A stretch of DNA of 64,000 nt from Veillonellaceae bacterium (GTDB taxonomy: Bacteria; Bacillota; Negativicutes; Veillonellales; Negativicoccaceae), in the NCBI GenBank assembly GCA_022771805.1, contig JALELM010000010.1, positions 1-64,000 on the forward strand, read 5' to 3'. The notes under the pieces are model-generated. The model did not search any database and was not told where the DNA came from. It saw only the letters and a program-made list of their open reading frames with translations. Both the position numbers and the translations under genes were made by a program. Positions within the stretch are counted from its first letter, which is position 1. Every line of letters begins with the position of its first letter. Shown in pieces: positions 1 to 64,000 of the stretch.

Positions 1-29
1 CTTTTGTTGTATAACGGAGCGGCTGCAGC

Positions 30-58
30 TTGACAAACGGTGTGCTTTTCCGTATAAT
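30..58 (+). promoter_or_regulatory. Consensus sigma-70 promoter of tRNA-Ser(GCU)
   Basis: TTGACA at 30-35 and TATAAT at 53-58 are both perfect consensus boxes with a 17-base spacer. The expected start near 65 lies only a few bases before the mature tRNA 5' end at 68. This fits a strong, dedicated stable-RNA promoter. Confidence 0.9.
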
Positions 59-67
59 AGCGACATT

Positions 68-158
68 GGAGCGGTACTCAAGAGGCTGAAGAGGACGGTT
101 TGCTAAATCGTTAGACGGTTTACCCCGTGCGTGGGTTCGAATCCCACCCGCTCCGCCA
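68..158 (+). tRNA. tRNA-Ser (anticodon GCU)
   Basis: The acceptor stem GGAGCGG (68-74) pairs with CCGCTCC (148-154), followed by discriminator G and an encoded CCA (156-158). The anticodon stem-loop has loop TTGCTAA with anticodon GCT at 102-104, so it reads AGC/AGU serine codons. The long variable arm and overall length of 91 nt are typical of class II (Ser/Leu) tRNAs. It stands alone between its own promoter and terminator. Confidence 0.95.
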
Positions 159-163
159 TATCG

Positions 164-186
164 GACACGGGAGCGTGTCTTTTTTT
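164..186 (+). terminator. Intrinsic terminator after tRNA-Ser
   Basis: GACACG (164-169) pairs with CGTGTC (174-179) around a GGAG loop and is followed directly by seven T. It ends the tRNA transcript before the acyl-CoA ligase gene. Confidence 0.85.
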
Positions 187-212
187 GTCTGAGGATTTAC
201 GGAGGGGAGAGA

Positions 213-1661
213 ATGTTTCTCGAGGAGTATTTGGCACGGACAGCACCGGAGCGAATTGCCATCCGGGGGGCTGCGCCGATCCGATACGGGGCGCTGACGG
301 AGGCGATTGCGCGATTTCGGACGGTGCTGGCGGAGCTTGGTGTGGGGAAAGGTGACCGGGTCGGCCTGTATGCGCCGAATTGTGCGGAGTTTATCTATAC
401 GTATTTTGCGACGGTATCGCTCGGGGCGATTATCGTGCCGATTAACTGCATGCTGACTAAGGATGAAGTCGGATATATTGTCGAGGATGCGGGGATTTCC
501 GTCTTGGTCAGCAGCACGGAATTTACCACGTCGGCGCAAGATCTGCTGTTGGCGGAACTGACGGAACGAGCCGCCGCGGTGACGGAATGTATTCCGGCGG
601 AGACGGAGCGGACGGCGGATGATGTCTGCACGCTGATCTATACATCCGGTACGACGGGGCGACCCAAGGGAGCCATGCTGACGCAGCGCAACCTGGTGGC
701 CAATGTCGAGCAGTTCAACCGGGTCTTGCCGCATGAGCCGGAAGATAATGTGCTGTGCGTGTTGCCGATGTATCATTGCTTCGGCTGGACGACCTGTGTC
801 ATGAATCCGCTCTTGCGCGGCGCATCGCTGACGCCGGTGGCGACGTTCATGCCGGGAGAAATTTTGCAGGCGATTGCACAATATCGGACGACGGTCGTTT
901 TCCTCGTGCCGCCGCTGTACCATTTGCTGGTGCGCCTGGCAAAATCGGAATCCCTGACGAGTGTGCGCCGCTTCGTTTCCGGCGGGGCGAGCTTGCCCGA
1001 GCCTGTCGCGAGAAAGTTCGAGGAGATTTACGGCCTGCCCATCCTGGAAGGCTACGGCCTTTCGGAAGCATCACCGGTTGTAGCGGTCAATCCGGAAGCG
1101 AAACATAAATACTTTTCTATCGGGCCGGCCTTACCGGGAGTGGATATACGCATCGATGCGGAGGAGCCGTATGTTGCGGGAACGATCGGCGAACTGCTTG
1201 TGCGCGGCGATAATGTCATGAAAGGGTATTGGAAGCTGCCGGAAGCGAGCGCGGAGGCACTGCGCGACGGCTGGTTGCATACGGGTGACTTGGCGTATTG
1301 CGATGAAGACGGCTACATTTATATCGTAGATCGTTCCAAGGATATGATCATCGTAAACGGGGAAAATGTCTATCCGCGGGAAGTGGAAGATGCCATCTAT
1401 CGTTTTCCGGGCGTGAGCGAGGTGGCGGTAGTCGGGCATCCGGGCGGCTTGCGCGGGCAGTTTGTCTGCGCCTACATCGTCATGCACGAGGGGCAGCAGC
1501 TGGTCGTGCAGGACTTGCGCCGCTTCCTGGCCAAGCAACTGGCAGGGTTCAAGCTCCCACGCAAGTATGTCGTGTTGGATGCGCTGCCGAAAAACAGTAC
1601 GGGGAAAATTTTGAAACGGGTGCTGCAGGAAAGCGAAACGTTTCGCAATGAAGAAGAATAA
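213..1661 (+). CDS. Acyl-CoA synthetase (AMP-forming), long-chain type
   Basis: The 482-residue product belongs to the ANL adenylating superfamily, which activates a carboxylate with ATP and joins it to CoA. The ATP-binding loop YTSGTTGRPKG is at residues 143-153. The GYGLSEASPV adenine-binding segment, the HTGDL motif, the hinge (VDRSKDMI) and the C-terminal catalytic-lysine motif NSTGKILKRVL follow in the expected order. The ATG at 213 has a GGAGGGG Shine-Dalgarno at 201-207. Substrate cannot be read from sequence; the best match is to FadD/LcfB-like fatty-acid ligases. It appears monocistronic, closed by a terminator. Confidence 0.85.
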   Translation: MFLEEYLARTAPERIAIRGAAPIRYGALTEAIARFRTVLAELGVGKGDRVGLYAPNCAEFIYTYFATVSLGAIIVPINCMLTKDEVGYIVEDAGISVLVSSTEFTTSAQDLLLAELTERAAAVTECIPAETERTADDVCTLIYTSGTTGRPKGAMLTQRNLVANVEQFNRVLPHEPEDNVLCVLPMYHCFGWTTCVMNPLLRGASLTPVATFMPGEILQAIAQYRTTVVFLVPPLYHLLVRLAKSESLTSVRRFVSGGASLPEPVARKFEEIYGLPILEGYGLSEASPVVAVNPEAKHKYFSIGPALPGVDIRIDAEEPYVAGTIGELLVRGDNVMKGYWKLPEASAEALRDGWLHTGDLAYCDEDGYIYIVDRSKDMIIVNGENVYPREVEDAIYRFPGVSEVAVVGHPGGLRGQFVCAYIVMHEGQQLVVQDLRRFLAKQLAGFKLPRKYVVLDALPKNSTGKILKRVLQESETFRNEEE

Positions 1662-1665
1662 ACAA

Positions 1666-1700
1666 AAAGAACCGAACGGAGTATTCCGTTCGGTTCTTTT
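1666..1700. terminator. Bidirectional terminator between acyl-CoA ligase and yip1-like gene
   Basis: A long perfect stem (AAAGAACCGAACGGA with its complement, loop GTAT at 1681-1684) is flanked by A-rich and T-rich runs on opposite sides. It can therefore serve both converging genes. Confidence 0.9.
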
Positions 1701-1705
1701 ATTCC

Positions 1706-2317
1706 TCAAAAACCGACGCCCGGCATACGGGGCATATTCTGAAGCAGATCCGACGGTGCGGAGATGATTTGGGCGGCAATGCCGGTCATGATGACAAAAA
1801 GCAGGATGAAGTAGAGGAAGAAGGCAAGTCCCGGCAAAATGGTCGCGAGCAAGCTGCGCGGGATGCTCAGTCGATAGTTCTGTTGCAGTGCAAGCAGAAC
1901 CAGGTAAAAAGACCAAAGGCCGAGGAGCATGCCCAAAAAGGAAATAAGCGGCGTCGCAACGGACTGCGGCAGGAACTGCAGCAGCGGCAGCAATGCGATG
2001 AAGCATTGCGGAAACGAAGCAAAAGGCAGTGCCTGCAAGAGGCCGCGCACATCGCCGTCGCCGCCGAGCAGGACGGCGGCAAGATGCAGGAATGCCGCAC
2101 CGAAACACAGTCCCAAGGCGGACAGGATGACGGCGGGAACGAGCAGCGCCGCGGGGGCGTGTACGATGCCGCTGAGCGTCGACAGACCGGAGATGACGGC
2201 GGTGAGTAAAAAGACGATCAGCGCCTCACTGCGCAGCGGGATATGGGTCAGACGGTACATTGTCTGAGTCGGCTCCCGCAAGATATCATAGAGTAATTCC
2301 AACGCATTAGCGAACAT
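1706..2317 (-). CDS. Yip1-family integral membrane protein
   Basis: The 203-residue protein has about five hydrophobic segments after a short N-terminal amphipathic region (FANALELLYDILREP) that resembles the start of bacterial YIP1-family (DUF1282-like) proteins. Function is unknown. I chose the ATG at 2317 over one eight codons upstream because it has a GAGGTG Shine-Dalgarno five bases away. The start overlaps the 3' end of sppA by 11 bases, so the two are probably translationally coupled. The gene ends just before a shared terminator. Confidence 0.7.
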   Translation of the reverse strand: MFANALELLYDILREPTQTMYRLTHIPLRSEALIVFLLTAVISGLSTLSGIVHAPAALLVPAVILSALGLCFGAAFLHLAAVLLGGDGDVRGLLQALPFASFPQCFIALLPLLQFLPQSVATPLISFLGMLLGLWSFYLVLLALQQNYRLSIPRSLLATILPGLAFFLYFILLFVIMTGIAAQIISAPSDLLQNMPRMPGVGF

Positions 2318-3269
2318 GGGGCACCTCGCTTTCCGCCGCACGCAGGCGGGCGGTGAATTCGGTCAGGCTTTGGCTGAATGCATGCGCCAGAGTCTCTTGC
2401 AATGCGGCCTGCAGTTGAGTGCCGAAAATCTGTTGCCAGGGAGTCTGTTCGCCGTATTCGCGCACCGGGGTATCCTCCGGATCCAGCCCGACAAGTCCGG
2501 CCGTATACGCCAAGGCATCATAGTGGTTACCGAGCGCATCGACCAGACCGAGCTCTTTCGCCTGCCTGCCGGTGAAGACTCTGCCGTCCGCCAGTTCACG
2601 GACACGCGCCGGTTCCAGTCGGCGACCTGCGGCGACAACATCGACGAATTGGCTGTAAATGTCGTTGACCATGTCTTGCAGGAGCGCGCGCTCTTCCTCG
2701 GTCATCGGCCGATTCGGCGAGAGAATATCCTTGTGTTCGCCGGATTTGATCGGATCGCTGGTGACGCCGATTTTCTCGAGCAGCTCGCGGTAGTTGGTAT
2801 AGCCGATGATGACCCCGATGCTGCCGGTCAGTGTGGACGGGTTGGCATAGATGTAGTCACCTTTGGCCGCCATCCAATAGCCGCCCGAAGCGCAGGTATC
2901 GCCCATCGAGATGATGATCGGTTTGCCCGCTGCGCGCAGGCGATCCATTTCCGTGCCGATTTCTTGGGTTGCCGTGGCGGAGCCGCCGGGGCTGTTGATG
3001 CGTACGAGGACGGCCTTGGCGTGTTCGTCTTTCGCCGCTTCGCGGAATTCGCGCATCAGGCGTTCGGAAGAGGCGCTCTCGATCCCGCCGAAGAGCCCGG
3101 CGGGGCCGGCGGACGCGACGATCGGCCCTTCGACACGGATCAGCGCGACATAATCTTCGCCGGCGAAGTCCTTTCCGGACGGTTCGCTCGGTCGCGCCTG
3201 CAAGAAAATGGAAATAAGCAGGCAGAGCACGATGACGCCGCCGATCAGCCATTGTTTTTTCTTTTGCAT
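2307..3269 (-). CDS. sppA: Signal peptide peptidase SppA
   Basis: This 320-residue membrane-anchored S49 serine protease degrades cleaved signal peptides. An N-terminal transmembrane anchor spans residues 7-23. The nucleophile is in CASGGYW (Ser128) and the general base is the lysine of SGEHKD (Lys180). Their 52-residue spacing is the same as I recall for the Bacillus SppA pair. The INSPGGS oxyanion-type loop is at about 91-97. The ATG at 3269 has AGGAGTG upstream; the longer frame to 3323 lacks such a site. It is cotranscribed with the overlapping yip1-like gene. Confidence 0.9.
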   Translation of the reverse strand: MQKKKQWLIGGVIVLCLLISIFLQARPSEPSGKDFAGEDYVALIRVEGPIVASAGPAGLFGGIESASSERLMREFREAAKDEHAKAVLVRINSPGGSATATQEIGTEMDRLRAAGKPIIISMGDTCASGGYWMAAKGDYIYANPSTLTGSIGVIIGYTNYRELLEKIGVTSDPIKSGEHKDILSPNRPMTEEERALLQDMVNDIYSQFVDVVAAGRRLEPARVRELADGRVFTGRQAKELGLVDALGNHYDALAYTAGLVGLDPEDTPVREYGEQTPWQQIFGTQLQAALQETLAHAFSQSLTEFTARLRAAESEVPHVR

Positions 3270-3423
3270 GGTTTCACTCCTAACTGTTGTCTGCAATATA
3301 TGCCCATTGTAACACAGCCGCAACGGGTGCGTATACGACGCTGCGGCAGCCTGTTCGGCTGCAGGATATGTATGTTCACCATAGTATGATAAAATAAAGT
3401 GATAAGCCGGAAGGAGAAAGTCT

Positions 3424-4455
3424 ATGGCGAAGATTTCATTACATACATTGGAGGTCGGGATTGATCCCGGCTCGCTCTATACACGGTTACAGGTCGATGC
3501 GCAGCAATTGTCGGAGCCGTCTCTTGCGGCGGCGGATTTCATCACGGGAAATATTGTCGCTGTCGGCACGGAGGCATCCATTTTACTGAAAGGATCGGCG
3601 GAACGACTGCGAGCCGTGCGCCCGTTTGTTGACGGTCGGGTGGCGGAGCCGGAAGCGGCGCGGCTGCTGATGGAGCGTCTGTTGGGCAAGGTGCAGCGCG
3701 GTCGTGTGACGCGGCCGGCGGTGTGTCTGGCGGTACCGCGCGAGTTGTCGGCGGTGGAAAAGCGGGCTTGGTTGGACACGACACGGCATGCCGGCGCAAG
3801 CGCAACGATTTTGCTCGATCGCGGCGCCGCGGCGGTGATCGGGGCGGGGTTGGAACCGTTCCGACCGCAGGCGATGCTCGGGGTCGATCTCGGCGTGGGC
3901 ATGACGGCGGCCTTGCTGGCCTGCGGCGGCTATGTCCGCACGCTGTATGCGGCGGACGGCGGCCGGGCGGTGACACGCTCGTTGCAGGCATATTTGCGGG
4001 AGCAGACGGGGCTGGATGTTGCGCCTGCGGTGCTGAATGCCTTGCAACGGGATGTCTTGAGCACGTTCGGCGGCGAGGAACGCTCCTTGCCGGTGACGGG
4101 ACGCAACCTGGCGGACGGAACGACGGCGGAACTGCAGATCCGGGCGGCGCAGCTACAGCCGCTGGCACAGGCACAGGCGGAGCGGATCGCGCACCGTCTG
4201 GTGCGACTGTTGCGGAAGGCTCCGGCGGAGATACCGGCAGATTTGTGGCGGGAGGGAATCATCCTTTCCGGCGGCGGCTCCTTGCTGCACGGCTTGGCGG
4301 AATCATTGCAGGAGCTGCTCGGGGTTCGCGTCAAGCGCGTGCAGGAGCCGTTCGGCACGGTCGCGCTCGGTGCGGCGCGGGCGCTACAGAAAAAGCGGGA
4401 ATATCGGTATCTTTTCGAAGGTACGGATGAGGAACAGGGGAGGAGTGACCGGTGA
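3424..4455 (+). CDS. mreB: MreB-like actin-family protein with degenerate ATP motifs
   Basis: At 343 residues and directly before mreC-mreD this is positionally MreB, the filament that guides lateral wall synthesis. The actin-like framework is visible: GIDPGS near the start (phosphate-1), GVDLGVGMT near 157 (phosphate-2) and ILSGGGSLLHGL near 281 (adenosine site). However, canonical MreB has DLGTANT and DIGGGTT at the first two sites, so both nucleotide loops are altered. The normally conserved GEATAE catalytic stretch is also not recognisable. AAGGAG lies seven bases before the ATG. The stop overlaps the GTG start of mreC (GTGA). Confidence 0.8.
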   Translation: MAKISLHTLEVGIDPGSLYTRLQVDAQQLSEPSLAAADFITGNIVAVGTEASILLKGSAERLRAVRPFVDGRVAEPEAARLLMERLLGKVQRGRVTRPAVCLAVPRELSAVEKRAWLDTTRHAGASATILLDRGAAAVIGAGLEPFRPQAMLGVDLGVGMTAALLACGGYVRTLYAADGGRAVTRSLQAYLREQTGLDVAPAVLNALQRDVLSTFGGEERSLPVTGRNLADGTTAELQIRAAQLQPLAQAQAERIAHRLVRLLRKAPAEIPADLWREGIILSGGGSLLHGLAESLQELLGVRVKRVQEPFGTVALGAARALQKKREYRYLFEGTDEEQGRSDR

Positions 4456-5348
4456 ATTTATTCAGTCGACGAGTACTTTGGGTTTTTGTCGGCATCCTGA
4501 TCTTGGTCGGGATTTTCGGTTGGGCTTGGCGTCATCGTGAATCGGTGCCTTTCGTAACCAAGCCCCTCGTGACCCTGACCACGCCGTTTCAGTACGGCGC
4601 CGCACGCGGCACGCAGGAACTGATGGCGGGAATCAGCGTGCTGCGAGCCGCTGTACAGGGTGAACGGGATCGGACGGAGTTGGAGCGGGAAAATGCGGAA
4701 TTACGGATGATGTTGACTTCGCAACGGGAACTGCTGGCGGAAAACATCCGTTTGCGGGACTTGCTCGCATTTCAGGTGAGCTATCCGCAATATAGTCTGC
4801 TGTCCTCGCGCGTCATTGCCCGCGACGACGGCGGCTGGACGCAGACCGTTCTGATCGATCGCGGTGCGGACGACGGTGTGCGGGAATATATGCCGGTATT
4901 GTTGCCGGAAGGCTTGGTCGGGTTTGTCAGCGATGTGTTCCCGAGCTCGGCCCGGGTGCGGCTGCTCATCGATCCGCGGACGGCGGTCGGCGGTATCGTG
5001 CAGCGGCCGGAATCACGAGTGGCTTCGATGGTTACGGGGAACGGCAATGATCGGGAACATCCGGAAATGATTCAGATTATAAAAGAGGGAGATATCGTAG
5101 CCGGTGATACGATTGTTACTTCTGGTTACGGCGGCCTGTATCCGAAAGGCATTTTCATCGGGACGGTGATTGCCGTGGAGCCGGATGTTTCCGGTGTGGT
5201 GAAACGTGCCGTGTTGAACCCCGGCGTGCGTTTTGATTCCTTGGAAGAGGTCTTCGTGGTATTGGCGGCGGACACGGCGGCACCGCCGGATCCGGCCGAT
5301 ATGCCGCATCTCGTTGCGCCGGCGCCGCAAGCGGGAGGCCGGGAATGA
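4452..5348 (+). CDS. mreC: Rod shape-determining protein MreC
   Basis: The 298-residue protein has one N-terminal transmembrane helix (about residues 8-26) and a charged coiled coil around 75-105 (RTELERENAELRMML). A beta-rich extracellular domain follows, with the typical IDRGADDGV and VTSGYGGLYPKGI segments. MreC is the periplasmic scaffold linking MreB to PBP2/RodA. The start is GTG, overlapping the mreB stop as GTGA; the stop overlaps mreD as ATGA. The tail after about residue 275 is Pro/Ala-rich and probably disordered. Confidence 0.93.
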   Translation: MNLFSRRVLWVFVGILILVGIFGWAWRHRESVPFVTKPLVTLTTPFQYGAARGTQELMAGISVLRAAVQGERDRTELERENAELRMMLTSQRELLAENIRLRDLLAFQVSYPQYSLLSSRVIARDDGGWTQTVLIDRGADDGVREYMPVLLPEGLVGFVSDVFPSSARVRLLIDPRTAVGGIVQRPESRVASMVTGNGNDREHPEMIQIIKEGDIVAGDTIVTSGYGGLYPKGIFIGTVIAVEPDVSGVVKRAVLNPGVRFDSLEEVFVVLAADTAAPPDPADMPHLVAPAPQAGGRE

Positions 5349-5842
5349 GGAATTGGGAAATCCTCGGCACCTCGGTGTTGCTTTTGTTGCTGCAGAGTGC
5401 CGTGCTGCCCTTTGTCTGGCCGGTATTGCCGCTTCCCGATTTGTGGCTGATCGCCGTTATTCTGCTGACCTTTTTTTACGGGCCGCGTTACGGTTTGCCG
5501 GCGGCGCTGATCGGCGGCCTCGCGACGGATGTCGTTACCGGAACGCTGGTCGGCGGTCACCTGCTCGTCTACCTGGTGGCGGTGGCATTGTTGCGGCCGT
5601 TTTGGCGGATTTTACAAAACCGTTTGCGTTTAACGTTTTTGGCGGTATTTTTTGTGAGCCTGGTCGCCGGTGAATTCGGTGTGTTCGTTGCCAAAGCGGC
5701 GGGAGCCGAGATCAGTTGGTTGCGATATTTTTGGGGAACGGCGCTGCCGCAAGCGGTGATGAATGCGCCTTGCAGCGTGCTGCTGCATCTGTGGTGGCGA
5801 CCGCAACGGGAGAGATACCGAGATGCTGAAAAGTTTTTATAA
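5345..5842 (+). CDS. mreD: Rod shape-determining protein MreD
   Basis: This 165-residue polytopic membrane protein has about five hydrophobic segments, with the PLPDLWLI and GPRYGLPAALIGGLATD stretches usual in MreD. It begins in an ATGA overlap with mreC, and its last 20 bases overlap the start of mrdA. This tight packing fits fixed stoichiometry of the elongasome proteins. Confidence 0.9.
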   Translation: MRNWEILGTSVLLLLLQSAVLPFVWPVLPLPDLWLIAVILLTFFYGPRYGLPAALIGGLATDVVTGTLVGGHLLVYLVAVALLRPFWRILQNRLRLTFLAVFFVSLVAGEFGVFVAKAAGAEISWLRYFWGTALPQAVMNAPCSVLLHLWWRPQRERYRDAEKFL

Positions 5843-7628
5843 AAAAGCGTCCGATATACGATATGATCGTTTGCTGTACACGATAGTGGCGGTCTTTTGC
5901 GTTCTCGGCTTGCGGCTGTTCTACCTGCAAGTTGTCGAAGGCGCCCACTACCGGGAGCTTGCGGACGGCAATCGGATTCGCACGCAGATCTTGCAGGCGA
6001 CGCGCGGGATTATGTACGACCGCAACGGGGATATTCTCGTCAGCTCGCGGCCGGTGTATATCGTCAGCTATACGCCGCAGCCGGGCGGCATGCCGGCGGA
6101 AATGCAGGCACGTCTGGCGACGCTTCTGGCGATGACGCCGGAAGAAATCCAAAAGAAGATAGCCGAGCACGGCAACTTTTTCGGTGCGGTGCAGCTGAAA
6201 GCGGATATCGGGCAGGATACGGTGGCCAGGCTGGAGGAATATCGTGATGTATTTCCCGGCATAGCGATCGAAGTGCAGCCGCTGCGCTACTATCCGTACG
6301 GAGATTTGGCGGCGCATGTGGTCGGGTATGTCGGTGAGGCGGGGCCGGGCGAAACGAAAGAAGACGGCGAGCCGTTTTTGCCGGGAATACCCGTCGGGCG
6401 TGCCGGCTTGGAAGGGTATTATGATTCCGTTCTGCAGGGGACACCGGGCGGCCGTCGCGTGGAAGTAGATGCGACGGGACGGACGGTAAAAACCGTAGAA
6501 GCGGAGCCGACCGTCCAAGGGCACAATATTCGCTTGACTTTGGATATTCCGTTGCAGCGGGCGACGGAGGAGGCGATCCTTGATAAGGTAAACGAGCTGA
6601 TGCTTAACAATGTCTGGCCGACCGGCGTGGCGGCGGTGGCGATGGATCCGAACACGGGGGCGATACTGGCGATGGCCAGCTGGCCCGATTTCAATCCGAA
6701 TTCGTTCGCGTTGGGGATCAGTGAGCAGGAGTGGCGCAGCCTGAATGAAAACCCGCTCCGCCCGTTCGATAATCGAACGCTTACCGGCACCTATCCGCCG
6801 GGATCGCTGTTCAAAGCGATTACGGGCACGGCGGCGCTGGAAGCGAAAGTGATTACGCCGCAGGAAATTATTTATGATACGGGGAAACATTGGCTGATCG
6901 ATAAACGGAATGCCGGTGGAGAAGCTTACGGCCCGATCAATTTCGAGACTGCCATGGCGAAATCGGCCAATGTGTATTTCTACGAATTGGGAAACCGACT
7001 CGGTATCGATCGGATCGAAGAAACGGCACGGGCATTCGGGCTCGGTCAGAAAACGGGAATCGATCTTTACGGCGAGGTCGAGGGACTGGTTGCCGGCGAG
7101 GCGTATAAGCGGCAAGTGTTTGACGACGACTGGTATCTCGGCGAAACGTTCGATGCCGCGATCGGGCAGAGCTTCCATCTTGCGACGCCGTTGCAGATGG
7201 CGGAAGTGTTCAGCGAAATCGCTAACGGCGGTACACGCTATCGACCGTACTTGGTCAGTCGGATTGATAATCGGGACGGCTCGCCGTATCGCATTCATAC
7301 GCCGGAGGTGACGGGACGGCTGACCGTGTCGAAGCAGGTTCTTGACACGGTGCGGCACGGGTTGCTGGCTGTTACGCGTCCCGGGGGTACGGCGGGACAT
7401 CTTTTTGCCGGGTACCCCTTGGCGGTGGCCGGCAAGACGGCGACTTCAGAAACCGGAGTCGGCCGCGATCATGCTTGGTTTGCGGCCTATGCTCCTTTCG
7501 ACAAGCCGCAAATCGTAGTAGTCGTGATCGTGGAGCATGCGGGCTACGGGATCGAGTCCGCCGCGCCGATTGCCAAGCAGATGTTGGATGCCTATTTCCG
7601 AATTGGTGCAACGACACAGAAAGGATAG
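5823..7628 (+). CDS. mrdA: Penicillin-binding protein 2 (elongation transpeptidase)
   Basis: The 601-residue class B PBP has one N-terminal transmembrane helix (about 17-37) and a PBP dimerisation/pedestal domain. The transpeptidase domain has SLFK with nucleophile Ser328 and Lys331, and SAN at 381-383. The third motif reads KTAT (Lys538), where PBP2 normally has KTGT or KSGT, so the conserved glycine is replaced by alanine. It cross-links wall during elongation together with RodA. I used the ATG at 5823 (GGGAGA upstream) rather than the in-frame ATG at 5763, which would lie deep in mreD. Confidence 0.92.
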   Translation: MLKSFYKKASDIRYDRLLYTIVAVFCVLGLRLFYLQVVEGAHYRELADGNRIRTQILQATRGIMYDRNGDILVSSRPVYIVSYTPQPGGMPAEMQARLATLLAMTPEEIQKKIAEHGNFFGAVQLKADIGQDTVARLEEYRDVFPGIAIEVQPLRYYPYGDLAAHVVGYVGEAGPGETKEDGEPFLPGIPVGRAGLEGYYDSVLQGTPGGRRVEVDATGRTVKTVEAEPTVQGHNIRLTLDIPLQRATEEAILDKVNELMLNNVWPTGVAAVAMDPNTGAILAMASWPDFNPNSFALGISEQEWRSLNENPLRPFDNRTLTGTYPPGSLFKAITGTAALEAKVITPQEIIYDTGKHWLIDKRNAGGEAYGPINFETAMAKSANVYFYELGNRLGIDRIEETARAFGLGQKTGIDLYGEVEGLVAGEAYKRQVFDDDWYLGETFDAAIGQSFHLATPLQMAEVFSEIANGGTRYRPYLVSRIDNRDGSPYRIHTPEVTGRLTVSKQVLDTVRHGLLAVTRPGGTAGHLFAGYPLAVAGKTATSETGVGRDHAWFAAYAPFDKPQIVVVVIVEHAGYGIESAAPIAKQMLDAYFRIGATTQKG

Positions 7629-7630
7629 CT

Positions 7631-8458
7631 ATGGGACAGATTATTACCTTGGCCTCCGGTAAGGGAGGCGTGGGCAAGACGATCGTGACGGGAGCTCTCG
7701 GTGCGGCGCTGGCGGAAGCCGGCCGCCGCGTGCTCCTGTTGGACTGTGATATGGGTCTGCGGGATCTGGATCTCGTGCTCGGGATGGAAAACCGCGTTCT
7801 TTTTGATGTTTTTGATGTGGCGACGGGGCGCTGTTTCGAGCAGGATGCCATCCTTCCCGTGCGCGAAGGTCTCGATTTTTTGCCGGCCAGCCAGAAATAT
7901 CGCTGGGAAGAAATCGAGGGAGATGCCGTGCTGACCGTCTTGGAAGACTTGCGGGAAGAGTACGATTACCTGATCGTAGACAGCCCGGCGGGGATCGGCA
8001 AAGGGTTGATCTATACCTTGCGGATGGCGGACGAAATCTTGCTGGTTGCGGAACCGACCTGGGTGTCCGTGCGGGATACGTCGCGGGTAATGAGTTACCT
8101 GCATGAGGAGCGGCTGTTTCGCTATGCGATACTGGGGAATAATTTCCCCGCCCGGCCGGAGCCGCCGTACCTGTCCGTGACGGAGCTTACGGACAGTCTG
8201 CAGGCGGAACGCCTGGCCGGTGTGTTGCCGCACAGCCGGCAGGTACTGCGCGCTTCGCAGGCCGGTCAACTGGCGGATCTTGCACTGCTCGGCGAGTTTG
8301 CGACGGGCATTCGGATGGTGGCGGCGGATCTGATCGCGGGGACGGAACGCTCGGCGGCGGAATGGGAGGCCTACCTGGCTCGAACGGAACCGCAGGGGAA
8401 AGGCTTGCGTGCCCGTCGCGGGACGGCAGGTTTCTGGCGCAGCCGGCGGCGGTGGTAG
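7631..8458 (+). CDS. minD: MinD-like septum-site ATPase
   Basis: The 275-residue P-loop ATPase carries the deviant Walker A motif KGGVGKT at residues 11-17, the MinD signature around GLRDLDLVLGMENR, and a Walker B-type IVDSPAGIG. MinD normally recruits MinC to block polar division. Neither minC nor minE lies next to it: the gene sits two bases after mrdA and one base before rodA. The C-terminus ends in a basic aromatic stretch (GFWRSRRRW) that could be a membrane-targeting tail, but it does not closely resemble the usual MinD helix. Confidence 0.85.
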   Translation: MGQIITLASGKGGVGKTIVTGALGAALAEAGRRVLLLDCDMGLRDLDLVLGMENRVLFDVFDVATGRCFEQDAILPVREGLDFLPASQKYRWEEIEGDAVLTVLEDLREEYDYLIVDSPAGIGKGLIYTLRMADEILLVAEPTWVSVRDTSRVMSYLHEERLFRYAILGNNFPARPEPPYLSVTELTDSLQAERLAGVLPHSRQVLRASQAGQLADLALLGEFATGIRMVAADLIAGTERSAAEWEAYLARTEPQGKGLRARRGTAGFWRSRRRW

Positions 8459-8459
8459 C

Positions 8460-9572
8460 ATGTCCGGCGGGCGTTGGTGGCAGCAAACCGACCGGGTTCT
8501 GTTGGCGGTGACGCTGCTCTTGGTTTTGCTCGGCCTGATGCTGATTGCTTCGGCAACCTTTCATGTCGGTCGTGACGGCGCGGCGGAGTACGGTTATGTC
8601 CTGCGGCAGGGCGGTTTTTTCCTTCCCTTGGTTTTGGGCTTGGGCTTTTTGCAGCGCTATGATTATCGGCGGCTGTTTCGCCGGGCGTACTGGCTTTACG
8701 GGCTCAACCTGCTGATGCTGGCTGCCGTTATGGCGGTCGGCGTGAGTGCGCTCGGGGCGCAGCGTTGGATTCAGATCGGGCCGGTCAGCCTGCAACCGTC
8801 GGAATTTGCCAAGTTGTTATATATTATCAGTCTGGCACGGTTTCTCTGTTCGGCAAGGGTGAATCTGCAACGCTGGCGGGGGCTGGTATGGACGGTGCTT
8901 TTCCTGCTGCCGCCCTTTATGCTGGTTCTTTTGCAGCCGGACTTGGGGACCAGTCTCGTGTTCTGTGCGATTACGCTCGGCATGATTTATATTGCGGGCG
9001 TGCGGCCGGCTATCTTGCAGCGAATGTTTCTCGGCGGACTGGCGCTTTTGCCGGTGATGTGGTTTTTCGTCATGAAAGACTACCAGAGAAACCGGATTTT
9101 GGTTCTTTTGGATCCGGAAAGCGATCCGTTCAATGCGGGCTACCATGTCATTCAGTCGAAGATCGCCATCGGTTCGGGCGGCTTGATCGGCAAGGGACTG
9201 TTTGAGGGGACGCAGAGTCAGCTGAATTTCCTGCCGGAGAACCACACGGATTTCATCTTTGCCGTTCTGGGTGAGGAATGGGGTCTGGTCGGTGCGCTGG
9301 TATTGCTGTTGCTTTACTTTGTTCTGCTCTACCGCGGCGTCTCGATTGCGGCATCGGCGCAGGACGAATTCGGTCGCTATGCGGCGGCGGGAATTGTCGC
9401 CATGTGGCTGTTTCAGATCTTGGTCAATATCGGGATGACGGTAGGGCTGATGCCCGTTACGGGGATACCGCTGCCTTTCCTGAGCTACGGGGTCAGTTCC
9501 CTTACGGCCAACTTATGTGCCGTCGCCCTGTTGTTGAATATTTACATGCGTCGCAAGACGGCCTTGTTTTAA
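8460..9572 (+). CDS. rodA: Peptidoglycan glycosyltransferase RodA
   Basis: This 370-residue SEDS-family membrane protein has about ten transmembrane segments. It carries the RWIQIGPVSLQPSEFAK and QPDLGTS motifs and the C-terminal TGIPLPFLSYGVSSL signature. RodA polymerises glycan strands with PBP2. The ATG at 8460 starts one base after the minD stop; the longer in-frame start at 8409 would lie in minD. It ends the mreBCD-mrdA-minD-rodA shape block. A second SEDS protein is at 26049. Confidence 0.92.
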   Translation: MSGGRWWQQTDRVLLAVTLLLVLLGLMLIASATFHVGRDGAAEYGYVLRQGGFFLPLVLGLGFLQRYDYRRLFRRAYWLYGLNLLMLAAVMAVGVSALGAQRWIQIGPVSLQPSEFAKLLYIISLARFLCSARVNLQRWRGLVWTVLFLLPPFMLVLLQPDLGTSLVFCAITLGMIYIAGVRPAILQRMFLGGLALLPVMWFFVMKDYQRNRILVLLDPESDPFNAGYHVIQSKIAIGSGGLIGKGLFEGTQSQLNFLPENHTDFIFAVLGEEWGLVGALVLLLLYFVLLYRGVSIAASAQDEFGRYAAAGIVAMWLFQILVNIGMTVGLMPVTGIPLPFLSYGVSSLTANLCAVALLLNIYMRRKTALF

Positions 9573-9598
9573 GGGATATATAGAAATAGGAGATGAAT

Positions 9599-11491
9599 AT
9601 GTCGCAAGTGCATGTATCGCCGCTGATGTTGAGCCAAGTGCAGAAACCGGCGCGATATATCGGCGGAGAATGGAACAGTGTGACGAAAGACCATTCGCAA
9701 ATGGCGGTAACGGTCGCACTGGCCTTTCCCGATGTGTATGAGGTGGCCATGAGCCATCTCGGCTTGAAAATTCTCTATCATATCATCAATGAAATTCCCG
9801 ATGCGGTAGCGGAACGTGTCTATGCGCCCTGGCCGGACATGGAAGCGCAGTTGCGGCGGAATTGCTTGCCGCTGCATACACTGGAGACGAAACGACCGGT
9901 GCGGGAATACGATATTTTCGGCTTTACGCTGCAGTACGAGATGTGCTGCACCAATGTGCTGAATATGTTGGATTTGGCGGGAATACCCCTCTTTTCCGCG
10001 GAGCGCGGCGCAGACGATCCGCTGATCATCGCGGGCGGCCCCTGCGTGTACAATCCGGAACCGCTGGCACCGTTCATCGATGTCTTTTTTGTCGGCGAGT
10101 CGGAGGAGTCGATTGTGGAAATGGTCGACTGCGAGCGGGAATGGAAAGCGGCCGGACGTCCGGGCGGTCGGCGCGGCTTGTTGGAGAGAATGGCTCGGAT
10201 CGAGGGGAATTACGTGCCGGCGTTTTATACGGCGGAATGTGACAGCGAGGGAAATTTCGCTCGGCTGGTGCCGAATACGGAGGCGGTGCCGGCGGTGATT
10301 CGCAAGCGGGTCGTTGCGGATGTGGAAAACCTGCCGGTGCCGTTGCACCCGATCTTGCCGCATATCGAGTCGGTGCACGATCGCGCCGTATTGGAGCTGT
10401 TCCGCGGCTGTACGCGCGGCTGCCGCTTTTGCCAGGCGGGCGTGTTGTATCGCCCGGTTCGTGAAAAAACACCGGAACGGCTGCTGGCAATTGCGGAGCA
10501 GTTGATCGCCAACAGCGGCTACGATGAGATTTCACTGATGTCGCTGTCGTCGGCGGACTATTCGCAACTCGGCGAACTGGTCGATATGCTGATGGAGCGC
10601 TTTGCTTCCCGCGGGGTCAGCGTGTCGCTGCCGTCGCTGCGTATCGACAGCTTTTCTGTCGAGATTGCCAAAAAAGTACAGCAGGTTCGCAAGAGCGGCC
10701 TGACACTGGCGCCGGAAGCCGGCTCCCAACGGATGCGGGATGTCATCAACAAAGGGGTCTCGGAGGAAGATTTGCTCACGGCCTGCAGTAATGCGTTCCG
10801 CTCCGGTTGGAATCGTGTCAAACTGTATTTCATGATGGGCTTGCCGACGGAAACGGACGAAGATTTACGCGGGATTGCCGATCTCGGCTACAAAGTAAGC
10901 GATCTGTACCGGGATATTACGGGACGAACCGGTTGTCGTGTCACGATCAGCGTGTCGAGCTTCGTGCCGAAACCGTTTACGCCTTTTCAATGGATGGGAC
11001 AGGAGTCGGTAGCGGAGATCGAACGCCGGCAGCAATTTCTGAAAAATGAAATTCGCGCCCGCAATATTACCTACAATTACCATGATGCGAAGACGAGCTT
11101 CCTCGAGGCCGTTCTGGCTCGCGGCGACCGGCGTGTTGCGGCGGCGATTTACGAAGTGTGGCGGCAGGGCGGCCGTTTCGACGGTTGGTCGGAGTGTTTC
11201 AGTTACGAACGCTGGCAGGCGGCCTTTGCCGCAACGGGAATCGATCCGGCGTATTATGCGAGTCGTGTCCGTCGTCCGGATGAACCGTTGCCTTGGGATC
11301 ATATCGACTGCGGCGCGACCAAGGATTTCCTGCGGCGGGAGTGGCGGCTGGCGCAGTCGGGGGCATTCACGCATGATTGCCGACGGCAGTCCTGCACGGG
11401 CTGCGGCGTGTGCCCGCAACTCGGCGCGGAGGTTGTGGATCGGAAGGAGGGGAACCGTGGCAAGGCTACGTTTATCTATCGCGAAAGATGA
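9599..11491 (+). CDS. Radical SAM protein of the TIGR03960 type
   Basis: The 630-residue protein has an N-terminal B12-binding-like fold and a central radical-SAM core with the [4Fe-4S] motif CTRGCRFCQ. A C-terminal region carries extra cysteines (CRRQSCTGCGVCP). The family is widespread in Firmicutes, always beside a DUF2344 protein, and its reaction is not established. I prefer the ATG at 9599: AGGAG (9588-9592) is six bases from it but abuts the ATG at 9593. The 3' end overlaps the next gene by 35 bases. Confidence 0.85.
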   Translation: MSQVHVSPLMLSQVQKPARYIGGEWNSVTKDHSQMAVTVALAFPDVYEVAMSHLGLKILYHIINEIPDAVAERVYAPWPDMEAQLRRNCLPLHTLETKRPVREYDIFGFTLQYEMCCTNVLNMLDLAGIPLFSAERGADDPLIIAGGPCVYNPEPLAPFIDVFFVGESEESIVEMVDCEREWKAAGRPGGRRGLLERMARIEGNYVPAFYTAECDSEGNFARLVPNTEAVPAVIRKRVVADVENLPVPLHPILPHIESVHDRAVLELFRGCTRGCRFCQAGVLYRPVREKTPERLLAIAEQLIANSGYDEISLMSLSSADYSQLGELVDMLMERFASRGVSVSLPSLRIDSFSVEIAKKVQQVRKSGLTLAPEAGSQRMRDVINKGVSEEDLLTACSNAFRSGWNRVKLYFMMGLPTETDEDLRGIADLGYKVSDLYRDITGRTGCRVTISVSSFVPKPFTPFQWMGQESVAEIERRQQFLKNEIRARNITYNYHDAKTSFLEAVLARGDRRVAAAIYEVWRQGGRFDGWSECFSYERWQAAFAATGIDPAYYASRVRRPDEPLPWDHIDCGATKDFLRREWRLAQSGAFTHDCRRQSCTGCGVCPQLGAEVVDRKEGNRGKATFIYRER

Positions 11492-12167
11492 GGCGCTGCG
11501 CTTTCTCGGTCACCTCGATTTCCTGCGGGCAATGGAGCGGGCGCTGCGCCGAGCGGAGTTGCCGGTGGCCTTTTCGGAAGGATTCAATCCGCATATGAAA
11601 GTCAATTACGACTCGGCATTGGGTGTCGGTGTCACGGCGGATCCGTACTACATGGATCTGGAACTGGCGGAAGAGCGGCCTTTTGCCGAGGTGGCGGAAT
11701 GTTTGCGTAAGCAGCTGCCGAACGGGATTCGGCTGACGGACGGGCGATATGTGCCGAAAAGCGCGGCGAAGCTGATGGCTTTTATCAATTATGAAGTGTA
11801 TCGCCTGGCCGGGCCGGTAACGGAGCCGTATACGGCGGCCGCGTTGGCGGCGGCACTGGCCGAGTTCAACGCTCGCGCAAGTATACCGTATCGGAAAATC
11901 ACCCCGAAGAAAACAAGGGATATCGACGTCCGGCCGATTATTCCGGAGGCGGTGACGGGCACGTTTAGCGGCGGCGAAGTCGTTTTGCGTGTCGGTATTC
12001 TGCGGACGACGGCCGGCAGTATCAAGCCGGGCGAATTGTGGAACATTTTACGCATGGAGCACGCTGTGCCCGTGGCGGAAGGCATGTGCATTATTTCCCG
12101 GGAAGGCGCATATCGGCGGACGGAGGCGGGAGTGTTACAAACGCCGCTTGCTGAGGTGGAAGCATGA
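11457..12167 (+). CDS. DUF2344 radical-SAM-linked protein (TIGR03936 type)
   Basis: The 236-residue protein has the N-terminal LRFLGHLDFLRAMERALRR and FSEGFNPHMK segments typical of DUF2344. These proteins accompany or are fused to TIGR03960 radical-SAM proteins and resemble tRNA-modifying partners; the function is unproven. The start is GTG at 11457, with a strong AAGGAGGGG site at 11444-11452, inside the preceding gene. It ends in an ATGA overlap with rng, implying coupling of all three products. Confidence 0.85.
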   Translation: MARLRLSIAKDEALRFLGHLDFLRAMERALRRAELPVAFSEGFNPHMKVNYDSALGVGVTADPYYMDLELAEERPFAEVAECLRKQLPNGIRLTDGRYVPKSAAKLMAFINYEVYRLAGPVTEPYTAAALAAALAEFNARASIPYRKITPKKTRDIDVRPIIPEAVTGTFSGGEVVLRVGILRTTAGSIKPGELWNILRMEHAVPVAEGMCIISREGAYRRTEAGVLQTPLAEVEA

Positions 12168-13588
12168 ATACGATGATTTTGGCCGGCGGCGAGCCGGAAT
12201 TGGTACTGGCGCTGCTTGCCGACGGAGAGCTGACGGATCTTGCGACGGAAGACACGGCGAGTCGGGGTATCCTGCAACGCGTGTACAAGGGAGTCGTGAA
12301 AAATGTCGTCGCCGCGCTGGATGCCTGCTTTGTCGATATCGGTATCGGTGTGAATGCATACCTGCCGTTGCTGAAGGGCGCGGCCAAGGATATTCGCGGC
12401 CGCAAAATTACGGAGGGGGCTTCCGTCTTGGTGCAGGTGACCAAGGAAGCGCGCGGAACCAAGGGACCGATGGTGACGACCAAAATTCGTTTGGCGGGGC
12501 ATTTTGCGCTACTGCTTGCCGGAGCGCGCTATGTCGGCGTTTCCAAAAAAATTGCGACGGAAGAAGAGCGCGAGCGTTTGCGCTCACTCCTCGGTTCGCA
12601 GTTGGGAAACGGCGACCGAGCCTGCGGCTTTATCGTGCGTACGGCGGCCGCCGCGGCGAGCAATGAGGAAATATTGCAGGATGTACTCTACCTGCGGCGC
12701 ACCTACGATGCCTTGATCCGGCGCGCGAAAATCACCCGCGCACCGGCGCTCGTTTACCGTGAAGCGGACTTGGTGTTGCGCGCGGTACGGGACTATTTGC
12801 GACCCGATACGGAACGGATTATCACGGACAACAGAGAAATTTACGAGCGCTTGGCGGAACTTGTCGGTACGGAGCAGTCGGAGACGGAGCTTTGTTACGA
12901 AGCGGCCGGAGATTTGCTGATGCGCTACGGCATCCGGACGGCGCTGCGGCCGTTGCTGGATCGCCGCGTCGATTTGCCGGGCGGCGGCTACCTCGTCATT
13001 GACGCGACGGAAGCGCTGACGGCGATTGACGTGAACTCGGGCACATTCCGGGCGGGCGGCTCGCGGGAGGAATTGGCCGAGCGGGTAAACCGGGAAGCCG
13101 CCGCGGAAGCGGCTCGCCAAATTCGCTTGCGGAATATCGGCGGAATCATTCTGATCGATTTCATCGACATGGTGCGGCCGGCGGCGCGAGAGGCGATTAT
13201 GCAGACTTTGCGGGCGGCCGTTGCCGGCGATCGTGTACGAACCGTAGTCGTCGATATGACACCGCTCGGTCTGGTGGAGCTGACGCGCCGCAAGACGGGA
13301 GCCGCATTGGCGGAGAGCCGTCTTCGCGCCTGCACCTGCTGCGGCGGGACGGGCTATGTACGGCGGCCGGAGGATATCGTTGCGGATATTCTGGCGGAAT
13401 TGCACCGCAGCGCGGCGGAAAAGCGTTTGCAGACGGACATCACGATCCACGTGCATCCGCAAGTGTGGGAGTACTGTCATACGCAGTATCCCGCAGCGGA
13501 AATGCGGCGTATGTTCGGCCGGAATATTACTTGGGAGGCGCGTGCGTTTGCAACGCCGGATACGTATATGATCGGTGCCGCACTATAA
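12164..13588 (+). CDS. rng: Ribonuclease G/E family endoribonuclease
   Basis: The 474-residue protein has an N-terminal S1 RNA-binding region (GILQRVYKGVVKNVV through AYLPL). The catalytic metal-site aspartates are in AIDVNSG and LIDFIDM, followed by the zinc-link CTCCGGTG. The family cuts single-stranded A/U-rich RNA and matures rRNA 5' ends. The length suits RNase G rather than RNase E because there is no long scaffold tail. In many Firmicutes this cluster continues into rplU-rpmA-obg; here it ends at a terminator. Confidence 0.92.
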   Translation: MNTMILAGGEPELVLALLADGELTDLATEDTASRGILQRVYKGVVKNVVAALDACFVDIGIGVNAYLPLLKGAAKDIRGRKITEGASVLVQVTKEARGTKGPMVTTKIRLAGHFALLLAGARYVGVSKKIATEEERERLRSLLGSQLGNGDRACGFIVRTAAAAASNEEILQDVLYLRRTYDALIRRAKITRAPALVYREADLVLRAVRDYLRPDTERIITDNREIYERLAELVGTEQSETELCYEAAGDLLMRYGIRTALRPLLDRRVDLPGGGYLVIDATEALTAIDVNSGTFRAGGSREELAERVNREAAAEAARQIRLRNIGGIILIDFIDMVRPAAREAIMQTLRAAVAGDRVRTVVVDMTPLGLVELTRRKTGAALAESRLRACTCCGGTGYVRRPEDIVADILAELHRSAAEKRLQTDITIHVHPQVWEYCHTQYPAAEMRRMFGRNITWEARAFATPDTYMIGAAL

Positions 13589-13595
13589 GAGCATA

Positions 13596-13628
13596 CAAAA
13601 AGAGGTACGCTTGCGTACCTCTTTTTTA
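13596..13628. terminator. Bidirectional terminator between rng and the MFS gene
   Basis: AGAGGTACG (13601-13609) pairs with CGTACCTCT (13614-13622) around loop CTTG, with an A-run on the left and T-run on the right. The converging MFS gene's stop codon (13626-13628) lies in the T-rich arm. Confidence 0.9.
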
Positions 13629-14807
13629 GTTCCGCTGCAGGCCGGGGCGAACGACGATTTCTTCTTCACCGATCCGCGGGAAATCCAACGCCTGCCAGCC
13701 GCTGTAGGCGAGCAGTAACGTCGCCAGCGCAAAAACCGGGAAGGTTGCCGGCCAGGATCGGCAGTATTCGTACAGGAAACCGAAGCCGACCGGGCCGCCG
13801 GCGGCAAGCAGGTAGGAAAACGCCTGGCCGGCACCGCTCAAACGCGAAGCGATCAGCGGTGTGGCGGGTCGCACGGAAAAAGCCAACATACACAGGGCGA
13901 AAGTCGCGCCCGCAGCCAGCGCGATCACGACGACGCCGATATGCCAAAGCAATGTGGTTTCGGTCAGCAAAAGCAAGGCCAGGCCGGCGAGGTATGTCGC
14001 GCAGACGCCGAGAACAAGCCGCTGCCGTCCCGAGCCGCCGGCTGCCAGCGGGGCAAGCAGAGAGGCCGGCAGACTGATCAGGTGAATGGCAAAGGTGTAA
14101 TAACCGGCGGCCTCCTCGCTGAAGCCGCGCGCCATCGCCCAATAGGGCAGCCAGGTCATGAAGGAAAAATAGACGAGCGACTGGACACCCATGAAAACGG
14201 CAATCCAACGCGCCGCCGGATGAGCAAGCAGCTTGCGGAGTGTCAGCTTGGCGGCACCGGCATGTGCCGTTTCCTGTTCGCGCGGCAGGGTGAACCAGGC
14301 GATGGCAACGGGCAAGGCGGTCAAAGTCCAAACCGCACAGACCGCCTGCCAACCGAAATAATGGGTCAGCGGAACGATGAAGGCGATGACGAGCGCATTC
14401 ATTCCGTTCATCAATACGATGCCGATCCCGGTTGCCGCTCCCGCCCGCTCCGGAAACCAAGCGCGAATGAGCGTCGGCAAGAGCACGTTGCCGACGGCGA
14501 TCCCGACGGAGATCAGAACGGTCCCGAGGAAAAGCCCCGGGATATCGGCGTAGGAGCGCAGACCCGCACCGATTCCGATGCAAAGCATCGCCGTGCCGAA
14601 CACGCGCGCCGCACCGAAGCGCGGTAATTGCCCGCCGACCAAGGGGGAAACGGCGGCAAAGACCAACAACGGCAATGTCGTCAGCATGGCGACGGCGGCA
14701 TGTGACAAGGAAAAATAATGTTGCAAAAGGGGCAGGAGCGGCGTCAGCGCCATAAACGGCGCACGCAAATGCAACACACTCGCTGCAAGTGTCCATGTTT
14801 TTTTCAT
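13626..14807 (-). CDS. MFS transporter, CynX/NimT type
   Basis: This 393-residue major-facilitator protein has about twelve transmembrane segments and the family's RAPFMALTPLLP start and AVSPLVGGQLPRFGAARVF loop. The CynX/NimT group is linked to cyanate or nitroimidazole/organic-ion transport, but the substrate here cannot be inferred. The ATG at 14807 has GCGAGG upstream. It is monocistronic. A reverse-strand TATAAT (14833 to 14828) just upstream is a plausible -10 box. Confidence 0.8.
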   Translation of the reverse strand: MKKTWTLAASVLHLRAPFMALTPLLPLLQHYFSLSHAAVAMLTTLPLLVFAAVSPLVGGQLPRFGAARVFGTAMLCIGIGAGLRSYADIPGLFLGTVLISVGIAVGNVLLPTLIRAWFPERAGAATGIGIVLMNGMNALVIAFIVPLTHYFGWQAVCAVWTLTALPVAIAWFTLPREQETAHAGAAKLTLRKLLAHPAARWIAVFMGVQSLVYFSFMTWLPYWAMARGFSEEAAGYYTFAIHLISLPASLLAPLAAGGSGRQRLVLGVCATYLAGLALLLLTETTLLWHIGVVVIALAAGATFALCMLAFSVRPATPLIASRLSGAGQAFSYLLAAGGPVGFGFLYEYCRSWPATFPVFALATLLLAYSGWQALDFPRIGEEEIVVRPGLQRN

Positions 14808-14973
14808 AATTAACCTCGCATAATATTATTATACGGTATGATCGGCAGAATTTGTAATTCCGCAAATGAAAATGGGGAAGAAAATAAATACAGCCGTAAA
14901 AATTTGATTTCGTGTAAATGGCAGAAAATGTAGCGTTTATGTAAAGCTTTTTCGTATAAAATGAATAAAATGA

Positions 14974-14979
14974 TATAAT
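14974..14979 (+). promoter_or_regulatory. Likely -10 element of gyrA
   Basis: A perfect TATAAT occurs 42 bases before the gyrA start, in an AT-rich stretch (14808-15020) that otherwise holds no gene. The -35 region 17 bases upstream (TTCGTA at 14951-14956) is weak. Confidence 0.55.
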
Positions 14980-15020
14980 AGAAGCGTAAATACGTGAAAT
15001 TAAATAAAGGAATGGTGATT

Positions 15021-17477
15021 ATGGAAGATTGGAATCACGGAGCCATTCTGCCCGTGGAAATTGAAGACCAAATGCGCACAAGCTACATCGACTATGCGAT
15101 GAGCGTTATCGTCATGCGTGCGCTGCCGGATGTCCGCGACGGACTGAAGCCGGTGCATCGTCGGATTCTGTATGCGATGCATGAAGCGGGCATGACGGCG
15201 AACAAGCCTTATCGCAAGTCGGCGCGTATCGTCGGGGATGTACTCGGTAAGTACCACCCGCACGGCGACTCGTCCGTCTATGATGCGACGGTTCGTCTGG
15301 CGCAGGATTTCTCCACGCGCTACCCGTTGGTCGACGGGCACGGCAACTTCGGCTCCGTTGACGGAGACTCGCCGGCAGCGATGCGGTACACGGAAGTTCG
15401 CATGGCCAAGATCGCGCAGGAAATGCTCGAGGACTTGGAAAAAGACACGGTCGACTTCATGCCGAACTATGACGAATCCCTGCAAGAGCCGGTCGTATTG
15501 CCGGCAAAGATGCCGAGCTTGCTCGTGAACGGATCGTACGGGATTGCCGTCGGCATGGCGACGAATATCCCGCCGCACAATCTCGGCGAAGTCGTCGACG
15601 GGCTGTCGGTACTGATCGACAAACCGGAGACCGATATTGACGAATTGATGAAATATATCAAAGGGCCGGACTTTCCGACGGGCGGCTTGATCCAAGGCCG
15701 GGAAGGAATTCGCAAGGCCTATACCACGGGGCGCGGGCCGGTAAAGGTGCGGGCGCGCGTCGAAGTGGAGGATATGCAAAAAGGGAAAAGCCGTCTGGTC
15801 GTGACGGAAATCCCGTACCAGGTCAATAAAGCGCGCGTGGTGGAAACGATTGCCCGCCTTTCGCGCGACAAAGTGTTGGACGGGATCACCGCCTTGCGGG
15901 ACGAGTCGGATCGCACCGGGATGCGTATCGTAATCGAATTGCGTAGCGATGTGGATCCGCAGATCATGCTGAACAACCTGTACAAGCATACGCAGTTGCA
16001 GGAAACGTTCGGTATCATTATGTTGGCGCTGGTGGACGGCCACCCGCGGATATTGAATCTGAAGGAAATGCTCAACTACTACCTTGCACATCAGCAGGAA
16101 GTAGTGACCCGGCGCAGCCGCTTCGAGCTGGACAAGGCGCGGGCTCGCGAGCACATTGTCGAAGGCTTGCTGCGGGCGCTGGATCGGATTGACGAAATCA
16201 TCAAGACGATTCGCGCATCCGAAACGGACGAAATCGCCAAGCAGGCACTCATGGACACGTTCCAACTCTCGGAAAAACAGGCCTTGGCGATCCTCGATAT
16301 GCGCCTGCGCCGCCTGACGGGACTGGAACGCGAGAAACTGGAACAGGAACTGCGCGATTTGCAGGAAACGATTGCCTACCTGAACGACCTGCTCGCCAAT
16401 GAAGATAAGGTCATGCAGGTGGTCAAGGAAGAACTGCAGGACGTAAAACGGCGGTTTACGGATGAACGGCGCAGCGCGATCGTCCGTGACAATTCCGGTC
16501 TGGACGATCTGGACTTGATCCCGGACGAGCCGATGATCATTACCCTGACAAATGAAGGCTATATCAAGCGGATGCATGCCAATACCTACCGCACCCAGCG
16601 TAAAGGCGGGGCGGGGATTACGGGCATTCAGACGAAGGATGACGACTATGTGGTCAAGGTGCTGACGACATCGACGCACAATACCCTGCTCTTCTTTACG
16701 ACGGCGGGACGAGTCTACAGCCTTTGCGCCAACGATATCCCGAAAGCGGCGACACGCAAAGCGCGCGGGACACACTTGGCGAATTGCATCCCGGCCTTGA
16801 CTCGGGAAGAAAAAGTCACGGAAATTTTCGATATTTCTTCGTTTGAAAATTATAAGTATCTGTTCATGATGACTCGCAACGGTACGGTGAAAAAGACTCT
16901 GCTGAGCGAATATGAGCGCGTCCGTGCGAGCGGCATGATCGCGATCAATTTGCGCGAGGGTGATGAGCTGATCAAAGTCGTCTGCACCGCCGGTGATGAA
17001 AAAATTATCCTCGGCACGAAACAGGGTATGGCGATCGTCTTTGAGGAGAAGGACGTCAATCCGACGGGTCGCGCCTCGTACGGGGTCATCGGGATCCGGT
17101 TCAAGGCGGGTGAAGACGATGAAGTGGTCGGCGGTGATGTGTTGCCTGCCGACGGCGACGTGCTCACCATCAGCGAAGAGGCCTTTGCCAAACGCAACCA
17201 TGCCGATTCCTACACCGTCCAACAACGCGGCGGGCAGGGAGCGCGCAACTTCAAGAAAGGCATGAAAGTCGTCGGCCTGCTGACGGTTCGCGGTGATGAG
17301 GAAATGCTCGTCATTACGGAAAGCGGTATCGTAATCCGCGTACCGGTCGATTCGATCAGCCTGAAGAAGGGACGCAATACGATCGGCGTGAAAGTACAGC
17401 GTCTGGAAGATGCGGATCGTATCGCCTCGATTGCGCTCGCTCCGCAGGAAGACGAAGATGAGGATGAAGAAGATTGA
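15021..17477 (+). CDS. gyrA: DNA gyrase subunit A
   Basis: The 818-residue breakage-reunion subunit has its active-site tyrosine in AMRYTEVRM (Tyr123). The quinolone region [10 protein letters not shown] keeps Ser84 and Asp88, the positions usually altered in quinolone-resistant strains, so the sequence looks wild type. The C-terminal beta-pinwheel contains a QQRGGQGA segment at the place of the GyrA box, and the protein ends in an acidic tail (EDEDEDEED), features of GyrA rather than ParC. ATG 15021 is preferred because AAAGGA (15006-15011) is too close to the ATG at 15012. gyrB is not adjacent. Confidence 0.95.
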
Positions 17478-17519
17478 GGCTGCATAATAAAAAAGCTTCG
17501 GCAGATGTAAATGCAAGGA

Positions 17520-17553
17520 ATAAAAAAAGAGGGACTTGTCCCTCTTTTTTTAT
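17520..17553 (+). terminator. gyrA terminator
   Basis: AGAGGGA pairs with TCCCTCT around CTTG, flanked by seven A on the left and seven T on the right. It lies 50 bases after the gyrA stop. The following stretch, 17554-17681, holds nothing I can recognise. Confidence 0.88.
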
Positions 17554-17681
17554 TCCTATATTTTCCGGGTTTCCTGGATTCTGTTTTCTGCGAAGTGAAG
17601 AGTCGGATGTAGGCAAGTCGGTGCAGTTGGCGGGCGAGAAGAGCGGATGTCCGAATGAATATACAGAGAAAGTTTTCATTC

Positions 17682-17704
17682 AAAAAGCCCGCAAGGATGC
17701 GGGC
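17682..17704 (-). terminator. Terminator of tRNA-Ser(UGA)
   Basis: On the reverse strand GCCCGCA pairs with TGCGGGC around TCCT and is followed by five T. It lies about 50 bases beyond the CCA end of the tRNA and would end the corA-tRNA transcript. Confidence 0.85.
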
Positions 17705-17756
17705 CGGTAGGGCGTATCATCGTATGCAGTTTTGTGTCATCGTGCGAAAACAAACG

Positions 17757-17845
17757 TGGCGGAGAGGGTGGGATTCGAACCCACGGCCCCTTGCGGAGTC
17801 ACCGGTTTTCAAGACCGGCTCCTTAAACCACTCGGACACCTCTCC
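17757..17845 (-). tRNA. tRNA-Ser (anticodon UGA)
   Basis: The reverse strand gives acceptor GGAGAGG paired with CCTCTCC, discriminator G and encoded CCA (17759-17757). The anticodon arm is CCGGT-CTTGAAA-ACCGG, so the anticodon is TGA, reading UCA-type serine codons. A long variable arm makes it class II. The mature 5' end is only three bases after the corA stop codon, so the tRNA is probably cut from a corA read-through transcript. Confidence 0.95.
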
Positions 17846-17848
17846 GTG

Positions 17849-18805
17849 TTAAAAGAAGTTGCGGCGCCATAGCGTGACGGCAGCGACGACTGTTGCAAAA
17901 ACGGCAATGCCGGTGACGGCGGTGAAGCCGATCATTTCTCCCTCCCAGGGGACGCCGGTATTGATGCCCCAGAGACTGAATACCAAGGTCGGGACCGCCA
18001 ACAAAATGGTAATGGAGGCCAAGAATTTCATGACCATGTTCAGGTTATTGGAGATGATGGAAGCGAACGCATCCATCATGTTGATCAAAATGAGCGAGTA
18101 CATTTCAACCATTTCGATAGCCTGTTTGTTATCAATGATAACGTCTTCGAGCAGGTCTTCGTCTTCCTCGTACATTTTGAGCAGCGGCCGCGGCTGGACG
18201 TTGTTGCGCAGGCGCAGCAGTTTTTCCATCACGATGCCGTTGGCTTTGAGTGCGGAGGTAAAATAGGTCAAAGATTTCTGCAACTCGAGGAGTTGGAAAA
18301 ATTCTTTGTTCTGCATGGACGCGCGCACTTCCGCTTCAATGACATCCGTCCGCCGGTTGATTTGTTGCAGGGCCTGCAAAAATAGAGTCGCAGTCCGGTT
18401 CATGATTTGAAACAGAAAGCGAGTTTTTTTGTAGGTACGGAATGTCGCATACTGGTTGTTTAGGAAGATGGAGATTACCCCGGAATATTCGAGACAGACG
18501 GTAATAAGGTAGCGTTCCGTGACGTAGATGCCGAGCGGCAAGGTGTCGTAGCTGTCCAGTGTTTCGCGCAGAACGGGGGTGTTGATGACGATGAATACAT
18601 ATTCGTCTTCCAATTCCACGTGGGAACGTTCTTCCGGGTCCAAGGCGCCGCGCAGTTCGATGGAGGGGATGCCGGTGATCTCCGACAGTTGCTTCAGTTC
18701 GGCTTCGGTGGGATTGACGGTATGCAGCCAAGATCCTTTTTCCGCTTCTTCCGGCACCACCTCGCGTAAAATATGTTCTTCGTCGTGTTTGTATGCGACC
18801 AGCAC
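17849..18805 (-). CDS. corA: CorA-family divalent cation transporter
   Basis: The 318-residue protein has a large cytoplasmic domain (to about residue 250) and two C-terminal transmembrane helices, the family's pore architecture. The loop signature reads WGINTGVP: GIN replaces the GMN of classical Mg2+-selective CorA, and such GxN variants are known in CorA relatives including ZntB-like proteins. Ion selectivity is therefore uncertain. I prefer GTG 18805 (nine bases after GGAAGGG) to GTG 18814, which abuts that site. tRNA-Ser follows after three bases. Confidence 0.85.
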   Translation of the reverse strand: MLVAYKHDEEHILREVVPEEAEKGSWLHTVNPTEAELKQLSEITGIPSIELRGALDPEERSHVELEDEYVFIVINTPVLRETLDSYDTLPLGIYVTERYLITVCLEYSGVISIFLNNQYATFRTYKKTRFLFQIMNRTATLFLQALQQINRRTDVIEAEVRASMQNKEFFQLLELQKSLTYFTSALKANGIVMEKLLRLRNNVQPRPLLKMYEEDEDLLEDVIIDNKQAIEMVEMYSLILINMMDAFASIISNNLNMVMKFLASITILLAVPTLVFSLWGINTGVPWEGEMIGFTAVTGIAVFATVVAAVTLWRRNFF

Positions 18806-18902
18806 CTGTCTCACCCCTTCCGCTAACTGTAATGCGCCCGCAAGTTGTACTCATTATACAACATATGCAGGAGAAAATAAAAGGCGGAGCGCTGTTCGGA
18901 TC

Positions 18903-18931
18903 TTGCATATTTCAGTTGCGTAGTCTATAAT
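18903..18931 (+). promoter_or_regulatory. Promoter of rpsF-ssb-rpsR
   Basis: TTGCAT (18903-18908) and TATAAT (18926-18931) are separated by 17 bases. The leader before rpsF contains a hairpin ACCCTTT/AAAGGGT around 18964-18982. I could not recognise the published S6:S18-binding leader motif in it. Confidence 0.75.
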
Positions 18932-19009
18932 AGTATAGCTATGTACTGTAAGTACTGCTCCTAACCCTTTGGAAGAAAGGGTCATATGTCCAAACGAGGA
19001 GGTGTCTAC

Positions 19010-19297
19010 ATGAACAAGAACTACGAAGTAATGTTCATCGTCAAGAGCATGGAGGAAGAGGCGACGGAAGCGATTATTACGCGTGTCCAGGATCTCATTA
19101 CTCGCAACGGCGGCACGGTGAACAATCTCGATCGCATGGGTAAGAAACGTCTTGCGTACGAAGTACGCAAGCAGACGGAAGGCTACTATGTGTTGGTAGA
19201 GTTCTCCATTGAGCCGGCACAGATCAAAGAAATTGACCGTGTCATCAAGATCAATGAGAACATCATTCGTCACTTGATTGTCAAGCAGGACAAATAA
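19010..19297 (+). CDS. rpsF: 30S ribosomal protein bS6
   Basis: The 95-residue protein has the bS6 pattern NYEVMFIV near the start and GKKRLAYEVRKQTEGYYVL in the middle. It binds bS18 on the 30S platform. The ATG at 19010 has a full GAGGAGGTG site; the in-frame ATG at 18986 does not. It heads the conserved rpsF-ssb-rpsR operon. Confidence 0.97.
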   Translation: MNKNYEVMFIVKSMEEEATEAIITRVQDLITRNGGTVNNLDRMGKKRLAYEVRKQTEGYYVLVEFSIEPAQIKEIDRVIKINENIIRHLIVKQDK

Positions 19298-19312
19298 GTC
19301 CGGAGGTAGAGT

Positions 19313-19816
19313 ATGAACTCGGTGCAAATCATTGGCAATATCGTACGCGACCCGGAAGTACGGTACACACGTACGGGTAAGGCTGTGGCGTCGTTTACCG
19401 TGGCGGTGAATCGCAGCTGGGTGAGTGTACAGGGAGAACGAAAAGAAAGTACGGACTATATACCGGTAGTAGCTTGGGGACGTTTGGCGGACTTGGTCGG
19501 GCAGCGCATTACCAAAGGCACACGCGTGTTTGTCGAAGGTCGTTTCCAGACGCGCTCGTACGAGACGCAGGAAGGGGAAAAACGCTACATGACGGAAGTC
19601 GTGGCGAACCTGATTGCGCCGAATGTCGAGTTCGACAGTATGGGAACCGATGCGCGGGGCGGCTCGTTCGGCGGTCAGGTAAACGAACAGCGGAATGATT
19701 TCGGCCAGCGGAATGATTTCGGCGGCGGCGAGCCGCGCGGAGACTTTTCGCAATTCGGCAACGACCCGAAGCCGGGAGCACCGTTTGACGGACCGGATGA
19801 ACAGATTCCGTTCTGA
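19313..19816 (+). CDS. ssb: Single-stranded DNA-binding protein
   Basis: The 167-residue protein has an N-terminal OB-fold (NSVQIIGNIVRDPEVRYT through about residue 110) and a Gly/Gln/Asn-rich linker. The linker includes a short repeat of NDFGQRNDFG. The C-terminal tip DEQIPF matches the acidic docking peptide used by SSB partner proteins. CGGAGG precedes the ATG. It lies between rpsF and rpsR as in most Firmicutes. Confidence 0.97.
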   Translation: MNSVQIIGNIVRDPEVRYTRTGKAVASFTVAVNRSWVSVQGERKESTDYIPVVAWGRLADLVGQRITKGTRVFVEGRFQTRSYETQEGEKRYMTEVVANLIAPNVEFDSMGTDARGGSFGGQVNEQRNDFGQRNDFGGGEPRGDFSQFGNDPKPGAPFDGPDEQIPF

Positions 19817-19840
19817 TCTGCCGGAAGAAGGAGGCTAACC

Positions 19841-20071
19841 ATGAGAAGAGATCGGGTAAGAAGACCGAGAAGAAAAGTTTGCGCGATCTGCGCAGATAAA
19901 ATCGAACATGTCGATTATAAAGATATCGCGCTGTTGCGCCGTTTCATTTCGGAACGCGGTAAGATTTTGCCGCGTCGGGTAACGGGCGCTTGTGCGAAGC
20001 ATCAGCGTAAGATTCAGCTGGCGATTAAACAGGCGCGGGCGATCGCGTTGTTGCCGTTCACAGCGGAATAA
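19841..20071 (+). CDS. rpsR: 30S ribosomal protein bS18
   Basis: The 76-residue basic protein has the bS18 core [18 protein letters not shown]. It keeps cysteines in CAIC and GACAKH, the pattern of the zinc-binding version of bS18. It is preceded by AAGGAGG and followed 12 bases later by a terminator. Confidence 0.97.
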
Positions 20072-20078
20072 GTAAAAC

Positions 20079-20110
20079 AAAAAGAACCGTCGTTGACGGT
20101 TCTTTTTTTA
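20079..20110. terminator. Terminator after rpsR, shared with DUF951 operon
   Basis: AGAACCGTC (20083-20091) pairs with GACGGTTCT (20095-20103) around GTT, with A-runs and T-runs on opposite sides. It is suited to end both the rpsR transcript and the converging reverse operon. Confidence 0.88.
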
Positions 20111-20116
20111 TTGCAC

Positions 20117-20356
20117 TCAAGTATCCGGATTGATCTCTCGCGGCGGCACGAAATCGGGACGGTCGGCGACGGAGGTTACCAGGCGTCGCACCGCTTTCAT
20201 AAATTTCGGTCGGGGGATCAGGACAAGATGGCCGCAACCGATGCAGCGCAGGCGAAAGTCCGTGCCGGTACGCAGTATTTCCCATTCATTGGTGCCGCAG
20301 GGATGCGGCTTTTTCATGGTGACGATGTCGCCGAGTTGGTAAACAGGATAGGCCAT
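20117..20356 (-). CDS. DUF951 family protein
   Basis: This 79-residue protein carries the family hallmark MKKPHPCGTNEWEI, with a second CxxC-like pair (CIGC) that may bind a metal. DUF951 proteins are common in Firmicutes and have no assigned function. The ATG at 20356 lies six bases after the larA stop, with GAGGA overlapping that stop, so it is the last gene of the hydrolase-larA-DUF951 operon. Confidence 0.88.
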   Translation of the reverse strand: MAYPVYQLGDIVTMKKPHPCGTNEWEILRTGTDFRLRCIGCGHLVLIPRPKFMKAVRRLVTSVADRPDFVPPREINPDT

Positions 20357-20362
20357 AGTTCC

Positions 20363-21625
20363 TCACTTTCGCAGCCGCGGGACGGTGTAGCTGCCCTGCG
20401 GCATCAGGCAAATATCCGCAGCGGGACCGAGTTTCTGCTCGGCGAGTGTGAGTGCTTCCGCTACGGAATGAACCGGGGTGAACAGGGCGGCGCGGACGTC
20501 TTCATCCGGCATGGCGGAAAGCAGGTAGAAATCCGCTTTCTTCATCAGACGGGTAACGGCATAGGCTTTGTGCCGGCCGATTTGGAAATCTCGGCGGACA
20601 TACTCCTCGATTGCAGTCGGTGAGGGGTAGTTGCGTACGGTGGCGTCAAACTCGGCCGAGCCGGAGCCTTCTTCACATTCCGCAAGCAGGATCACGACGC
20701 CGCCCTCGCGCACGGCGCAGACAGCATTATCCATGGTCTTTTGGGCTTGGTAAATATTGATATCCTTCGGGTAGCCGCCGCAGGTGGCGATGACGATGGG
20801 GTATTCCTCGTCAATGGGGACGCCGTTCATGCGATCGACCAACTCGCAGGCGGCTTCATGTGCGGTAATGTAGTCGCCGGCAAAGACACCGATGAATTCT
20901 TTTTTCTCGTTGAGGACGGTGTTGAGCAAGAAACTCGGGCGATGCATTTCGCAGCCTTCGATTTGGTCGAGGTAAATCGGGTTATGGTGCAACTCGCCGA
21001 TCACGGCGGCCGGATCCAGCATGAGCGAATGATTGCGCCGGATGGTTTCCTGATGCGCCACGCCGGGGAAGAGTGCCTTGCGCCCGCCGCCGAAGCCCGC
21101 GAAGAAATGGTGCACGACGCTGCCGGTCAGGATCAGCAGATCCGCCTCGACGGCCGCCCGGTGGAATGCGACCGGCGTGCCGTAGGAGGTGGTGCCGACC
21201 GTGACGTAATCTTCATCGCAGCGCGCTTCCGCATTGACACAACGCAAGCGCCGGTACATTTCCGGCCCGATCTGGTCGATCATTTCCGCCGCGGTCATCG
21301 GGCGATGCATACCGAGCGCGAAGAGGACGGTAATGTCGTCATCGCGAACCCCGCGGGCGGTGAGTGTTTCGACGATGAGTGGCAAAAACACGTCCGTATG
21401 TGCGATGCGGGTGGTGTCATTGACGATGATGGCGACGGTCTGCCCGGGCTGCGCCAACTCCGCCAGCGGCGGGGAGTCGATGGGATGGGAGAGGGCGTTG
21501 CGGATGGCGGCAACGGGATCGTCGAGCGGTGTCATTTCCGCCATTTCCAGGACTTTTTTCACGCGTTCGGCGGGAAGATCAAACGAGATTTCACCGCGTC
21601 CGTAGGGCATATGGTATGTAGACAT
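20363..21625 (-). CDS. larA: LarA-family nickel-pincer racemase
   Basis: The 420-residue protein has all the residues known to hold the nickel-pincer nucleotide in lactate racemase: His107 (GMHRPM), His173 (VVHHFF), Lys183 (GGGRK) and His199 (RNHS). Each is one position short of the Lactiplantibacillus numbering as I recall it. LarA homologues racemise or epimerise various 2-hydroxy acids, so lactate is only the default substrate. No larB, larC or larE cofactor genes lie in this window. The ATG has GGAGGAGG upstream. The neighbouring hydrolase gene ends 17 bases before it. Confidence 0.85.
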   Translation of the reverse strand: MSTYHMPYGRGEISFDLPAERVKKVLEMAEMTPLDDPVAAIRNALSHPIDSPPLAELAQPGQTVAIIVNDTTRIAHTDVFLPLIVETLTARGVRDDDITVLFALGMHRPMTAAEMIDQIGPEMYRRLRCVNAEARCDEDYVTVGTTSYGTPVAFHRAAVEADLLILTGSVVHHFFAGFGGGRKALFPGVAHQETIRRNHSLMLDPAAVIGELHHNPIYLDQIEGCEMHRPSFLLNTVLNEKKEFIGVFAGDYITAHEAACELVDRMNGVPIDEEYPIVIATCGGYPKDINIYQAQKTMDNAVCAVREGGVVILLAECEEGSGSAEFDATVRNYPSPTAIEEYVRRDFQIGRHKAYAVTRLMKKADFYLLSAMPDEDVRAALFTPVHSVAEALTLAEQKLGPAADICLMPQGSYTVPRLRK

Positions 21626-21642
21626 AAGGAACCTCCTCCGGC

Positions 21643-22374
21643 TTACTTCGTGGCTAAGGACAGGAAAAATGATGTCGCCGCCTCGAGCATGGCCGTGGTG
21701 ACGTAGTGCCCGAGGTCGGGGATAGTCGCATAGCGGGCATCGCCGCCGGCCTGCCGGACGAGCGCGGCAAAGCGTTCGTCGGCGCGCGGATCGACGAGGT
21801 TGTCGGCGGCGCCGTGCAGCAGCAGGAGCGGTGTGTGGCGCAACGCCTCGGCGGCGCGATGGGGTGAGAGTATATCCACCTGTTCGGCAAGCGCCGGCAA
21901 CAGCGGCAGTTCGGCGGCAAACCGGGCGGCGAAAAAGAGCCGGCTGAGCGGCCAGTGCCCGGAGCCGTTCAGCGCACAGACGCCGTGCACATCGGGTCGC
22001 GCGGCGACACCCAGAGCGGAAAAGCCGCCCATCGAATGGCCGCAGGCATACCAGCCGGGATAGCCGGCTTCGGTCGCAAAGCGTCCCCAGGTATCCGCCT
22101 CGGTGACATTGCGACAAACGCATTCCCAAAAGAGCGGGTAACTCTCGACGGCTTCGTAATTTGCGCTGCCGCGGTCATCGTGGTGCAAGGTCGCGGGAAC
22201 CAGCGTATCGAAACCGGCCGCCGCCAAGGCCAGCGCACGCAGTTCCTGCCCCTCCGCCGCAGCACTCCAGCCGTGGTACCAGACGACCAGCCCGCGCGGC
22301 TTCGCCGGGCGATAACGCAGGACGGAAATGTCTTCATAGCGCAGCGTGCTTTTTTCGATGTGAAATGTTGTCAT
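21643..22374 (-). CDS. Alpha/beta-hydrolase (esterase-like)
   Basis: The 243-residue protein has the nucleophile elbow GHSMGG (Ser114), an acid in GAADNLVDP and a C-terminal histidine in DLGHY, a complete catalytic triad. WYHGW around residue 33 is the oxyanion region. The substrate is unknown; its place as first gene before larA hints at release of a hydroxy acid from an ester, which is inference. ATG 22374 has AAGGAG eight bases away; the longer frame to 22431 has no site. Confidence 0.78.
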   Translation of the reverse strand: MTTFHIEKSTLRYEDISVLRYRPAKPRGLVVWYHGWSAAAEGQELRALALAAAGFDTLVPATLHHDDRGSANYEAVESYPLFWECVCRNVTEADTWGRFATEAGYPGWYACGHSMGGFSALGVAARPDVHGVCALNGSGHWPLSRLFFAARFAAELPLLPALAEQVDILSPHRAAEALRHTPLLLLHGAADNLVDPRADERFAALVRQAGGDARYATIPDLGHYVTTAMLEAATSFFLSLATK

Positions 22375-22482
22375 ATCGTATTCTCCTTCTTCATCATTAT
22401 TATAAAGCGCAGGCGCGGAGAAACCAAACATTCGTCTGTATGCGAAAATATCAATGGATTATGCAACTACAATATATAGTAA

Positions 22483-22511
22483 TTGATAGCGGATATGATA
22501 AGATGTATATA
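22483..22511 (+). promoter_or_regulatory. Candidate nrdJ promoter
   Basis: TTGATA (22483-22488) and TATATA (22506-22511) are spaced by 17 bases and lie 44 bases before the nrdJ start. I looked for a B12-riboswitch or NrdR-like repeat here and saw neither. Confidence 0.45.
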
Positions 22512-22554
22512 CAACCTGTTGATAAACGCGGCAATGCCGCGGAGGAGGAGAAAC

Positions 22555-24603
22555 ATGAAATTTACGGCATTCCGACCGGAATTTTTGGCACAGTATCCCG
22601 ATTTTCCGGCACATATGACGCAATTGGCGAAGTTTGTTTATTATCGCACTTATTCCCGCTGGCTGCCGGAGTTGCAGCGCCGCGAGACCTGGAAGGAGAC
22701 CGTCACGCGGGCGCTGACATATAATTGCCTGATGGCGGCGGAAAGTGAAGAGAACGCACAGGCGCTTTTTGACAATGTCTTCCATTTGCGCCAATTCATT
22801 TCCGGGCGCAGCCTTTGGATCGGCGGCTCATTCGCTTCGGAAAGTCTGGTCATGGCGAACTTCAACTGCGCGTTTACCGTGATGGACAATACGAAGTCGT
22901 TTGTGGAACTGTTTTACCTGCTGATGGTCGGTACGGGCGTCGGTTTCCGTATCCTGCAGCGCGATGTGGCGAAGTTGCCGCGTTTCCGCCGGGATATCGA
23001 GCTGGAGAACCTGCCGTTCGCACCGTTGCCGGCGGAGCAACGGGTAGATCCGTCCTCGCTGTATTTCGAGTCCGACGACACGGCGACGATCGTTGTCGGC
23101 GATTCGAAAGAAGGCTGGGTGCAGGCGCTGCAATTCTATCTCGACATGCATACGCGGCACGACTACCGGCGTGTGAAGCGGATCCGCATTGACTATAACG
23201 GAGTCCGCCCGAAAGGGGCGCGCCTGGCAACTTTCGGCGGGACGGCATCCGGCTATGAATCGTTGGCGACGATGTTTGCCAAAATTCACCGCGTTTTGAC
23301 GACGGAAGATTTTGCGCCGGCGCCGGAAGACGGTAAACTGCGCCCGATTCATGTTCTCGACATTTGCAATATTATCGGGGAGAATGTCGTTGTCGGCGGG
23401 GTGCGCCGCACGGCGGAGACGGCGATCTTCTCGCCGGAAGACGATGAGGTATTGGAAGCGAAAACGAACTTGACTCCGGATAAGTTCCATCGCTTTATGA
23501 GCAACAACAGTATTTTCTTTGAAGAAAAGCCGAGCAGGGAACGCTTGAGAAAAATCTTCCACACGCTGCGTTATACGGGCGAACCGGGCTTCGTCAATGC
23601 GGCCGAAGGGAAGCGGCGGCGAGCCGATTTCGAGGGCTTGAACCCCTGTTTCGAGATCTTGCTGCCGCGTAATTCCGTCTGCAACTTGACGACGGTGAAT
23701 ATTCTGGCTTTTGTCCGTGACGGCCGGCTGCAAAAGGACGAACTGCTCGCAGCGGAACGACTGTCGGCTCGCGCCTGCCTGCGGATGACCTGTATGCCGC
23801 TGGAACTGCATGACTGGAACGTGACGCACTGGCGGGATCGGCTGCTCGGCTGCTCGCTGACGGGCTGGCAGGATGCCATGGCCGCGCTCGGCTATGATCG
23901 GGCGCAACAGATTGCGCTGCTGCAAGAGCTGCATGCGGCGATCCGGGCGGCGGCGGAGGAATACGCGGCCGAACTGGAGGTACCCGTGCCGTTGCTCGTG
24001 ACGGCGGTGAAGCCGGAGGGGACGCTTTCGCTGGTTGCCAACGGCGTCAGTCCGGGGTTGCACTATTCGCACAGTGAGTATTATATCCGCCGCATTCGCG
24101 TGAATGCGTCCGATCCGTTGGCGAAAACCGCAGAGGCTCTCGGCTGGCGAGTGCACCCGGAAGTGGGACAGACGGAGCCGAATGTCCGCACGAAAGTCAT
24201 CGACTTCCCGTGCCATTCGCCGGTGAACCGTACGAAGTATGATGTCGGCGCCTTGGAACAGTTGCAGACATACTACGATTTCCAGAAGTATTACACGGAG
24301 CAAAACAGCTCGAACACGATTACCGTCAAGGACGACGAATGGGATGCCGTTTGTGACAATGTCTATGAACATTGGGACGAAATGCTGGCCTGCTCGTTCC
24401 TGAGTTTGTCGGATCACAGTTATGAACTGGCTCCGTATGAGAGCATCACGAAAGAGGAATACGAAACCCTGCGAGCCGGGATGCGCGATTTCGAGCCGGC
24501 ACTGCTGAACCGGTTTGAAGAAACGACTGGCAACGAGGGCAAGGAATTTGAAATTCTCGACGATCGCGACGAGTGTGTCGCCGGGGTCTGCCCGATTAAG
24601 TAA
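22555..24603 (+). CDS. nrdJ: Adenosylcobalamin-dependent ribonucleotide reductase (class II)
   Basis: The 682-residue monomeric class II enzyme reduces ribonucleotides with a B12-derived radical and no oxygen requirement. Catalytic cysteines can be placed: Cys105 (NFNC); the NPCFE cysteine with its glutamate; and, exactly 11 residues on, the SVC cysteine. The C-terminal redox pair is CVAGVC followed by PIK. These spacings match the Lactobacillus leichmannii enzyme as I recall it. The ATG at 22555 follows GGAGGAGG. It is monocistronic, closed by a terminator. Confidence 0.93.
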   Translation: MKFTAFRPEFLAQYPDFPAHMTQLAKFVYYRTYSRWLPELQRRETWKETVTRALTYNCLMAAESEENAQALFDNVFHLRQFISGRSLWIGGSFASESLVMANFNCAFTVMDNTKSFVELFYLLMVGTGVGFRILQRDVAKLPRFRRDIELENLPFAPLPAEQRVDPSSLYFESDDTATIVVGDSKEGWVQALQFYLDMHTRHDYRRVKRIRIDYNGVRPKGARLATFGGTASGYESLATMFAKIHRVLTTEDFAPAPEDGKLRPIHVLDICNIIGENVVVGGVRRTAETAIFSPEDDEVLEAKTNLTPDKFHRFMSNNSIFFEEKPSRERLRKIFHTLRYTGEPGFVNAAEGKRRRADFEGLNPCFEILLPRNSVCNLTTVNILAFVRDGRLQKDELLAAERLSARACLRMTCMPLELHDWNVTHWRDRLLGCSLTGWQDAMAALGYDRAQQIALLQELHAAIRAAAEEYAAELEVPVPLLVTAVKPEGTLSLVANGVSPGLHYSHSEYYIRRIRVNASDPLAKTAEALGWRVHPEVGQTEPNVRTKVIDFPCHSPVNRTKYDVGALEQLQTYYDFQKYYTEQNSSNTITVKDDEWDAVCDNVYEHWDEMLACSFLSLSDHSYELAPYESITKEEYETLRAGMRDFEPALLNRFEETTGNEGKEFEILDDRDECVAGVCPIK

Positions 24604-24651
24604 CGGGATCGGCTCGCGCAGCGTCTCGAGAGGACGGTTTTTCGGGTAAGC

Positions 24652-24682
24652 AAAAACGACAAGCGTTCGCTTGTCGTTTTTT
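24652..24682. terminator. Bidirectional terminator after nrdJ
   Basis: ACGACAAGC pairs with GCTTGTCGT around GTTC, with A5 and T6 tracts on opposite sides. It also lies directly after the reconstructed end of the reverse-strand gene at 24687. Confidence 0.9.
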
Positions 24683-24686
24683 GTGT

Positions 24687-24794
24687 TTACAACAGTTCCG
24701 TCGGCACGGTACAGATATTCATGCCGCGTTTGATAAGCCAGCCGAGTTTTCCTATGCCGATCAGGGCGACGGAGCAGTCCAGGTCGGTAATATC
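24687..24794 (-). pseudogene. Probable out-of-frame 3' end of the 25267 gene
   Basis: In the reverse frame shifted by one base from the upstream gene, this stretch reads DITDLDCSVALIGIGKLGWL and continues for 18 more codons to a TAA at 24689-24687. The codons mostly end in G/C like real genes here, and the frame stops just before the terminator. This suggests a one-base loss near 24790-24800 split a gene of about 193 codons. It could instead be a sequencing error. Confidence 0.5.
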
Positions 24795-25267
24795 TCATCG
24801 TCGATTGCGGCAAAGCTGAGGAGCAATAAATTGACATGCTTCCGCTCCCAATATTGCAAGGCAAGATCGCCGAGGACGGAGAGATAGTCTTCGCTTTCCT
24901 CAAAATCTCCTTCGCTGTTGAATTCGTATACATTAAACTCCGCGGTGGTACGCGCGGCGTAGCGGATATCGCCGAGGCTCACGAGATCGTCGTTGCCGAC
25001 ATCGCGGCGCAGCTCCGCCAAGAGCGTTTCGCTCAGGGACGTTGCCGTCAACGGCATGGCATAGACGGCATAGGTGCGGCCTTCCTCCGGATCTTCACAT
25101 TCCCGCAGAAAATACAGCGGCCGCACGCGGCGGTCTGTCAGTTTGCGGAATTTTTTGCCGTTCTTGCGGAAGAACGAATCGCCGTAGATGCTGTAGTCCG
25201 CTTCTTCCAGCGCTTGTTGCAGAAGGGCGAGATCGACTTCTTTCCGGATATAGGGATTTTTCAGCAT
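24761..25267 (-). CDS. Hypothetical protein, probably frameshifted at its 3' end
   Basis: The 168-residue soluble protein has no family I recognise. It is rich in acidic residues and aromatic positions (ALEEADYSIYGDSFFRKNGKKFRKL near the N-terminus, EFNVYEFNSEGDFEES near 112). The ATG at 25267 has GGAGGAAT upstream. The last residues (EILPTWTAPSP) look like out-of-frame translation: shifting by one base near 24795 continues a GC3-rich frame to a stop at 24687. It lies convergent to nrdJ and divergent from trmB. Confidence 0.65.
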   Translation of the reverse strand: MLKNPYIRKEVDLALLQQALEEADYSIYGDSFFRKNGKKFRKLTDRRVRPLYFLRECEDPEEGRTYAVYAMPLTATSLSETLLAELRRDVGNDDLVSLGDIRYAARTTAEFNVYEFNSEGDFEESEDYLSVLGDLALQYWERKHVNLLLLSFAAIDDEILPTWTAPSP

Positions 25268-25339
25268 GGTATTCCTCCGTATGGCGCAGATTTGTTTTTA
25301 TTTTAGCACAAGCGGGGCATTTTCGGATACAATTTTGCA

Positions 25340-25368
25340 TGGACTTGCGGGCAAGGCTTGGGTATAAT
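25340..25368 (+). promoter_or_regulatory. Promoter of trmB operon
   Basis: A perfect TATAAT (25363-25368) has a TGGACT box 17 bases upstream (25340-25345), 22 bases before the trmB start. The downstream genes trmB and the SEDS gene overlap and share it. Confidence 0.6.
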
Positions 25369-25390
25369 GGGAAATAGAAAAGGAGGGCGT

Positions 25391-26056
25391 ATGCGCTTAA
25401 GGAATAAACCGTGGATCGACGAGGCAATCCGAGAGTTTGCCGATTTTTTATATACGGAACTGCCGACGGCATGTGCGGGGCGTTGGGGAGACGTATTCGG
25501 CCGCCCGACGGCGCCTTTGTGGGTGGAACTCGGTACGGGCAAGGGGCAATTTATCGCCGGACTTGCCGAACGCCATCCCGAAGTGAATCTCGTGGGCTTG
25601 GAAGTGGCGCGAGGCGTGATTTTTTATGCCGGGCAGAAAATAGCGGAGCGGGGTCTCCCGCACGTGCGCTTGGTGGAAATGGATATCGCTCATATGGAAG
25701 AGGTGTTTGCGCCGGGAGAAATCGATCGTCTGTACCTGAATTTCAGCGATCCGTGGCCGAAGGCGCGGCATGCCAAACGGCGCTTGACCCACCATGCTTT
25801 TCTCGCGCGGTATGCAACGCTGTTGCGCGCCGGCGGGGAAGTGCATATGAAAACGGACAATGCGGGGCTCTTTGCTTTTTCGAAAGAAGAGTTTGTCGCT
25901 GCCGGTTGGCTGCTGCGTGAGGTGTCGGAAGATCTGCACGCGGCAGAACCGGAGGACAATGTGCGAACGGAATACGAGACAAAGTTTTCCGCCAAAGGGC
26001 AGCCGATTTATCGCCTGGTAGCCGTCGCTCCGGCGGCGGGAGGCAACCATGCCTGA
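25391..26056 (+). CDS. trmB: tRNA (guanine-N7)-methyltransferase
   Basis: The 221-residue SAM methyltransferase makes m7G46 in tRNA. The SAM-binding motif WVELGTGKGQF is near residue 46, and the family signature NFSDPWPKARHAKRRL is near 116-131. The C-terminal RTEYETKFSAKG is typical of the TrmB active region. The ATG at 25391 has AAAGGAGGG. It overlaps the following SEDS gene by 8 bases. Confidence 0.93.
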   Translation: MRLRNKPWIDEAIREFADFLYTELPTACAGRWGDVFGRPTAPLWVELGTGKGQFIAGLAERHPEVNLVGLEVARGVIFYAGQKIAERGLPHVRLVEMDIAHMEEVFAPGEIDRLYLNFSDPWPKARHAKRRLTHHAFLARYATLLRAGGEVHMKTDNAGLFAFSKEEFVAAGWLLREVSEDLHAAEPEDNVRTEYETKFSAKGQPIYRLVAVAPAAGGNHA

Positions 26057-27308
26057 GAAACGTCGACGGTCGCGCGGGTTCGCATCCGGCTTCTCGCTGG
26101 ATGCGGGCGGTACGTTGGCGCTGGCGGTGTTTTTGCTGATCGCGATCGGCACGCTGAATGTGTACAGCTCGACGCAGTACATGAGTCTGCGGCTGGACGG
26201 TTCGACGACGTACTACCTCCTCTCCCACTTGCGCGGGGTGGCGATCGGTCTGTTCGGCGGTTGGCTTGCCTATCGGATCGACTACCGCAGTGCGCGTGAG
26301 GGCGGGCTGTTCGGGCTTCGCTCGGCGCTCGTGCTGACGTTCGTGTTGCTGGTGACGGTACTGCTTGTCGGGGTGACGATCAACGGTGCGCGGCGGTGGA
26401 TTTATTTCGGCGTGTTTAATTTTCAGCCGTCGGAAATGGCGAAGGTTTTTGCGGTCATGTGGGCGGCATCCGAGCTGGCGTATTTGCGCGATGCGAATCG
26501 GCCGGTCACGTTGATGCGGTCGCTTCACGCTTGGCTCGGAAATTTTTTCAATAAACGCTCGGTTTCGAGTGAACGGGTGACCTTGCGGGAATGGCGGCCG
26601 CTGGCGGTGCCGCTGGTGTTTGCCGGGCTCGTGTTCGTGCAGCCGGACTTCGGGACATCGCTCCTGGTTTTGCTCGGGCCGCTGCTGCTCTACTTCATTG
26701 CGGGTTTGCCGTGGCGAGAAATTATCATCACGTTGGCGGTGGCGCTTATCGGAGGCACCGCGGCGGTGGCTGCGGCGCCGTATCGACTGGCGCGGCTGGT
26801 TGCTTGGTACGATCCGTTTCAATATGCACAGGATCTCGGTTACCAGGCCGTGCAAAGCATTATCGCTGTCGGCTCCGGCGGCTTTTTCGGCCAGGGTTTC
26901 GGCCGAGGCTTGAGCAAATTTGCCTACCTTCCGGAACAGTATACGGACTTTGCCTATGCGGTGTGGGCGCAGGAGACGGGATTTTTCCTTTCCATGTTCG
27001 TGTTGTTGCTGATTACGGTGATCTGGTTTTGCGGTCTGAGAATCGCGCAGACGGCGGAAGACCGTTACGGTCGGTATCTGTGTTACGGTTTGACGCTGCT
27101 GCTGGTCGCACAGGGAGTCTACAACATCGCCATGACGATGGGGGTGATGCCCGTCACGGGGGTGCCGCTGCCTTTTATCAGCTACGGCGGATCGGCTCTG
27201 CTTTTCAATTTGGTGGCGGTGGGAACGGTGCTGAACGTGGATCGGGTCGCAAAGGAAAAAAGACGGATCCGCCGCCGGCAGGAGCTTGCGGCGCAGCGTC
27301 ATTATTAA
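26049..27308 (+). CDS. FtsW/RodA/SpoVE-family glycosyltransferase (second SEDS protein)
   Basis: The 419-residue protein has about ten transmembrane segments with GARRWIYFGVFNFQPSEMAK, QPDFGTS and the C-terminal TGVPLPFISYGGSAL signature. Because rodA sits in the shape operon (8460), this copy is the better candidate for a second SEDS role such as FtsW in division. No division genes flank it, so that is inference. It has a basic, Arg/Lys-rich C-terminal tail (KEKRRIRRRQE) and starts inside the 3' end of trmB. Confidence 0.85.
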   Translation: MPEKRRRSRGFASGFSLDAGGTLALAVFLLIAIGTLNVYSSTQYMSLRLDGSTTYYLLSHLRGVAIGLFGGWLAYRIDYRSAREGGLFGLRSALVLTFVLLVTVLLVGVTINGARRWIYFGVFNFQPSEMAKVFAVMWAASELAYLRDANRPVTLMRSLHAWLGNFFNKRSVSSERVTLREWRPLAVPLVFAGLVFVQPDFGTSLLVLLGPLLLYFIAGLPWREIIITLAVALIGGTAAVAAAPYRLARLVAWYDPFQYAQDLGYQAVQSIIAVGSGGFFGQGFGRGLSKFAYLPEQYTDFAYAVWAQETGFFLSMFVLLLITVIWFCGLRIAQTAEDRYGRYLCYGLTLLLVAQGVYNIAMTMGVMPVTGVPLPFISYGGSALLFNLVAVGTVLNVDRVAKEKRRIRRRQELAAQRHY

Positions 27309-27333
27309 GTGTGGAGATTAGAGGAGAAGTGAA

Positions 27334-28590
27334 ATGAAAGAATTTGTCGATGTGGACGAACGTTTACCGCTTTCCAAAACCATCCCGTTGAGCATCCAGC
27401 ATTTATTTGCGATGTTCGGGGCGACGGTTCTGGTGCCCTTCCTGCTCGGTGTCGATACGGCGACGGCATTGCTGCTGAACGGGATCGGTACGTTGCTCTA
27501 CCTGGTCGTCTGTAAAGGACGCTTGCCGGCGTATCTCGGCTCGAGTTTCGCCTTCATTGCGCCGGTAACGGCGGTGATGGCGGCGCCGGGGCTGGGTTAC
27601 AGCGCAGCCCAAAGCGGCTTTATCGTGTTCGGCTTTTCTTTTGTGGTGTTGGCGTTCGTGGTGAAGAAAATCGGCGTCGCTTGGATCGATACCCTGTTCC
27701 CGCCGGCGGCGATGGGAGCGATCGTCGCCATTATCGGTTTGGAGTTGGCACCGACGGCGATGGGGATGGCCGGTTTCATCGGCGCGCCCCCGGCAGGGAT
27801 GGACGCGGTCACGGCGCGACTCATCTCCGGTTTCACGCTGGTGATGACGATCTTGTTTTCGCTTTTCGGGACCGGCTTTATGGCGATCATTCCGATTTTG
27901 CTCGGAGTCGTCTCCGGCTACCTGCTCTCGCTCGCGTTCGGTGCGGTAGACTTGGCGGCCGTCGCCGCGGCGCCCTGGTTTGCGGTGCCGACACTGTATA
28001 CGCCGACATGGAGTTGGGAAGCGATCTTTATTATTCTGCCGGCGGTTTTCGTCGTCTTTGCGGAGCATGTCGGCCATCTGGTCGTGACGGGGCATGTCGT
28101 GGGGCGGGACCTGATGAAAGACCCGGGACTGTCTCGCTCCTTATTGGGCGACGGGCTCTCGAATATCCTTTCCGGCCTGGCCGGGGCGACGCCGAACACG
28201 ACCTACGGCGAAAATATCGGTGTCATGGCGATCACGCGGGTCTACAGCACGCGGGTAATCGGCGGCGCGGCGATTATCGCGATCGTATGCTCTTTCATCG
28301 GGAAAATTGCCGCCGTTATTCACGGCATTCCCGTGCCGGTCATGGGCGGCGTTTGCATTCTGCTTTTCGGGATCATTGCCACGACCGGCTTGCGGATGCT
28401 GATTGAGCAGCGTGTCGATTATACGCGCCCGGAAAACCTGATCCTGACTGCGGTTACATTGATCAGCGGCCTGTCGGGAGCCGTGCTGGATTTCGGCCCG
28501 TTTCATTTGCAGGGAATGGCGTTGGCAACGGTGGTGGCCATGGTCATGGCGATCTGCCTGCGCCTGTCGCGCAGCTTGCGAAAAGAGTAA
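27334..28590 (+). CDS. uraA: Uracil/xanthine permease (NCS2 family)
   Basis: The 418-residue membrane protein has the NCS2 N-terminal HLFAMFGATVLVP signature. The two substrate-contacting glutamates of UraA-type carriers are in FAEHVGH and TPNTTYGENIG. It imports uracil or a related base with protons. It begins 25 bases after the SEDS gene and may share its transcript. No pyrR or pyr gene lies beside it, and I found no attenuator-like structure upstream. Confidence 0.88.
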   Translation: MKEFVDVDERLPLSKTIPLSIQHLFAMFGATVLVPFLLGVDTATALLLNGIGTLLYLVVCKGRLPAYLGSSFAFIAPVTAVMAAPGLGYSAAQSGFIVFGFSFVVLAFVVKKIGVAWIDTLFPPAAMGAIVAIIGLELAPTAMGMAGFIGAPPAGMDAVTARLISGFTLVMTILFSLFGTGFMAIIPILLGVVSGYLLSLAFGAVDLAAVAAAPWFAVPTLYTPTWSWEAIFIILPAVFVVFAEHVGHLVVTGHVVGRDLMKDPGLSRSLLGDGLSNILSGLAGATPNTTYGENIGVMAITRVYSTRVIGGAAIIAIVCSFIGKIAAVIHGIPVPVMGGVCILLFGIIATTGLRMLIEQRVDYTRPENLILTAVTLISGLSGAVLDFGPFHLQGMALATVVAMVMAICLRLSRSLRKE

Positions 28591-28600
28591 TTCTGGCGGA

Positions 28601-28632
28601 ACAGTGTGTCGACAGCGGCGGCACACTGTTTT
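28601..28632 (+). terminator. Weak terminator after uraA
   Basis: ACAGTGTG (28601-28608) pairs with CACACTGT (28622-28629) across a GC-rich 13-base loop, with only four T following. It could also be a processing hairpin. Confidence 0.5.
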
Positions 28633-28676
28633 CCTGTAAGGAATGTGCGGCCGTGATGATCCGGGCGGCACAATGA

Positions 28677-28682
28677 TATAAT
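28677..28682 (+). promoter_or_regulatory. -10 box for the 28707 secreted protein
   Basis: A perfect TATAAT lies 24 bases before the ATG at 28707. No convincing -35 box is present 16-18 bases upstream. Confidence 0.5.
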
Positions 28683-28706
28683 ATAAACAGAGTAAGGAGG
28701 GGTAGT

Positions 28707-29222
28707 ATGCAAAGCATAAGAACACTCGCCGCGACATTGCTGGTCGCCGCATTGTGCCAAGGCGCCGGGGCGGCTTCGCCGTTGCTTCCCCCGTTGCCGC
28801 CGCTGCCGGTGCCGGAGACGGAGATCGTCGGTGCGGAAACGGTACCGCCGACGGTCGTGTCCTTGCCGGAAGCGCCGGCGGCGCCGCGGGAGACGACGAA
28901 TCGGATCACGGAGGTATTTCTGCCGGATTTCCTGACGTTGGAGATGCGGTTGGCCGAGCCGTTGAGCGAGAAAGAGTTGGATCCCCGGGCGATCGATTTG
29001 GCGCGGGAACGATTTATTTTCAGCGGCGATGTGCACGTGTTGAGTGCGCCGGTACCGGTGGAAGGCGAGCGGAATCTGTATCGTCTGCGCGTGGACGGTT
29101 TGGAGCCTTCCACATTATACATGGTACGCTATCGGGACTCGGAAGAGCAGTCATTTAAGACCTATGCCAATGCGCGCGAGATGGCGGAGCATTACAAGGG
29201 ACGTTACGGCAATTCTTGGTAA
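28707..29222 (+). CDS. Secreted hypothetical protein with proline-rich region
   Basis: The 171-residue protein starts with a clear signal peptide (SIRTLAATLLVAALCQGAGA, cleavage expected near residue 23). A Pro/Val/Glu-rich segment (residues 25-60) and a small folded C-terminal part (about 65-171) follow. I do not recognise the family. AGGAGGGG precedes the ATG. It is followed after 93 bases by the EF-G paralogue. It may sit in the envelope, which is an inference from the signal peptide. Confidence 0.7.
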   Translation: MQSIRTLAATLLVAALCQGAGAASPLLPPLPPLPVPETEIVGAETVPPTVVSLPEAPAAPRETTNRITEVFLPDFLTLEMRLAEPLSEKELDPRAIDLARERFIFSGDVHVLSAPVPVEGERNLYRLRVDGLEPSTLYMVRYRDSEEQSFKTYANAREMAEHYKGRYGNSW

Positions 29223-29315
29223 ACGGCGCTGTATTTCTTTGCCGAAATAAAGGAATTGCGCCGGGAAACGGAGAATAGACAACATAAGAGTGTTGCAATC
29301 AAGGAGGCGGTTTTA

Positions 29316-31379
29316 GTGAAAGAGTATGCAGGTTCGCAGATTCGTAATGTCGCGGTACTGTCTCATGACGGCGCGGGTAAGACGGCCGTCGTGGAAAATT
29401 TGCTGGCTACATGCGGGGCAATCGACGCGGTCGGTACCGGTGCCGACAACAGGCATGTGCTGGACTATGAACCGGAGGAAATCCGGCGCAATGTAACCAT
29501 TCAGCTGGGCATCGCTCCCTGTGAATGGAAAGGCTACAAATTGAATTTCATTGACACGCCGGGTTACGGCGAATTTTCCGGCGAAGTACGGGCGGCGTTG
29601 CGAGCCTGTGACGGAGTTCTGATCGTGGTTTCCGGCGAGTCCGGGGTCGAAATCGACACGCGCCGTGCCTGGGAGTACGGTGATGAGCTCAGTCTCCCGC
29701 GGATGATTTTCGTGAACAAAATGGACGCGGAGCAGGCGAATTACGATAAAACCTTGGCGGAAATGCGCGAGCAGTTCGGCAAGAGCGTGATGCCGCTGCA
29801 CCTGCCGTTGGGTGAAGGTGCCGATTTCCACGGCATCATCGACGTGGTCAAAATGACGGCAACGGTTTGGCAGGACGGCAAGGAAGAAGAAATCGAGATT
29901 CCGGCGGAGTATCGTGCCCGGGCGGAAGAAGTACGCGAAATGACGCTGGAAGCCGCGGCGGAAGGCGATGACATTCTCTTGGAAAAATACTTGGACGGCG
30001 GCGAGCTGACGGTGGAAGAAATCCGCCTCGGCCTGCGACTCGGGATGCGGGAAGGTAAAGTGGTGCCGGTCATGATCGGCTCCGCGGCCAAGAAGATCGG
30101 CTTGGATAAAGTCCTGGACCGCATCATTCGCTACATGCCGGACGCGTCCACGCGGACGATGGAAGCGACCAATCCGACTACGGGAGCGACGGTAAGCGTG
30201 CATGCGGACAATCCGTTCACGGCCTTTGTTTTCAAGACGGTGTCGGATCCTTTCGCCGGCAAATTAAGCTACATTCGGATTATTTCCGGTGAGCTGGCGG
30301 AAGGCGATAAGCTGTACAATACGACACAAGGCATCCAGGAACGGTTTGTGAAGATGTTCACCACGGTGGGCAAAGCGCAGATCCCCCTGACGCGGGCGGG
30401 TGCCGGCGACATCATCGCCATCCCCAAGTTGGAAGCGAAGACGGGCGATACCTTCGCCGCGCAGGAGTTTCCGATCGTCTTCCCGCCGGTTCGTTTTCCG
30501 CGCTCGCTGTACATCGTGGCGGCGGAACCGGAAACAAAGGGCGAAGAAGAAAAAATGGCGGTCGGCCTGATGCGCTTGTCCGAAGAAGATCCGACGCTGG
30601 TGACGTTGAAGGATCCGGAAACGCGCCAAACGCTGATTTATTCGATGGGCGAAATTCATTTGCAACACAATCTCGGCAAACTTGAGCGCAAGTACGGAAC
30701 GCGGGTTCGTCTGGTCGAGCCGAAGGTGCCCTATCGTGAGACGATTCTGGCGAAGGCGGAAGCCGAGGGCAAACACAAAAAGCAAAGCGGCGGACATGGT
30801 CAATACGGGCATGTGTTCCTGCGGATCGAGCCGACGACGGAAGACTTTGAGTTTGTCGACGACATTTTCGGCGGCGCCGTACCGCGGCAGTACATTCCCG
30901 CGGTAGAAAAAGGCGCGCGCGAAACCTTGGCGCAGGGGCTGATCGCCGGCTATCCGATGATCGGCGTTCGGGTTACGTTGTACGACGGCACGTATCACTC
31001 CGTGGACTCGTCGGAAATGGCGTTCAAAGTGGCGACCTCTTTGGCCTTGAAAAAGGCAGTGCCGCAGGCGCAGCCGGTGTTGCTGCAGCCGGTCTACAAT
31101 GTCAATGTATTTGTGCCGGATGATTTCATGGGCGCAATTGTCGGCGATCTCTCCGCCAAGGGCGGCCGCATTCTCGGCATGGAGCCGGGCGATCGGCCGG
31201 GCGAAACGGTGGTGCTGGCACAGATTGCATTGGGCAAAATGTTCTCGTATGTGACGGAACTGCGTTCGTTGACGCAGGGGCGCGGCACATACAATATGGA
31301 GTTTTACCAATACGAACAGGTGCCGTTCCAGGAGGCACAGGAAATTATTGCCGCCTACGAAGCGAAGAAAGAGGAGTAA
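29316..31379 (+). CDS. Elongation factor G-like GTPase (EF-G2 type)
   Basis: The 687-residue protein has the full five-domain EF-G layout: GTPase G1 loop SHDGAGKT (residues 16-23), NKMD, domain II, and the domain IV/V region with GGHGQYGHV. Two switch changes mark it as a paralogue rather than translational EF-G: RRNVTI replaces the RGITI switch I, and DTPGYGEF (Tyr84) replaces DTPGHVDF, so the usual catalytic histidine is missing. GTG at 29316 with AAGGAGG eight bases upstream is the likely start. Its role is not established. Confidence 0.85.
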   Translation: MKEYAGSQIRNVAVLSHDGAGKTAVVENLLATCGAIDAVGTGADNRHVLDYEPEEIRRNVTIQLGIAPCEWKGYKLNFIDTPGYGEFSGEVRAALRACDGVLIVVSGESGVEIDTRRAWEYGDELSLPRMIFVNKMDAEQANYDKTLAEMREQFGKSVMPLHLPLGEGADFHGIIDVVKMTATVWQDGKEEEIEIPAEYRARAEEVREMTLEAAAEGDDILLEKYLDGGELTVEEIRLGLRLGMREGKVVPVMIGSAAKKIGLDKVLDRIIRYMPDASTRTMEATNPTTGATVSVHADNPFTAFVFKTVSDPFAGKLSYIRIISGELAEGDKLYNTTQGIQERFVKMFTTVGKAQIPLTRAGAGDIIAIPKLEAKTGDTFAAQEFPIVFPPVRFPRSLYIVAAEPETKGEEEKMAVGLMRLSEEDPTLVTLKDPETRQTLIYSMGEIHLQHNLGKLERKYGTRVRLVEPKVPYRETILAKAEAEGKHKKQSGGHGQYGHVFLRIEPTTEDFEFVDDIFGGAVPRQYIPAVEKGARETLAQGLIAGYPMIGVRVTLYDGTYHSVDSSEMAFKVATSLALKKAVPQAQPVLLQPVYNVNVFVPDDFMGAIVGDLSAKGGRILGMEPGDRPGETVVLAQIALGKMFSYVTELRSLTQGRGTYNMEFYQYEQVPFQEAQEIIAAYEAKKEE

Positions 31380-31413
31380 GAGCGTCTCGAGGCGCAGCCC
31401 GGGAGGAGGAACC

Positions 31414-31713
31414 ATGGCTACGATACGACCCGAAGAAGCCGTAAAGCATTGGGCGGAGGCGTGTGTCATTGATGTGCGCGAGCCGGCGGAATACGCAAAG
31501 GGGCATTTGCCGCAGGCGCGGCTGCTGCCGCTCGGGAGTCTGGATGCGACACGGGCGGCGGCGCTCATTCCGTCGTCGGATTCCCTCGTCTATGCGTATT
31601 GCCGCAGCGGTCAGCGCAGTGCGGCCGCCGTGCGTAAGTTGCGCGCGCTCGGCTACACGAATGCGTACAATCTCGGCGGCATCCTCGATTGGCCTTACGA
31701 GGTGGAAAAGTAA
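31414..31713 (+). CDS. Single-domain rhodanese
   Basis: This 99-residue sulfurtransferase domain has the active-site loop YCRSGQRS (Cys63) and the N-terminal CVIDVREPAEYAKGH motif. Such proteins move sulfane sulfur or act as redox partners; the physiological acceptor is unknown. GGAGGAGG precedes the ATG. It lies 34 bases after the EF-G paralogue and is probably cotranscribed. Confidence 0.88.
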   Translation: MATIRPEEAVKHWAEACVIDVREPAEYAKGHLPQARLLPLGSLDATRAAALIPSSDSLVYAYCRSGQRSAAAVRKLRALGYTNAYNLGGILDWPYEVEK

Positions 31714-31760
31714 GCGCATTCGGCACCGAACAAGAGCGGTGGAAAAAACGACATAAAAAC

Positions 31761-31818
31761 AAAAGACCCTGCCGGGGGATTTCGATGCGGATCGAAAGTT
31801 CCCGCGGCGGGGTCTTTT
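31761..31818. terminator. Long bidirectional terminator hairpin
   Basis: AAAAGACCC... pairs with ...GGGGTCTTTT over about 24 imperfect base pairs, including ATTTCGAT/ATCGAAAG near a GCGG loop. It separates the rhodanese gene from the converging amidohydrolase gene. Confidence 0.8.
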
Positions 31819-31828
31819 TGCGTGCGTA

Positions 31829-32830
31829 TTATTTTGCGTTTGCGGCGAAGTCTGCGCGGGCTTCGGTGATCAGCCCGTACAGCGCCGCGGCATTTTCTCG
31901 CAGAACGGCGATCTTCGTCGCTTCGTCCAAGTCTGCCCGCGCGATGTATTCTGCGGCGCGGACATATTTATCATCTTGGAAATAGGGGAAGTCGCTGCCC
32001 ATGAGGATGCGTTCCCGGCCGAAGATACGGACGCTGAGCTCCAACGCTTCGGCGAGGAAATTGGCACCGTCAAAGTAGAAATTGCGAGCCAGCGTTTCCC
32101 GAGGCGATTCGCGGAATGCGTCCCAATCTTCGTAATTATCTTCGATGCGCTGCATTTGGAAGCCGATCCCGCCGCCGAGATGGGCGACGTGGAAGCGCAA
32201 ATTACGACAGGTGTACGGGATATCCGATTTCAACAGACGCAGCACGGCGAGCATGTCTTCGATCGGCGCGCCGACGACCCATTCCAGATGCTTGTCGTTG
32301 ACCATCGGTGAGCAGGCGCCGGCCCCGGTCGGATGGATATAGATCACGGTTCCGAATTTGTCCAAGGCTCGGTAGAAAGGAAGGAATTCCTGATCGAGCG
32401 GGCAGGTTCCGTCGTGCAACAAGGTGTTGACGGCAATTCCTTGGAAGTGCAACTCCGTCAGACAGCGCTCCCCTTCCGCCACGGCTTCCCGCAGATGAGG
32501 CAGCGGTACGGCGCCATAGGCGAGGAAGCGATCGGGATAACGTTTCACCAGAGCCGCATAGAGGTCGTTGATTTGCCGCGCCGCGGCGAGCGCCTCTTGC
32601 GCGGTGCCGTATTGCGGCACTTGGGGCGTGGCGGACAGCACCTGGTACTGCACGCCGGCGCGATCCATGAGAGCCAGGCGATACGCGAGATCCTTTTCGC
32701 TGCTGCCGGCTCGCAGATTGCGCGCGACATCCGTCTCGGTCGCGCCGAGTTCGCGCAGGCGATCCAGGTATTCCTCCGACCAAAGATGTGCATGGGTGTC
32801 AATGTATTTACCGAAAGCGGGGTTTTGCAT
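31829..32830 (-). CDS. Amidohydrolase-2 (ACMSD-like) family protein
   Basis: The 333-residue TIM-barrel metal hydrolase/decarboxylase has DTHAHLW near the N-terminus (metal HxH), IHPTGA, HVAHLGGG and the late catalytic MGSDFPY. The family includes ACMSD and gamma-resorcylate decarboxylases; the substrate is unknown. ATG 32830 has GGAGGAG seven bases upstream, so I do not use the longer start at 32860. It overlaps the upstream gene by 23 bases and is the last gene of the floA cluster. Confidence 0.8.
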   Translation of the reverse strand: MQNPAFGKYIDTHAHLWSEEYLDRLRELGATETDVARNLRAGSSEKDLAYRLALMDRAGVQYQVLSATPQVPQYGTAQEALAAARQINDLYAALVKRYPDRFLAYGAVPLPHLREAVAEGERCLTELHFQGIAVNTLLHDGTCPLDQEFLPFYRALDKFGTVIYIHPTGAGACSPMVNDKHLEWVVGAPIEDMLAVLRLLKSDIPYTCRNLRFHVAHLGGGIGFQMQRIEDNYEDWDAFRESPRETLARNFYFDGANFLAEALELSVRIFGRERILMGSDFPYFQDDKYVRAAEYIARADLDEATKIAVLRENAAALYGLITEARADFAANAK

Positions 32831-33245
32831 AATTGTCTCCTCCATGTTGCGGCGGCTCATACGGTGCCGTGCCGCGGGGCGAACCGAAAACAGTCGCCAA
32901 AACGATGCCCTCCCGCCAGTCTTGCGGTCGGGTTCGTTTACGCAGTACCGAATGAGCCGGCCGGGCGGCGGGGACGTTGCGTTGCATCACCGGTATTTCG
33001 ACCGTTTGCGGCAAGAGCCGTGTGACCGGTTCGATTGGTGAGGGCTGCAATTCGGCGGCGGGAGCAACGAACGTTGTCGCCGTTGCTCCATTTTCCGGAG
33101 GGTGTTCGGGCAGCTTGTCGAGCGACTCCGACTCGGCCGTTACGTCTCCGCGCGGCGGCCGCTTTTTGGGGCGCAGCAGCTGCCAGATGACGAAAGCAAG
33201 CCAGATGAGAACGACGCCGATATTTTCCGGCAGGAAATTATCCAT
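32808..33245 (-). CDS. Hypothetical single-pass membrane protein
   Basis: The 145-residue protein has one transmembrane helix (about residues 8-24, IGVVLIWLAFVIWQLL) followed by a basic RPKKRPPR stop-transfer and a long low-complexity Pro/Ala/Glu cytoplasmic tail. I recognise no family. It lies between the 37-residue peptide gene and the amidohydrolase, with a coding overlap, so it likely belongs to the floA/nfeD membrane cluster. Confidence 0.6.
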   Translation of the reverse strand: MDNFLPENIGVVLIWLAFVIWQLLRPKKRPPRGDVTAESESLDKLPEHPPENGATATTFVAPAAELQPSPIEPVTRLLPQTVEIPVMQRNVPAARPAHSVLRKRTRPQDWREGIVLATVFGSPRGTAPYEPPQHGGDNYAKPRFR

Positions 33246-33309
33246 ACTACTCCTTTATGATTCACACGCAAGTCAATGTACGGAGCGGGTCGGATCGACC
33301 CGCGGGAAA

Positions 33310-33423
33310 TCAGCGTTTAGCCATATAGATTTTGTAGGCTGCGAAAGCGGCGATACCGAACAACAGCGTCGGTACGATTACGCTCAAGAGAGACAGCAGA
33401 ATGGCTGCACGAATGAAGATCAT
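33310..33423 (-). CDS. 37-residue membrane peptide coupled to floA
   Basis: The open frame starts with [14 protein letters not shown], is almost entirely hydrophobic through residue 31 and ends KIYMAKR. This is a single transmembrane helix with a basic end. Its ATG overlaps the floA stop by one base (TGATG), and AAGGAGGTG lies eight bases upstream, an optimal Shine-Dalgarno. Those signals argue that it is translated. No known family; a small partner of FloA or NfeD is a reasonable guess only. Confidence 0.65.
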   Translation of the reverse strand: MIFIRAAILLSLLSVIVPTLLFGIAAFAAYKIYMAKR

Positions 33424-34394
33424 CAGGATTCACCTCCTTCCGGTTTAGCGATGGATTCACGCATTTCCGTATCCGCCTGGATGTTTTGCAGGCGATAATA
33501 ATCCATAACGCCGAGCTTGCCTTCGCGCAAGGCTTTGGCAAAAGCGATCGGTACTTCCGCCTGCGCGCGGACGACTTCGGCTTGCATTTCCTGCACTTGC
33601 GCCCGCATTTCCTGCTCTTTGGCGACGGCCATGGCGCGCCGTTCTTCGGCTCGCGCCTGGGCGATTCGTTTGTCGGCCTCGGCCTGGTCGGTTTGGAGTT
33701 CCGCGCCGATATTGCGGCCGACATCGACATCGGCAATATCGATGGAAAGAATTTCAAAAGCGGTACCCGCATCAAGGCCTTTGTTCAGCACCGTGCGGGA
33801 AATGTGGTCGGGGTTTTCGAGCACATCCGTATGGCGCTCGGACGAACCGACGGTGGTGACGATCCCCTCGCCGACCCGGGCGATGATGGTCGCTTCACCG
33901 GCGCCGCCGACGAGGCGGTCGATGTTGGCACGTACGGTTACGCGAGCCCGGACACGGAGTTCGATACCGTTTTTCGCCATGGCGGAAATGATCGGCGTCT
34001 CGATGACTTTCGGGTTGACACTCATCTGCACGGCCTCCAGCACGTTACGCCCGGCCAGGTCGATTGCCGCCGAGCGTTCGAACGTCAGCGGAATGGAGGC
34101 GCGGTGGGCAGCGATGAGCGCATCGACGACGCGATCGACATCGCCGCCGGCAAGATAGTGCGCTTCCAATTGGTTTACATTGACATCGAGACCCGCTTTG
34201 GAGCCTTTGACGAGGGGCATGACGATCACGCGCGGCGGCACCCGCCGCAGGCGCATTCCGATCAGATCGAAGATGCTGATATGAACGCCCGCCGCCAGCG
34301 CCGAGATCCACAGGTTGATCGGCACAAAGTGGAAAAACAGCAACAGGGCAAAGATAATCAGAACAATGGTAAAGCCGGGAACGAAAATATCCAT
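33423..34394 (-). CDS. floA: Flotillin-like protein FloA
   Basis: The 323-residue protein has an N-terminal membrane hairpin (residues 5-40), a prohibitin/SPFH domain, and an Ala/Glu/Arg-rich coiled coil near the C-terminus ([18 protein letters not shown]). It matches the YqfA/FloA family that organises membrane microdomains in Firmicutes. It follows nfeD by nine bases, the standard arrangement of the yqeZ-yqfA operon. Confidence 0.93.
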
Positions 34395-34403
34395 AAAGCC
34401 TCC

Positions 34404-35681
34404 TCAGATTTGTGCGGCGACGACAATTCGCGCCCCGCTGACTTCGATAACCGTAATATCCCGCTCGGCGGGAATGAACTCGCCGGCCGTCACGACATCG
34501 TACCGGCGGCCGTCAATCAGCGCCGTACCGGCGGGGCGTAGCGGCGTCAACGTACGTCCCCGGGCACCGCAAAGATAACTGAAATCGTCACTGCCGGTAT
34601 AGCCGGCCTCCGTCGTGCTGGCGGTTTGCAAGGCCAACCGTCGCCAGAGCCGGCCGGTCGTCAGATGTTTGGCCAGGATGACGAAGAGGATCACGGCGCC
34701 GATCAAGCCGGCGGCAAGGATATACCATGCCGCAGTACCGCCGCCGAGAACCAGGAATACTCCGCCGAGCAGGCCGATAAAGCCGAGCAGAGCCGCAATG
34801 CCGCTGAAGAAGAAAAAGATATCCGCCAGCACCAGCAGGAAGCCGCCGCCGATCAGAAGCGAGGCGGCCCAGGCCTCGCCGGAAACTTGCCACTCGCCGA
34901 AGAGCAGCAGACCGCCGGCGGCCAAAGCGAGGATGCCCGCGCCGGAGAAGCCGGCCGTTTTCACTTCCGCAAACAGCGAGAAAAAGAGCACGGCAATAAG
35001 GATAACTCGCAGCCACGGAGCCTGCAGGAACGCGACGAGGTTGTCCGTCGTGTCGGCGGCCACGGTAAGCGGTGTGCCGGGATAGGCGGCCGTAATCTCC
35101 GTAATCTCGCCGGCCGCCGTGGCAAGCCCCAGCCGCGCCGCATCCTCCGCAGTCAGCGAGAGAACCGCGCCGGGAGCGGCGTACGGAGGATAGCCGAGCG
35201 TTTTGTCGACCATGGCTCGCGCGGACGCCGCATCGCGATTGCGCGCTTCCGCCGTGGCGGCAAACTCACCTCGCACGGCGGCTACCAGCTTTTCCGTCGC
35301 CGGAATCGGTTCCGCCGCTCCGAGCGAGGAGCCGGGAGCCATTACGATTCGTTCGGCGGCCAGGGCGATGAGCGCGCCGGCCGACCAGGCGCGCGGCTCC
35401 ACGTAAGCGACCGTCGGCCGCTTTTCCTGCAAGAGCAGGTCGCGGATTTGTATGGCGCTGTCCAAACGGCCGCCCGGCGTGTCGAGACGAAAGATAATCG
35501 CGGCCGCGTCCGTGCGTTCCGCCTCCTCTACGGCGCGGCGAACCAGACTTACCGTGCCCGGATTGACTTCGCCTCGGATCGGGACGAGCAGAGCCGGACC
35601 CGCCGCCGCTACCGCCTGACAACAGAAGAAAAAGAGGCACACCAGCAAGAAACACTGCCGGAAGATGCGACCGTCAGGCAT
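34404..35681 (-). CDS. nfeD: NfeD-family membrane protein with ClpP-like protease domain
   Basis: The 425-residue protein has a signal peptide (about residues 6-27), then a ClpP-class serine protease domain. RLDTPGGRLDSA is the oxyanion region, the nucleophile is in WSAGALI, and a candidate lysine is in DKTLG. Four or five transmembrane helices and a C-terminal OB-fold follow, the long NfeD layout. It pairs with FloA. ATG 35681 overlaps the preceding gene by eight bases; the Shine-Dalgarno is weak, consistent with coupling. Confidence 0.88.
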   Translation of the reverse strand: MPDGRIFRQCFLLVCLFFFCCQAVAAAGPALLVPIRGEVNPGTVSLVRRAVEEAERTDAAAIIFRLDTPGGRLDSAIQIRDLLLQEKRPTVAYVEPRAWSAGALIALAAERIVMAPGSSLGAAEPIPATEKLVAAVRGEFAATAEARNRDAASARAMVDKTLGYPPYAAPGAVLSLTAEDAARLGLATAAGEITEITAAYPGTPLTVAADTTDNLVAFLQAPWLRVILIAVLFFSLFAEVKTAGFSGAGILALAAGGLLLFGEWQVSGEAWAASLLIGGGFLLVLADIFFFFSGIAALLGFIGLLGGVFLVLGGGTAAWYILAAGLIGAVILFVILAKHLTTGRLWRRLALQTASTTEAGYTGSDDFSYLCGARGRTLTPLRPAGTALIDGRRYDVVTAGEFIPAERDITVIEVSGARIVVAAQI

Positions 35682-36123
35682 GATCGGCCTGTTTTTTTGC
35701 CTGCAGGCGCTCATAGTAGACATCTCCTTTAGCGGTGTCGTGCATCAGGTTCATCAGTTCGCGTGCCCGTTCCGGCGAAAGCCCGCTGTATTCGGCATAT
35801 TCCGTCAGCGGGTCGGGGCGTTCCGCGCGCTTGCGTGCCATGTACGCACGCCGTTCATCCGAGGAGAGATCGCGCACCGCGGCGAGATCCTCCTGCCGTC
35901 GCGCATAACGGAAGCACATGTATGCCTCCGTCGCTGCGGCCTCGGCCTGCGTCATCAGACCGCGTGCCGCAAAATCGGCGACATAGTAATGGACGAATCG
36001 CGGGTGGTGCGCTGATAAATTACGCACTTCCTCCGGCATATCAGCGGGGAGAGGGATTTGCGCCGCAGCCACTCCGGCGACAAGCAACAGACCGCCGCAT
36101 AGAGGTAGCCAACGAATGGACAT
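35674..36123 (-). CDS. Secreted hypothetical protein heading the nfeD-floA cluster
   Basis: The 149-residue protein has a signal peptide (SIRWLPLCGGLLLVAGVAAA) and a helical, charged mature region with RHPRFVHYYVADFAARGL-like helices and many Arg/Glu residues. I recognise no family. GAAAGGAGTG precedes the ATG. It overlaps nfeD, so its product may act with NfeD/FloA at the envelope. The upstream AT-rich stretch (36124-36180) probably holds its promoter, but no box stands out. Confidence 0.65.
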   Translation of the reverse strand: MSIRWLPLCGGLLLVAGVAAAQIPLPADMPEEVRNLSAHHPRFVHYYVADFAARGLMTQAEAAATEAYMCFRYARRQEDLAAVRDLSSDERRAYMARKRAERPDPLTEYAEYSGLSPERARELMNLMHDTAKGDVYYERLQAKKQADHA

Positions 36124-36244
36124 GACAACACTCCTTTCCGTACAAAATAAAGAATATCGATAATATAAATATATGACTTCCTGATTTGACTATACCGCAG
36201 GGGCGCCCGCCTGTCAAACATCGGCGTTGGCGAAGCCGCTGTGT

Positions 36245-36250
36245 TATAAT
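36245..36250 (+). promoter_or_regulatory. -10 box of the cobN operon
   Basis: A perfect TATAAT lies 15 bases before the first gene's ATG, just ahead of a GAGGAGG site. The -35 region is not recognisable. No cobalamin riboswitch fits in this short leader. Confidence 0.5.
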
Positions 36251-36265
36251 AATCGAGGAGGTTCT

Positions 36266-36742
36266 ATGAAGAAAGTAACGAAACAAAAACAAATATATCA
36301 GGCTTCGTGGGGGCGCGTTTGGCCGCAACAGATTTTTGCAATGATTCCCGCCGTGCATATGGGAATTGTCGCAAGCCGGACGACTGCTGCCGAAATCCGG
36401 CTGCTGTGCGCCTTCGGGGTTCTGTTTTGCATATGGCTGATTCATTGCGCCCGACCGCTTGTCTGCACTTGCCTGGAGACGGATTTGGAAGTGACGTTGC
36501 GACCGCAGAATATGGCGGAGCTGCTGCCCTTCCTGGTCGGCTATACGAAGCGGTTGCGGGTGCCTTACGATTCGATTGTCGGTGTCGGTGCGGACTGGCG
36601 GGATATCTATTTGGCATCGGCAGGGGGAGGCATGGCGGATATACCGGTGCTCTGGCATTTATTGTCGGCAGGGGAGCGACAACTGTTGTTGCGGCGCTTA
36701 GCGGCGGAAAGGAATGAACATGGAGAAGACAGGGAAAAATGA
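36266..36742 (+). CDS. Membrane protein preceding cobN
   Basis: The 158-residue protein has a basic N-terminus (KKVTKQKQIYQ), two hydrophobic helices (about 25-42 and 48-65) and a C-terminal cytoplasmic domain of about 90 residues. The layout resembles small PH-like membrane proteins, but I cannot name the family. GAGGAGG lies before the ATG at 36266. Its last 23 bases overlap cobN, so the two are coupled, which ties it to corrin or metal handling by context only. Confidence 0.65.
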   Translation: MKKVTKQKQIYQASWGRVWPQQIFAMIPAVHMGIVASRTTAAEIRLLCAFGVLFCIWLIHCARPLVCTCLETDLEVTLRPQNMAELLPFLVGYTKRLRVPYDSIVGVGADWRDIYLASAGGGMADIPVLWHLLSAGERQLLLRRLAAERNEHGEDREK

Positions 36743-39700
36743 AGGACGGCTGCTCTGGCTGACCAATAACGAAATGCAGGCGGCTCGCCTGCAGATGGCT
36801 CTGCACTCGCTCGGGGAAGAAGTGCAGGGAAGGGTCGTGCGTCTGGAGGCGGGTGCGCCTCGGCCGGATTTGGCGGCGGCAGCTTGGGTCGGTGTCACGC
36901 TGATGGGACGCCAATTGCCGCCGGAAGAAATTGCCGGCAATTTGGCGACCTACACCGGCCCGCTTTGGTGCAACGGTGCGGACGATCTGCCGGCAGAGCG
37001 GGCGGTCACGGGCGAGCAGACGGATCGGATCTCTCGCTACCTGGCAGCGGGCGGGAAGGATAACTACCGCGCGTTGTGGCGCTACCTGGCCAATGAGTTT
37101 CAGGGGAAGAATCTTGCGGTTGCGGAGCCGCTGGAATCGGTGGATGACGGCCTGTACTATCCCGGCGAGCCGGTGTATCGCGATGCCGCTTCCTATTGCG
37201 CGGCGCATGTCGATCCCGCCAAGCCGACCGTCGGCATGCTCTTTTTGCGGGACGACTGGCTTTGGGGCGAGACGGACTGTTACGATGCGATGATCGTCGA
37301 GTTGGAAGCGGCGGGGATGAATGTATTGCCGCTCTTTTCCCATTGGGGACGAATGAATCGAAATACGAAACGCTTGGACGAATGTTTTCGCCATTATTTT
37401 TACTTGAACGGGCAGCCCTTGCCGGATGTCGTTATCAATAATCATCGTATGTCGCTGCAACTCGGGCGGGCTCTGGAAAAGAATTTCCTCGAGAAACTCG
37501 GCGTGCCGGTATTGCAGGCCTACCATACCAAACAGGAATTGGCGGTCTGGGAAGCAAGCCCCGCCGGTCTGACACCGACGGAAGTTTCCGCGACGGTGGC
37601 GATGATTGAAACGGACGGTATCCTGCACGGACCGCTGGTCTCGACCCGGACGACGGACGAAGCGGGGCAACCCGTGCGCGTGCCGCGAGCCGAGGGCTTG
37701 CGCCTGCTGGCGGAAAAAGCGCGGCGTTGGGCACGACTGCGGGAGATGCCGAATGCCGAGAAAAAAGTGGCCGTGATTTTGCATAATTATCCGGCCAATA
37801 ATACGAATATCGGCTGCGCGGCGGATCTGGACTCGGGGGAAAGTCTGTTGCGGATTTTGCGTGCATTACAGGCGGAAGGCTACACGACCGGCGACTTGCC
37901 GGCAACGACGGCGGAACTCTGGGAGCGGGTATTGGCGCAAGTGACCAATGATCGCAACTACCTGACGGAAAAACTGATCGCGCGGGCGCCGAAGATTTCG
38001 GCCGCGGCCGTGCGCGACTATGTAGCGACGCTTTCGCCGCGAGCTCGGGAGGATTTACGCAAGTATTGGGGAGAAGCGCCGGGCGATGTGTTTGCAACGG
38101 ACGACGGTCTGCTGTTACCCGGTCTGGTTCAGGGGAATATCTATATCGGCTTGCAGCCGCCGCGCGGTTTCGGTGAAGATCCGTCGGCGATTATTCACAG
38201 CCCGACCATGCCGCCGACATATCATTACTTGGCCTACTACCATTATTTACGAGATATTTGGGGTGCCGATGCGTTCATCCATCTCGGCACGCACGGTTCG
38301 CAGGAATGGCTGCCCGGGAAACAGAATGCACTTTCGAACGATTGCTGTTCGCTCCTGACCATGGAAGCGATGCCGAATCTGTATCCGTACCTGACGACGG
38401 TTGTCGGCGAGGGGATCCAGGCGAAACGGCGCGGTGCGGCGGCGGTGATCGGCTACCTGCCCGCGCCGACGGAGGAAAGCGGTCTCTACGGTGAATGGGA
38501 AGCGTTGCATCCGCTGCTGGAGGAGTACGCGCATTTCCAAGTATACAATCCGAGCCAAACGGCGGATGTGCTGGCGGCGATTGTAGAAAAGATCGAAGCG
38601 CTCGGCATGCAGGAAACATTCGGCACACCGAAGGAGGGCGCGGCGGACGATTACGTTCTCGCCGTGCATAATTTCATGCACGAGATGGCGCATCGGCAGA
38701 CGCATGTCGGCCTGCATATCCTCGGCGAAGCGCCGAGCGGGGATCGCCTGACCGCGTTGGTGTATCGTCTGGTGCAGGTGGCGCAGGGCGATGTGCCCGC
38801 CCTGCCGGAAGCGATCGGAGATGCGTTGGGGATCCCGTTTACGGAACTGGCGGCAAGCAAGATCAAGTCGGGCGAAGAATGCGCAGCCTATGAACGGGTA
38901 TTGGCGCTGAGCAAACAATTTGTCGAGGCGTTGGCCGCTGCGGAATGGGTCATATGCCCGCCGAACGAATTGGTTGCCGAGCTGCCGGCGACGGAAGCGC
39001 TGGCGGCGGTAGTCACGCTAATTTGTGAAGAGATCGTGCCGCGGACGCGGGGTGTAGCACAGGAAATGGATCATCTTCTGCTCGGTTTGCGCGGCGGCTA
39101 CATTCCGCCGGGACCGGGCGGCTCGCCCTCTTCCGGGAATTTGGCGGCTTTGCCTACGGGGCGCAATTTCTACGGAATCGATCCGTCGCTGTTGCCGACA
39201 CGTACGGCCTGGCGGCTCGGCGTAGCGTTGGGCGACGGTCTGGTGAATGATTTCGTCCTTACGGAAGGACGCTATCCGGAACAGGTCGGCATCGTGGTCT
39301 GGGCCGGCCCGAATCTGCGCAGCAACGGGCAATGCCTGGCGGAGATCATGTACCTGCTCGGGGTGCGGCCGCATTGGGATGAAGCGTCCGGTCGGATCCG
39401 CGGGTTGGAGATCCTGTCGCCGGAGGAACTCGGCCGGCCGCGAATTGACGTGACGGTACGCATCAGCGGTCTGGTGCGCGATGCATTGCCGCAGGCGGTG
39501 ACTTGGCTGAATCGGGCGGTGCAGGCGGTCGCCGATCTGGACGAACCGCCGGAGTTGAACTATATTCGCAAGCATATCGCTGCGGACAGCGCCGAGCTGG
39601 AAGCGGCGGGGAAGGATCCCGAAACGGCGCTGCGGGAAGCGCGCTATCGGGTGTTCGGCTGCCCGCCGGGAGCCTACGGTGCCGGAGTCGGCGGTCTGCT

Positions 39701-40376
39701 CGATGAAAAAAATTGGGAGACGGATCAAGATCTGGCGCAGGTCTATGTCGCTTGGGGCGGCTATGCGTACAATGAGCAGGGCGAAGCACAGGCGGTGCCC
39801 GATGCCTTCCGGCGGCGACTGGCCACACTGGACGCGACCGTAAAGAATGAGGACACGCGCGATGTGAACCTGATGAGCTCGGACGATTTCAATGCCTACC
39901 ACGGCGGGATGATCGCCGCCTCGCGCGCACTCGGCGGAAAAGCGCCCAAGGCCTATGTCGGCGACTCGTCCGTGCGCAGCCGTGTGCAGGTTCGCACGCT
40001 GACGGAGGAATTTCAGACGTTGATGCAGACCGAAGCGTTGCACCCGAAATATATTGCGGGCATGATGGAACACGGCTTTAAAGGGGCGCAGGAACTGGCG
40101 AAACGGGCTGCGCTGGCCTACGGCTGGGATGCCACGTCCGGCGTGATGAACGACGCCCTCTACGGACGGGTGGCGGAATCCTACCTGCTCGACGACAAAG
40201 TACGGGAATGGCTGAACGAGGTCAATCCCTGGGCGGCGAAATCCATTGCGGAAACACTGCTGGAAGCGGCGCAACGCGGCTTCTGGCAGGCGCCGGAGGA
40301 AATGCTCGACACCTTGCGGGATATGTATCTGCAGACGGAGGGGCAATTGGAGGAACGAACGGAGGAAGACGGATGA
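36720..40376 (+). CDS. cobN: CobN-type cobaltochelatase large subunit
   Basis: The 1218-residue protein aligns in layout with CobN/BchH/ChlH chelatase subunits. It has HNYPANNTNIGCAADLDSGES near 350, HLGTHGSQEWLPGKQ near 520, GGYIPPGPGGSPSSGN near 800 and the C-terminal DVNLMSSDDFNAYHGG. In the aerobic B12 route CobN inserts cobalt with an AAA partner pair (CobS/CobT or ChlI/ChlD), none of which is adjacent. ATG 36720 is better spaced from AAAGGA than ATG 36714. The stop overlaps the next gene (ATGA). Confidence 0.9.
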   Translation: MEKTGKNEGRLLWLTNNEMQAARLQMALHSLGEEVQGRVVRLEAGAPRPDLAAAAWVGVTLMGRQLPPEEIAGNLATYTGPLWCNGADDLPAERAVTGEQTDRISRYLAAGGKDNYRALWRYLANEFQGKNLAVAEPLESVDDGLYYPGEPVYRDAASYCAAHVDPAKPTVGMLFLRDDWLWGETDCYDAMIVELEAAGMNVLPLFSHWGRMNRNTKRLDECFRHYFYLNGQPLPDVVINNHRMSLQLGRALEKNFLEKLGVPVLQAYHTKQELAVWEASPAGLTPTEVSATVAMIETDGILHGPLVSTRTTDEAGQPVRVPRAEGLRLLAEKARRWARLREMPNAEKKVAVILHNYPANNTNIGCAADLDSGESLLRILRALQAEGYTTGDLPATTAELWERVLAQVTNDRNYLTEKLIARAPKISAAAVRDYVATLSPRAREDLRKYWGEAPGDVFATDDGLLLPGLVQGNIYIGLQPPRGFGEDPSAIIHSPTMPPTYHYLAYYHYLRDIWGADAFIHLGTHGSQEWLPGKQNALSNDCCSLLTMEAMPNLYPYLTTVVGEGIQAKRRGAAAVIGYLPAPTEESGLYGEWEALHPLLEEYAHFQVYNPSQTADVLAAIVEKIEALGMQETFGTPKEGAADDYVLAVHNFMHEMAHRQTHVGLHILGEAPSGDRLTALVYRLVQVAQGDVPALPEAIGDALGIPFTELAASKIKSGEECAAYERVLALSKQFVEALAAAEWVICPPNELVAELPATEALAAVVTLICEEIVPRTRGVAQEMDHLLLGLRGGYIPPGPGGSPSSGNLAALPTGRNFYGIDPSLLPTRTAWRLGVALGDGLVNDFVLTEGRYPEQVGIVVWAGPNLRSNGQCLAEIMYLLGVRPHWDEASGRIRGLEILSPEELGRPRIDVTVRISGLVRDALPQAVTWLNRAVQAVADLDEPPELNYIRKHIAADSAELEAAGKDPETALREARYRVFGCPPGAYGAGVGGLLDEKNWETDQDLAQVYVAWGGYAYNEQGEAQAVPDAFRRRLATLDATVKNEDTRDVNLMSSDDFNAYHGGMIAASRALGGKAPKAYVGDSSVRSRVQVRTLTEEFQTLMQTEALHPKYIAGMMEHGFKGAQELAKRAALAYGWDATSGVMNDALYGRVAESYLLDDKVREWLNEVNPWAAKSIAETLLEAAQRGFWQAPEEMLDTLRDMYLQTEGQLEERTEEDG

Positions 40377-41155
40377 ACAAACAAAACGAAACAATTCGCA
40401 ATATAATGGCACATCGCAGCATTCGGAAATATACTTCGGAGCCGATCGCCGAAGACATCATGCAGACGCTCTTTGCGGCTGCGGGAATGGCGCCTTCGAG
40501 CGTTCATATGCAGGCCTACAGCATCATTCGGATCCGGGATGCGGCCCTGCGGGAAACGCTCGGCGAATTGGGCGGCCAGCGCTGCGTCACGGACGGAGCG
40601 GAATTGCTGCTTTTCGTCCTTGACCTGCATCGTTCGGAGCGCTTGGCGGCAGGCGGTGAGGAAGAGTTTACCGCGGCGGGAGATTACTATTCGTTCCAAC
40701 AGGCGCTGCTTGATACCGTGCTGGCCGCGCAGAATCTCTCCTTGGCGGCGGAATCGCTCGGTATCGGGACGGTCTATCTCGGCACGTTGACGCAACCGGC
40801 GCAGGAAGTGATTGACCTGCTGGAATTGCCGCAGCTGACCTTCCCGGTCGTCGGTCTGTCTCTGGGGTGGCCGGCGGAAGATCCGGAGGTGAAGCCGCGC
40901 TTACCGGAAGCGGCGGTGGTGTTTACCGATCGGTACCGCGACACGGATACGTATCGGGATTTGCTGGCGGATTATAATTCGCGGATGGCCGATTATTATG
41001 CGACACGGACGGATAATCGCCGGGGCGCCGATTTTACCGAAATGGTACGGCTGCGCTACAGCGGCCTGACTTCGGAAATAGGCAGACGCAACTACCGGGC
41101 GCTGGCGGCACAGGGCTTTACCTGGGCGGTGCAGGAGGCACGGGATGGAGAATAA
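40373..41155 (+). CDS. NfsA/Frp-type flavin nitroreductase
   Basis: The 260-residue protein has the nitroreductase start HRSIRKYTSEPI, MAPSSVHMQAYSI (flavin contact) and the C-terminal arm with ADYNSRMADYYATR typical of the NfsA/Frp branch. It is an FMN-dependent NAD(P)H oxidoreductase of unknown natural substrate. It starts in an ATGA overlap with cobN and overlaps mscS by 11 bases. The context might mean reduction of cobalt or of a corrinoid, which is speculation. Confidence 0.82.
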   Translation: MNKQNETIRNIMAHRSIRKYTSEPIAEDIMQTLFAAAGMAPSSVHMQAYSIIRIRDAALRETLGELGGQRCVTDGAELLLFVLDLHRSERLAAGGEEEFTAAGDYYSFQQALLDTVLAAQNLSLAAESLGIGTVYLGTLTQPAQEVIDLLELPQLTFPVVGLSLGWPAEDPEVKPRLPEAAVVFTDRYRDTDTYRDLLADYNSRMADYYATRTDNRRGADFTEMVRLRYSGLTSEIGRRNYRALAAQGFTWAVQEARDGE

Positions 41156-42047
41156 GATCACAAACGACGTGCAGGAACAGGTCGGTTGGGTGCGCCATGC
41201 GGGAGAGGCCGGCTGGGCTTTTATCACCGCGCACGCGCTGGACTTTTTGATGGCCGTGGTGATTCTGACGGTGGGGATCTACATTGCCCGTGTTCTGCGC
41301 CGAATGATTCGGCGTCTGATGCGGCATCCCGCCGCGGATCAACTCGTCATCGACTTCGTTTCGCAAGGCATCTACCTGTTTACCCTGATGATTGTCGGGA
41401 TCGCCGCCCTGAACAAACTCGGCGTGCCGACGGATTCCTTTGTCGTGGCTCTCGGCGGCTTGGGCTTGGGTATCGGCATCGCGTTGAAGGACAATATCAG
41501 CAATCTGGCGGCGGGGATTTTGCTGCTGGTGTTTCGGCCGTTTCGCGTCGGCGATTTCATCACGATAAACGAAACGGCGGACGGGACGGTCATGAGCATC
41601 ACGCTGATGAATGTGCACTTGAAGACGCTCGGCCAACAGGCCGTTATTGTTCCGAACAGTATGGCGGTCACTTCGGTCGTCCGCAATTACTCGACCTATC
41701 CGACACGCTCTATGGAGCTGCTGATCGATGTCGGCTATGAAAGCGATTTGGACGAAGTCATCGCCGTGCTGAAGAAATGCGTGCATGATGTCGGCGGCGT
41801 GCTGAACCAAAAAACGATGGTCATCGGTGTACGTGAATTTGCCGATAACAGCATTCGGATCTATTTGCGGCCGGAAGTGCGGGCGCAGGAGTATTGGAAT
41901 ATCTATCATGACCTGATGAAATTGATTAAAAATAATTTCGATGCGGCGGGGATTTCCATTCCTTTCCCGCAACGTGTTCTGCATTTGGAAAATGCGGCGG
42001 CCGCGCCGCCCCTGTCCGGCGCAGCGCAGAGCGATGGCAGTCGCTGA
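41145..42047 (+). CDS. mscS: MscS-type mechanosensitive channel
   Basis: The 300-residue protein has three transmembrane helices. The pore-lining helix is Gly/Ala-rich (ALGGLGLGIGIALKDNISNLAAG), followed by the MscS beta domain with FRVGDFI and VPNSMAV. It releases solutes under hypo-osmotic stress. The tail after about residue 285 is Ala/Pro-rich. It closes the cobN operon and is followed by a strong terminator. Confidence 0.9.
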   Translation: MENKITNDVQEQVGWVRHAGEAGWAFITAHALDFLMAVVILTVGIYIARVLRRMIRRLMRHPAADQLVIDFVSQGIYLFTLMIVGIAALNKLGVPTDSFVVALGGLGLGIGIALKDNISNLAAGILLLVFRPFRVGDFITINETADGTVMSITLMNVHLKTLGQQAVIVPNSMAVTSVVRNYSTYPTRSMELLIDVGYESDLDEVIAVLKKCVHDVGGVLNQKTMVIGVREFADNSIRIYLRPEVRAQEYWNIYHDLMKLIKNNFDAAGISIPFPQRVLHLENAAAAPPLSGAAQSDGSR

Positions 42048-42057
42048 GCGAAGGATA

Positions 42058-42097
42058 GAAAAACGTCCGTTCCCTTCGGGGAACGGACGTTTTTTAA
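42058..42097. terminator. Bidirectional terminator with TTCG tetraloop
   Basis: AAACGTCCGTTCCC (42061-42074) pairs perfectly with its complement (42079-42092) around the very stable TTCG loop, flanked by A-rich and T-rich runs. It separates mscS from the converging opu operon. Confidence 0.92.
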
Positions 42098-42108
42098 TGC
42101 AACCTATG

Positions 42109-43680
42109 TTACTGCAGCAGGCCTTCTTTTTGGAGGAAGTCGTGCGCTACCGCTTGCGGGTTTTCGCGCAATTCGTCCACGCGATAGTTCAGATCACGCA
42201 TGACGTCATTGGTGAGATGCGGTCCGAGTTCGTTCAACAGCGCAACGACTTCGGGATGTGCTTCCGCCACCGGCGACCGCAGAAGCGGTGTGGCGTAGTA
42301 GGGCGGGAAGTACTGCTGATCGTCCTCCAACACGACCAGATCGAACTTGCGCAGCAGTCCGTCCGTGTTGAAGGCGTCGATCGCCTGGACATCATCGTTC
42401 GCCAGCGCGAGATAGCGCGGCGAGCCGTCGATTCCGACTTCACCGGCGAAACGCAAGCGGTAGGCCTGCTTCAGGCCGTCCAGTCCGTCCGGGCGATTTT
42501 TGAATTCAAATGTCGTGCCGACCTGCATCTGCGGCGCAACGGCTCGCAAATCGGAAATGCTGTGCAGATTGTGTGCGGCGGCAAATTCCGGCCGGACAGC
42601 CAGCGTATAGGTGTTATTGAAAGAATACTGCGGCAGCATGGTAATGTTCTTCTCGGCGAGTCCCTGTTTGCTGGCCGTGAATACTTTTTCCATGTCGGAG
42701 GAAGGCGGATTTTTCAACAGGGACACATAGACCGTGCCGGTGTAGTCGAGGTACAAATCGATGTCGCCGCGGCGCAGCGCTTCGTGAGCGACCTGCGTTC
42801 CGCCGAGATTCACGCGCCGTTCCACCTGCAACGGCGTGCGGTTTTCGATGAGCTCGGCAAACAGATGCGCGACAAGGATATTCTCGGTAAAGTCTTTGGA
42901 GCCGACGACCAGATCCGCCTGTTCGGCGGAATAGTCGCGATAGGCGGTCCAGCCGCCGAGCGCGAGCAGAGCGGCGGTGACCACCGCCACGATACCCTTG
43001 GCTCGCCGCCGCTGACGCAACAGGTGTTCGCGTGAGGGGGCGTTTTCCAGCAGGGATGCGACCGGCGTGACCAATTGCTCGACCAGCCCGAGAAGGTAAT
43101 CCACCGCCAACGCCAACAGACAGGCGGGAATGGCGCCGCTCAAGATCTGGGCGGTGTCCACCGTACGAATACCGGCAAAGACAAGATCGCCGAGACCGCC
43201 GGCGCCGATGAAGGCCGCAATCGTCATCAGGCCGACCGCCGTGACGGAACTGATTCGAATTCCGGCCATGATGACCGGCAAGGCCAGCGGCAGCTCGATC
43301 TTGTACAGAACCTGCCAACGGGACAGGCCGATACCCTTTGCCGCCTCCCGCGTGGCCGGTGGGATCTGGGCAATGCCCGTGAATGTATTCTTGATGATCG
43401 GCAGGAGTGAATACAGGATCACCACGCCGATCGCCGGCAGGCGGCCGATCCCGAAAAGTGGAATGGCGAAGCCGAGCAACGCGAGACTCGGAATGGCCTG
43501 CATGGTATTGGCTGCCTGCAGAACCGGTGTCTGCAAGCGGCGACGATAGGAGATCAGGATGCCCAGCGGGATCCCGATCAGTACGGAAATGGCTACCGCC
43601 GTAACGGTGAGTTCGATATGCTCGAGCAAAAGAGCCCAAATTTCCGCACGGTGCTGTTGGAAGTACGCATAGACATTCAT
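42109..43680 (-). CDS. Glycine betaine/choline-type ABC permease fused to substrate-binding protein
   Basis: The 523-residue fusion has a BPD-type permease (residues 1 to about 210, with the EAA loop region EAAKGIGLSRWQVLYKIELP). After a further membrane segment near 230-250 an OpuAC/OsmF-type periplasmic binding domain follows (ADLVVGSKDFTENILVAHL, LDYTGTVY). It imports compatible solutes such as betaine or choline. It overlaps the ATPase gene upstream (ATGA). Confidence 0.88.
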   Translation of the reverse strand: MNVYAYFQQHRAEIWALLLEHIELTVTAVAISVLIGIPLGILISYRRRLQTPVLQAANTMQAIPSLALLGFAIPLFGIGRLPAIGVVILYSLLPIIKNTFTGIAQIPPATREAAKGIGLSRWQVLYKIELPLALPVIMAGIRISSVTAVGLMTIAAFIGAGGLGDLVFAGIRTVDTAQILSGAIPACLLALAVDYLLGLVEQLVTPVASLLENAPSREHLLRQRRRAKGIVAVVTAALLALGGWTAYRDYSAEQADLVVGSKDFTENILVAHLFAELIENRTPLQVERRVNLGGTQVAHEALRRGDIDLYLDYTGTVYVSLLKNPPSSDMEKVFTASKQGLAEKNITMLPQYSFNNTYTLAVRPEFAAAHNLHSISDLRAVAPQMQVGTTFEFKNRPDGLDGLKQAYRLRFAGEVGIDGSPRYLALANDDVQAIDAFNTDGLLRKFDLVVLEDDQQYFPPYYATPLLRSPVAEAHPEVVALLNELGPHLTNDVMRDLNYRVDELRENPQAVAHDFLQKEGLLQ

Positions 43681-44810
43681 TGCGCCACCTCCTCTGCCGG
43701 CAAGTACTGCTGCGACAGTGTCGTGACGAGACTCGATTGCGTCAGCAGGCCGAGCAGCCGCCGATCTTCCGCCACAACGGGGACGAAGTAGAGGTTTTCC
43801 GCCTGAATCAGTTGCAGCGTATCGGGCAGGGTTGCCTCCGGCGTTACCGTCCGGATATCGGTTTGCATGACCTTTTCCACAGGTACGGAAAGATCCGGCA
43901 ACTCGCGCAAGGTTTGGGCACTGACCGAACCGAGCAGCCGCCCCGTGCGGCGATCCGTAACGAACAGACCGTTGATGTGCATGCGCTGCATCCGATTCAA
44001 CGCACGAAACGCGCTGAGACTCGGCTCGCAGATATGCACCTCGGTGATCATGATATCCGCCGCGCGGATGTACTCCGGCGAACGCCAGATTCGGTTTTTG
44101 CCGATAAAACGTTCCACGAACGAATTGGCCGGGCTTCGGAGAATATTTTCCGGCGTGTCATATTGCACGATATTGCCTTTATCCAGGATGCAAATCCGAT
44201 CACCCAAGCGGATGGCCTCATCCATGTCGTGCGTGACGAATACGATGGTTTTTTTGAACTCGTCCTGCAAGTGGCCGACTTCGTCCTGCAACGCTGTGCG
44301 CGTGAGCGGATCGAGTGCGGAAAACGGTTCGTCCATCAGAATGATTTCCGGGTCGCAGGCAAACGCACGCGCAACACCGACACGTTGCTGCTGGCCGCCG
44401 GACAGTTCGGCGGGATAGCGATCGGCATATTGCGCCGGAGCGAGGCCGACCATCTCCAACAACTCATAGGTTCGTTTGCGGCTTTCGTCCGCCGGACGCC
44501 CTATTGTCCGCGGGATCAATTCAATATTTTCCGCTACGCTCAGATGCGGAAACAGCCCCGTCTGCTGAATGACATAGCCGATATTGCGACGCAGATCCAG
44601 GATATTCTGCGTGCGGATATCCTGATCGTTAATATAAATAGTACCGCTCGTCGGCCGAATCAGTCGATTGATCATTTTGAGCAGGGTTGTTTTGCCGCTG
44701 CCCGATTCGCCGATGAGGCAGACCGTTTCGTTTTTCGGTATGCTGAACGAAACGTCGTGTAATACCTCGGTATCTTTGTACCTTTTAGTAATGTGTTCGA
44801 ATCGTATCAT
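43677..44810 (-). CDS. Compatible-solute ABC transporter ATPase with CBS pair
   Basis: The 377-residue ATPase has Walker A GESGSGKTT, signature LSGGQQQR, Walker B ILMDEPF and the H-loop VTHDMDEA. Two C-terminal CBS domains (from about residue 245) follow, which in OpuA-type systems sense ionic strength or nucleotides. ATG 44810 has AAGGAAGG upstream; the longer frame to 44867 is not needed. The leader carries a perfect 6+6 palindrome and direct repeats (44832-44892). Confidence 0.88.
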   Translation of the reverse strand: MIRFEHITKRYKDTEVLHDVSFSIPKNETVCLIGESGSGKTTLLKMINRLIRPTSGTIYINDQDIRTQNILDLRRNIGYVIQQTGLFPHLSVAENIELIPRTIGRPADESRKRTYELLEMVGLAPAQYADRYPAELSGGQQQRVGVARAFACDPEIILMDEPFSALDPLTRTALQDEVGHLQDEFKKTIVFVTHDMDEAIRLGDRICILDKGNIVQYDTPENILRSPANSFVERFIGKNRIWRSPEYIRAADIMITEVHICEPSLSAFRALNRMQRMHINGLFVTDRRTGRLLGSVSAQTLRELPDLSVPVEKVMQTDIRTVTPEATLPDTLQLIQAENLYFVPVVAEDRRLLGLLTQSSLVTTLSQQYLPAEEVAQ

Positions 44811-44831
44811 ATAACCTTCCTTTCCTAAACC

Positions 44832-44892
44832 TTTCGCTAAGCGAAATTCCAAATCCGGAGACTTCAATACAGAGGTTTCAATATAGAGACTT
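44832..44892 (-). promoter_or_regulatory. Palindrome and direct repeats in the opu leader
   Basis: TTTCGC-TAA-GCGAAA (44832-44846) is a perfect inverted repeat. Next to it TTCAATAcAGAG (44863-44874) and TTCAATAtAGAG (44877-44888) repeat with a 14-base period, and GAGACTT recurs at 44858 and 44886. The block lies between the ATPase start and an AT-rich candidate promoter, a position suited to an operator. Confidence 0.45.
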
Positions 44893-44952
44893 ATATATAG
44901 TATAACATGATAACGTGAAATATAACACGAATGAATATTTTGTTGAATTGTT

Positions 44953-44981
44953 TTGACAAGCGTCCGGCGGCAAGCTATACT
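44953..44981 (+). promoter_or_regulatory. thiT promoter
   Basis: TTGACA (44953-44958) and TATACT (44976-44981) are spaced by 17 bases. The predicted start near 44988 coincides with the 5' edge of the TPP aptamer. Confidence 0.85.
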
Positions 44982-44990
44982 CTAAAGTAA

Positions 44991-45106
44991 CGGTGCGGGG
45001 GAACCATTGCGGTTGAGAAGGCACGGGCCTGACCCTTTGAACCTGTAGGTTAAGACCTGCGTAGGGAGCACGCCCCCTTTGGGGTGCAGACTGCGCGCGA
45101 GGGGGA
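44991..45106 (+). promoter_or_regulatory. TPP (THI-box) riboswitch with translational expression platform
   Basis: The aptamer shows the conserved TPP elements GGTTGAGA (45011-45018), CCTGACCCTTTGAACCTG and GCGTAGGGAG (45059-45068). P1 is GTGC (44993-44996) with GCAC (45068-45071). Downstream, CCCCC (45073-45077) can pair either with GGGG at 45081-45084, as part of a hairpin that also captures GCAC, or with the Shine-Dalgarno GGGGGAG at 45101-45107. This predicts translational control of thiT. Confidence 0.9.
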
Positions 45107-45111
45107 GAAAA

Positions 45112-45624
45112 ATGAGAACAAGAGTATTGGCGGAAAGCGGACTGTGTATTGCCTTGACATGGCTGTTGGGGATGATCGTGTTTTGGAAGATGCCGCAAGG
45201 CGGCTCTATCCATGCGGCGCATATGGTGCCGCTTTTGGTATTGGCGTTGCGCCGCGGTCCGCGTGTCGGTTTTTTGGCGGGCGGGGTGTACGGCCTTCTG
45301 CACTTTTTGCTGGGAGCGAAATACTCCCTGCATCCGTTGAGCATCGGTTTGGACTACCTGTTTGCCTATGCGGCGATGGGGCTTGCGGGCTATGCCGGCT
45401 CGGGGCGGGTGCAGGCGTTGTGGTGGTCGTTTCTGGCGATGTTGGCACGTTTTTGCCTGAGCGTGATCTCCGGGGCGGTCGTCTTCGGCTCGTATGCGCC
45501 GGCAGGGATGAATCCCTGGTGGTACTCGCTGACATACAATGCGACGGTCATTCCGCCGGATATTTTGATCAACCTGATCGTTCTGGCGGTGGTGTATACG
45601 CCGGTAATGAAATTGAAGAAATAG
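45112..45624 (+). CDS. thiT: Thiamine ECF transporter S component
   Basis: The 170-residue membrane protein has about six transmembrane segments and the ThiT features RVLAESGLCIAL near the N-terminus, GGSIHAAHMVPLL, and the late AARFCLSVISG-like and YNATVIPPDI stretches that bind thiamine. It works with the shared ECF module (EcfT, EcfA, EcfA2), which is not in this window. It is controlled by the TPP riboswitch directly upstream. Confidence 0.92.
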   Translation: MRTRVLAESGLCIALTWLLGMIVFWKMPQGGSIHAAHMVPLLVLALRRGPRVGFLAGGVYGLLHFLLGAKYSLHPLSIGLDYLFAYAAMGLAGYAGSGRVQALWWSFLAMLARFCLSVISGAVVFGSYAPAGMNPWWYSLTYNATVIPPDILINLIVLAVVYTPVMKLKK

Positions 45625-45637
45625 GAATTGCAGAAAT

Positions 45638-45667
45638 AAAAAATTACCCGTGAGGGTAATTTTTTTA
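45638..45667 (+). terminator. thiT terminator
   Basis: AAATTACCC (45641-45649) pairs with GGGTAATTT (45654-45662) around GTGA, with a seven-T run. Confidence 0.88.
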
Positions 45668-45783
45668 TGAATACGACACGAATGATCCGGATGCGGTCGT
45701 TGCTATATTCGCCGCCGCGAACCGTTCGTGCAGGTGAAGCGGCTCCGTCCGGGGATTTGTGTCGGTACGGCGGGCAGCCGCTG

Positions 45784-46545
45784 TCAGCGCTTGCATTTGC
45801 GAATCAGGCTGTAGTACCTGGGAAGCAGGGCGGCTTTCAGCCGATCCAGTCGGGTATAGCCGTGCTCGCGCAAAAACTGTTTCTTGAATTTCTTGTGTGC
45901 TTTCGAATCGTTGGCACGCGGTCCGGAGGCGTTGATGCTACTGGCCGAGATGACAGCGTCGGCGGGCGTGAAGAGATCTTCGCCGGTCGCATATACATCG
46001 ACCAGCCCCGCACCTTGGAACACCATCCACATATCGGCCTCAAAGAGGATAGGGGTATGTACCCGGGCAAGCGCCTCCGCGCCGGCGCGGTTGACGACAT
46101 AGGCAAATGTGCCGGAGCCGCGCGAGCATCTATATATCGGGATATCGTTTCCGACGGTGCCGACCTGTGCACAGGGGCGGCGCTGCTTGTATAGTGTCAA
46201 TACGGAAGGGCGCTCTCGGGCAAGGATGAACTCCCGGCATTCCTGCAACACATCGCTATTAACATATGCAGTCGGAACAATATCGTCTTCAAATACGAAC
46301 GCGCAGCTCTTGCCGGTGCGGATGATATCCAGATAGATGTTTCTGTGGCTGATTGCACAACCGATCTCCGCGTCATTCAGCTCCGGGTTGGCGCATTCCG
46401 CAGCCTTTTCCTCAGCGCTTAATGCCGCGCCGCAGGTCGCGGTGAAAAAGAAAATCGGGGGGGGTAATACGTGCGCGAGTGCGTTCCTCATATGCTCCCT
46501 GCGCTTCTCGGAATGAGCCAGATTGAGTATGTAGTAGTCGAACAT
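45784..46545 (-). CDS. Glycosyltransferase family 25 (LPS-type)
   Basis: The 253-residue protein has the GT25 start FDYYILNLAHSEKRREHM, the central EIGCAISHRNIY and FEDDIVP (metal-binding acidic motif), and GTFAYVVNRAGAEAL. The family adds sugars to lipooligosaccharide. AAGGAG lies before the ATG at 46545. Codons 27-30 contain an uninterrupted run of eight C (eight G on the given strand, 46457-46464), where slippage would truncate the protein. Base use is similar to neighbours. Confidence 0.82.
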   Translation of the reverse strand: MFDYYILNLAHSEKRREHMRNALAHVLPPPIFFFTATCGAALSAEEKAAECANPELNDAEIGCAISHRNIYLDIIRTGKSCAFVFEDDIVPTAYVNSDVLQECREFILARERPSVLTLYKQRRPCAQVGTVGNDIPIYRCSRGSGTFAYVVNRAGAEALARVHTPILFEADMWMVFQGAGLVDVYATGEDLFTPADAVISASSINASGPRANDSKAHKKFKKQFLREHGYTRLDRLKAALLPRYYSLIRKCKR

Positions 46546-46642
46546 GGCGATCTCCTTGCCAACAATTTTTATTCATTCGGGAATACGGAAAGATAAGTAA
46601 GGTTCCGGTCGTGCATAAAGCGAGGACGCACCGATCCGAAAC

Positions 46643-46675
46643 GAAAAGCCCGATCCGCCGTACGCAGACCGGGCT
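46643..46675 (-). terminator. dcuC terminator
   Basis: On the reverse strand AGCCCG pairs with CGGGCT (46675-46670 with 46652-46647) and is followed by four T. It lies about 40 bases after the dcuC stop. Confidence 0.6.
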
Positions 46676-46714
46676 CTATTTGCGTTTTCGTGTGTACGGA
46701 CAGAGGCGCTCCTG

Positions 46715-48097
46715 TCAGAACAAAATGAAGTTCATGATAACGACCGTCAGACAGGAGCCGATCATCGGAATCGCCGTGCGCTTGACGAGCTCAAACGAAG
46801 AAATATTCGCCATGCCGCTGACCACGATGATGACGGCCGTAATCGGCGAAATCGCGCGAGCGGAGCTGGCAATGAAGTGCATCGGCAGGATCATCGTCAC
46901 GGCGGGGATGCCGCTTTTGGCGGCGATTTCCGGGACGAGATTGGCGAAAGCGAAGAACGGCGCATTGCCGGAGCCCATGACGATGGCGCACACACCGATG
47001 ATGGTGATCATGACCAGAGACAGCGCCATCGCACCGAAACCGCTGCTGTTCGTACCGCTGATCAAACCGTCGATCGTGCCGCTGACTGTCAGACCGCGAG
47101 CAAAGGTTTCACCGGCGACGATCAGGGTGACGACATTGGCCATCTGCATGCCGAGGCCGTCGAAAAATACTTGCAGATCATTGGCGACGAGCTTGCCGTT
47201 ACGAGTCCGGATGTACTGTGCGACCATACCGACAGCCGTACCGATGAGCATGGCCTTGATAATATCCATCTCGACATTTTCGATCAAGAGCGGACTGAAG
47301 ATCAAAATGAGTGCCAAAGGAACAAGCGGCAGCAAGGCATACACCGCCGGCGGTTTTTCCGTCGAAATCGTCCGACCCTCCGTATTGACTTCCACCTGGT
47401 CGGAAGTCATCGGTACGACCTGATGGCCGCTGCGTTTATCCATGTACTTCTGCGTGAAATAGTGGAGCAGAGCAACCACCGGGAAGACGCAGAGGGCGAT
47501 CGGTACCTGGTAGCTGTGCCAGTAGATAACGGGATCGATGCCGGAAAGTTCGGCGGCAAGGATCGTCCCCGTATCGCTCGGACTCCAGTCCAGGCAGAGC
47601 GTGGTGGCAATGGCGGCGGCGGCCGAGAGGCGGCTTACGCCGAGAGCGACAAGAATCGGGAACATCGTGACCATGAGCAACATGGCAAGGCCGGAAGCAC
47701 TGTTGATGGCAAGCCCCAAGAGCATACCGAGCGCCCAGCAGGCACTCATGACGAAGTAGGGCGATTTCAGACGCAACAGCGGCTGAATGGTAAGATTGAC
47801 CAGCGCACGCGAGGCGCCGATATGATCCATGTAACGGGCAAAGCCTGCGACCGCCATGATGTTGAGCCCGAGCTTACCGGCACGCGAGGAAAGGATGCTG
47901 CGAATTACTTCGAATAAGTCAAAAAACAGCGAACCGGTACTTCCTTTACCCCCGGGGAAAATTTCACCCCAGCCGAACAAGACGGAAACGAGCATCAGGA
48001 ACATCCCGCCGATGAACAAAATGGTCTGCGGCTTGTAGCGCTTCACAATGAAGTAGCCTACCCAGACGGTGACCAATAAAGCCAATAACATATTCAA
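46715..48097 (-). CDS. dcuC: C4-dicarboxylate carrier, DcuC family
   Basis: The 460-residue polytopic protein has about twelve transmembrane segments and the DcuC-family hairpins LDWSPSDTGTI and GSGNAPFFAFANL. DcuC carriers exchange or export succinate, fumarate or other C4 acids under anaerobic conditions. I keep the TTG start at 48097 because AAGGGTGA lies six bases upstream; ATG 48091 is the alternative. A 16-base palindrome in its promoter region suggests control. Confidence 0.85.
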   Translation of the reverse strand: MNMLLALLVTVWVGYFIVKRYKPQTILFIGGMFLMLVSVLFGWGEIFPGGKGSTGSLFFDLFEVIRSILSSRAGKLGLNIMAVAGFARYMDHIGASRALVNLTIQPLLRLKSPYFVMSACWALGMLLGLAINSASGLAMLLMVTMFPILVALGVSRLSAAAAIATTLCLDWSPSDTGTILAAELSGIDPVIYWHSYQVPIALCVFPVVALLHYFTQKYMDKRSGHQVVPMTSDQVEVNTEGRTISTEKPPAVYALLPLVPLALILIFSPLLIENVEMDIIKAMLIGTAVGMVAQYIRTRNGKLVANDLQVFFDGLGMQMANVVTLIVAGETFARGLTVSGTIDGLISGTNSSGFGAMALSLVMITIIGVCAIVMGSGNAPFFAFANLVPEIAAKSGIPAVTMILPMHFIASSARAISPITAVIIVVSGMANISSFELVKRTAIPMIGSCLTVVIMNFILF

Positions 48098-48134
48098 TTT
48101 ACATCACCCTTTCACTCCAGGATTATTTGTCTAA

Positions 48135-48160
48135 ATTATAGCATGAAATAAATTTATTTC
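48135..48160 (-). promoter_or_regulatory. dcuC promoter -10 with overlapping 16-base palindrome
   Basis: The reverse strand has TATAAT at 48140-48135. GAAATAAATTTATTTC (48145-48160) is a perfect palindrome centred about 15 bases upstream of that box, in the spacer. A repressor bound there would block polymerase; the sequence does not match CRP or FNR consensus as I know them. Confidence 0.5.
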
Positions 48161-48210
48161 TGATATATTTATTTTGCAAGTAAGGTGCGCAAGTTTTCAA
48201 ATTACAAATA

Positions 48211-48242
48211 TAAAAAGCTCCCGCGTGAGCGGGAGCTTTTTA
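48211..48242 (-). terminator. arsR-family gene terminator
   Basis: AAAAGCTCCCGC (48213-48224) pairs with its complement (48229-48240) around GTGA, with poly-T on either strand. It lies right after the ArsR stop at 48247. Confidence 0.9.
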
Positions 48243-48246
48243 ATTG

Positions 48247-48606
48247 CTACAGTGTGCAGGTATTGTCGGCGACACAGGGGGCGTCTTCCCGGCAGTACTT
48301 GATTTGCCGACACACGCAGGTGTCTTTTTCCTTGTAGAGTTTCGGTAAAAACTGCAGAATATCCTCGAACCGTTCTTCGCAGATAGAATAGCGCATCCAC
48401 AGCCCGTCCCGGCGGGACGTAACTACACCGGACTCTACCAGGATTTTCATGTGGTAGCTCAAGGTCGATTGTGATAAGGAAAAGCTTTTCAGGATATCAC
48501 AGGCGGAGAGCTCGCTGCAGGAGAGCATATCGATGATCCGCAGGCGCGTTTCATCGCTCAATGCTTTGAAAACGGTAGAATAGGTTTGGTACGTTAAATC
48601 CATCAT
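48247..48606 (-). CDS. ArsR-family transcriptional regulator with Cys-rich tail
   Basis: The 119-residue winged-helix protein has FKALSDETRLRIIDML (helix 1-2) and recognition helix region SLSQSTLSYHMKILVESG. It has only one cysteine at the classic ArsR metal site (ELSACDIL in place of ELCVCD). The tail has a cluster of five or more cysteines (CVCRQIKYC, APCVADNTC) that may form a different sensor site. AAAGGA lies nine bases before the ATG. The target is unknown; the preceding gene encodes a secreted protein. Confidence 0.85.
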   Translation of the reverse strand: MMDLTYQTYSTVFKALSDETRLRIIDMLSCSELSACDILKSFSLSQSTLSYHMKILVESGVVTSRRDGLWMRYSICEERFEDILQFLPKLYKEKDTCVCRQIKYCREDAPCVADNTCTL

Positions 48607-48633
48607 GTAGAACGATCCTTTCTTTACATTGTT

Positions 48634-49251
48634 TTATCTGCCGGCCGGGCGGAAACGATACATTTTTTGATCGATGCCGCGAGCCAGGGCGTATTCATCC
48701 GTGCCGGGTTCGGCGACTTTCAATTCCTCGGCAAAGCTCTGTTCGCCGAGGAGACGGCCGTCCGCCGTGTAGTCTCTCCGGGAGATCTTGCTGACGCTGT
48801 ATTCCGTGTTTTCCTGTGTCCAGGAGGCGGTGATTACTTCGCCGCTGACACCGGCTTTGCGATCGACACGGACATGGTACGTAGCAATGGAGTATGCATA
48901 ATCCTGATATCCGTCAACGGAGAGATCTGCCTGTTCCAGTCCGGGAATCAAAACATCGCGGACATAGGTCGGAATCGGTACTTCACGGACGCTCAGGCGA
49001 TAATCGTCGAGAGCCGCGTTCGGATAGGCGGCCGAAACGTCTTTCGGAGCCAGGTAGTATGTTTTTACATCGCTGGATGCAATCCAAACCGCAGTTGTTG
49101 CAAGCGGACTTGTCGTATCCTTTACCACTGTCTGGTAGCCGCCGGTCACGGGACGCGGCTGCACGATATCTTCCAACGGAGCAGCGGCAAGAGCGGTGCC
49201 GTAAAATGCCAAAGCACTGAGTACGAGCGTTGTCGTCATAAGTTTTTTCAT
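48634..49251 (-). CDS. Secreted hypothetical protein
   Basis: The 205-residue protein has a signal peptide (KKLMTTTLVLSALAFYGTALA) and a mature beta-rich domain (YYLAPKDVSAAYPNAALDDY, TADGRLLGEQSF). I do not recognise the family. GAGGTG precedes the ATG. A good promoter lies 66-94 bases upstream, and the 5' leader holds a GTTGGC/GCCAAC hairpin (49273-49287). It is followed by the ArsR gene after 27 bases, so the two may form one unit. Confidence 0.7.
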   Translation of the reverse strand: MKKLMTTTLVLSALAFYGTALAAAPLEDIVQPRPVTGGYQTVVKDTTSPLATTAVWIASSDVKTYYLAPKDVSAAYPNAALDDYRLSVREVPIPTYVRDVLIPGLEQADLSVDGYQDYAYSIATYHVRVDRKAGVSGEVITASWTQENTEYSVSKISRRDYTADGRLLGEQSFAEELKVAEPGTDEYALARGIDQKMYRFRPAGR

Positions 49252-49316
49252 GGTTGCACCTCAATCGCTTTCTGTTGGCAGAGCCAACACTCTATATTGA
49301 ATTTTTTCGTACTTAT

Positions 49317-49345
49317 ACTGTACAATATTTTCACTAAAATGTCAA
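49317..49345 (-). promoter_or_regulatory. Promoter of the 49251 secreted-protein gene
   Basis: The reverse strand has a perfect TTGACA (49345-49340), a 17-base spacer and TACAGT (49322-49317), 65 bases before the ATG. Confidence 0.7.
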
Positions 49346-49346
49346 A

Positions 49347-49393
49347 GACAGACGCAAAAGGCGACCGTATCCGGCTCGCTTTTTGCGTCTGTC
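49347..49393 (-). terminator. gltP-type gene terminator
   Basis: GACAGACGCAAAA (49347-49359) pairs perfectly with its complement (49381-49393). Inside lies a second GC-rich stem (GCGA-CCG / CGG-TCGC) followed by TTTT on the reverse strand. It sits 17 bases past the symporter stop. Confidence 0.75.
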
Positions 49394-49410
49394 CGGGGAC
49401 TCCGCAATGT

Positions 49411-50658
49411 TTAGATTTGTTCGGTTTGTACCCGATTGTGCTGTGCCTGTGTGTCCGCGACGTCGGCGCCTTCCCACTGATTGACGATCGCGGCGCAGGC
49501 CATGTCGCCGGTAACGTTCAGGCAGGTACGGATCATGTCGAGGATACGCTCGACTCCGGCGACCAGGGCGATACCTTCCAGCGGCAGGCCGGTCGATTGC
49601 AGGACGAGCATCAGCATGATCATTCCGGCGCCCGGAACGCCGGCGGTACCGATCGAAGCGAGCGTGGCGGTGAGGATGATCATCAGCTGCTGGCTGAGAT
49701 CCAGATCAATGCCGAACACCTGGGCGATGAACAGTGCCGATACGCCTTGGTAAATAGCCGTACCGTCCATGTTGATCGTCGCGCCGAGCGGCAGGACGAA
49801 GGAGGTAACCGACTTGTTCACGCCGAGGTTTTCTTCGCAGCAACGCATGCTGACCGGCAGGGTACCCGCGGAGCTGGAGGTCGTAAACGCAACGGCCATC
49901 GCGGGGAAAATTGCTTTGAAAAAGCGTCGCGGGCTCACCTTGCCCAGAAGGCGCAGGAGCGAGCCGTAGACGAATACCACGTGCACGGCACTGGCCAGCG
50001 CCGCAACCATAATCAATTTGAGGAGCGGCAGGAGAACGGCCGGGCCGTTGGCGGCGACCACGGGCACGATGAGGCCGAAAATCCCGAAGGGAGCCAAGAG
50101 CATAATCCAGCCGGTAATTTTATACATAATTTCCGCCGTGCCGCTGAAAAAGTGTTCAACGGTACGTGCCGGCTCGCCGACCGCCAAAATCCCCGTGCCG
50201 AAAAGCAGGGCGAAAACGATGATCTGAAGCATATTGCCTTCCGCCAGTGCTTGAATCGGATTCGTCGGGATGATATTGAGCAGGACGGCGGAAATGCTTG
50301 GCGCGGTCTTGACCTGGACGGTGAGATCGCCCGCCGGGATGACAAAGCCCGCACCGACTTGCAGTACATTGGCGAGTACGATGCCGAGCGTTACGGCGAA
50401 ACCGGTCGTTGCCAGGTAGAAGGCAAACGCTTTCCAGCCGATGCTGCCGAGCCGGCGAATATCGCCGAGACCGCAGACGCCCGTGACGAGCGAAGCGAGA
50501 ACGAGCGGGACGATGATCAGCTTAATGCAGTTGAGAAAAAGCGTCCCGAACGGCTTGATCCAGCTGTCGGCGAAAGCGGGGTTATCCTGCAACAGCAAGC
50601 CCACCATGACACCGGCCACCAGTGCCAATAAGATGCGTAACGATAAATTCATTTTCAT
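49411..50658 (-). CDS. gltP: Dicarboxylate/amino acid:cation symporter (DAACS)
   Basis: The 415-residue protein has the DAACS hallmarks SSSAGTLPVS (hairpin 1), GATINMDGTA (helix 7), AGVPGAG (hairpin 2) and a DMIRTCLNVTGD segment that binds the substrate. The arginine in DMIRT favours acidic substrates such as glutamate, aspartate or C4 acids. AGGTGGAG precedes the ATG. It is monocistronic with its own promoter and terminator. Confidence 0.88.
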   Translation of the reverse strand: MKMNLSLRILLALVAGVMVGLLLQDNPAFADSWIKPFGTLFLNCIKLIIVPLVLASLVTGVCGLGDIRRLGSIGWKAFAFYLATTGFAVTLGIVLANVLQVGAGFVIPAGDLTVQVKTAPSISAVLLNIIPTNPIQALAEGNMLQIIVFALLFGTGILAVGEPARTVEHFFSGTAEIMYKITGWIMLLAPFGIFGLIVPVVAANGPAVLLPLLKLIMVAALASAVHVVFVYGSLLRLLGKVSPRRFFKAIFPAMAVAFTTSSSAGTLPVSMRCCEENLGVNKSVTSFVLPLGATINMDGTAIYQGVSALFIAQVFGIDLDLSQQLMIILTATLASIGTAGVPGAGMIMLMLVLQSTGLPLEGIALVAGVERILDMIRTCLNVTGDMACAAIVNQWEGADVADTQAQHNRVQTEQI

Positions 50659-50684
50659 TGTACTCCACCTCTGTGTTTTTCTTC

Positions 50685-50714
50685 ATTATAAGGAGAGATG
50701 CGGCGGCAATTCAA
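50685..50714 (-). promoter_or_regulatory. gltP-type gene promoter
   Basis: The reverse strand has TTGAAT (50714-50709), an 18-base spacer and a perfect TATAAT (50690-50685), 27 bases before the ATG. Confidence 0.7.
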
Positions 50715-50779
50715 CCGTTTGCGGGAAGAAATACTGTATACATAGGCTCGGGCGGGTCGGGAGGTGCGTATTTGCCGCA

Positions 50780-50809
50780 TAAAAAACGACTCCTCGGATG
50801 AGGAGTCGT
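50780..50809 (-). terminator. purA terminator
   Basis: ACGACTCCTC pairs with GAGGAGTCGT around a GGAT loop (50786-50809), followed on the reverse strand by six T. It lies 16 bases after the purA stop. Confidence 0.88.
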
Positions 50810-50825
50810 AGTGCTTTTGTATCGT

Positions 50826-52109
50826 TTAGAGAACTTCGGCCAACACGATCGTCTGTTCCCGATCGGGGCCGACCGAGACGATGCCGATCGGAACGCCGGT
50901 GAGTTCTGCGATGCGGGCGAGGTATTTCCGGCAATTTTCCGGCAAGTCTTCATAACGCCGGATGCCGCTGATGTCCTCCTGCCAGCCCGGCAGTTCTTCG
51001 TACACCGGCTCCACCTGATCGAGCAGGCTGAGGTCGGCGGGGTAGCGATCGAACTCTTCGCCGTTGTGGCGATACGCTTTGCCGATCTTGATGGTCGCGA
51101 GCTCATCCAAGATGTCCAAGCGCGTGATGGCGAGGTAGTCCAGGGTGTTCAGCATGGCGGCATAGCGCACGCCGACCGCATCGAGCCAGCCGCAACGGCG
51201 CGGACGGCCGGTGACCGTGCCGTATTCGTGGGCGCGTTCCCGCAGGTGATCGCCGATCGCATCGTTCAGCTCCGTCGGGAACGGGCCGGCGCCGACGCGG
51301 GTGCTGTACGCTTTGACCACGCCGAAAATGTTTTCCATATTGTGCGGCCCGATACCGGCGCCGATGCAAGCGCCGCCGGCGATCGGGTGCGAGCTCGTAA
51401 CGAAGGGATACGTGCCGTGGTCGAGGTCGAGCATGGTCGCCTGCGCGCCTTCGAAGAGGATGCTCTTGCCTTCCGCCATGTATTGGTAAACGGTATAGTT
51501 CGTGTCTTTTACAAACGGGCGCAGCCGCTCCGCATAGCCGAGATATTCCCGGTACATGCTTTCGAAGTCGAATTCTTCGACATGGTAAAAATCACGGAAC
51601 AGGCGATTTTTCCGCTCCACGTTCCAGCGGAGCTTTTCGGCAAAAATATCCGGGTTCATCAGGTCGATGATGCGGATTCCGATTCGATTTACCTTGTCGG
51701 CATAGCAGGGACCGATCCCGTTTTTTGTCGTGCCGATTTTCTTGGCGCCTTTCAACTGTTCTTCCGCCTCGTCTATGCGTACATGGTACGGGAATACGAC
51801 ATGGGCGCGGTCGGAGATCTCGAGCGCGCCGACATCGATGCCCTTGGCAATGAAGTTGTCGAGCTCGGCAATCAGGCCTTTCGGATCGATGACGACACCC
51901 GTGCCGATGACGCAGGCCTTGCCCGGGTACATAATCCCGCTCGGCAGCAGTCGCAGAGCGAACGCCTGTCCGTTGACGACGACGGTGTGGCCGGCATTGT
52001 TGCCGCCTTGCGAGCGGACAACCACATCGGCTCGTGCCGCCAGGTAGTCTACGATTTTTCCTTTCCCTTCATCGCCCCATTGGGTACCGATGACCATTGC
52101 TGTTGTCAT
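50826..52109 (-). CDS. purA: Adenylosuccinate synthetase
   Basis: The 427-residue enzyme joins IMP and aspartate with GTP, the first committed step to AMP. The P-loop-like GTQWGDEGKGK is at residues 8-18, with GNNAGHTVV, GIGPCYADKVNR and TGRPRRCGWLD further on. AAGGAG-type signal precedes the ATG. It lies 12 bases after purB, so both steps from IMP to AMP are made from one transcript. Confidence 0.96.
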   Translation of the reverse strand: MTTAMVIGTQWGDEGKGKIVDYLAARADVVVRSQGGNNAGHTVVVNGQAFALRLLPSGIMYPGKACVIGTGVVIDPKGLIAELDNFIAKGIDVGALEISDRAHVVFPYHVRIDEAEEQLKGAKKIGTTKNGIGPCYADKVNRIGIRIIDLMNPDIFAEKLRWNVERKNRLFRDFYHVEEFDFESMYREYLGYAERLRPFVKDTNYTVYQYMAEGKSILFEGAQATMLDLDHGTYPFVTSSHPIAGGACIGAGIGPHNMENIFGVVKAYSTRVGAGPFPTELNDAIGDHLRERAHEYGTVTGRPRRCGWLDAVGVRYAAMLNTLDYLAITRLDILDELATIKIGKAYRHNGEEFDRYPADLSLLDQVEPVYEELPGWQEDISGIRRYEDLPENCRKYLARIAELTGVPIGIVSVGPDREQTIVLAEVL

Positions 52110-52121
52110 GAAATCGCTCCT

Positions 52122-53414
52122 TTATAAATCAAATCGTGCAAAAATTGTATCGACATGCGTTAGCATGGCATGCGGATCGAAACAGGCGCGGACTTCGTCC
52201 TCACTCAAGTAACGGCGAATGTCTTCGTCGCGCAGCAGGTTTTCGAGGAAATCCTCGCCTTCCAGCCACCGCTTCATCGCGTTGCGCTGCACCCAGCGGT
52301 ACGCATCGTCACGGAATGCGCCTTTGTCGACAACGGCAAGCAGGACGCGCTGGCTGAAGACCAGGCCACCCGTCTTGTTCAGGTTGGCGAGCATGGCCTC
52401 CGGATATACGAGCAGTTTGTCGATGATGCGGGTGAAGGTTTGCAGCATGTAGTCGAGGGTAATCGTCGCATCGGCGAGGATGACGCGCTCAACGGAAGAA
52501 TGCGAGATATCGCGTTCGTGCCAGAGGGTGACATCTTCCAGTGCCGGGATGCTGTAGCCGCGCATCAGGCGGGCAAGACCGCTGACGCGTTCGCAGGTAA
52601 TCGGGTTGCGCTTGTGCGGCATGGCCGAGGATCCTTTTTGCTTCGGCGAGAAATATTCTTCCGCCTCGCGGATGTCGGTGCGCTGCAAGTTGCGGATTTC
52701 CGTTGCGAATTTATCCAGGGAGGAGGCAATCACGGCAAGTGTGGTGATGTAGGCGGCATGGCGGTCGCGCTGCAGCACCTGAGTCGAGATCTTGGCCGGT
52801 GTCAGCCCCATTTTTTCACAGACATAGCGTTCCACGAAGGGATCGACATTGGCATAGGTGCCGACCGCGCCGGAAATTTTGCCGACGGCGATTTCTTCGC
52901 GTGCAGCCCGCAGTCGCCGCAGGTTCCGTTCGGTTTCGTCCATCCAGAGAAGCAACTTCAGCCCGAAGGTGGTCGGCTCGGCATGGATGCCGTGCGTGCG
53001 GCCGACCATGGCCGTGTGTTTGAATTCCACCGCCCGGCGGCGCAGTACGGCATGCAGGGCTTCGAGATCCCGTAACAGAATATCCGTCGCTTGGAGGAGC
53101 ATGGCGCAGAGCGCCGTATCCTTCACGTCGGTGGAAGTCAGCCCCATATGGATGTATTTCGCTTCATCGCCGACATATTCCGCCACGGCGGAAAGGAAAG
53201 AAATGATGTCGTGATTGGTTTCTTTTTCGATCTCGTGGATGCGCTCCACGTCAAAGTCCGCTTTTTCGCGGATTACTGGCACCGCTTCCTTCGGGATTAC
53301 GCCGAGTTCGGCCTGCGCTTCACAGGCATAAATCTCGACATCGAGCATGCGGCGGAATTCGTTTTCCTCCGTCCAGATGCGTCCCATTTCTTCTTTCGTA
53401 TAGCGTTGAATCAT
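52122..53414 (-). CDS. purB: Adenylosuccinate lyase
   Basis: The 430-residue fumarase/aspartase-superfamily lyase acts twice in purine synthesis. The signature GSSAMPHKRNP forms the flexible catalytic loop, with MGLTSTDVKDTA and VGRTHGIHAEPTTFG as the other conserved regions. ATG 53414 is chosen because AAGGAG is eight bases away; the GTG at 53423 overlaps that site. It starts five bases after the stop of the FAD oxidoreductase gene. Confidence 0.95.
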   Translation of the reverse strand: MIQRYTKEEMGRIWTEENEFRRMLDVEIYACEAQAELGVIPKEAVPVIREKADFDVERIHEIEKETNHDIISFLSAVAEYVGDEAKYIHMGLTSTDVKDTALCAMLLQATDILLRDLEALHAVLRRRAVEFKHTAMVGRTHGIHAEPTTFGLKLLLWMDETERNLRRLRAAREEIAVGKISGAVGTYANVDPFVERYVCEKMGLTPAKISTQVLQRDRHAAYITTLAVIASSLDKFATEIRNLQRTDIREAEEYFSPKQKGSSAMPHKRNPITCERVSGLARLMRGYSIPALEDVTLWHERDISHSSVERVILADATITLDYMLQTFTRIIDKLLVYPEAMLANLNKTGGLVFSQRVLLAVVDKGAFRDDAYRWVQRNAMKRWLEGEDFLENLLRDEDIRRYLSEDEVRACFDPHAMLTHVDTIFARFDL

Positions 53415-53419
53415 GACCT

Positions 53420-54805
53420 TCACTCCTTTTTTGAATTACGTGCTTTGATTTCACGGGCGACGATGACACCGGCTACCGATGCCTGAATCAGACCGCGGGT
53501 GATCCCGGCACCGTCGCCGATGGCGAAGAAATTCGGAATCTCCGTTTCCAATGTATCACTCAACTGCAGACGGGACGAATAGAATTTCACTTCGACACCG
53601 TACAGCAGTGTGTGGCGGGAGTTGGTACCTGGTGCGACGGCATCCAGCGCTTCAAACATCTCCATAATATCGACCAGGTGGCGATACGGCAGGACGAGCG
53701 AGAGATCGCCCGGAGTCGCGCTCGGCATGGTCGGCTGAACCAGCCCGCGCCGGATCCGCTCCGGCGTACTGCGGCGTCCGTCACGCAAATCCCCGAGGCG
53801 TTGCACGATGGGGCCGCCGCCGAGCAAATTGGCAAGCCCGGCAATGGATTTGCCGTAGGTGATCGGTTCTTTGAACGGCTCGGTAAAGCATTTGGAGACG
53901 AGCAGCGCGAAATTCGTATTCGAGCTCTTTTTGTGGGCGAAGCTGTGACCGTTGACCGTCATCAGACCGCCGTTATTCTCCGTGACGACAAAACCGTTCG
54001 GATTCATGCAGAATGTCCGCACCCGATCGTCGAATGAACGCGAATAATATAACAATTTGGATTCGTAGACAATGTCGGTGATCGGCTGAAACACTTCCGC
54101 CGGCAATTCGACACGCACGCCGATATCGACGGCATTGCTCGAAAGCGAAAGGCCGAGTTTGTGAGCCTCGCCGACGAACCATTCCGAGCCTTCGCGCCCC
54201 GGAGCCGCCACCAGGTAACGTGTCTCGATGCACTCGTCGCCGATGCGGATGCCGCGCAACACGCCGTTTTCGACGAGGATCTCCGTGATCTCCGTATCGC
54301 AACGGACTTCGATTTTACCGGCGACGGCCTCACGCATGGCCGCCAGAATTTCGGCGTTCACATCCGTACCGAGATGGCGAATCCGGGCGGGGATCAAAGC
54401 GAGATCGGCTGCCGCTGCCCGCATCTTCAACTGATGGATCTCGTCCGCTCTCTCATCGCCGTATACCTTGCGATCCGCACCGCCGAAACGGCAATAGATG
54501 TCGTCGACATAATCAATTTCTTTTTGCAAGTCGGCCTTGCTCATATAATCATCCAAGTTGCCGCCGTATTCCGTCGTCAGTGTCAGCTTGCCGTCGGAAA
54601 AAGCGCCCGCGCCGCCCCAGCCGCAAACAATATTGCGGCGACGCTCGTCGAGCGGTGTGCTGCGGTCGGCATTGGCCTTGACCCGCGCACCGATGTCATG
54701 CCCTTTTTCCACGACGAGCACGCGCAGATTCGTCGCCGCCAACTCCAGTGCCGTAAAAATGCCGGCCGGACCGGCACCGATTACTATTACGTCATAAGAT
54801 TTCAA
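53420..54805 (-). CDS. FAD-dependent oxidoreductase (COG2509 type)
   Basis: The 461-residue flavoprotein has an N-terminal dinucleotide fold (YDVIVIGAGPAG), the WGGAGAFSDGKL segment characteristic of COG2509-type dehydrogenases, and a C-terminal FAD contact GDGAGITRGLIQA. Its substrate is unknown. I prefer the TTG start at 54805 (giving a start of MKSYDVIVIGAG) because AAGGAG lies eight bases away; GTG 54814 overlaps that site. It leads the purB-purA operon, with a hairpin in its leader. Confidence 0.85.
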   Translation of the reverse strand: MKSYDVIVIGAGPAGIFTALELAATNLRVLVVEKGHDIGARVKANADRSTPLDERRRNIVCGWGGAGAFSDGKLTLTTEYGGNLDDYMSKADLQKEIDYVDDIYCRFGGADRKVYGDERADEIHQLKMRAAAADLALIPARIRHLGTDVNAEILAAMREAVAGKIEVRCDTEITEILVENGVLRGIRIGDECIETRYLVAAPGREGSEWFVGEAHKLGLSLSSNAVDIGVRVELPAEVFQPITDIVYESKLLYYSRSFDDRVRTFCMNPNGFVVTENNGGLMTVNGHSFAHKKSSNTNFALLVSKCFTEPFKEPITYGKSIAGLANLLGGGPIVQRLGDLRDGRRSTPERIRRGLVQPTMPSATPGDLSLVLPYRHLVDIMEMFEALDAVAPGTNSRHTLLYGVEVKFYSSRLQLSDTLETEIPNFFAIGDGAGITRGLIQASVAGVIVAREIKARNSKKE

Positions 54806-54843
54806 GTCTTTCACTCCTTAGAAAAGTCATGCTAAGACTTCAT

Positions 54844-54881
54844 AAAAACAGCCCAAAAAAGTACGGGGACTTTTTTGGGCT
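54844..54881 (-). terminator. Leader terminator/attenuator-like hairpin
   Basis: The reverse transcript has AGCCCAAAAAAGT paired with ACTTTTTTGGGCT around CCCCGT (54881-54850), followed by GTTTTT. It begins roughly ten bases after the predicted start site of the FAD-purB-purA operon. Further on, CTTAG can pair with CTAAG over the Shine-Dalgarno AAGGAG. Confidence 0.6.
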
Positions 54882-54898
54882 TACTGTTTCCCTTTCAC

Positions 54899-54927
54899 AT
54901 CATATCAAGACGTCGCCTCAATGTCAA
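54899..54927 (-). promoter_or_regulatory. Promoter of the FAD oxidoreductase-purB-purA operon
   Basis: The reverse strand has a perfect TTGACA (54927-54922), a 17-base spacer and TATGAT (54904-54899). Transcription should start near 54892, 87 bases before the TTG start codon. Confidence 0.8.
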
Positions 54928-54996
54928 CTGAAAGCCGAAATATAAATAGGATTGTAAACCGATCGTTCGCACAGAGCCGAACGTTACAAAAAGAAT

Positions 54997-55692
54997 TTAC
55001 CGGGTCAGCAAGCTGAGCAGGAAAGGAATGAGGAACGGTGCCGTCAACGCGGTCATGATGCCGATGAAAATCATGGCGACACTGGCGATGACGCCGACTT
55101 TTTCACTGTCTTCATAGGCCTTTGCCGTTCCCGTGCCGTGCGCGGAAAAGCCGAACAGCAGACCTTTCAGCAGCGGATTATTGATATTCAGGAAGCGAAT
55201 GATCGTGACGGTCAACAACATGCCCAGCACGCCCGTCACGATGACGAAGACCGCCGTGATCGTCATGTTGCCGCCGAGCATGGTGGAAATATTCATCGCC
55301 AACGGGGTGGTGATCGAGCGCGGCGCAAGACTCAGAATATACAGGGGATCCGCGCCGAACAGGCGGATAACCGTCATCGTGGTGGCCATTGCCGTGACGG
55401 CTGCGACTAGGCTGCCGAAGCCCAACTCCGGCAAGTAGCGCCGGACCAAGTGCCGCTGGCGGTAGAGCGGCACGGCGAAGGCGACCGTTGCGGGGCCGAG
55501 AAGCCACTGGAGAAAAAAGCCGCCCGTTGCGTAATCCGTATACGGGATACGCAGAAACATTAACACGGCGACAATGACCACGGGACACATGATGAGAGGC
55601 ATCAGCCACAACTGCCCCGTGCGTCGGTACAATGCCTTGACCAGGTAGTAAATCAGCAAAGTGCCGAAAATCGACAACAGCAGATCACTCAT
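54997..55692 (-). CDS. lrgB: LrgB/CidB-family membrane protein
   Basis: The 231-residue polytopic protein has the LrgB core GPATVAFAVPLY, RSITTPLAM and FSAHGTGTAKAYE. LrgAB systems affect murein hydrolase activity, lysis and, in some species, pyruvate uptake. The ATG at 55692 overlaps the lrgA stop (ATGA). A CGTTCG/CGAACG hairpin lies downstream (about 54961-54980) but lacks a T-run. Confidence 0.9.
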   Translation of the reverse strand: MSDLLLSIFGTLLIYYLVKALYRRTGQLWLMPLIMCPVVIVAVLMFLRIPYTDYATGGFFLQWLLGPATVAFAVPLYRQRHLVRRYLPELGFGSLVAAVTAMATTMTVIRLFGADPLYILSLAPRSITTPLAMNISTMLGGNMTITAVFVIVTGVLGMLLTVTIIRFLNINNPLLKGLLFGFSAHGTGTAKAYEDSEKVGVIASVAMIFIGIMTALTAPFLIPFLLSLLTR

Positions 55693-56063
55693 AAGCGCCG
55701 CCAACCTTTCCGCCGCGCCTTCATTACCAGCAGCGTACATATACAGATGACCCAGAGTAAAATTAAAATGCTGACAATAACGCCGCCGATCAGCCGTGCG
55801 CCGAGCGTGCCGAAGAGTTCGGTGTATTGCATGATGCCGACGGCCGGCGGGATAAAGAACAGCAACAAATCACGAATCAGCACATCCGCGCCGTCTTCCA
55901 CCCAGGCTAATTTTACCCAGCCGAAATGCAACCCGGCGAACAGCACCGCCAGCCCGACGAGCGGGCCGGGAATCGGGATTTGAAGCTGATTGACAACACA
56001 GTCACCGGCAAATGACAGCAGCGACAAGAGCAATATCTGCCACGCCACGCGAAACCACCACAT
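55689..56063 (-). CDS. lrgA: LrgA/CidA holin-like protein
   Basis: The 124-residue protein has four hydrophobic segments and the family motifs IPIPGPLVGL and FFIPPAVGIMQY. It forms the holin-like partner of LrgB. AAGGAGG precedes the ATG. A TTTACA-16-TAGAAT promoter lies upstream on the same strand. Confidence 0.9.
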   Translation of the reverse strand: MWWFRVAWQILLLSLLSFAGDCVVNQLQIPIPGPLVGLAVLFAGLHFGWVKLAWVEDGADVLIRDLLLFFIPPAVGIMQYTELFGTLGARLIGGVIVSILILLWVICICTLLVMKARRKGWRRL

Positions 56064-56099
56064 AGTACCTCCTTACAACCGTTTACGCAGTTATGTACT

Positions 56100-56127
56100 A
56101 TTCTAGCAGGCGTTGCCCCGATGTAAA
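56100..56127 (-). promoter_or_regulatory. lrgAB promoter
   Basis: The reverse strand has TTTACA (56127-56122), a 16-base spacer and TAGAAT (56105-56100). Confidence 0.6.
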
Positions 56128-56171
56128 GGGGGAATTTTGCATAAGCGGAGTGAGAAAAAAGCACCGGGAAA

Positions 56172-56198
56172 CAAAATAATCCCGCGGGAGCGGGATTA
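56172..56198 (-). terminator. Probable ogt terminator
   Basis: TAATCCCGC pairs with GCGGGATTA around GGGA (56177-56198), with the ogt stop codon in the stem. The following T-rich stretch (ATTATTTTG) is imperfect. Confidence 0.6.
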
Positions 56199-56726
56199 CA
56201 GAGCGCCTTCCAAGCGCAACAGAAATTCTTTTGTAGGCAGCCCGCCCGGATCGCTGTAGCCGCCTAAGCCGGCGGCCGCGACAACACGATGGCAGGGAAC
56301 GAAAACGGGGAGCGGGTTTCGGCCGCAGGCGCCGGCGACGGCTCGTGCCGCCCGCGGATTGCCGAGGGCGGTCGCAATTTCGCCGTAGGTCGCCGTGGTT
56401 CCGCAGGGGATCCGCAGCAGCGCACGCCAAACACGCAGATCCCATTCGCTGCCGTGCAATTCATAGGGAAGCGTAAAATCCCGGCGCGCGCCTGCCAGAT
56501 ATTCCGCCAGTTGGCGGAGCGCCTCGTCCAAGAGATCGGTAGCTTCGGCAAGTCCGTAGCCGCAATTGGCGGGATCGTAGTGTTCGCTGCGTTCGCCCCA
56601 GTGCGGGTAGGAGAGCACCGCGGCGGCCGGACGGAACGAGAGAAGACCGGTGGGAGAGGCGGCAAGCTCGACCGTCCCGCCGGAATACTCCCAACGATAC
56701 GCGGCGGCCGGCACCGGGCGATTCAA
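56196..56726 (-). CDS. ogt: Methylated-DNA-protein cysteine methyltransferase
   Basis: The 176-residue repair protein takes the alkyl group from O6-alkylguanine onto Cys145 in VFVPCHRVV. The helix-turn-helix wing (TTATYGEIATALGNPRAARAV) and NPLP upstream of the active site are intact. The start is TTG at 56726, supported by the four-base TTGA overlap with the exonuclease stop and by AGGGG eight bases upstream. Confidence 0.9.
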   Translation of the reverse strand: MNRPVPAAAYRWEYSGGTVELAASPTGLLSFRPAAAVLSYPHWGERSEHYDPANCGYGLAEATDLLDEALRQLAEYLAGARRDFTLPYELHGSEWDLRVWRALLRIPCGTTATYGEIATALGNPRAARAVAGACGRNPLPVFVPCHRVVAAAGLGGYSDPGGLPTKEFLLRLEGAL

Positions 56727-57313
56727 AACAAAGACCCCTGGGTGAACCCCGCTTCACTGAGAAATGTTTGTAGCGGTGTCTTGCAGGCGGCAAATAACTG
56801 CTCGCAATCCGCTATTTGCTTGGCGCTTGCCGCGGCCAGCACGATTTTGCCGCAGGCGACGGCATCTTCGTCCGCACGATGATGCCGGAAGGTATGACCG
56901 AGGAACCGACCGATATTGTTCAAGGCATACGAGGGCAAATCCGGCCACACGACACGGGCAAGCGGCAAGGTATCGCCGTAGCGGAAAGCGGGGTGCGTGA
57001 GCCCGTAATAGGTCAGCGTCGCCCGCAGTACGTCCGTGTCAAAGGGCGCGTTATGGGCGACCAGCGGCAGGCCGGCGGTAAAGAAAGGCAGAAACTTCGC
57101 CCAAACGCCGGAAAAATCCGGTTTATCCGCAACGTCCGCATGACGGATCTGATGGACGCGAATATTCTCATCATCAAACAGCATCCCGGGCGGCTGAAAT
57201 ATTTCCGCCATCGAGGCGACGACTTCCTCGCCGCGAAAATGGGCAACCGCCAAGGCGCAAGCCGAGTGCGGCTCCTGCGTTGCGGTTTCAAAATCAAAAG
57301 CGATAAACTCCAT
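56723..57313 (-). CDS. DEDDh 3'-5' exonuclease (DnaQ-like)
   Basis: The 196-residue protein has the three exonuclease motifs: FDFETA (Exo I), HNAPFDTDVL (Exo II) and HHRADEDAVA (Exo III with the DEDDh histidine). It resembles stand-alone epsilon/PolC-like proofreading exonucleases. It is coupled to ogt by overlap, which suggests a joint DNA-repair role. An extended -10 box (TGCTATAAT) lies about 35 bases upstream on the reverse strand at 57356-57348. Confidence 0.88.
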   Translation of the reverse strand: MEFIAFDFETATQEPHSACALAVAHFRGEEVVASMAEIFQPPGMLFDDENIRVHQIRHADVADKPDFSGVWAKFLPFFTAGLPLVAHNAPFDTDVLRATLTYYGLTHPAFRYGDTLPLARVVWPDLPSYALNNIGRFLGHTFRHHRADEDAVACGKIVLAAASAKQIADCEQLFAACKTPLQTFLSEAGFTQGSLF

Positions 57314-57394
57314 GATATCTCCTTATTATGTGCATTCTTCTGCCGTCATTATAGCACAAGGCGAGACTACGCCGTATAGGTAACTGTGACATAG

Positions 57395-57507
57395 AAAAAG
57401 CGCTCAGCATGCTAGCAAGCTTAGTAGTAATTCTTCAAGGAATAGTAAGCTTAGTAGGTTGGCTGAAGCGCAAATAGAGAGTAGGGGGCAACGCCCCCGA
57501 AATCTCT
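57395..57507 (-). ncRNA. Candidate structured small RNA, about 113 nt
   Basis: The 318-base gap 57314-57631 has no protein gene. On the reverse strand an extended -10 box TGGTATAAT (57522-57514) precedes a compact structured region. The 5' hairpin is AGAGA-n-GGGGGC-GTT-GCCCCC-n-TCTCT (57507-57476). A middle section holds two 15-base direct repeats. A closing stem GCGCTTCAGC/GCTGAGCGC (57471-57462 with 57408-57400) follows, then five T (57399-57395), terminator-like. I cannot assign it to a known RNA family. Confidence 0.45.
57413..57457. repeat. Two 15-base direct repeats within the candidate RNA
   Basis: TAGcAAGCTTAGTAG (57413-57427) and TAGtAAGCTTAGTAG (57443-57457) differ at one base and recur with a 30-base period. 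Each is centred on AAGCTT. Between them ATTC/GAAT can form a small hairpin. Confidence 0.75.
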
Positions 57508-57631
57508 GTCACTATTATACCACGACTATGAAAAAATGGGGACTGCTATCTTTTGTGATACAATGAAAGCGAACCCGTCGAAAAAATTCGAAATAGAATG
57601 GTAGGAGAAACAGACGGGAGAGGAGAGGGTT

Positions 57632-58558
57632 ATCATCGAACTCAAAAAATTCAACATTGAAGATAAGGCCGTTTTGGCACCTTTTTTTGCGGAGCATCAC
57701 TACGAACAGTCGGAATGTGCGTTCGGCACGCTGTTTCTTTGGCAGGATGCCTTCAATCTGGCTTGGGCGGTGGAAGACGATGTGCTGTTCATTCGAGCGG
57801 GGCGTTACGGACATGAGTTCCTGTTGCCGCCCTTTGCCGGTGAAAACAGTACCTTTGTGCACGGTCTGGACTTGGCGGAGGAATGGTTTGCCGACGAGGG
57901 GCTGCCGTTTTTGCTGAAGGGCGCGTCTCCTTGGGTGGTCGCCCGTATGCAGGAGCTTTGTCCGACCTGCTATACGTACACGAAGGATCGGGATAATTTT
58001 GAATACATCTATCGGACATCGGATTTAATCGACTTGCCGGGGAAAGCGTTTCGCCAGAAGAAAAACCATGTGAATGCGTTTCGGCGCAGTTATGCTGGCT
58101 ACGAATACATCGATCTCGGGCCGGAGCACAAAGAGGAATGCCTGGAGGTTGCCCGGCGCTGGCTGGAAGAGCACCAGACCACGGCGGACATGGAACAGGA
58201 GCAGCGGGGAATTGCCCGCGCCTTTGATTACTGGCGGGAACTCGGCATGAAAGGCGGCGCCATTCGGTTGTACGGCAGCATTATTGCGTTTTCGGTCGGT
58301 GAATACCTGAATCCGGAGATGGCGGTGCTGCATTTCGAGAAAGCGGATCCGACCATCCGGGGAAGCTACCAGATCATCAATCAGGAATTTGCCCGCCGTG
58401 CCTGGGCGGACACGAAGTATATCAATCGGGAAGAAGACATGGGAATTCCGGGTTTGCGCCAGGCGAAGGAAAGCTACAATCCCGATCATTTTGCCGAGAA
58501 ATATGACATTCGGTTGGTGGATGAAGATTGTGATTGCGAAGAGGAGGCCGAGGCATGA
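57632..58558 (+). CDS. DUF2156 protein with apparent non-canonical ATC start
   Basis: The protein of about 308 residues has the two GNAT-like folds of DUF2156 (the MprF/LysX C-terminal type), with GTLFLWQDAFN near 35, KKNHVNAFRRSY near 142 and HFEKADPTIRGSYQIINQEF near 240. No ATG, GTG or TTG lies in frame between the upstream TAG (57602) and TTG 57674. A strong GGAGAGGAGAGGG site (57617-57629) points at ATC ATC (57632-57637), giving an N-terminus IELKKFNIEDKAVL that fits the family. TTG 57674 is the fallback start. The stop overlaps the next gene (ATGA). Confidence 0.75.
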   Translation: MIELKKFNIEDKAVLAPFFAEHHYEQSECAFGTLFLWQDAFNLAWAVEDDVLFIRAGRYGHEFLLPPFAGENSTFVHGLDLAEEWFADEGLPFLLKGASPWVVARMQELCPTCYTYTKDRDNFEYIYRTSDLIDLPGKAFRQKKNHVNAFRRSYAGYEYIDLGPEHKEECLEVARRWLEEHQTTADMEQEQRGIARAFDYWRELGMKGGAIRLYGSIIAFSVGEYLNPEMAVLHFEKADPTIRGSYQIINQEFARRAWADTKYINREEDMGIPGLRQAKESYNPDHFAEKYDIRLVDEDCDCEEEAEA

Positions 58559-59715
58559 TTCGGCAGGCGCGGGAAACGGATCGCGCCACGTTGGAAGCGC
58601 TGTGGGATTATTGTTTCGAGAAACGCGACGAGCCGTTTTTTCAGTTTTATTTTGCGGAGTGTTTTCGGCCGGAAGAAGCGTGGGTATATGAAACGGCGGC
58701 GGGAATTGCGGCGGCCGTGCATCTGCGCCGCTACGAATTGGTCGTTCGGGGTGCGCTGTGCCCCGTGACATACATCGTCGGGCTGGCGACACATCCCGCA
58801 GCGCGGGGCAGGGGATATGCCAATGAGCTGTTGCGGGCGGCGCTGGCGGAAGGCGATCGTCTCGGGCGGCATGCGAATATTCTCATGCCGAGTGCGGCGG
58901 GTTTCTACCAACCGCAAGGTTGGGAACTGTACGCGCATCTGTGGCGGCGGGAAGCGGACTTGCGCGGTTTTCCCCGTTTTTCCGCACCGAATATTTCTTA
59001 TGAAGTGTTGGGATCGGCTGCGGATACAACCGCTCCGGCGCAAATCTATGCGGCGTATACGCGGGATCTTTCCGGCTATGCGCGCCGCGATGCGGCCTAC
59101 TGGCGGCGTTGGCTGCGCGGTCAGCAGGCGGAAGGACAGGTCGTCGTGGCGTATGAAGGGGCGACACCCGTGGCGTACATGGCGTATGCATTGAGCGGAG
59201 ACACGCTGGTTGCCGGCGAATGGCTGGCGACGAATGCGACGGGGGAACGGGCGCTGCTGGCCTATGTCGGCCGGCATGGCGGCTCCGTGCAAAAGGCGAT
59301 CTGGCATACGGCTCTGGCGGACGACAGCTATCGCTATTGGCCGGACGGCGCGGAGCAGACGTATATTACGAATCGAACCTTGCCGTTTATGACGATCCGG
59401 CCGAGCGATGTGCGGGCTTGGACGGCGCAAATACCGGTCGCGGCGGCGGGTGAAATTGCCTTGACCGTGACCTCTCCGACGGCGCAACCGGTGCATTTTG
59501 CCGTTGCCGCCGAGACTGCCGGACTGCCGCTCGTCCGAGAAGCAGCGGCGGGCGCGGCGGAACTGAGCTGCGGCGATCTGGGGGCATTGCAACTCGGGGC
59601 GGTCAGTGTCGCCTCGCTGTTGCGTGCGGAACGGCTCCGCGGGGAGCCGGAGGCGCTGGCGCAATTGGCGGCGTTCTATCCGCCCGTGCCGACATTCATC
59701 AACGAATGGTATTGA
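58555..59715 (+). CDS. Eis-like GNAT acetyltransferase
   Basis: The 386-residue protein has an N-terminal GNAT domain with the acetyl-CoA loop HPAARGRGYANELL (about residues 82-95). A second GNAT-like half and a C-terminal SCP2-like domain (EIALTVTSPTAQPVHFAVAAE region) follow, the Eis architecture. Substrates of the family include amines on drugs and proteins; none can be named here. It is coupled to the DUF2156 gene by an ATGA overlap, a pairing seen in other Firmicutes. Confidence 0.82.
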   Translation: MIRQARETDRATLEALWDYCFEKRDEPFFQFYFAECFRPEEAWVYETAAGIAAAVHLRRYELVVRGALCPVTYIVGLATHPAARGRGYANELLRAALAEGDRLGRHANILMPSAAGFYQPQGWELYAHLWRREADLRGFPRFSAPNISYEVLGSAADTTAPAQIYAAYTRDLSGYARRDAAYWRRWLRGQQAEGQVVVAYEGATPVAYMAYALSGDTLVAGEWLATNATGERALLAYVGRHGGSVQKAIWHTALADDSYRYWPDGAEQTYITNRTLPFMTIRPSDVRAWTAQIPVAAAGEIALTVTSPTAQPVHFAVAAETAGLPLVREAAAGAAELSCGDLGALQLGAVSVASLLRAERLRGEPEALAQLAAFYPPVPTFINEWY

Positions 59716-59735
59716 AATATCGAAAATTTTCCGTA

Positions 59736-59744
59736 TGGTATAAT
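59736..59744 (+). promoter_or_regulatory. Extended -10 promoter of msrA
   Basis: TGGTATAAT is an extended -10 element 38 bases before msrA. TTGAAA at 59712 is too far (21 bases) to be a standard -35. Confidence 0.6.
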
Positions 59745-59782
59745 GAAAACAAGAGGAGAAGCGAAGCAAAGGGGGAAGGAAA

Positions 59783-60355
59783 ATGAAGAAAATTTATTTG
59801 GCCGGCGGCTGCTTTTGGGGCTTGGAAGCGGTGTTGAGCCGCTTGCCCGGCGTGGTCGCGACACAAGTCGGCTATGCCAACGGGACGAAGGAAGCGCCGA
59901 CATATCAGGAAGTCTGCACCGGCGAAACCGGAGCGGCGGAAACGGTGGAAGTCGCCTACAATCCGAAAAAGACGGATCTGACGGAAATTCTTCAGGTGTT
60001 CTTCGCCGTGATCAATCCGTACACGTTGAACCGACAGGGAAATGATGTCGGTACGCAGTATCGTACGGGAATTTATTATACGGACGGTGAGGATGAGCCG
60101 GTGCTGGAGCATTTTATGAATTTCATGCGGCAGCGCGGTGTGAAACCGGCGGTGACCGGCGCGCATATCATCGTCAATGAAGAGCCGGATCCGAATCACG
60201 GTCGTCGTATCGTGACGGAGTTGGAACGCCTGACTTCGTTTTATCCGGCAGAAGAGGAACACCAGCAGTATTTGCAGAAAAATCCGCAGGGATATTGCCA
60301 TATCGACCTGCGGGCATTGGAAGCGGCGGGGATTATCGGCTCCGCAAAGGAGTGA
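59783..60355 (+). CDS. msrA: Peptide methionine sulfoxide reductase A
   Basis: The 190-residue enzyme reduces methionine-S-sulfoxide. The active site GGCFWG holds Cys10, and TQVGYANGTKEAPTYQEVCTG and EEEHQQYLQKNP are conserved family segments. No MsrB domain or gene is attached. Its last codons form part of a 13-base tandem duplication (60346-60371) that also supplies a ribosome site for the next gene. Confidence 0.94.
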   Translation: MKKIYLAGGCFWGLEAVLSRLPGVVATQVGYANGTKEAPTYQEVCTGETGAAETVEVAYNPKKTDLTEILQVFFAVINPYTLNRQGNDVGTQYRTGIYYTDGEDEPVLEHFMNFMRQRGVKPAVTGAHIIVNEEPDPNHGRRIVTELERLTSFYPAEEEHQQYLQKNPQGYCHIDLRALEAAGIIGSAKE

Positions 60356-60375
60356 AGTAAAGGAGTGAAGTATAG

Positions 60376-61362
60376 TTGAGCAACCTGACCTACTCTCTGG
60401 TCTATCGTTTCGTTCCGGGCTCGGCGGCTCGGAATGAATTCATGCCGGTGGCGGAAGACATGGCAAAACGGTATCACGTGAGTATTATTCTGGGCAAGGA
60501 CGATCGCGTGATTTTAGCCGGTGCCGTGGCGGAGGAAGTGGTGCCGCTGTTGACGGCGACCGGGCTGTCGCCGTACATGGACTGGCCGAGGGATATCATC
60601 AGCTGCGAGATGCAAACCCCGTTGCCGCTGTATGCGGTGGGGATGGAAGACGGCTGGGAAATCTTTATCGGCGAACAGGTATTTGTCGGCTTCGTCAGCA
60701 TGCCGGGAGATGCCGTGGAGATTTTAGAGCGTGCGGGCGAGTACTATACACGGGAAGAACGCTTTGAAACGTTGCCGGAATTTGTCGAGCGTGTCGGTCT
60801 GACGGAATTTCGCCGCCGCGCGTTGGCGGTAGAGGCGGAGTCGACGCCGGGCATTTCCGCATTGCCGCCGGAATATATCTCCGGCGGGGAGTTTTACGGC
60901 TTTGCGGCAACGGAACCGGGAGATTTTCCCGAACGGCCGCCGGCGGCGGATTTGCACTATGGAGATTTTGTGCGGCCGGAAATGAACCTGATGCGTATTT
61001 TGACGGTGTACCCGGAAATGGGGCCGCTGTTTATGGAATACGGCATGCATTGTATCGGCTGTGTCGCTTCGTATGACGAAAGCCTTTGGGAAGCTTGCCA
61101 GGTGCACGGCCTGGACGTGTTCGAAATCTTGGGCGAAATGAATGAATACCTGGCGGACAAGCTGGGTAAAGCGAATGTGGACGGAACGACGCCGATGCAG
61201 GATATGTTCACATTGTATCCGCAGACGGTGAGCGTTTTGCAGCAGTACGGGATACCGTTCCCCGACGATATGCAGACTACCCTGGCGGACGCGGCGGACG
61301 CGGCGGGAGTCAGCTTGAAGGATGTGCTGGATCAGGTGCATCGCACCTTGCGTAAGGAGTAA
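60376..61362 (+). CDS. DUF1858-type protein with tandem C-terminal domains
   Basis: The 328-residue protein has an N-terminal region of about 200 residues that I do not recognise. A DUF1858-type redox domain (residues about 210-265, MHCIGC with a CxxC-like pair) follows, then a second copy of the fold (NVDGTTPMQDMFTLYPQTV onward) in which the cysteines are replaced (IPFPDD). DUF1858 domains are associated with hybrid-cluster and iron-sulfur proteins. The start is TTG at 60376, with AAAGGAG ten bases upstream. Confidence 0.65.
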   Translation: MSNLTYSLVYRFVPGSAARNEFMPVAEDMAKRYHVSIILGKDDRVILAGAVAEEVVPLLTATGLSPYMDWPRDIISCEMQTPLPLYAVGMEDGWEIFIGEQVFVGFVSMPGDAVEILERAGEYYTREERFETLPEFVERVGLTEFRRRALAVEAESTPGISALPPEYISGGEFYGFAATEPGDFPERPPAADLHYGDFVRPEMNLMRILTVYPEMGPLFMEYGMHCIGCVASYDESLWEACQVHGLDVFEILGEMNEYLADKLGKANVDGTTPMQDMFTLYPQTVSVLQQYGIPFPDDMQTTLADAADAAGVSLKDVLDQVHRTLRKE

Positions 61363-61364
61363 TG

Positions 61365-62015
61365 ATGACAGCGGAAAGCAGAGTTCGACAGGCGGAGCAG
61401 TACGAACGGATCCGACTTTTGGAGTCCCGCTTTGTAGCCTTGCATGCGGCGGCGCGGCAAATGTTCGGGATCAAAGGCGATGAATTGTACGCCGAGGTGA
61501 TACTCGCCTACGGCAAACCGCAGACGGAGGAGCGGCCGACTTTTCAACCGGAGGTAAGCGGCAGCCACGCCGTGTTGGCGGATATCGGCAGACGGGCGGA
61601 GCTGCGGGAAGCGAAGTATATAAGCGCGTTATTGGCGTTGGACGAGCCGCAGGCGCAAGCATTGCTTACCGCCGTGTGGTCGCAGCACGGCCGCCAATGC
61701 GGCATGGCTCGCCGCGGCGTGGAGCCGGGGGATGCCCGCTCGGCGGTGGCCGCCATGCGCAAGGCGTACTTGGACGGAATGCCCTGCGATACGCGGGATG
61801 CCGTGTTGCGTGATGAGCCGCAGCACTACAGCTGGGCGGCGGCACATTGCCTGCATCGGGATCTCTGGCGGGAAGCGGGTGTTTCGGCGGAATATATGCA
61901 GCGCCTGTACGGGATTTGGTTTCAGGCATTTTTCCGCGGCTTGCAGGCGGGCTGCCGGTTTGTCGTGGAAGATACGGCGAACCCGCCGATCTACCATGTG
62001 GTAGCGACGCGGTGA
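61365..62015 (+). CDS. Hypothetical protein paired with the DUF1858 gene
   Basis: The 216-residue, mostly helical soluble protein has no family I recognise. It has a conserved-looking C-terminal half (SWAAAHCLHRDLWREAGVSA, YGIWFQAFFRGLQAGCRF) with two cysteines and several histidines. ATG 61365 is chosen because AAGGAG is five bases upstream; ATG 61362 is too close. The start region overlaps the previous stop, so it is coupled to the DUF1858 protein and probably works with it. Confidence 0.65.
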   Translation: MTAESRVRQAEQYERIRLLESRFVALHAAARQMFGIKGDELYAEVILAYGKPQTEERPTFQPEVSGSHAVLADIGRRAELREAKYISALLALDEPQAQALLTAVWSQHGRQCGMARRGVEPGDARSAVAAMRKAYLDGMPCDTRDAVLRDEPQHYSWAAAHCLHRDLWREAGVSAEYMQRLYGIWFQAFFRGLQAGCRFVVEDTANPPIYHVVATR

Positions 62016-62039
62016 CGTTTGTTGAAAAAATTTGCAATA

Positions 62040-62073
62040 AAAAAGAAACTTGCCTTGTGCAAGTTTCTTTTTT
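62040..62073. terminator. Bidirectional terminator before lepB
   Basis: GAAACTTGC (62045-62053) pairs with GCAAGTTTC (62059-62067) around CTTGT, with A-run and T-run flanks serving both converging genes. Confidence 0.9.
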
Positions 62074-62074
62074 G

Positions 62075-62641
62075 TCAGAATTCCCAGACGACATTGCCGA
62101 GTACGTGAGAAATCGGCACCGGTCCGATGTAGCGGCTGTCGCTGGAATGATTGCGATTGTCGCCCATGACGAATACCGTATCTTCCGGCACGACGTATTC
62201 TCCCTCGATGGAGAACTCCATCGGGCCGTTCGTGTACGGCTCCTGCAGTTGCTGCCCGTTGCGATAGACATGCCCGTCGCGGAAACCCAAACGATCACCG
62301 GGATGACCGATAACACGCTTGACCCAAATGTAATTGGCCGCATACGAGGAATCGAGTAAGGACATATAGTTGTACGCCGGTTCGCTGAAGTCGTCGCCCC
62401 AGTCACGCGCCCGCTTGACGCGACTGTCGATGATGACAATCTGCCCGTACTCGGGCATTTCACGCAGGACATGGCTGATTTTCGAAACGACAAGGTACTG
62501 GCCGTTGTGCAGGGTCGGCACCATGGACTCTCCCGCAACGCGGGTCGGTACAAACAGAAAAATATGAATAAGCATCGCCAATGCCAGCGCAACGACGATG
62601 GAGTAGGTCCACTCCCAGACCTCGTGCCAAAATTTATCCAT
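62075..62641 (-). CDS. lepB: Signal peptidase I
   Basis: The 188-residue membrane-anchored protease has one N-terminal transmembrane helix (about 12-31). The nucleophile is in GESMVPTL (Ser39) and the general base in YIWVKRVIGHPGD (Lys108). Box E VMGDNRNHSSDSR is intact. The region between them (residues about 70-103) is somewhat expanded. ATG 62641 follows AAGGAGG; the longer frame to 62671 is unnecessary. It cleaves signal peptides such as those predicted for the secreted proteins here. Confidence 0.94.
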   Translation of the reverse strand: MDKFWHEVWEWTYSIVVALALAMLIHIFLFVPTRVAGESMVPTLHNGQYLVVSKISHVLREMPEYGQIVIIDSRVKRARDWGDDFSEPAYNYMSLLDSSYAANYIWVKRVIGHPGDRLGFRDGHVYRNGQQLQEPYTNGPMEFSIEGEYVVPEDTVFVMGDNRNHSSDSRYIGPVPISHVLGNVVWEF

Positions 62642-62661
62642 AACAACCTCCTTATGGATGT

Positions 62662-62690
62662 ATTGTACCAACTGATAGATCCTGTCGCAA
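62662..62690 (-). promoter_or_regulatory. lepB promoter
   Basis: The reverse strand has TTGCGA (62690-62685), a 17-base spacer and TACAAT (62667-62662), 21 bases before the ATG. Confidence 0.6.
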
Positions 62691-62811
62691 GCAAAATCGC
62701 AAAAGGCAACGGAGAAGCCGCATCATCGACAAGGGAGACAACAACCGAATGTATACGAAATTCGCAAGAGGAGAGGGGGATATAGATAATTAGTATACAT
62801 CATACAAAGCC

Positions 62812-62840
62812 TTTTCAGCCGCAATAGAGTATGCTACTAT
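62812..62840 (+). promoter_or_regulatory. Promoter of the amino acid permease gene
   Basis: TTTTCA (62812-62817), a 17-base spacer and TACTAT (62835-62840) precede the permease ATG by 40 bases. The rest of the 239-base gap 62642-62880 shows no gene. Confidence 0.55.
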
Positions 62841-62880
62841 GTAGAAGTACGTGGTGAGTATTGTGGAAAGAAGGAACAGC

Positions 62881-64000
62881 ATGCAGATTTTACGAACGAA
62901 GCCGATTGCGGCATTTCAGCAGGACATTGCAACAAGCGGCTTGAAAAAAAGCCTGGGCGCATTGGATATTACTCTTTTGGGTCTGGGGATTATTATCGGT
63001 ACGGGTATTTTCGTTCTGACCGGTGTCGTGGCGGCGGAATACTCCGGCCCCGGGATCATGTTGAGCTTTGTCCTCGCCGGGATTACCTGTGCCTTTGTCG
63101 CCATGGCGTACTCGGAACTGGCGGCGGCCTTGCCGGTGGCCGGCAGCGGGTACACCTACACCTACAGCACGCTCGGTGAGATTGTTGCCTGGCTTGTCGG
63201 CTGGGGACTGGTGCTGGAATACTCGGTCGGCTCCGCAACCGTTGCGGTCGGCTGGAGTGCCTACCTGAACGGGCTGCTGAAGTCGGCGGGCATTTATTTG
63301 CCGCAGGCATTGACGGCCGGCCCCATGGAAGGCGGCACGGTAAACCTGCCGGCCATGTTGATCGTCTGGTTTATCACCGGACTGTTGGTTCGCGGCATCC
63401 AGGAATCCGCCCGCGTCAATAAAATTCTGGTGTTCGTCAAGGTGACGGCCATTTTCCTGTTCCTCTTCTTTGCGGCGCCGAGCATCGATCCGGCAAATTG
63501 GCAACCCTTTCTGCCGTACGGCTGGCACGGCGTGTCAGCGGGGACGGCGATCATTTTCTTTTCTTACATCGGTTTTGACTGCATCGCAACGGCCGCGGAA
63601 GAAACGAAAAATCCGAATCGCGATATGCCGATCGGGATTATTTCTTCGCTTACCATCTGCACCTTGCTCTATATGGCCGTCAGCGCTGCCTTGACGGGCG
63701 TTGTGCCGTATACGGAGCTCAACAATGCGGAGCCGGTCGCTTACGTGCTGCGCCACCTCGGCTACTCCTTCGGTTCGGCATTGGTCGGCACCGGGGCGCT
63801 TTGCGGTCTGTCTACCGTCATCCTCGTCTTTCTGTACGCACAAAGCCGCGCCTTCTTCGCGATGAGCCGTGACGGCCTGTTGCCGGAACTGTTTTCGAAA
63901 GTCCATCCGAAATACAACACGCCGGTTGAAATTACATTGATTGTCGGTACACTGGTGTCCCTGATGGCAGGTTTCACCCCGATCGACATCATCGCGGAAA
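62881..64000 (+). CDS. APC-family amino acid permease (3' end beyond window)
   Basis: The open frame starts MQILRTKPIAAFQQDI and runs off the window after 373 codons. It shows the APC start GLGIIIGTGIFVLTG, GSGYTYTYSTLGEIVAW, and FFSYIGFDCIATAAEETKNP, the pattern of the cationic-amino-acid (YhdG/CAT-like) branch. About nine transmembrane segments are visible so far. AAGGA lies before the ATG. The substrate is not deducible. The gene is incomplete only because the window ends. Confidence 0.88.
   Translation, partial: MQILRTKPIAAFQQDIATSGLKKSLGALDITLLGLGIIIGTGIFVLTGVVAAEYSGPGIMLSFVLAGITCAFVAMAYSELAAALPVAGSGYTYTYSTLGEIVAWLVGWGLVLEYSVGSATVAVGWSAYLNGLLKSAGIYLPQALTAGPMEGGTVNLPAMLIVWFITGLLVRGIQESARVNKILVFVKVTAIFLFLFFAAPSIDPANWQPFLPYGWHGVSAGTAIIFFSYIGFDCIATAAEETKNPNRDMPIGIISSLTICTLLYMAVSAALTGVVPYTELNNAEPVAYVLRHLGYSFGSALVGTGALCGLSTVILVFLYAQSRAFFAMSRDGLLPELFSKVHPKYNTPVEITLIVGTLVSLMAGFTPIDIIAE

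Follow-up and report, generated by a model that had tools for sequence, protein, structure and literature searches.

The window (the whole 64,000-nucleotide stretch analysed, from contig JALELM010000010.1 of a Veillonellaceae bacterium) probably carries an orphan antitoxin gene, the antisense half of a prophage type I toxin-antitoxin-like module, a reading to which we assign a probability of about three in four on the basis of sequence comparison and modelled RNA pairing. An initial annotation had described the region as a candidate undescribed structured small RNA in a protein-free gap. This interpretation is partly supported: the structure, extended -10 and intrinsic terminator on the reverse strand were recovered, whereas neither the free-standing character of the RNA nor the absence of protein-coding sequence held. 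The element comprises the following features.

57386-57550, reverse strand: putative orphan antitoxin unit (165 bp), the block that matches the prophage copy in the alignment with contig G000:C7 and that the related genome G001 lacks at the corresponding gene pair; it extends from around position -43 of the antisense promoter to a point slightly beyond its terminator
57514-57522, reverse strand: extended -10 of the antisense RNA, TGGTATAAT, with no difference in the prophage copy; across the loci, the reverse extended -10 reaches a score of 10-11 out of 11 in 16 of 18
57395-57507, reverse strand: predicted antitoxin-like antisense RNA of 113 nt, with a fold z of -4.8 and homologous folds
57476-57507, reverse strand: 5' hairpin domain, GGGGGC/GCCCCC with outer AGAGA/TCTCT; the stem is the same in the prophage copy
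57395-57471, reverse strand: intrinsic terminator hairpin and T-run, the arms complementary to the C-terminal and N-terminal codons of the peptide
57409-57477, forward strand: remnant of a hydrophobic peptide gene, MLASLVVILQGIVSLVGWLKRK, 22 codons; the conserved frame continues upstream to 57382
57528-57566, forward strand: truncated initial part of the second small membrane peptide of the module, MKKWGLLSFVIQ and then a stop; the prophage copy reads MKKWGMLSVLMLIINVLNGFRWVSLVALAVAVLVFGVKIYEKNNT

On the reverse strand, the extended -10 at 57522-57514 precedes a predicted RNA running from 57507 to 57395. The inner hairpin GGGGGC-GTT-GCCCCC lies at 57498-57484, and the outer AGAGA/TCTCT pairs join 57507-57503 with 57480-57476. 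The closing stem is formed by GCGCTTCAGC (57471-57462) and GCTGAGCGC (57408-57400), followed by TTTTT at 57399-57395. Apart from the outer pairs, these elements and the transcript length of about 113 nt had been noted initially and are present as described. The predicted fold has an energy of -40.8 kcal/mol, compared to a shuffle mean of -25.1, and none of 200 dinucleotide shuffles was as stable. A plain sigma-70 scan of the region returned no promoter, because a -35 match is absent for the antisense RNA. The earlier impression that the RNA belongs to no known family also stands, as Rfam searches at gathering and relaxed thresholds gave chance matches only. Elsewhere the window carries a TPP riboswitch (44987-45084, forward strand; Rfam RF00059, 58.5 bits).

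A DNA search of the genome itself (1.44 Mb, 20 contigs) revealed one paralogue, with 84% identity over 140 bases, in G000:C7. This 41.9-kb temperate-phage contig has terminase, head-tail connector, tail fibre, holin, endolysin, ERF and repressor-like genes, and at its far end a frame resembling, as judged by eye, the N-terminus of a tyrosine integrase. As this frame is cut at the end of C7, the prophage appears to be split at the contig end. The module sits at the opposite end, after the lysis genes and beside an excisionase-like gene (PHROG 2655). Here the peptide gene is complete, with a TTGACT-17-TATAAT promoter, the Shine-Dalgarno sequence AGGAGGTG (in AAAGGAGGTGA) and a GTG start, and it encodes the 32-residue peptide MNSDIEKALSALASLVVIIQAIIDLVQWLKRK. 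The stop codon is followed by a GC hairpin and then by an extended -10 pointing back. The contig (loci L034, L035 and L092) also encodes a 3023-residue internal protein and has a frame for a Fic-like protein (L092 213-1382, by eye).

Comparison of the two copies revealed that the window frame is 77% identical to the C7 peptide. In frame, they differ at 22 of 93 sites, 12 of which are third positions, giving a dS of 0.97, a dN of 0.17 and a dN/dS of about 0.17. Only seven amino acids are changed, compared to 14.4 under random placement, and one in 5000 trials gave a number as low. These mostly synonymous differences indicate that the forward strand is the coding strand and that the RNA described initially is antisense to it. 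The coding constraint suggested by the dN/dS is accompanied by the promoter and Shine-Dalgarno sequence of the intact loci. Thus, the supposed protein-free gap carries a conserved small hydrophobic frame.

The RNA structure is also under constraint. When synonymous codons were redrawn with the peptide fixed, the antisense RNA was strongly destabilised in 13 of 16 loci, no more than 6 of 400 draws matching its stability, and L079, L053 and L054 showed no excess structure. The sense strand is about equally over-structured (mean z of -2.6 vs -2.9 for the antisense strand), so that the assignment of the structure to the antisense RNA comes from the promoter and T-run and not from the codon-redraw test. 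Covariance in related sequences had been put forward at the outset as a check, and compensatory changes indeed occur at 7 of the 22 predicted pairs among five group-A sequences; the homologous regions thus show paired changes but have not kept the repeats noted in the window. Moreover, one arm of the terminator is complementary to the N-terminal (IEKAL-type) codons of the peptide and the other to its C-terminal (LK-type) codons, which indicates that the peptide ends and the terminator evolve under joint constraint.

To survey homologues, a profile of the first peptides was run against 380 genomes of the class and the matches were then inspected, yielding 18 distinct loci with this layout, 15 of which look intact. 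All but one belong to the class of the window or to viral contigs (17/18), the remaining locus (L090) coming from another class of the phylum. A refined profile matched at E 0.01 or better in 16 of the 380 genomes, a few of the matches being decayed or uninspected. One of the genomes with a match is Veillonella sp. KGMB01456. Loci dropped on inspection (L036, L039-L046 except L043, L062-L064, L068, L070, L076, L080 and L091) encoded longer proteins, matched in the wrong frame or lacked the layout. As the homologues were found via the peptide, only the promoters, hairpin and terminator count as independent evidence. A Shine-Dalgarno sequence is present in all 15 intact loci and TTGACN stands 17 nt from a -10 in 13 of them. 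In module loci the GC-rich 5' hairpin of the antisense RNA lies 3' of the stop codon, followed by the reverse extended -10, which in the homologues has a mean score of 10.2 out of 11 vs 7.7 in shuffles and is weak in L048 and L057 (9/11). By prediction, the antisense RNA has its own promoter and terminator and is complementary to the toxin mRNA.

The peptides of the intact loci have 25-39 residues, a 17-residue hydropathy of 1.4-2.6 and a net charge of -1 to +3, and are thus small (<60 residues) and hydrophobic with a charged end; they are 10-37% identical to the prophage peptide, the window copy excepted. In nearly every intact module, the toxin-like peptide is followed by an unrelated-looking second small membrane peptide of 25-51 residues, without a confident match in PHROGs, beyond which there is usually an HTH/excisionase-like or WGGAREGAGRP-type protein. 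In the prophage, this second peptide is located as follows.

L034 283-417, complement: second membrane peptide, also found downstream in L047, L059, L061, L090, L099 and L102

In the window, the toxin side of the module has decayed. The upstream part of the frame, to 57382, reads NCDIEKALS and has no start codon, Shine-Dalgarno sequence or promoter, and the sole ATG of the frame (57409) is not preceded by a ribosome site. Only 12 codons of the downstream peptide are left. The copy has therefore lost the promoter, Shine-Dalgarno sequence and start of the toxin and kept the antisense RNA and its promoter. Two further loci, L055 (genome G062) and L089 (genome G008), likewise lack the -35, Shine-Dalgarno sequence and start and retain the antisense promoter and terminator, and an intact version of the module is found in L099, which bears the same genus label as the L089 genome. 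The window copy, L055 and L089 thus each look like an antitoxin-only locus, with the antitoxin promoter and RNA apparently intact and the toxin signals lost. Since the loci were found via peptide codons, the retention of these codons in the orphans follows from the way of searching, whereas that of the antisense promoter does not. In G062, a transposase-like gene adjoins the orphan copy (L055 1900-2600), and an insertion may have broken that module. The gene to the right of the element in the window (57629-57680, forward strand, for its beginning) is a homologue of a 323-residue protein in L084; it has no ATG, GTG or TTG where the homologue starts, and its first listed start is TTG at 57674.

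A dead fossil, in which the promoter and hairpin have simply not yet had time to decay and the RNA has no function left, is the alternative that survives best, and we regard it as a serious possibility at clearly less than even odds. The window copy is a 165-bp fragment without the toxin start and with the downstream peptide gone, and the expected order of decay is loss of the toxin first and of the antitoxin later. A further decayed copy, L101 (genome G054), also fits: it has kept the peptide start, and its ribosome site, C-terminus and antisense promoter are lost. However, the block retained in the window coincides with the antisense gene, reaching from around -43 to slightly beyond the terminator. 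Its promoter and 5' stem show no change, compared to differences at 22 of 93 sites in the peptide part. Moreover, the two other orphans keep the same half.

It is also conceivable, yet improbable, that the peptide is a holin-like or antiholin-like partner of phage lysis or membrane proteins, that the antisense RNA times its expression and that the window copy is a relic of the lysis region. The C7 module comes after the holin, endolysin and a spanin-like gene and before the second membrane peptide and the excisionase-like protein, and the peptides are of membrane type. Nevertheless, the C7 peptide has its own promoter and Shine-Dalgarno sequence behind the terminator of the lysis genes, and the constitutive-looking antisense promoter suits silencing in a lysogen. 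Furthermore, type I modules are well known in the prophages of Firmicutes, where they are standard addiction genes (PMC6563280, PMC7699646).

The initial proposal of a small RNA acting in trans through exposed CTACTAAGCTT repeats would fit a structured RNA with promoter and terminator, but is very unlikely, as the predicted fold pairs one copy with the other and as the repeats correspond to S-L-V codons on the opposite strand, which is under coding constraint, and are absent from the prophage copy. The 30-base spacing of these repeats was reported correctly, whereas the exact repeat is 11 bases long instead of 15. Two other candidates were rejected: a leader or riboswitch of the gene at 57313, which has its own TGCTATAAT at 57356-57348, past the terminator, and a small mobile element, of which the genome would hold just two copies.

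We therefore return to the orphan antitoxin and propose how the intact module might work. The promoter and strong Shine-Dalgarno sequence would drive a hydrophobic peptide of 25-39 residues, usually with basic residues at the end. From the downstream extended -10, an RNA of about 110-140 nt would be transcribed back through nearly the whole peptide frame, stopping at a terminator inside the first codons of the peptide. This presumably constitutive RNA would pair with the peptide mRNA, leading to a stop of translation and/or decay of the mRNA. As the RNA ends in the first codons, short of the ribosome site, the duplex would more likely be cleaved, or obstruct the initiating ribosome, than mask the site. 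Silencing would prevent synthesis of the putatively membrane-active, toxic peptide, to which a cell that lost the prophage would be exposed. The orphan copy may in turn serve as an anti-addiction RNA, or it may be a relic. When modelled, the duplex of the window RNA and the C7 mRNA reaches -175 kcal/mol, whereas shuffled RNA gives -57, and it includes 23 perfectly complementary nt. The window RNA could therefore pair with the peptide mRNA from the prophage in this genome and may act across copies, although the apical loops of the 5' hairpins differ (GTT in the window vs AGT in the prophage).

Among known systems, the module resembles Ibs/Sib of E. coli in its very short hydrophobic peptide, whose frame there lies wholly inside the antisense RNA (PMC4147584, PMC8309996). 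However, Sib also covers the ibs ribosome site (PMC4147584), whereas the present antisense RNA stops within the first codons, its T-run lying opposite them and downstream of the Shine-Dalgarno sequence. Moreover, the present module is prophage-borne with a second small membrane peptide next to it, and Ibs (Pfam) and Sib (Rfam) gave no sequence match. The C. difficile prophage modules CD0977.1-RCd11, CD0904.1 and CD0956.3 encode hydrophobic peptides of 34-47 residues with a basic tail and an AGGAGG site; they have an antisense RNA and are proposed to stabilise the prophages in which they reside, and RCd12 acts on a non-cognate toxin (PMC7699646). Their layout is convergent, compared to the nested layout here. 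TxpA/RatA and BsrG/SR4 of Bacillus subtilis are likewise type I modules of prophages that encode small membrane toxins, but the overlap of RatA with txpA is confined to the 3' end of the latter (PMC4147584), and the present peptides have no Pfam match. Fst/Ldr (par of pAD1) shares a short single-helix peptide with a charged C-terminus, whereas none of the 16 aligned peptides has its defining motif APxxxGxxx (PMC8309996), and there is again no Pfam match. The E. coli orz-only loci are similar in having an antitoxin RNA gene without a toxin, with orz expressed (PMC11264685); orz belongs to an unrelated family, and in the window the toxin start region is gone but most codons remain.

No family in Rfam, Pfam, NCBIfam, PHROG or PADLOC was above cut-off for the peptides or RNA of the module, and a sub-threshold match of the 22-residue frame to melittin was rejected as an effect of composition. 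Searching 50,697 phage records by tblastn with four family peptides, which are very short queries, gave no match. DNA similarity searches found nothing in phages, a single promoter-like match of 36 bases in plasmids (E 0.1), and in 60 relatives only chance matches outside the genome itself. Exact DNA patterns had no match in IMG/VR, and subgroup peptide patterns retrieved one locus each from IMG/VR and genome_contigs, both already known. In the open-access literature searched, type I toxin-antitoxin modules of Negativicutes are not described. In the absence of a family match, of the Fst motif and of such a description, the modules appear to be a new family of a known kind, best read as type I toxin-antitoxin modules of prophages that have not been described before. 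A broader proposal, which we consider rather doubtful, is that this family is widespread in Negativicutes and at least one other class, with the antitoxin inside the toxin gene, and that hosts have repeatedly kept antitoxin halves as anti-addiction or superinfection-immunity RNAs.

If confirmed, the modules would add a family that is missed by gene callers, owing to peptides of 25-39 residues, and by Rfam and Pfam. They would also provide a clear case of double constraint, in which the codons of a peptide double as the terminator of an RNA. The orphan antitoxin in the window would be unusually clear, the only prior orphan type I case found in the literature being orz of E. coli (PMC11264685). 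Altogether, the putative orphan RNA antitoxin lies in the same genome as its intact cognate module, which makes the anti-addiction idea directly testable.
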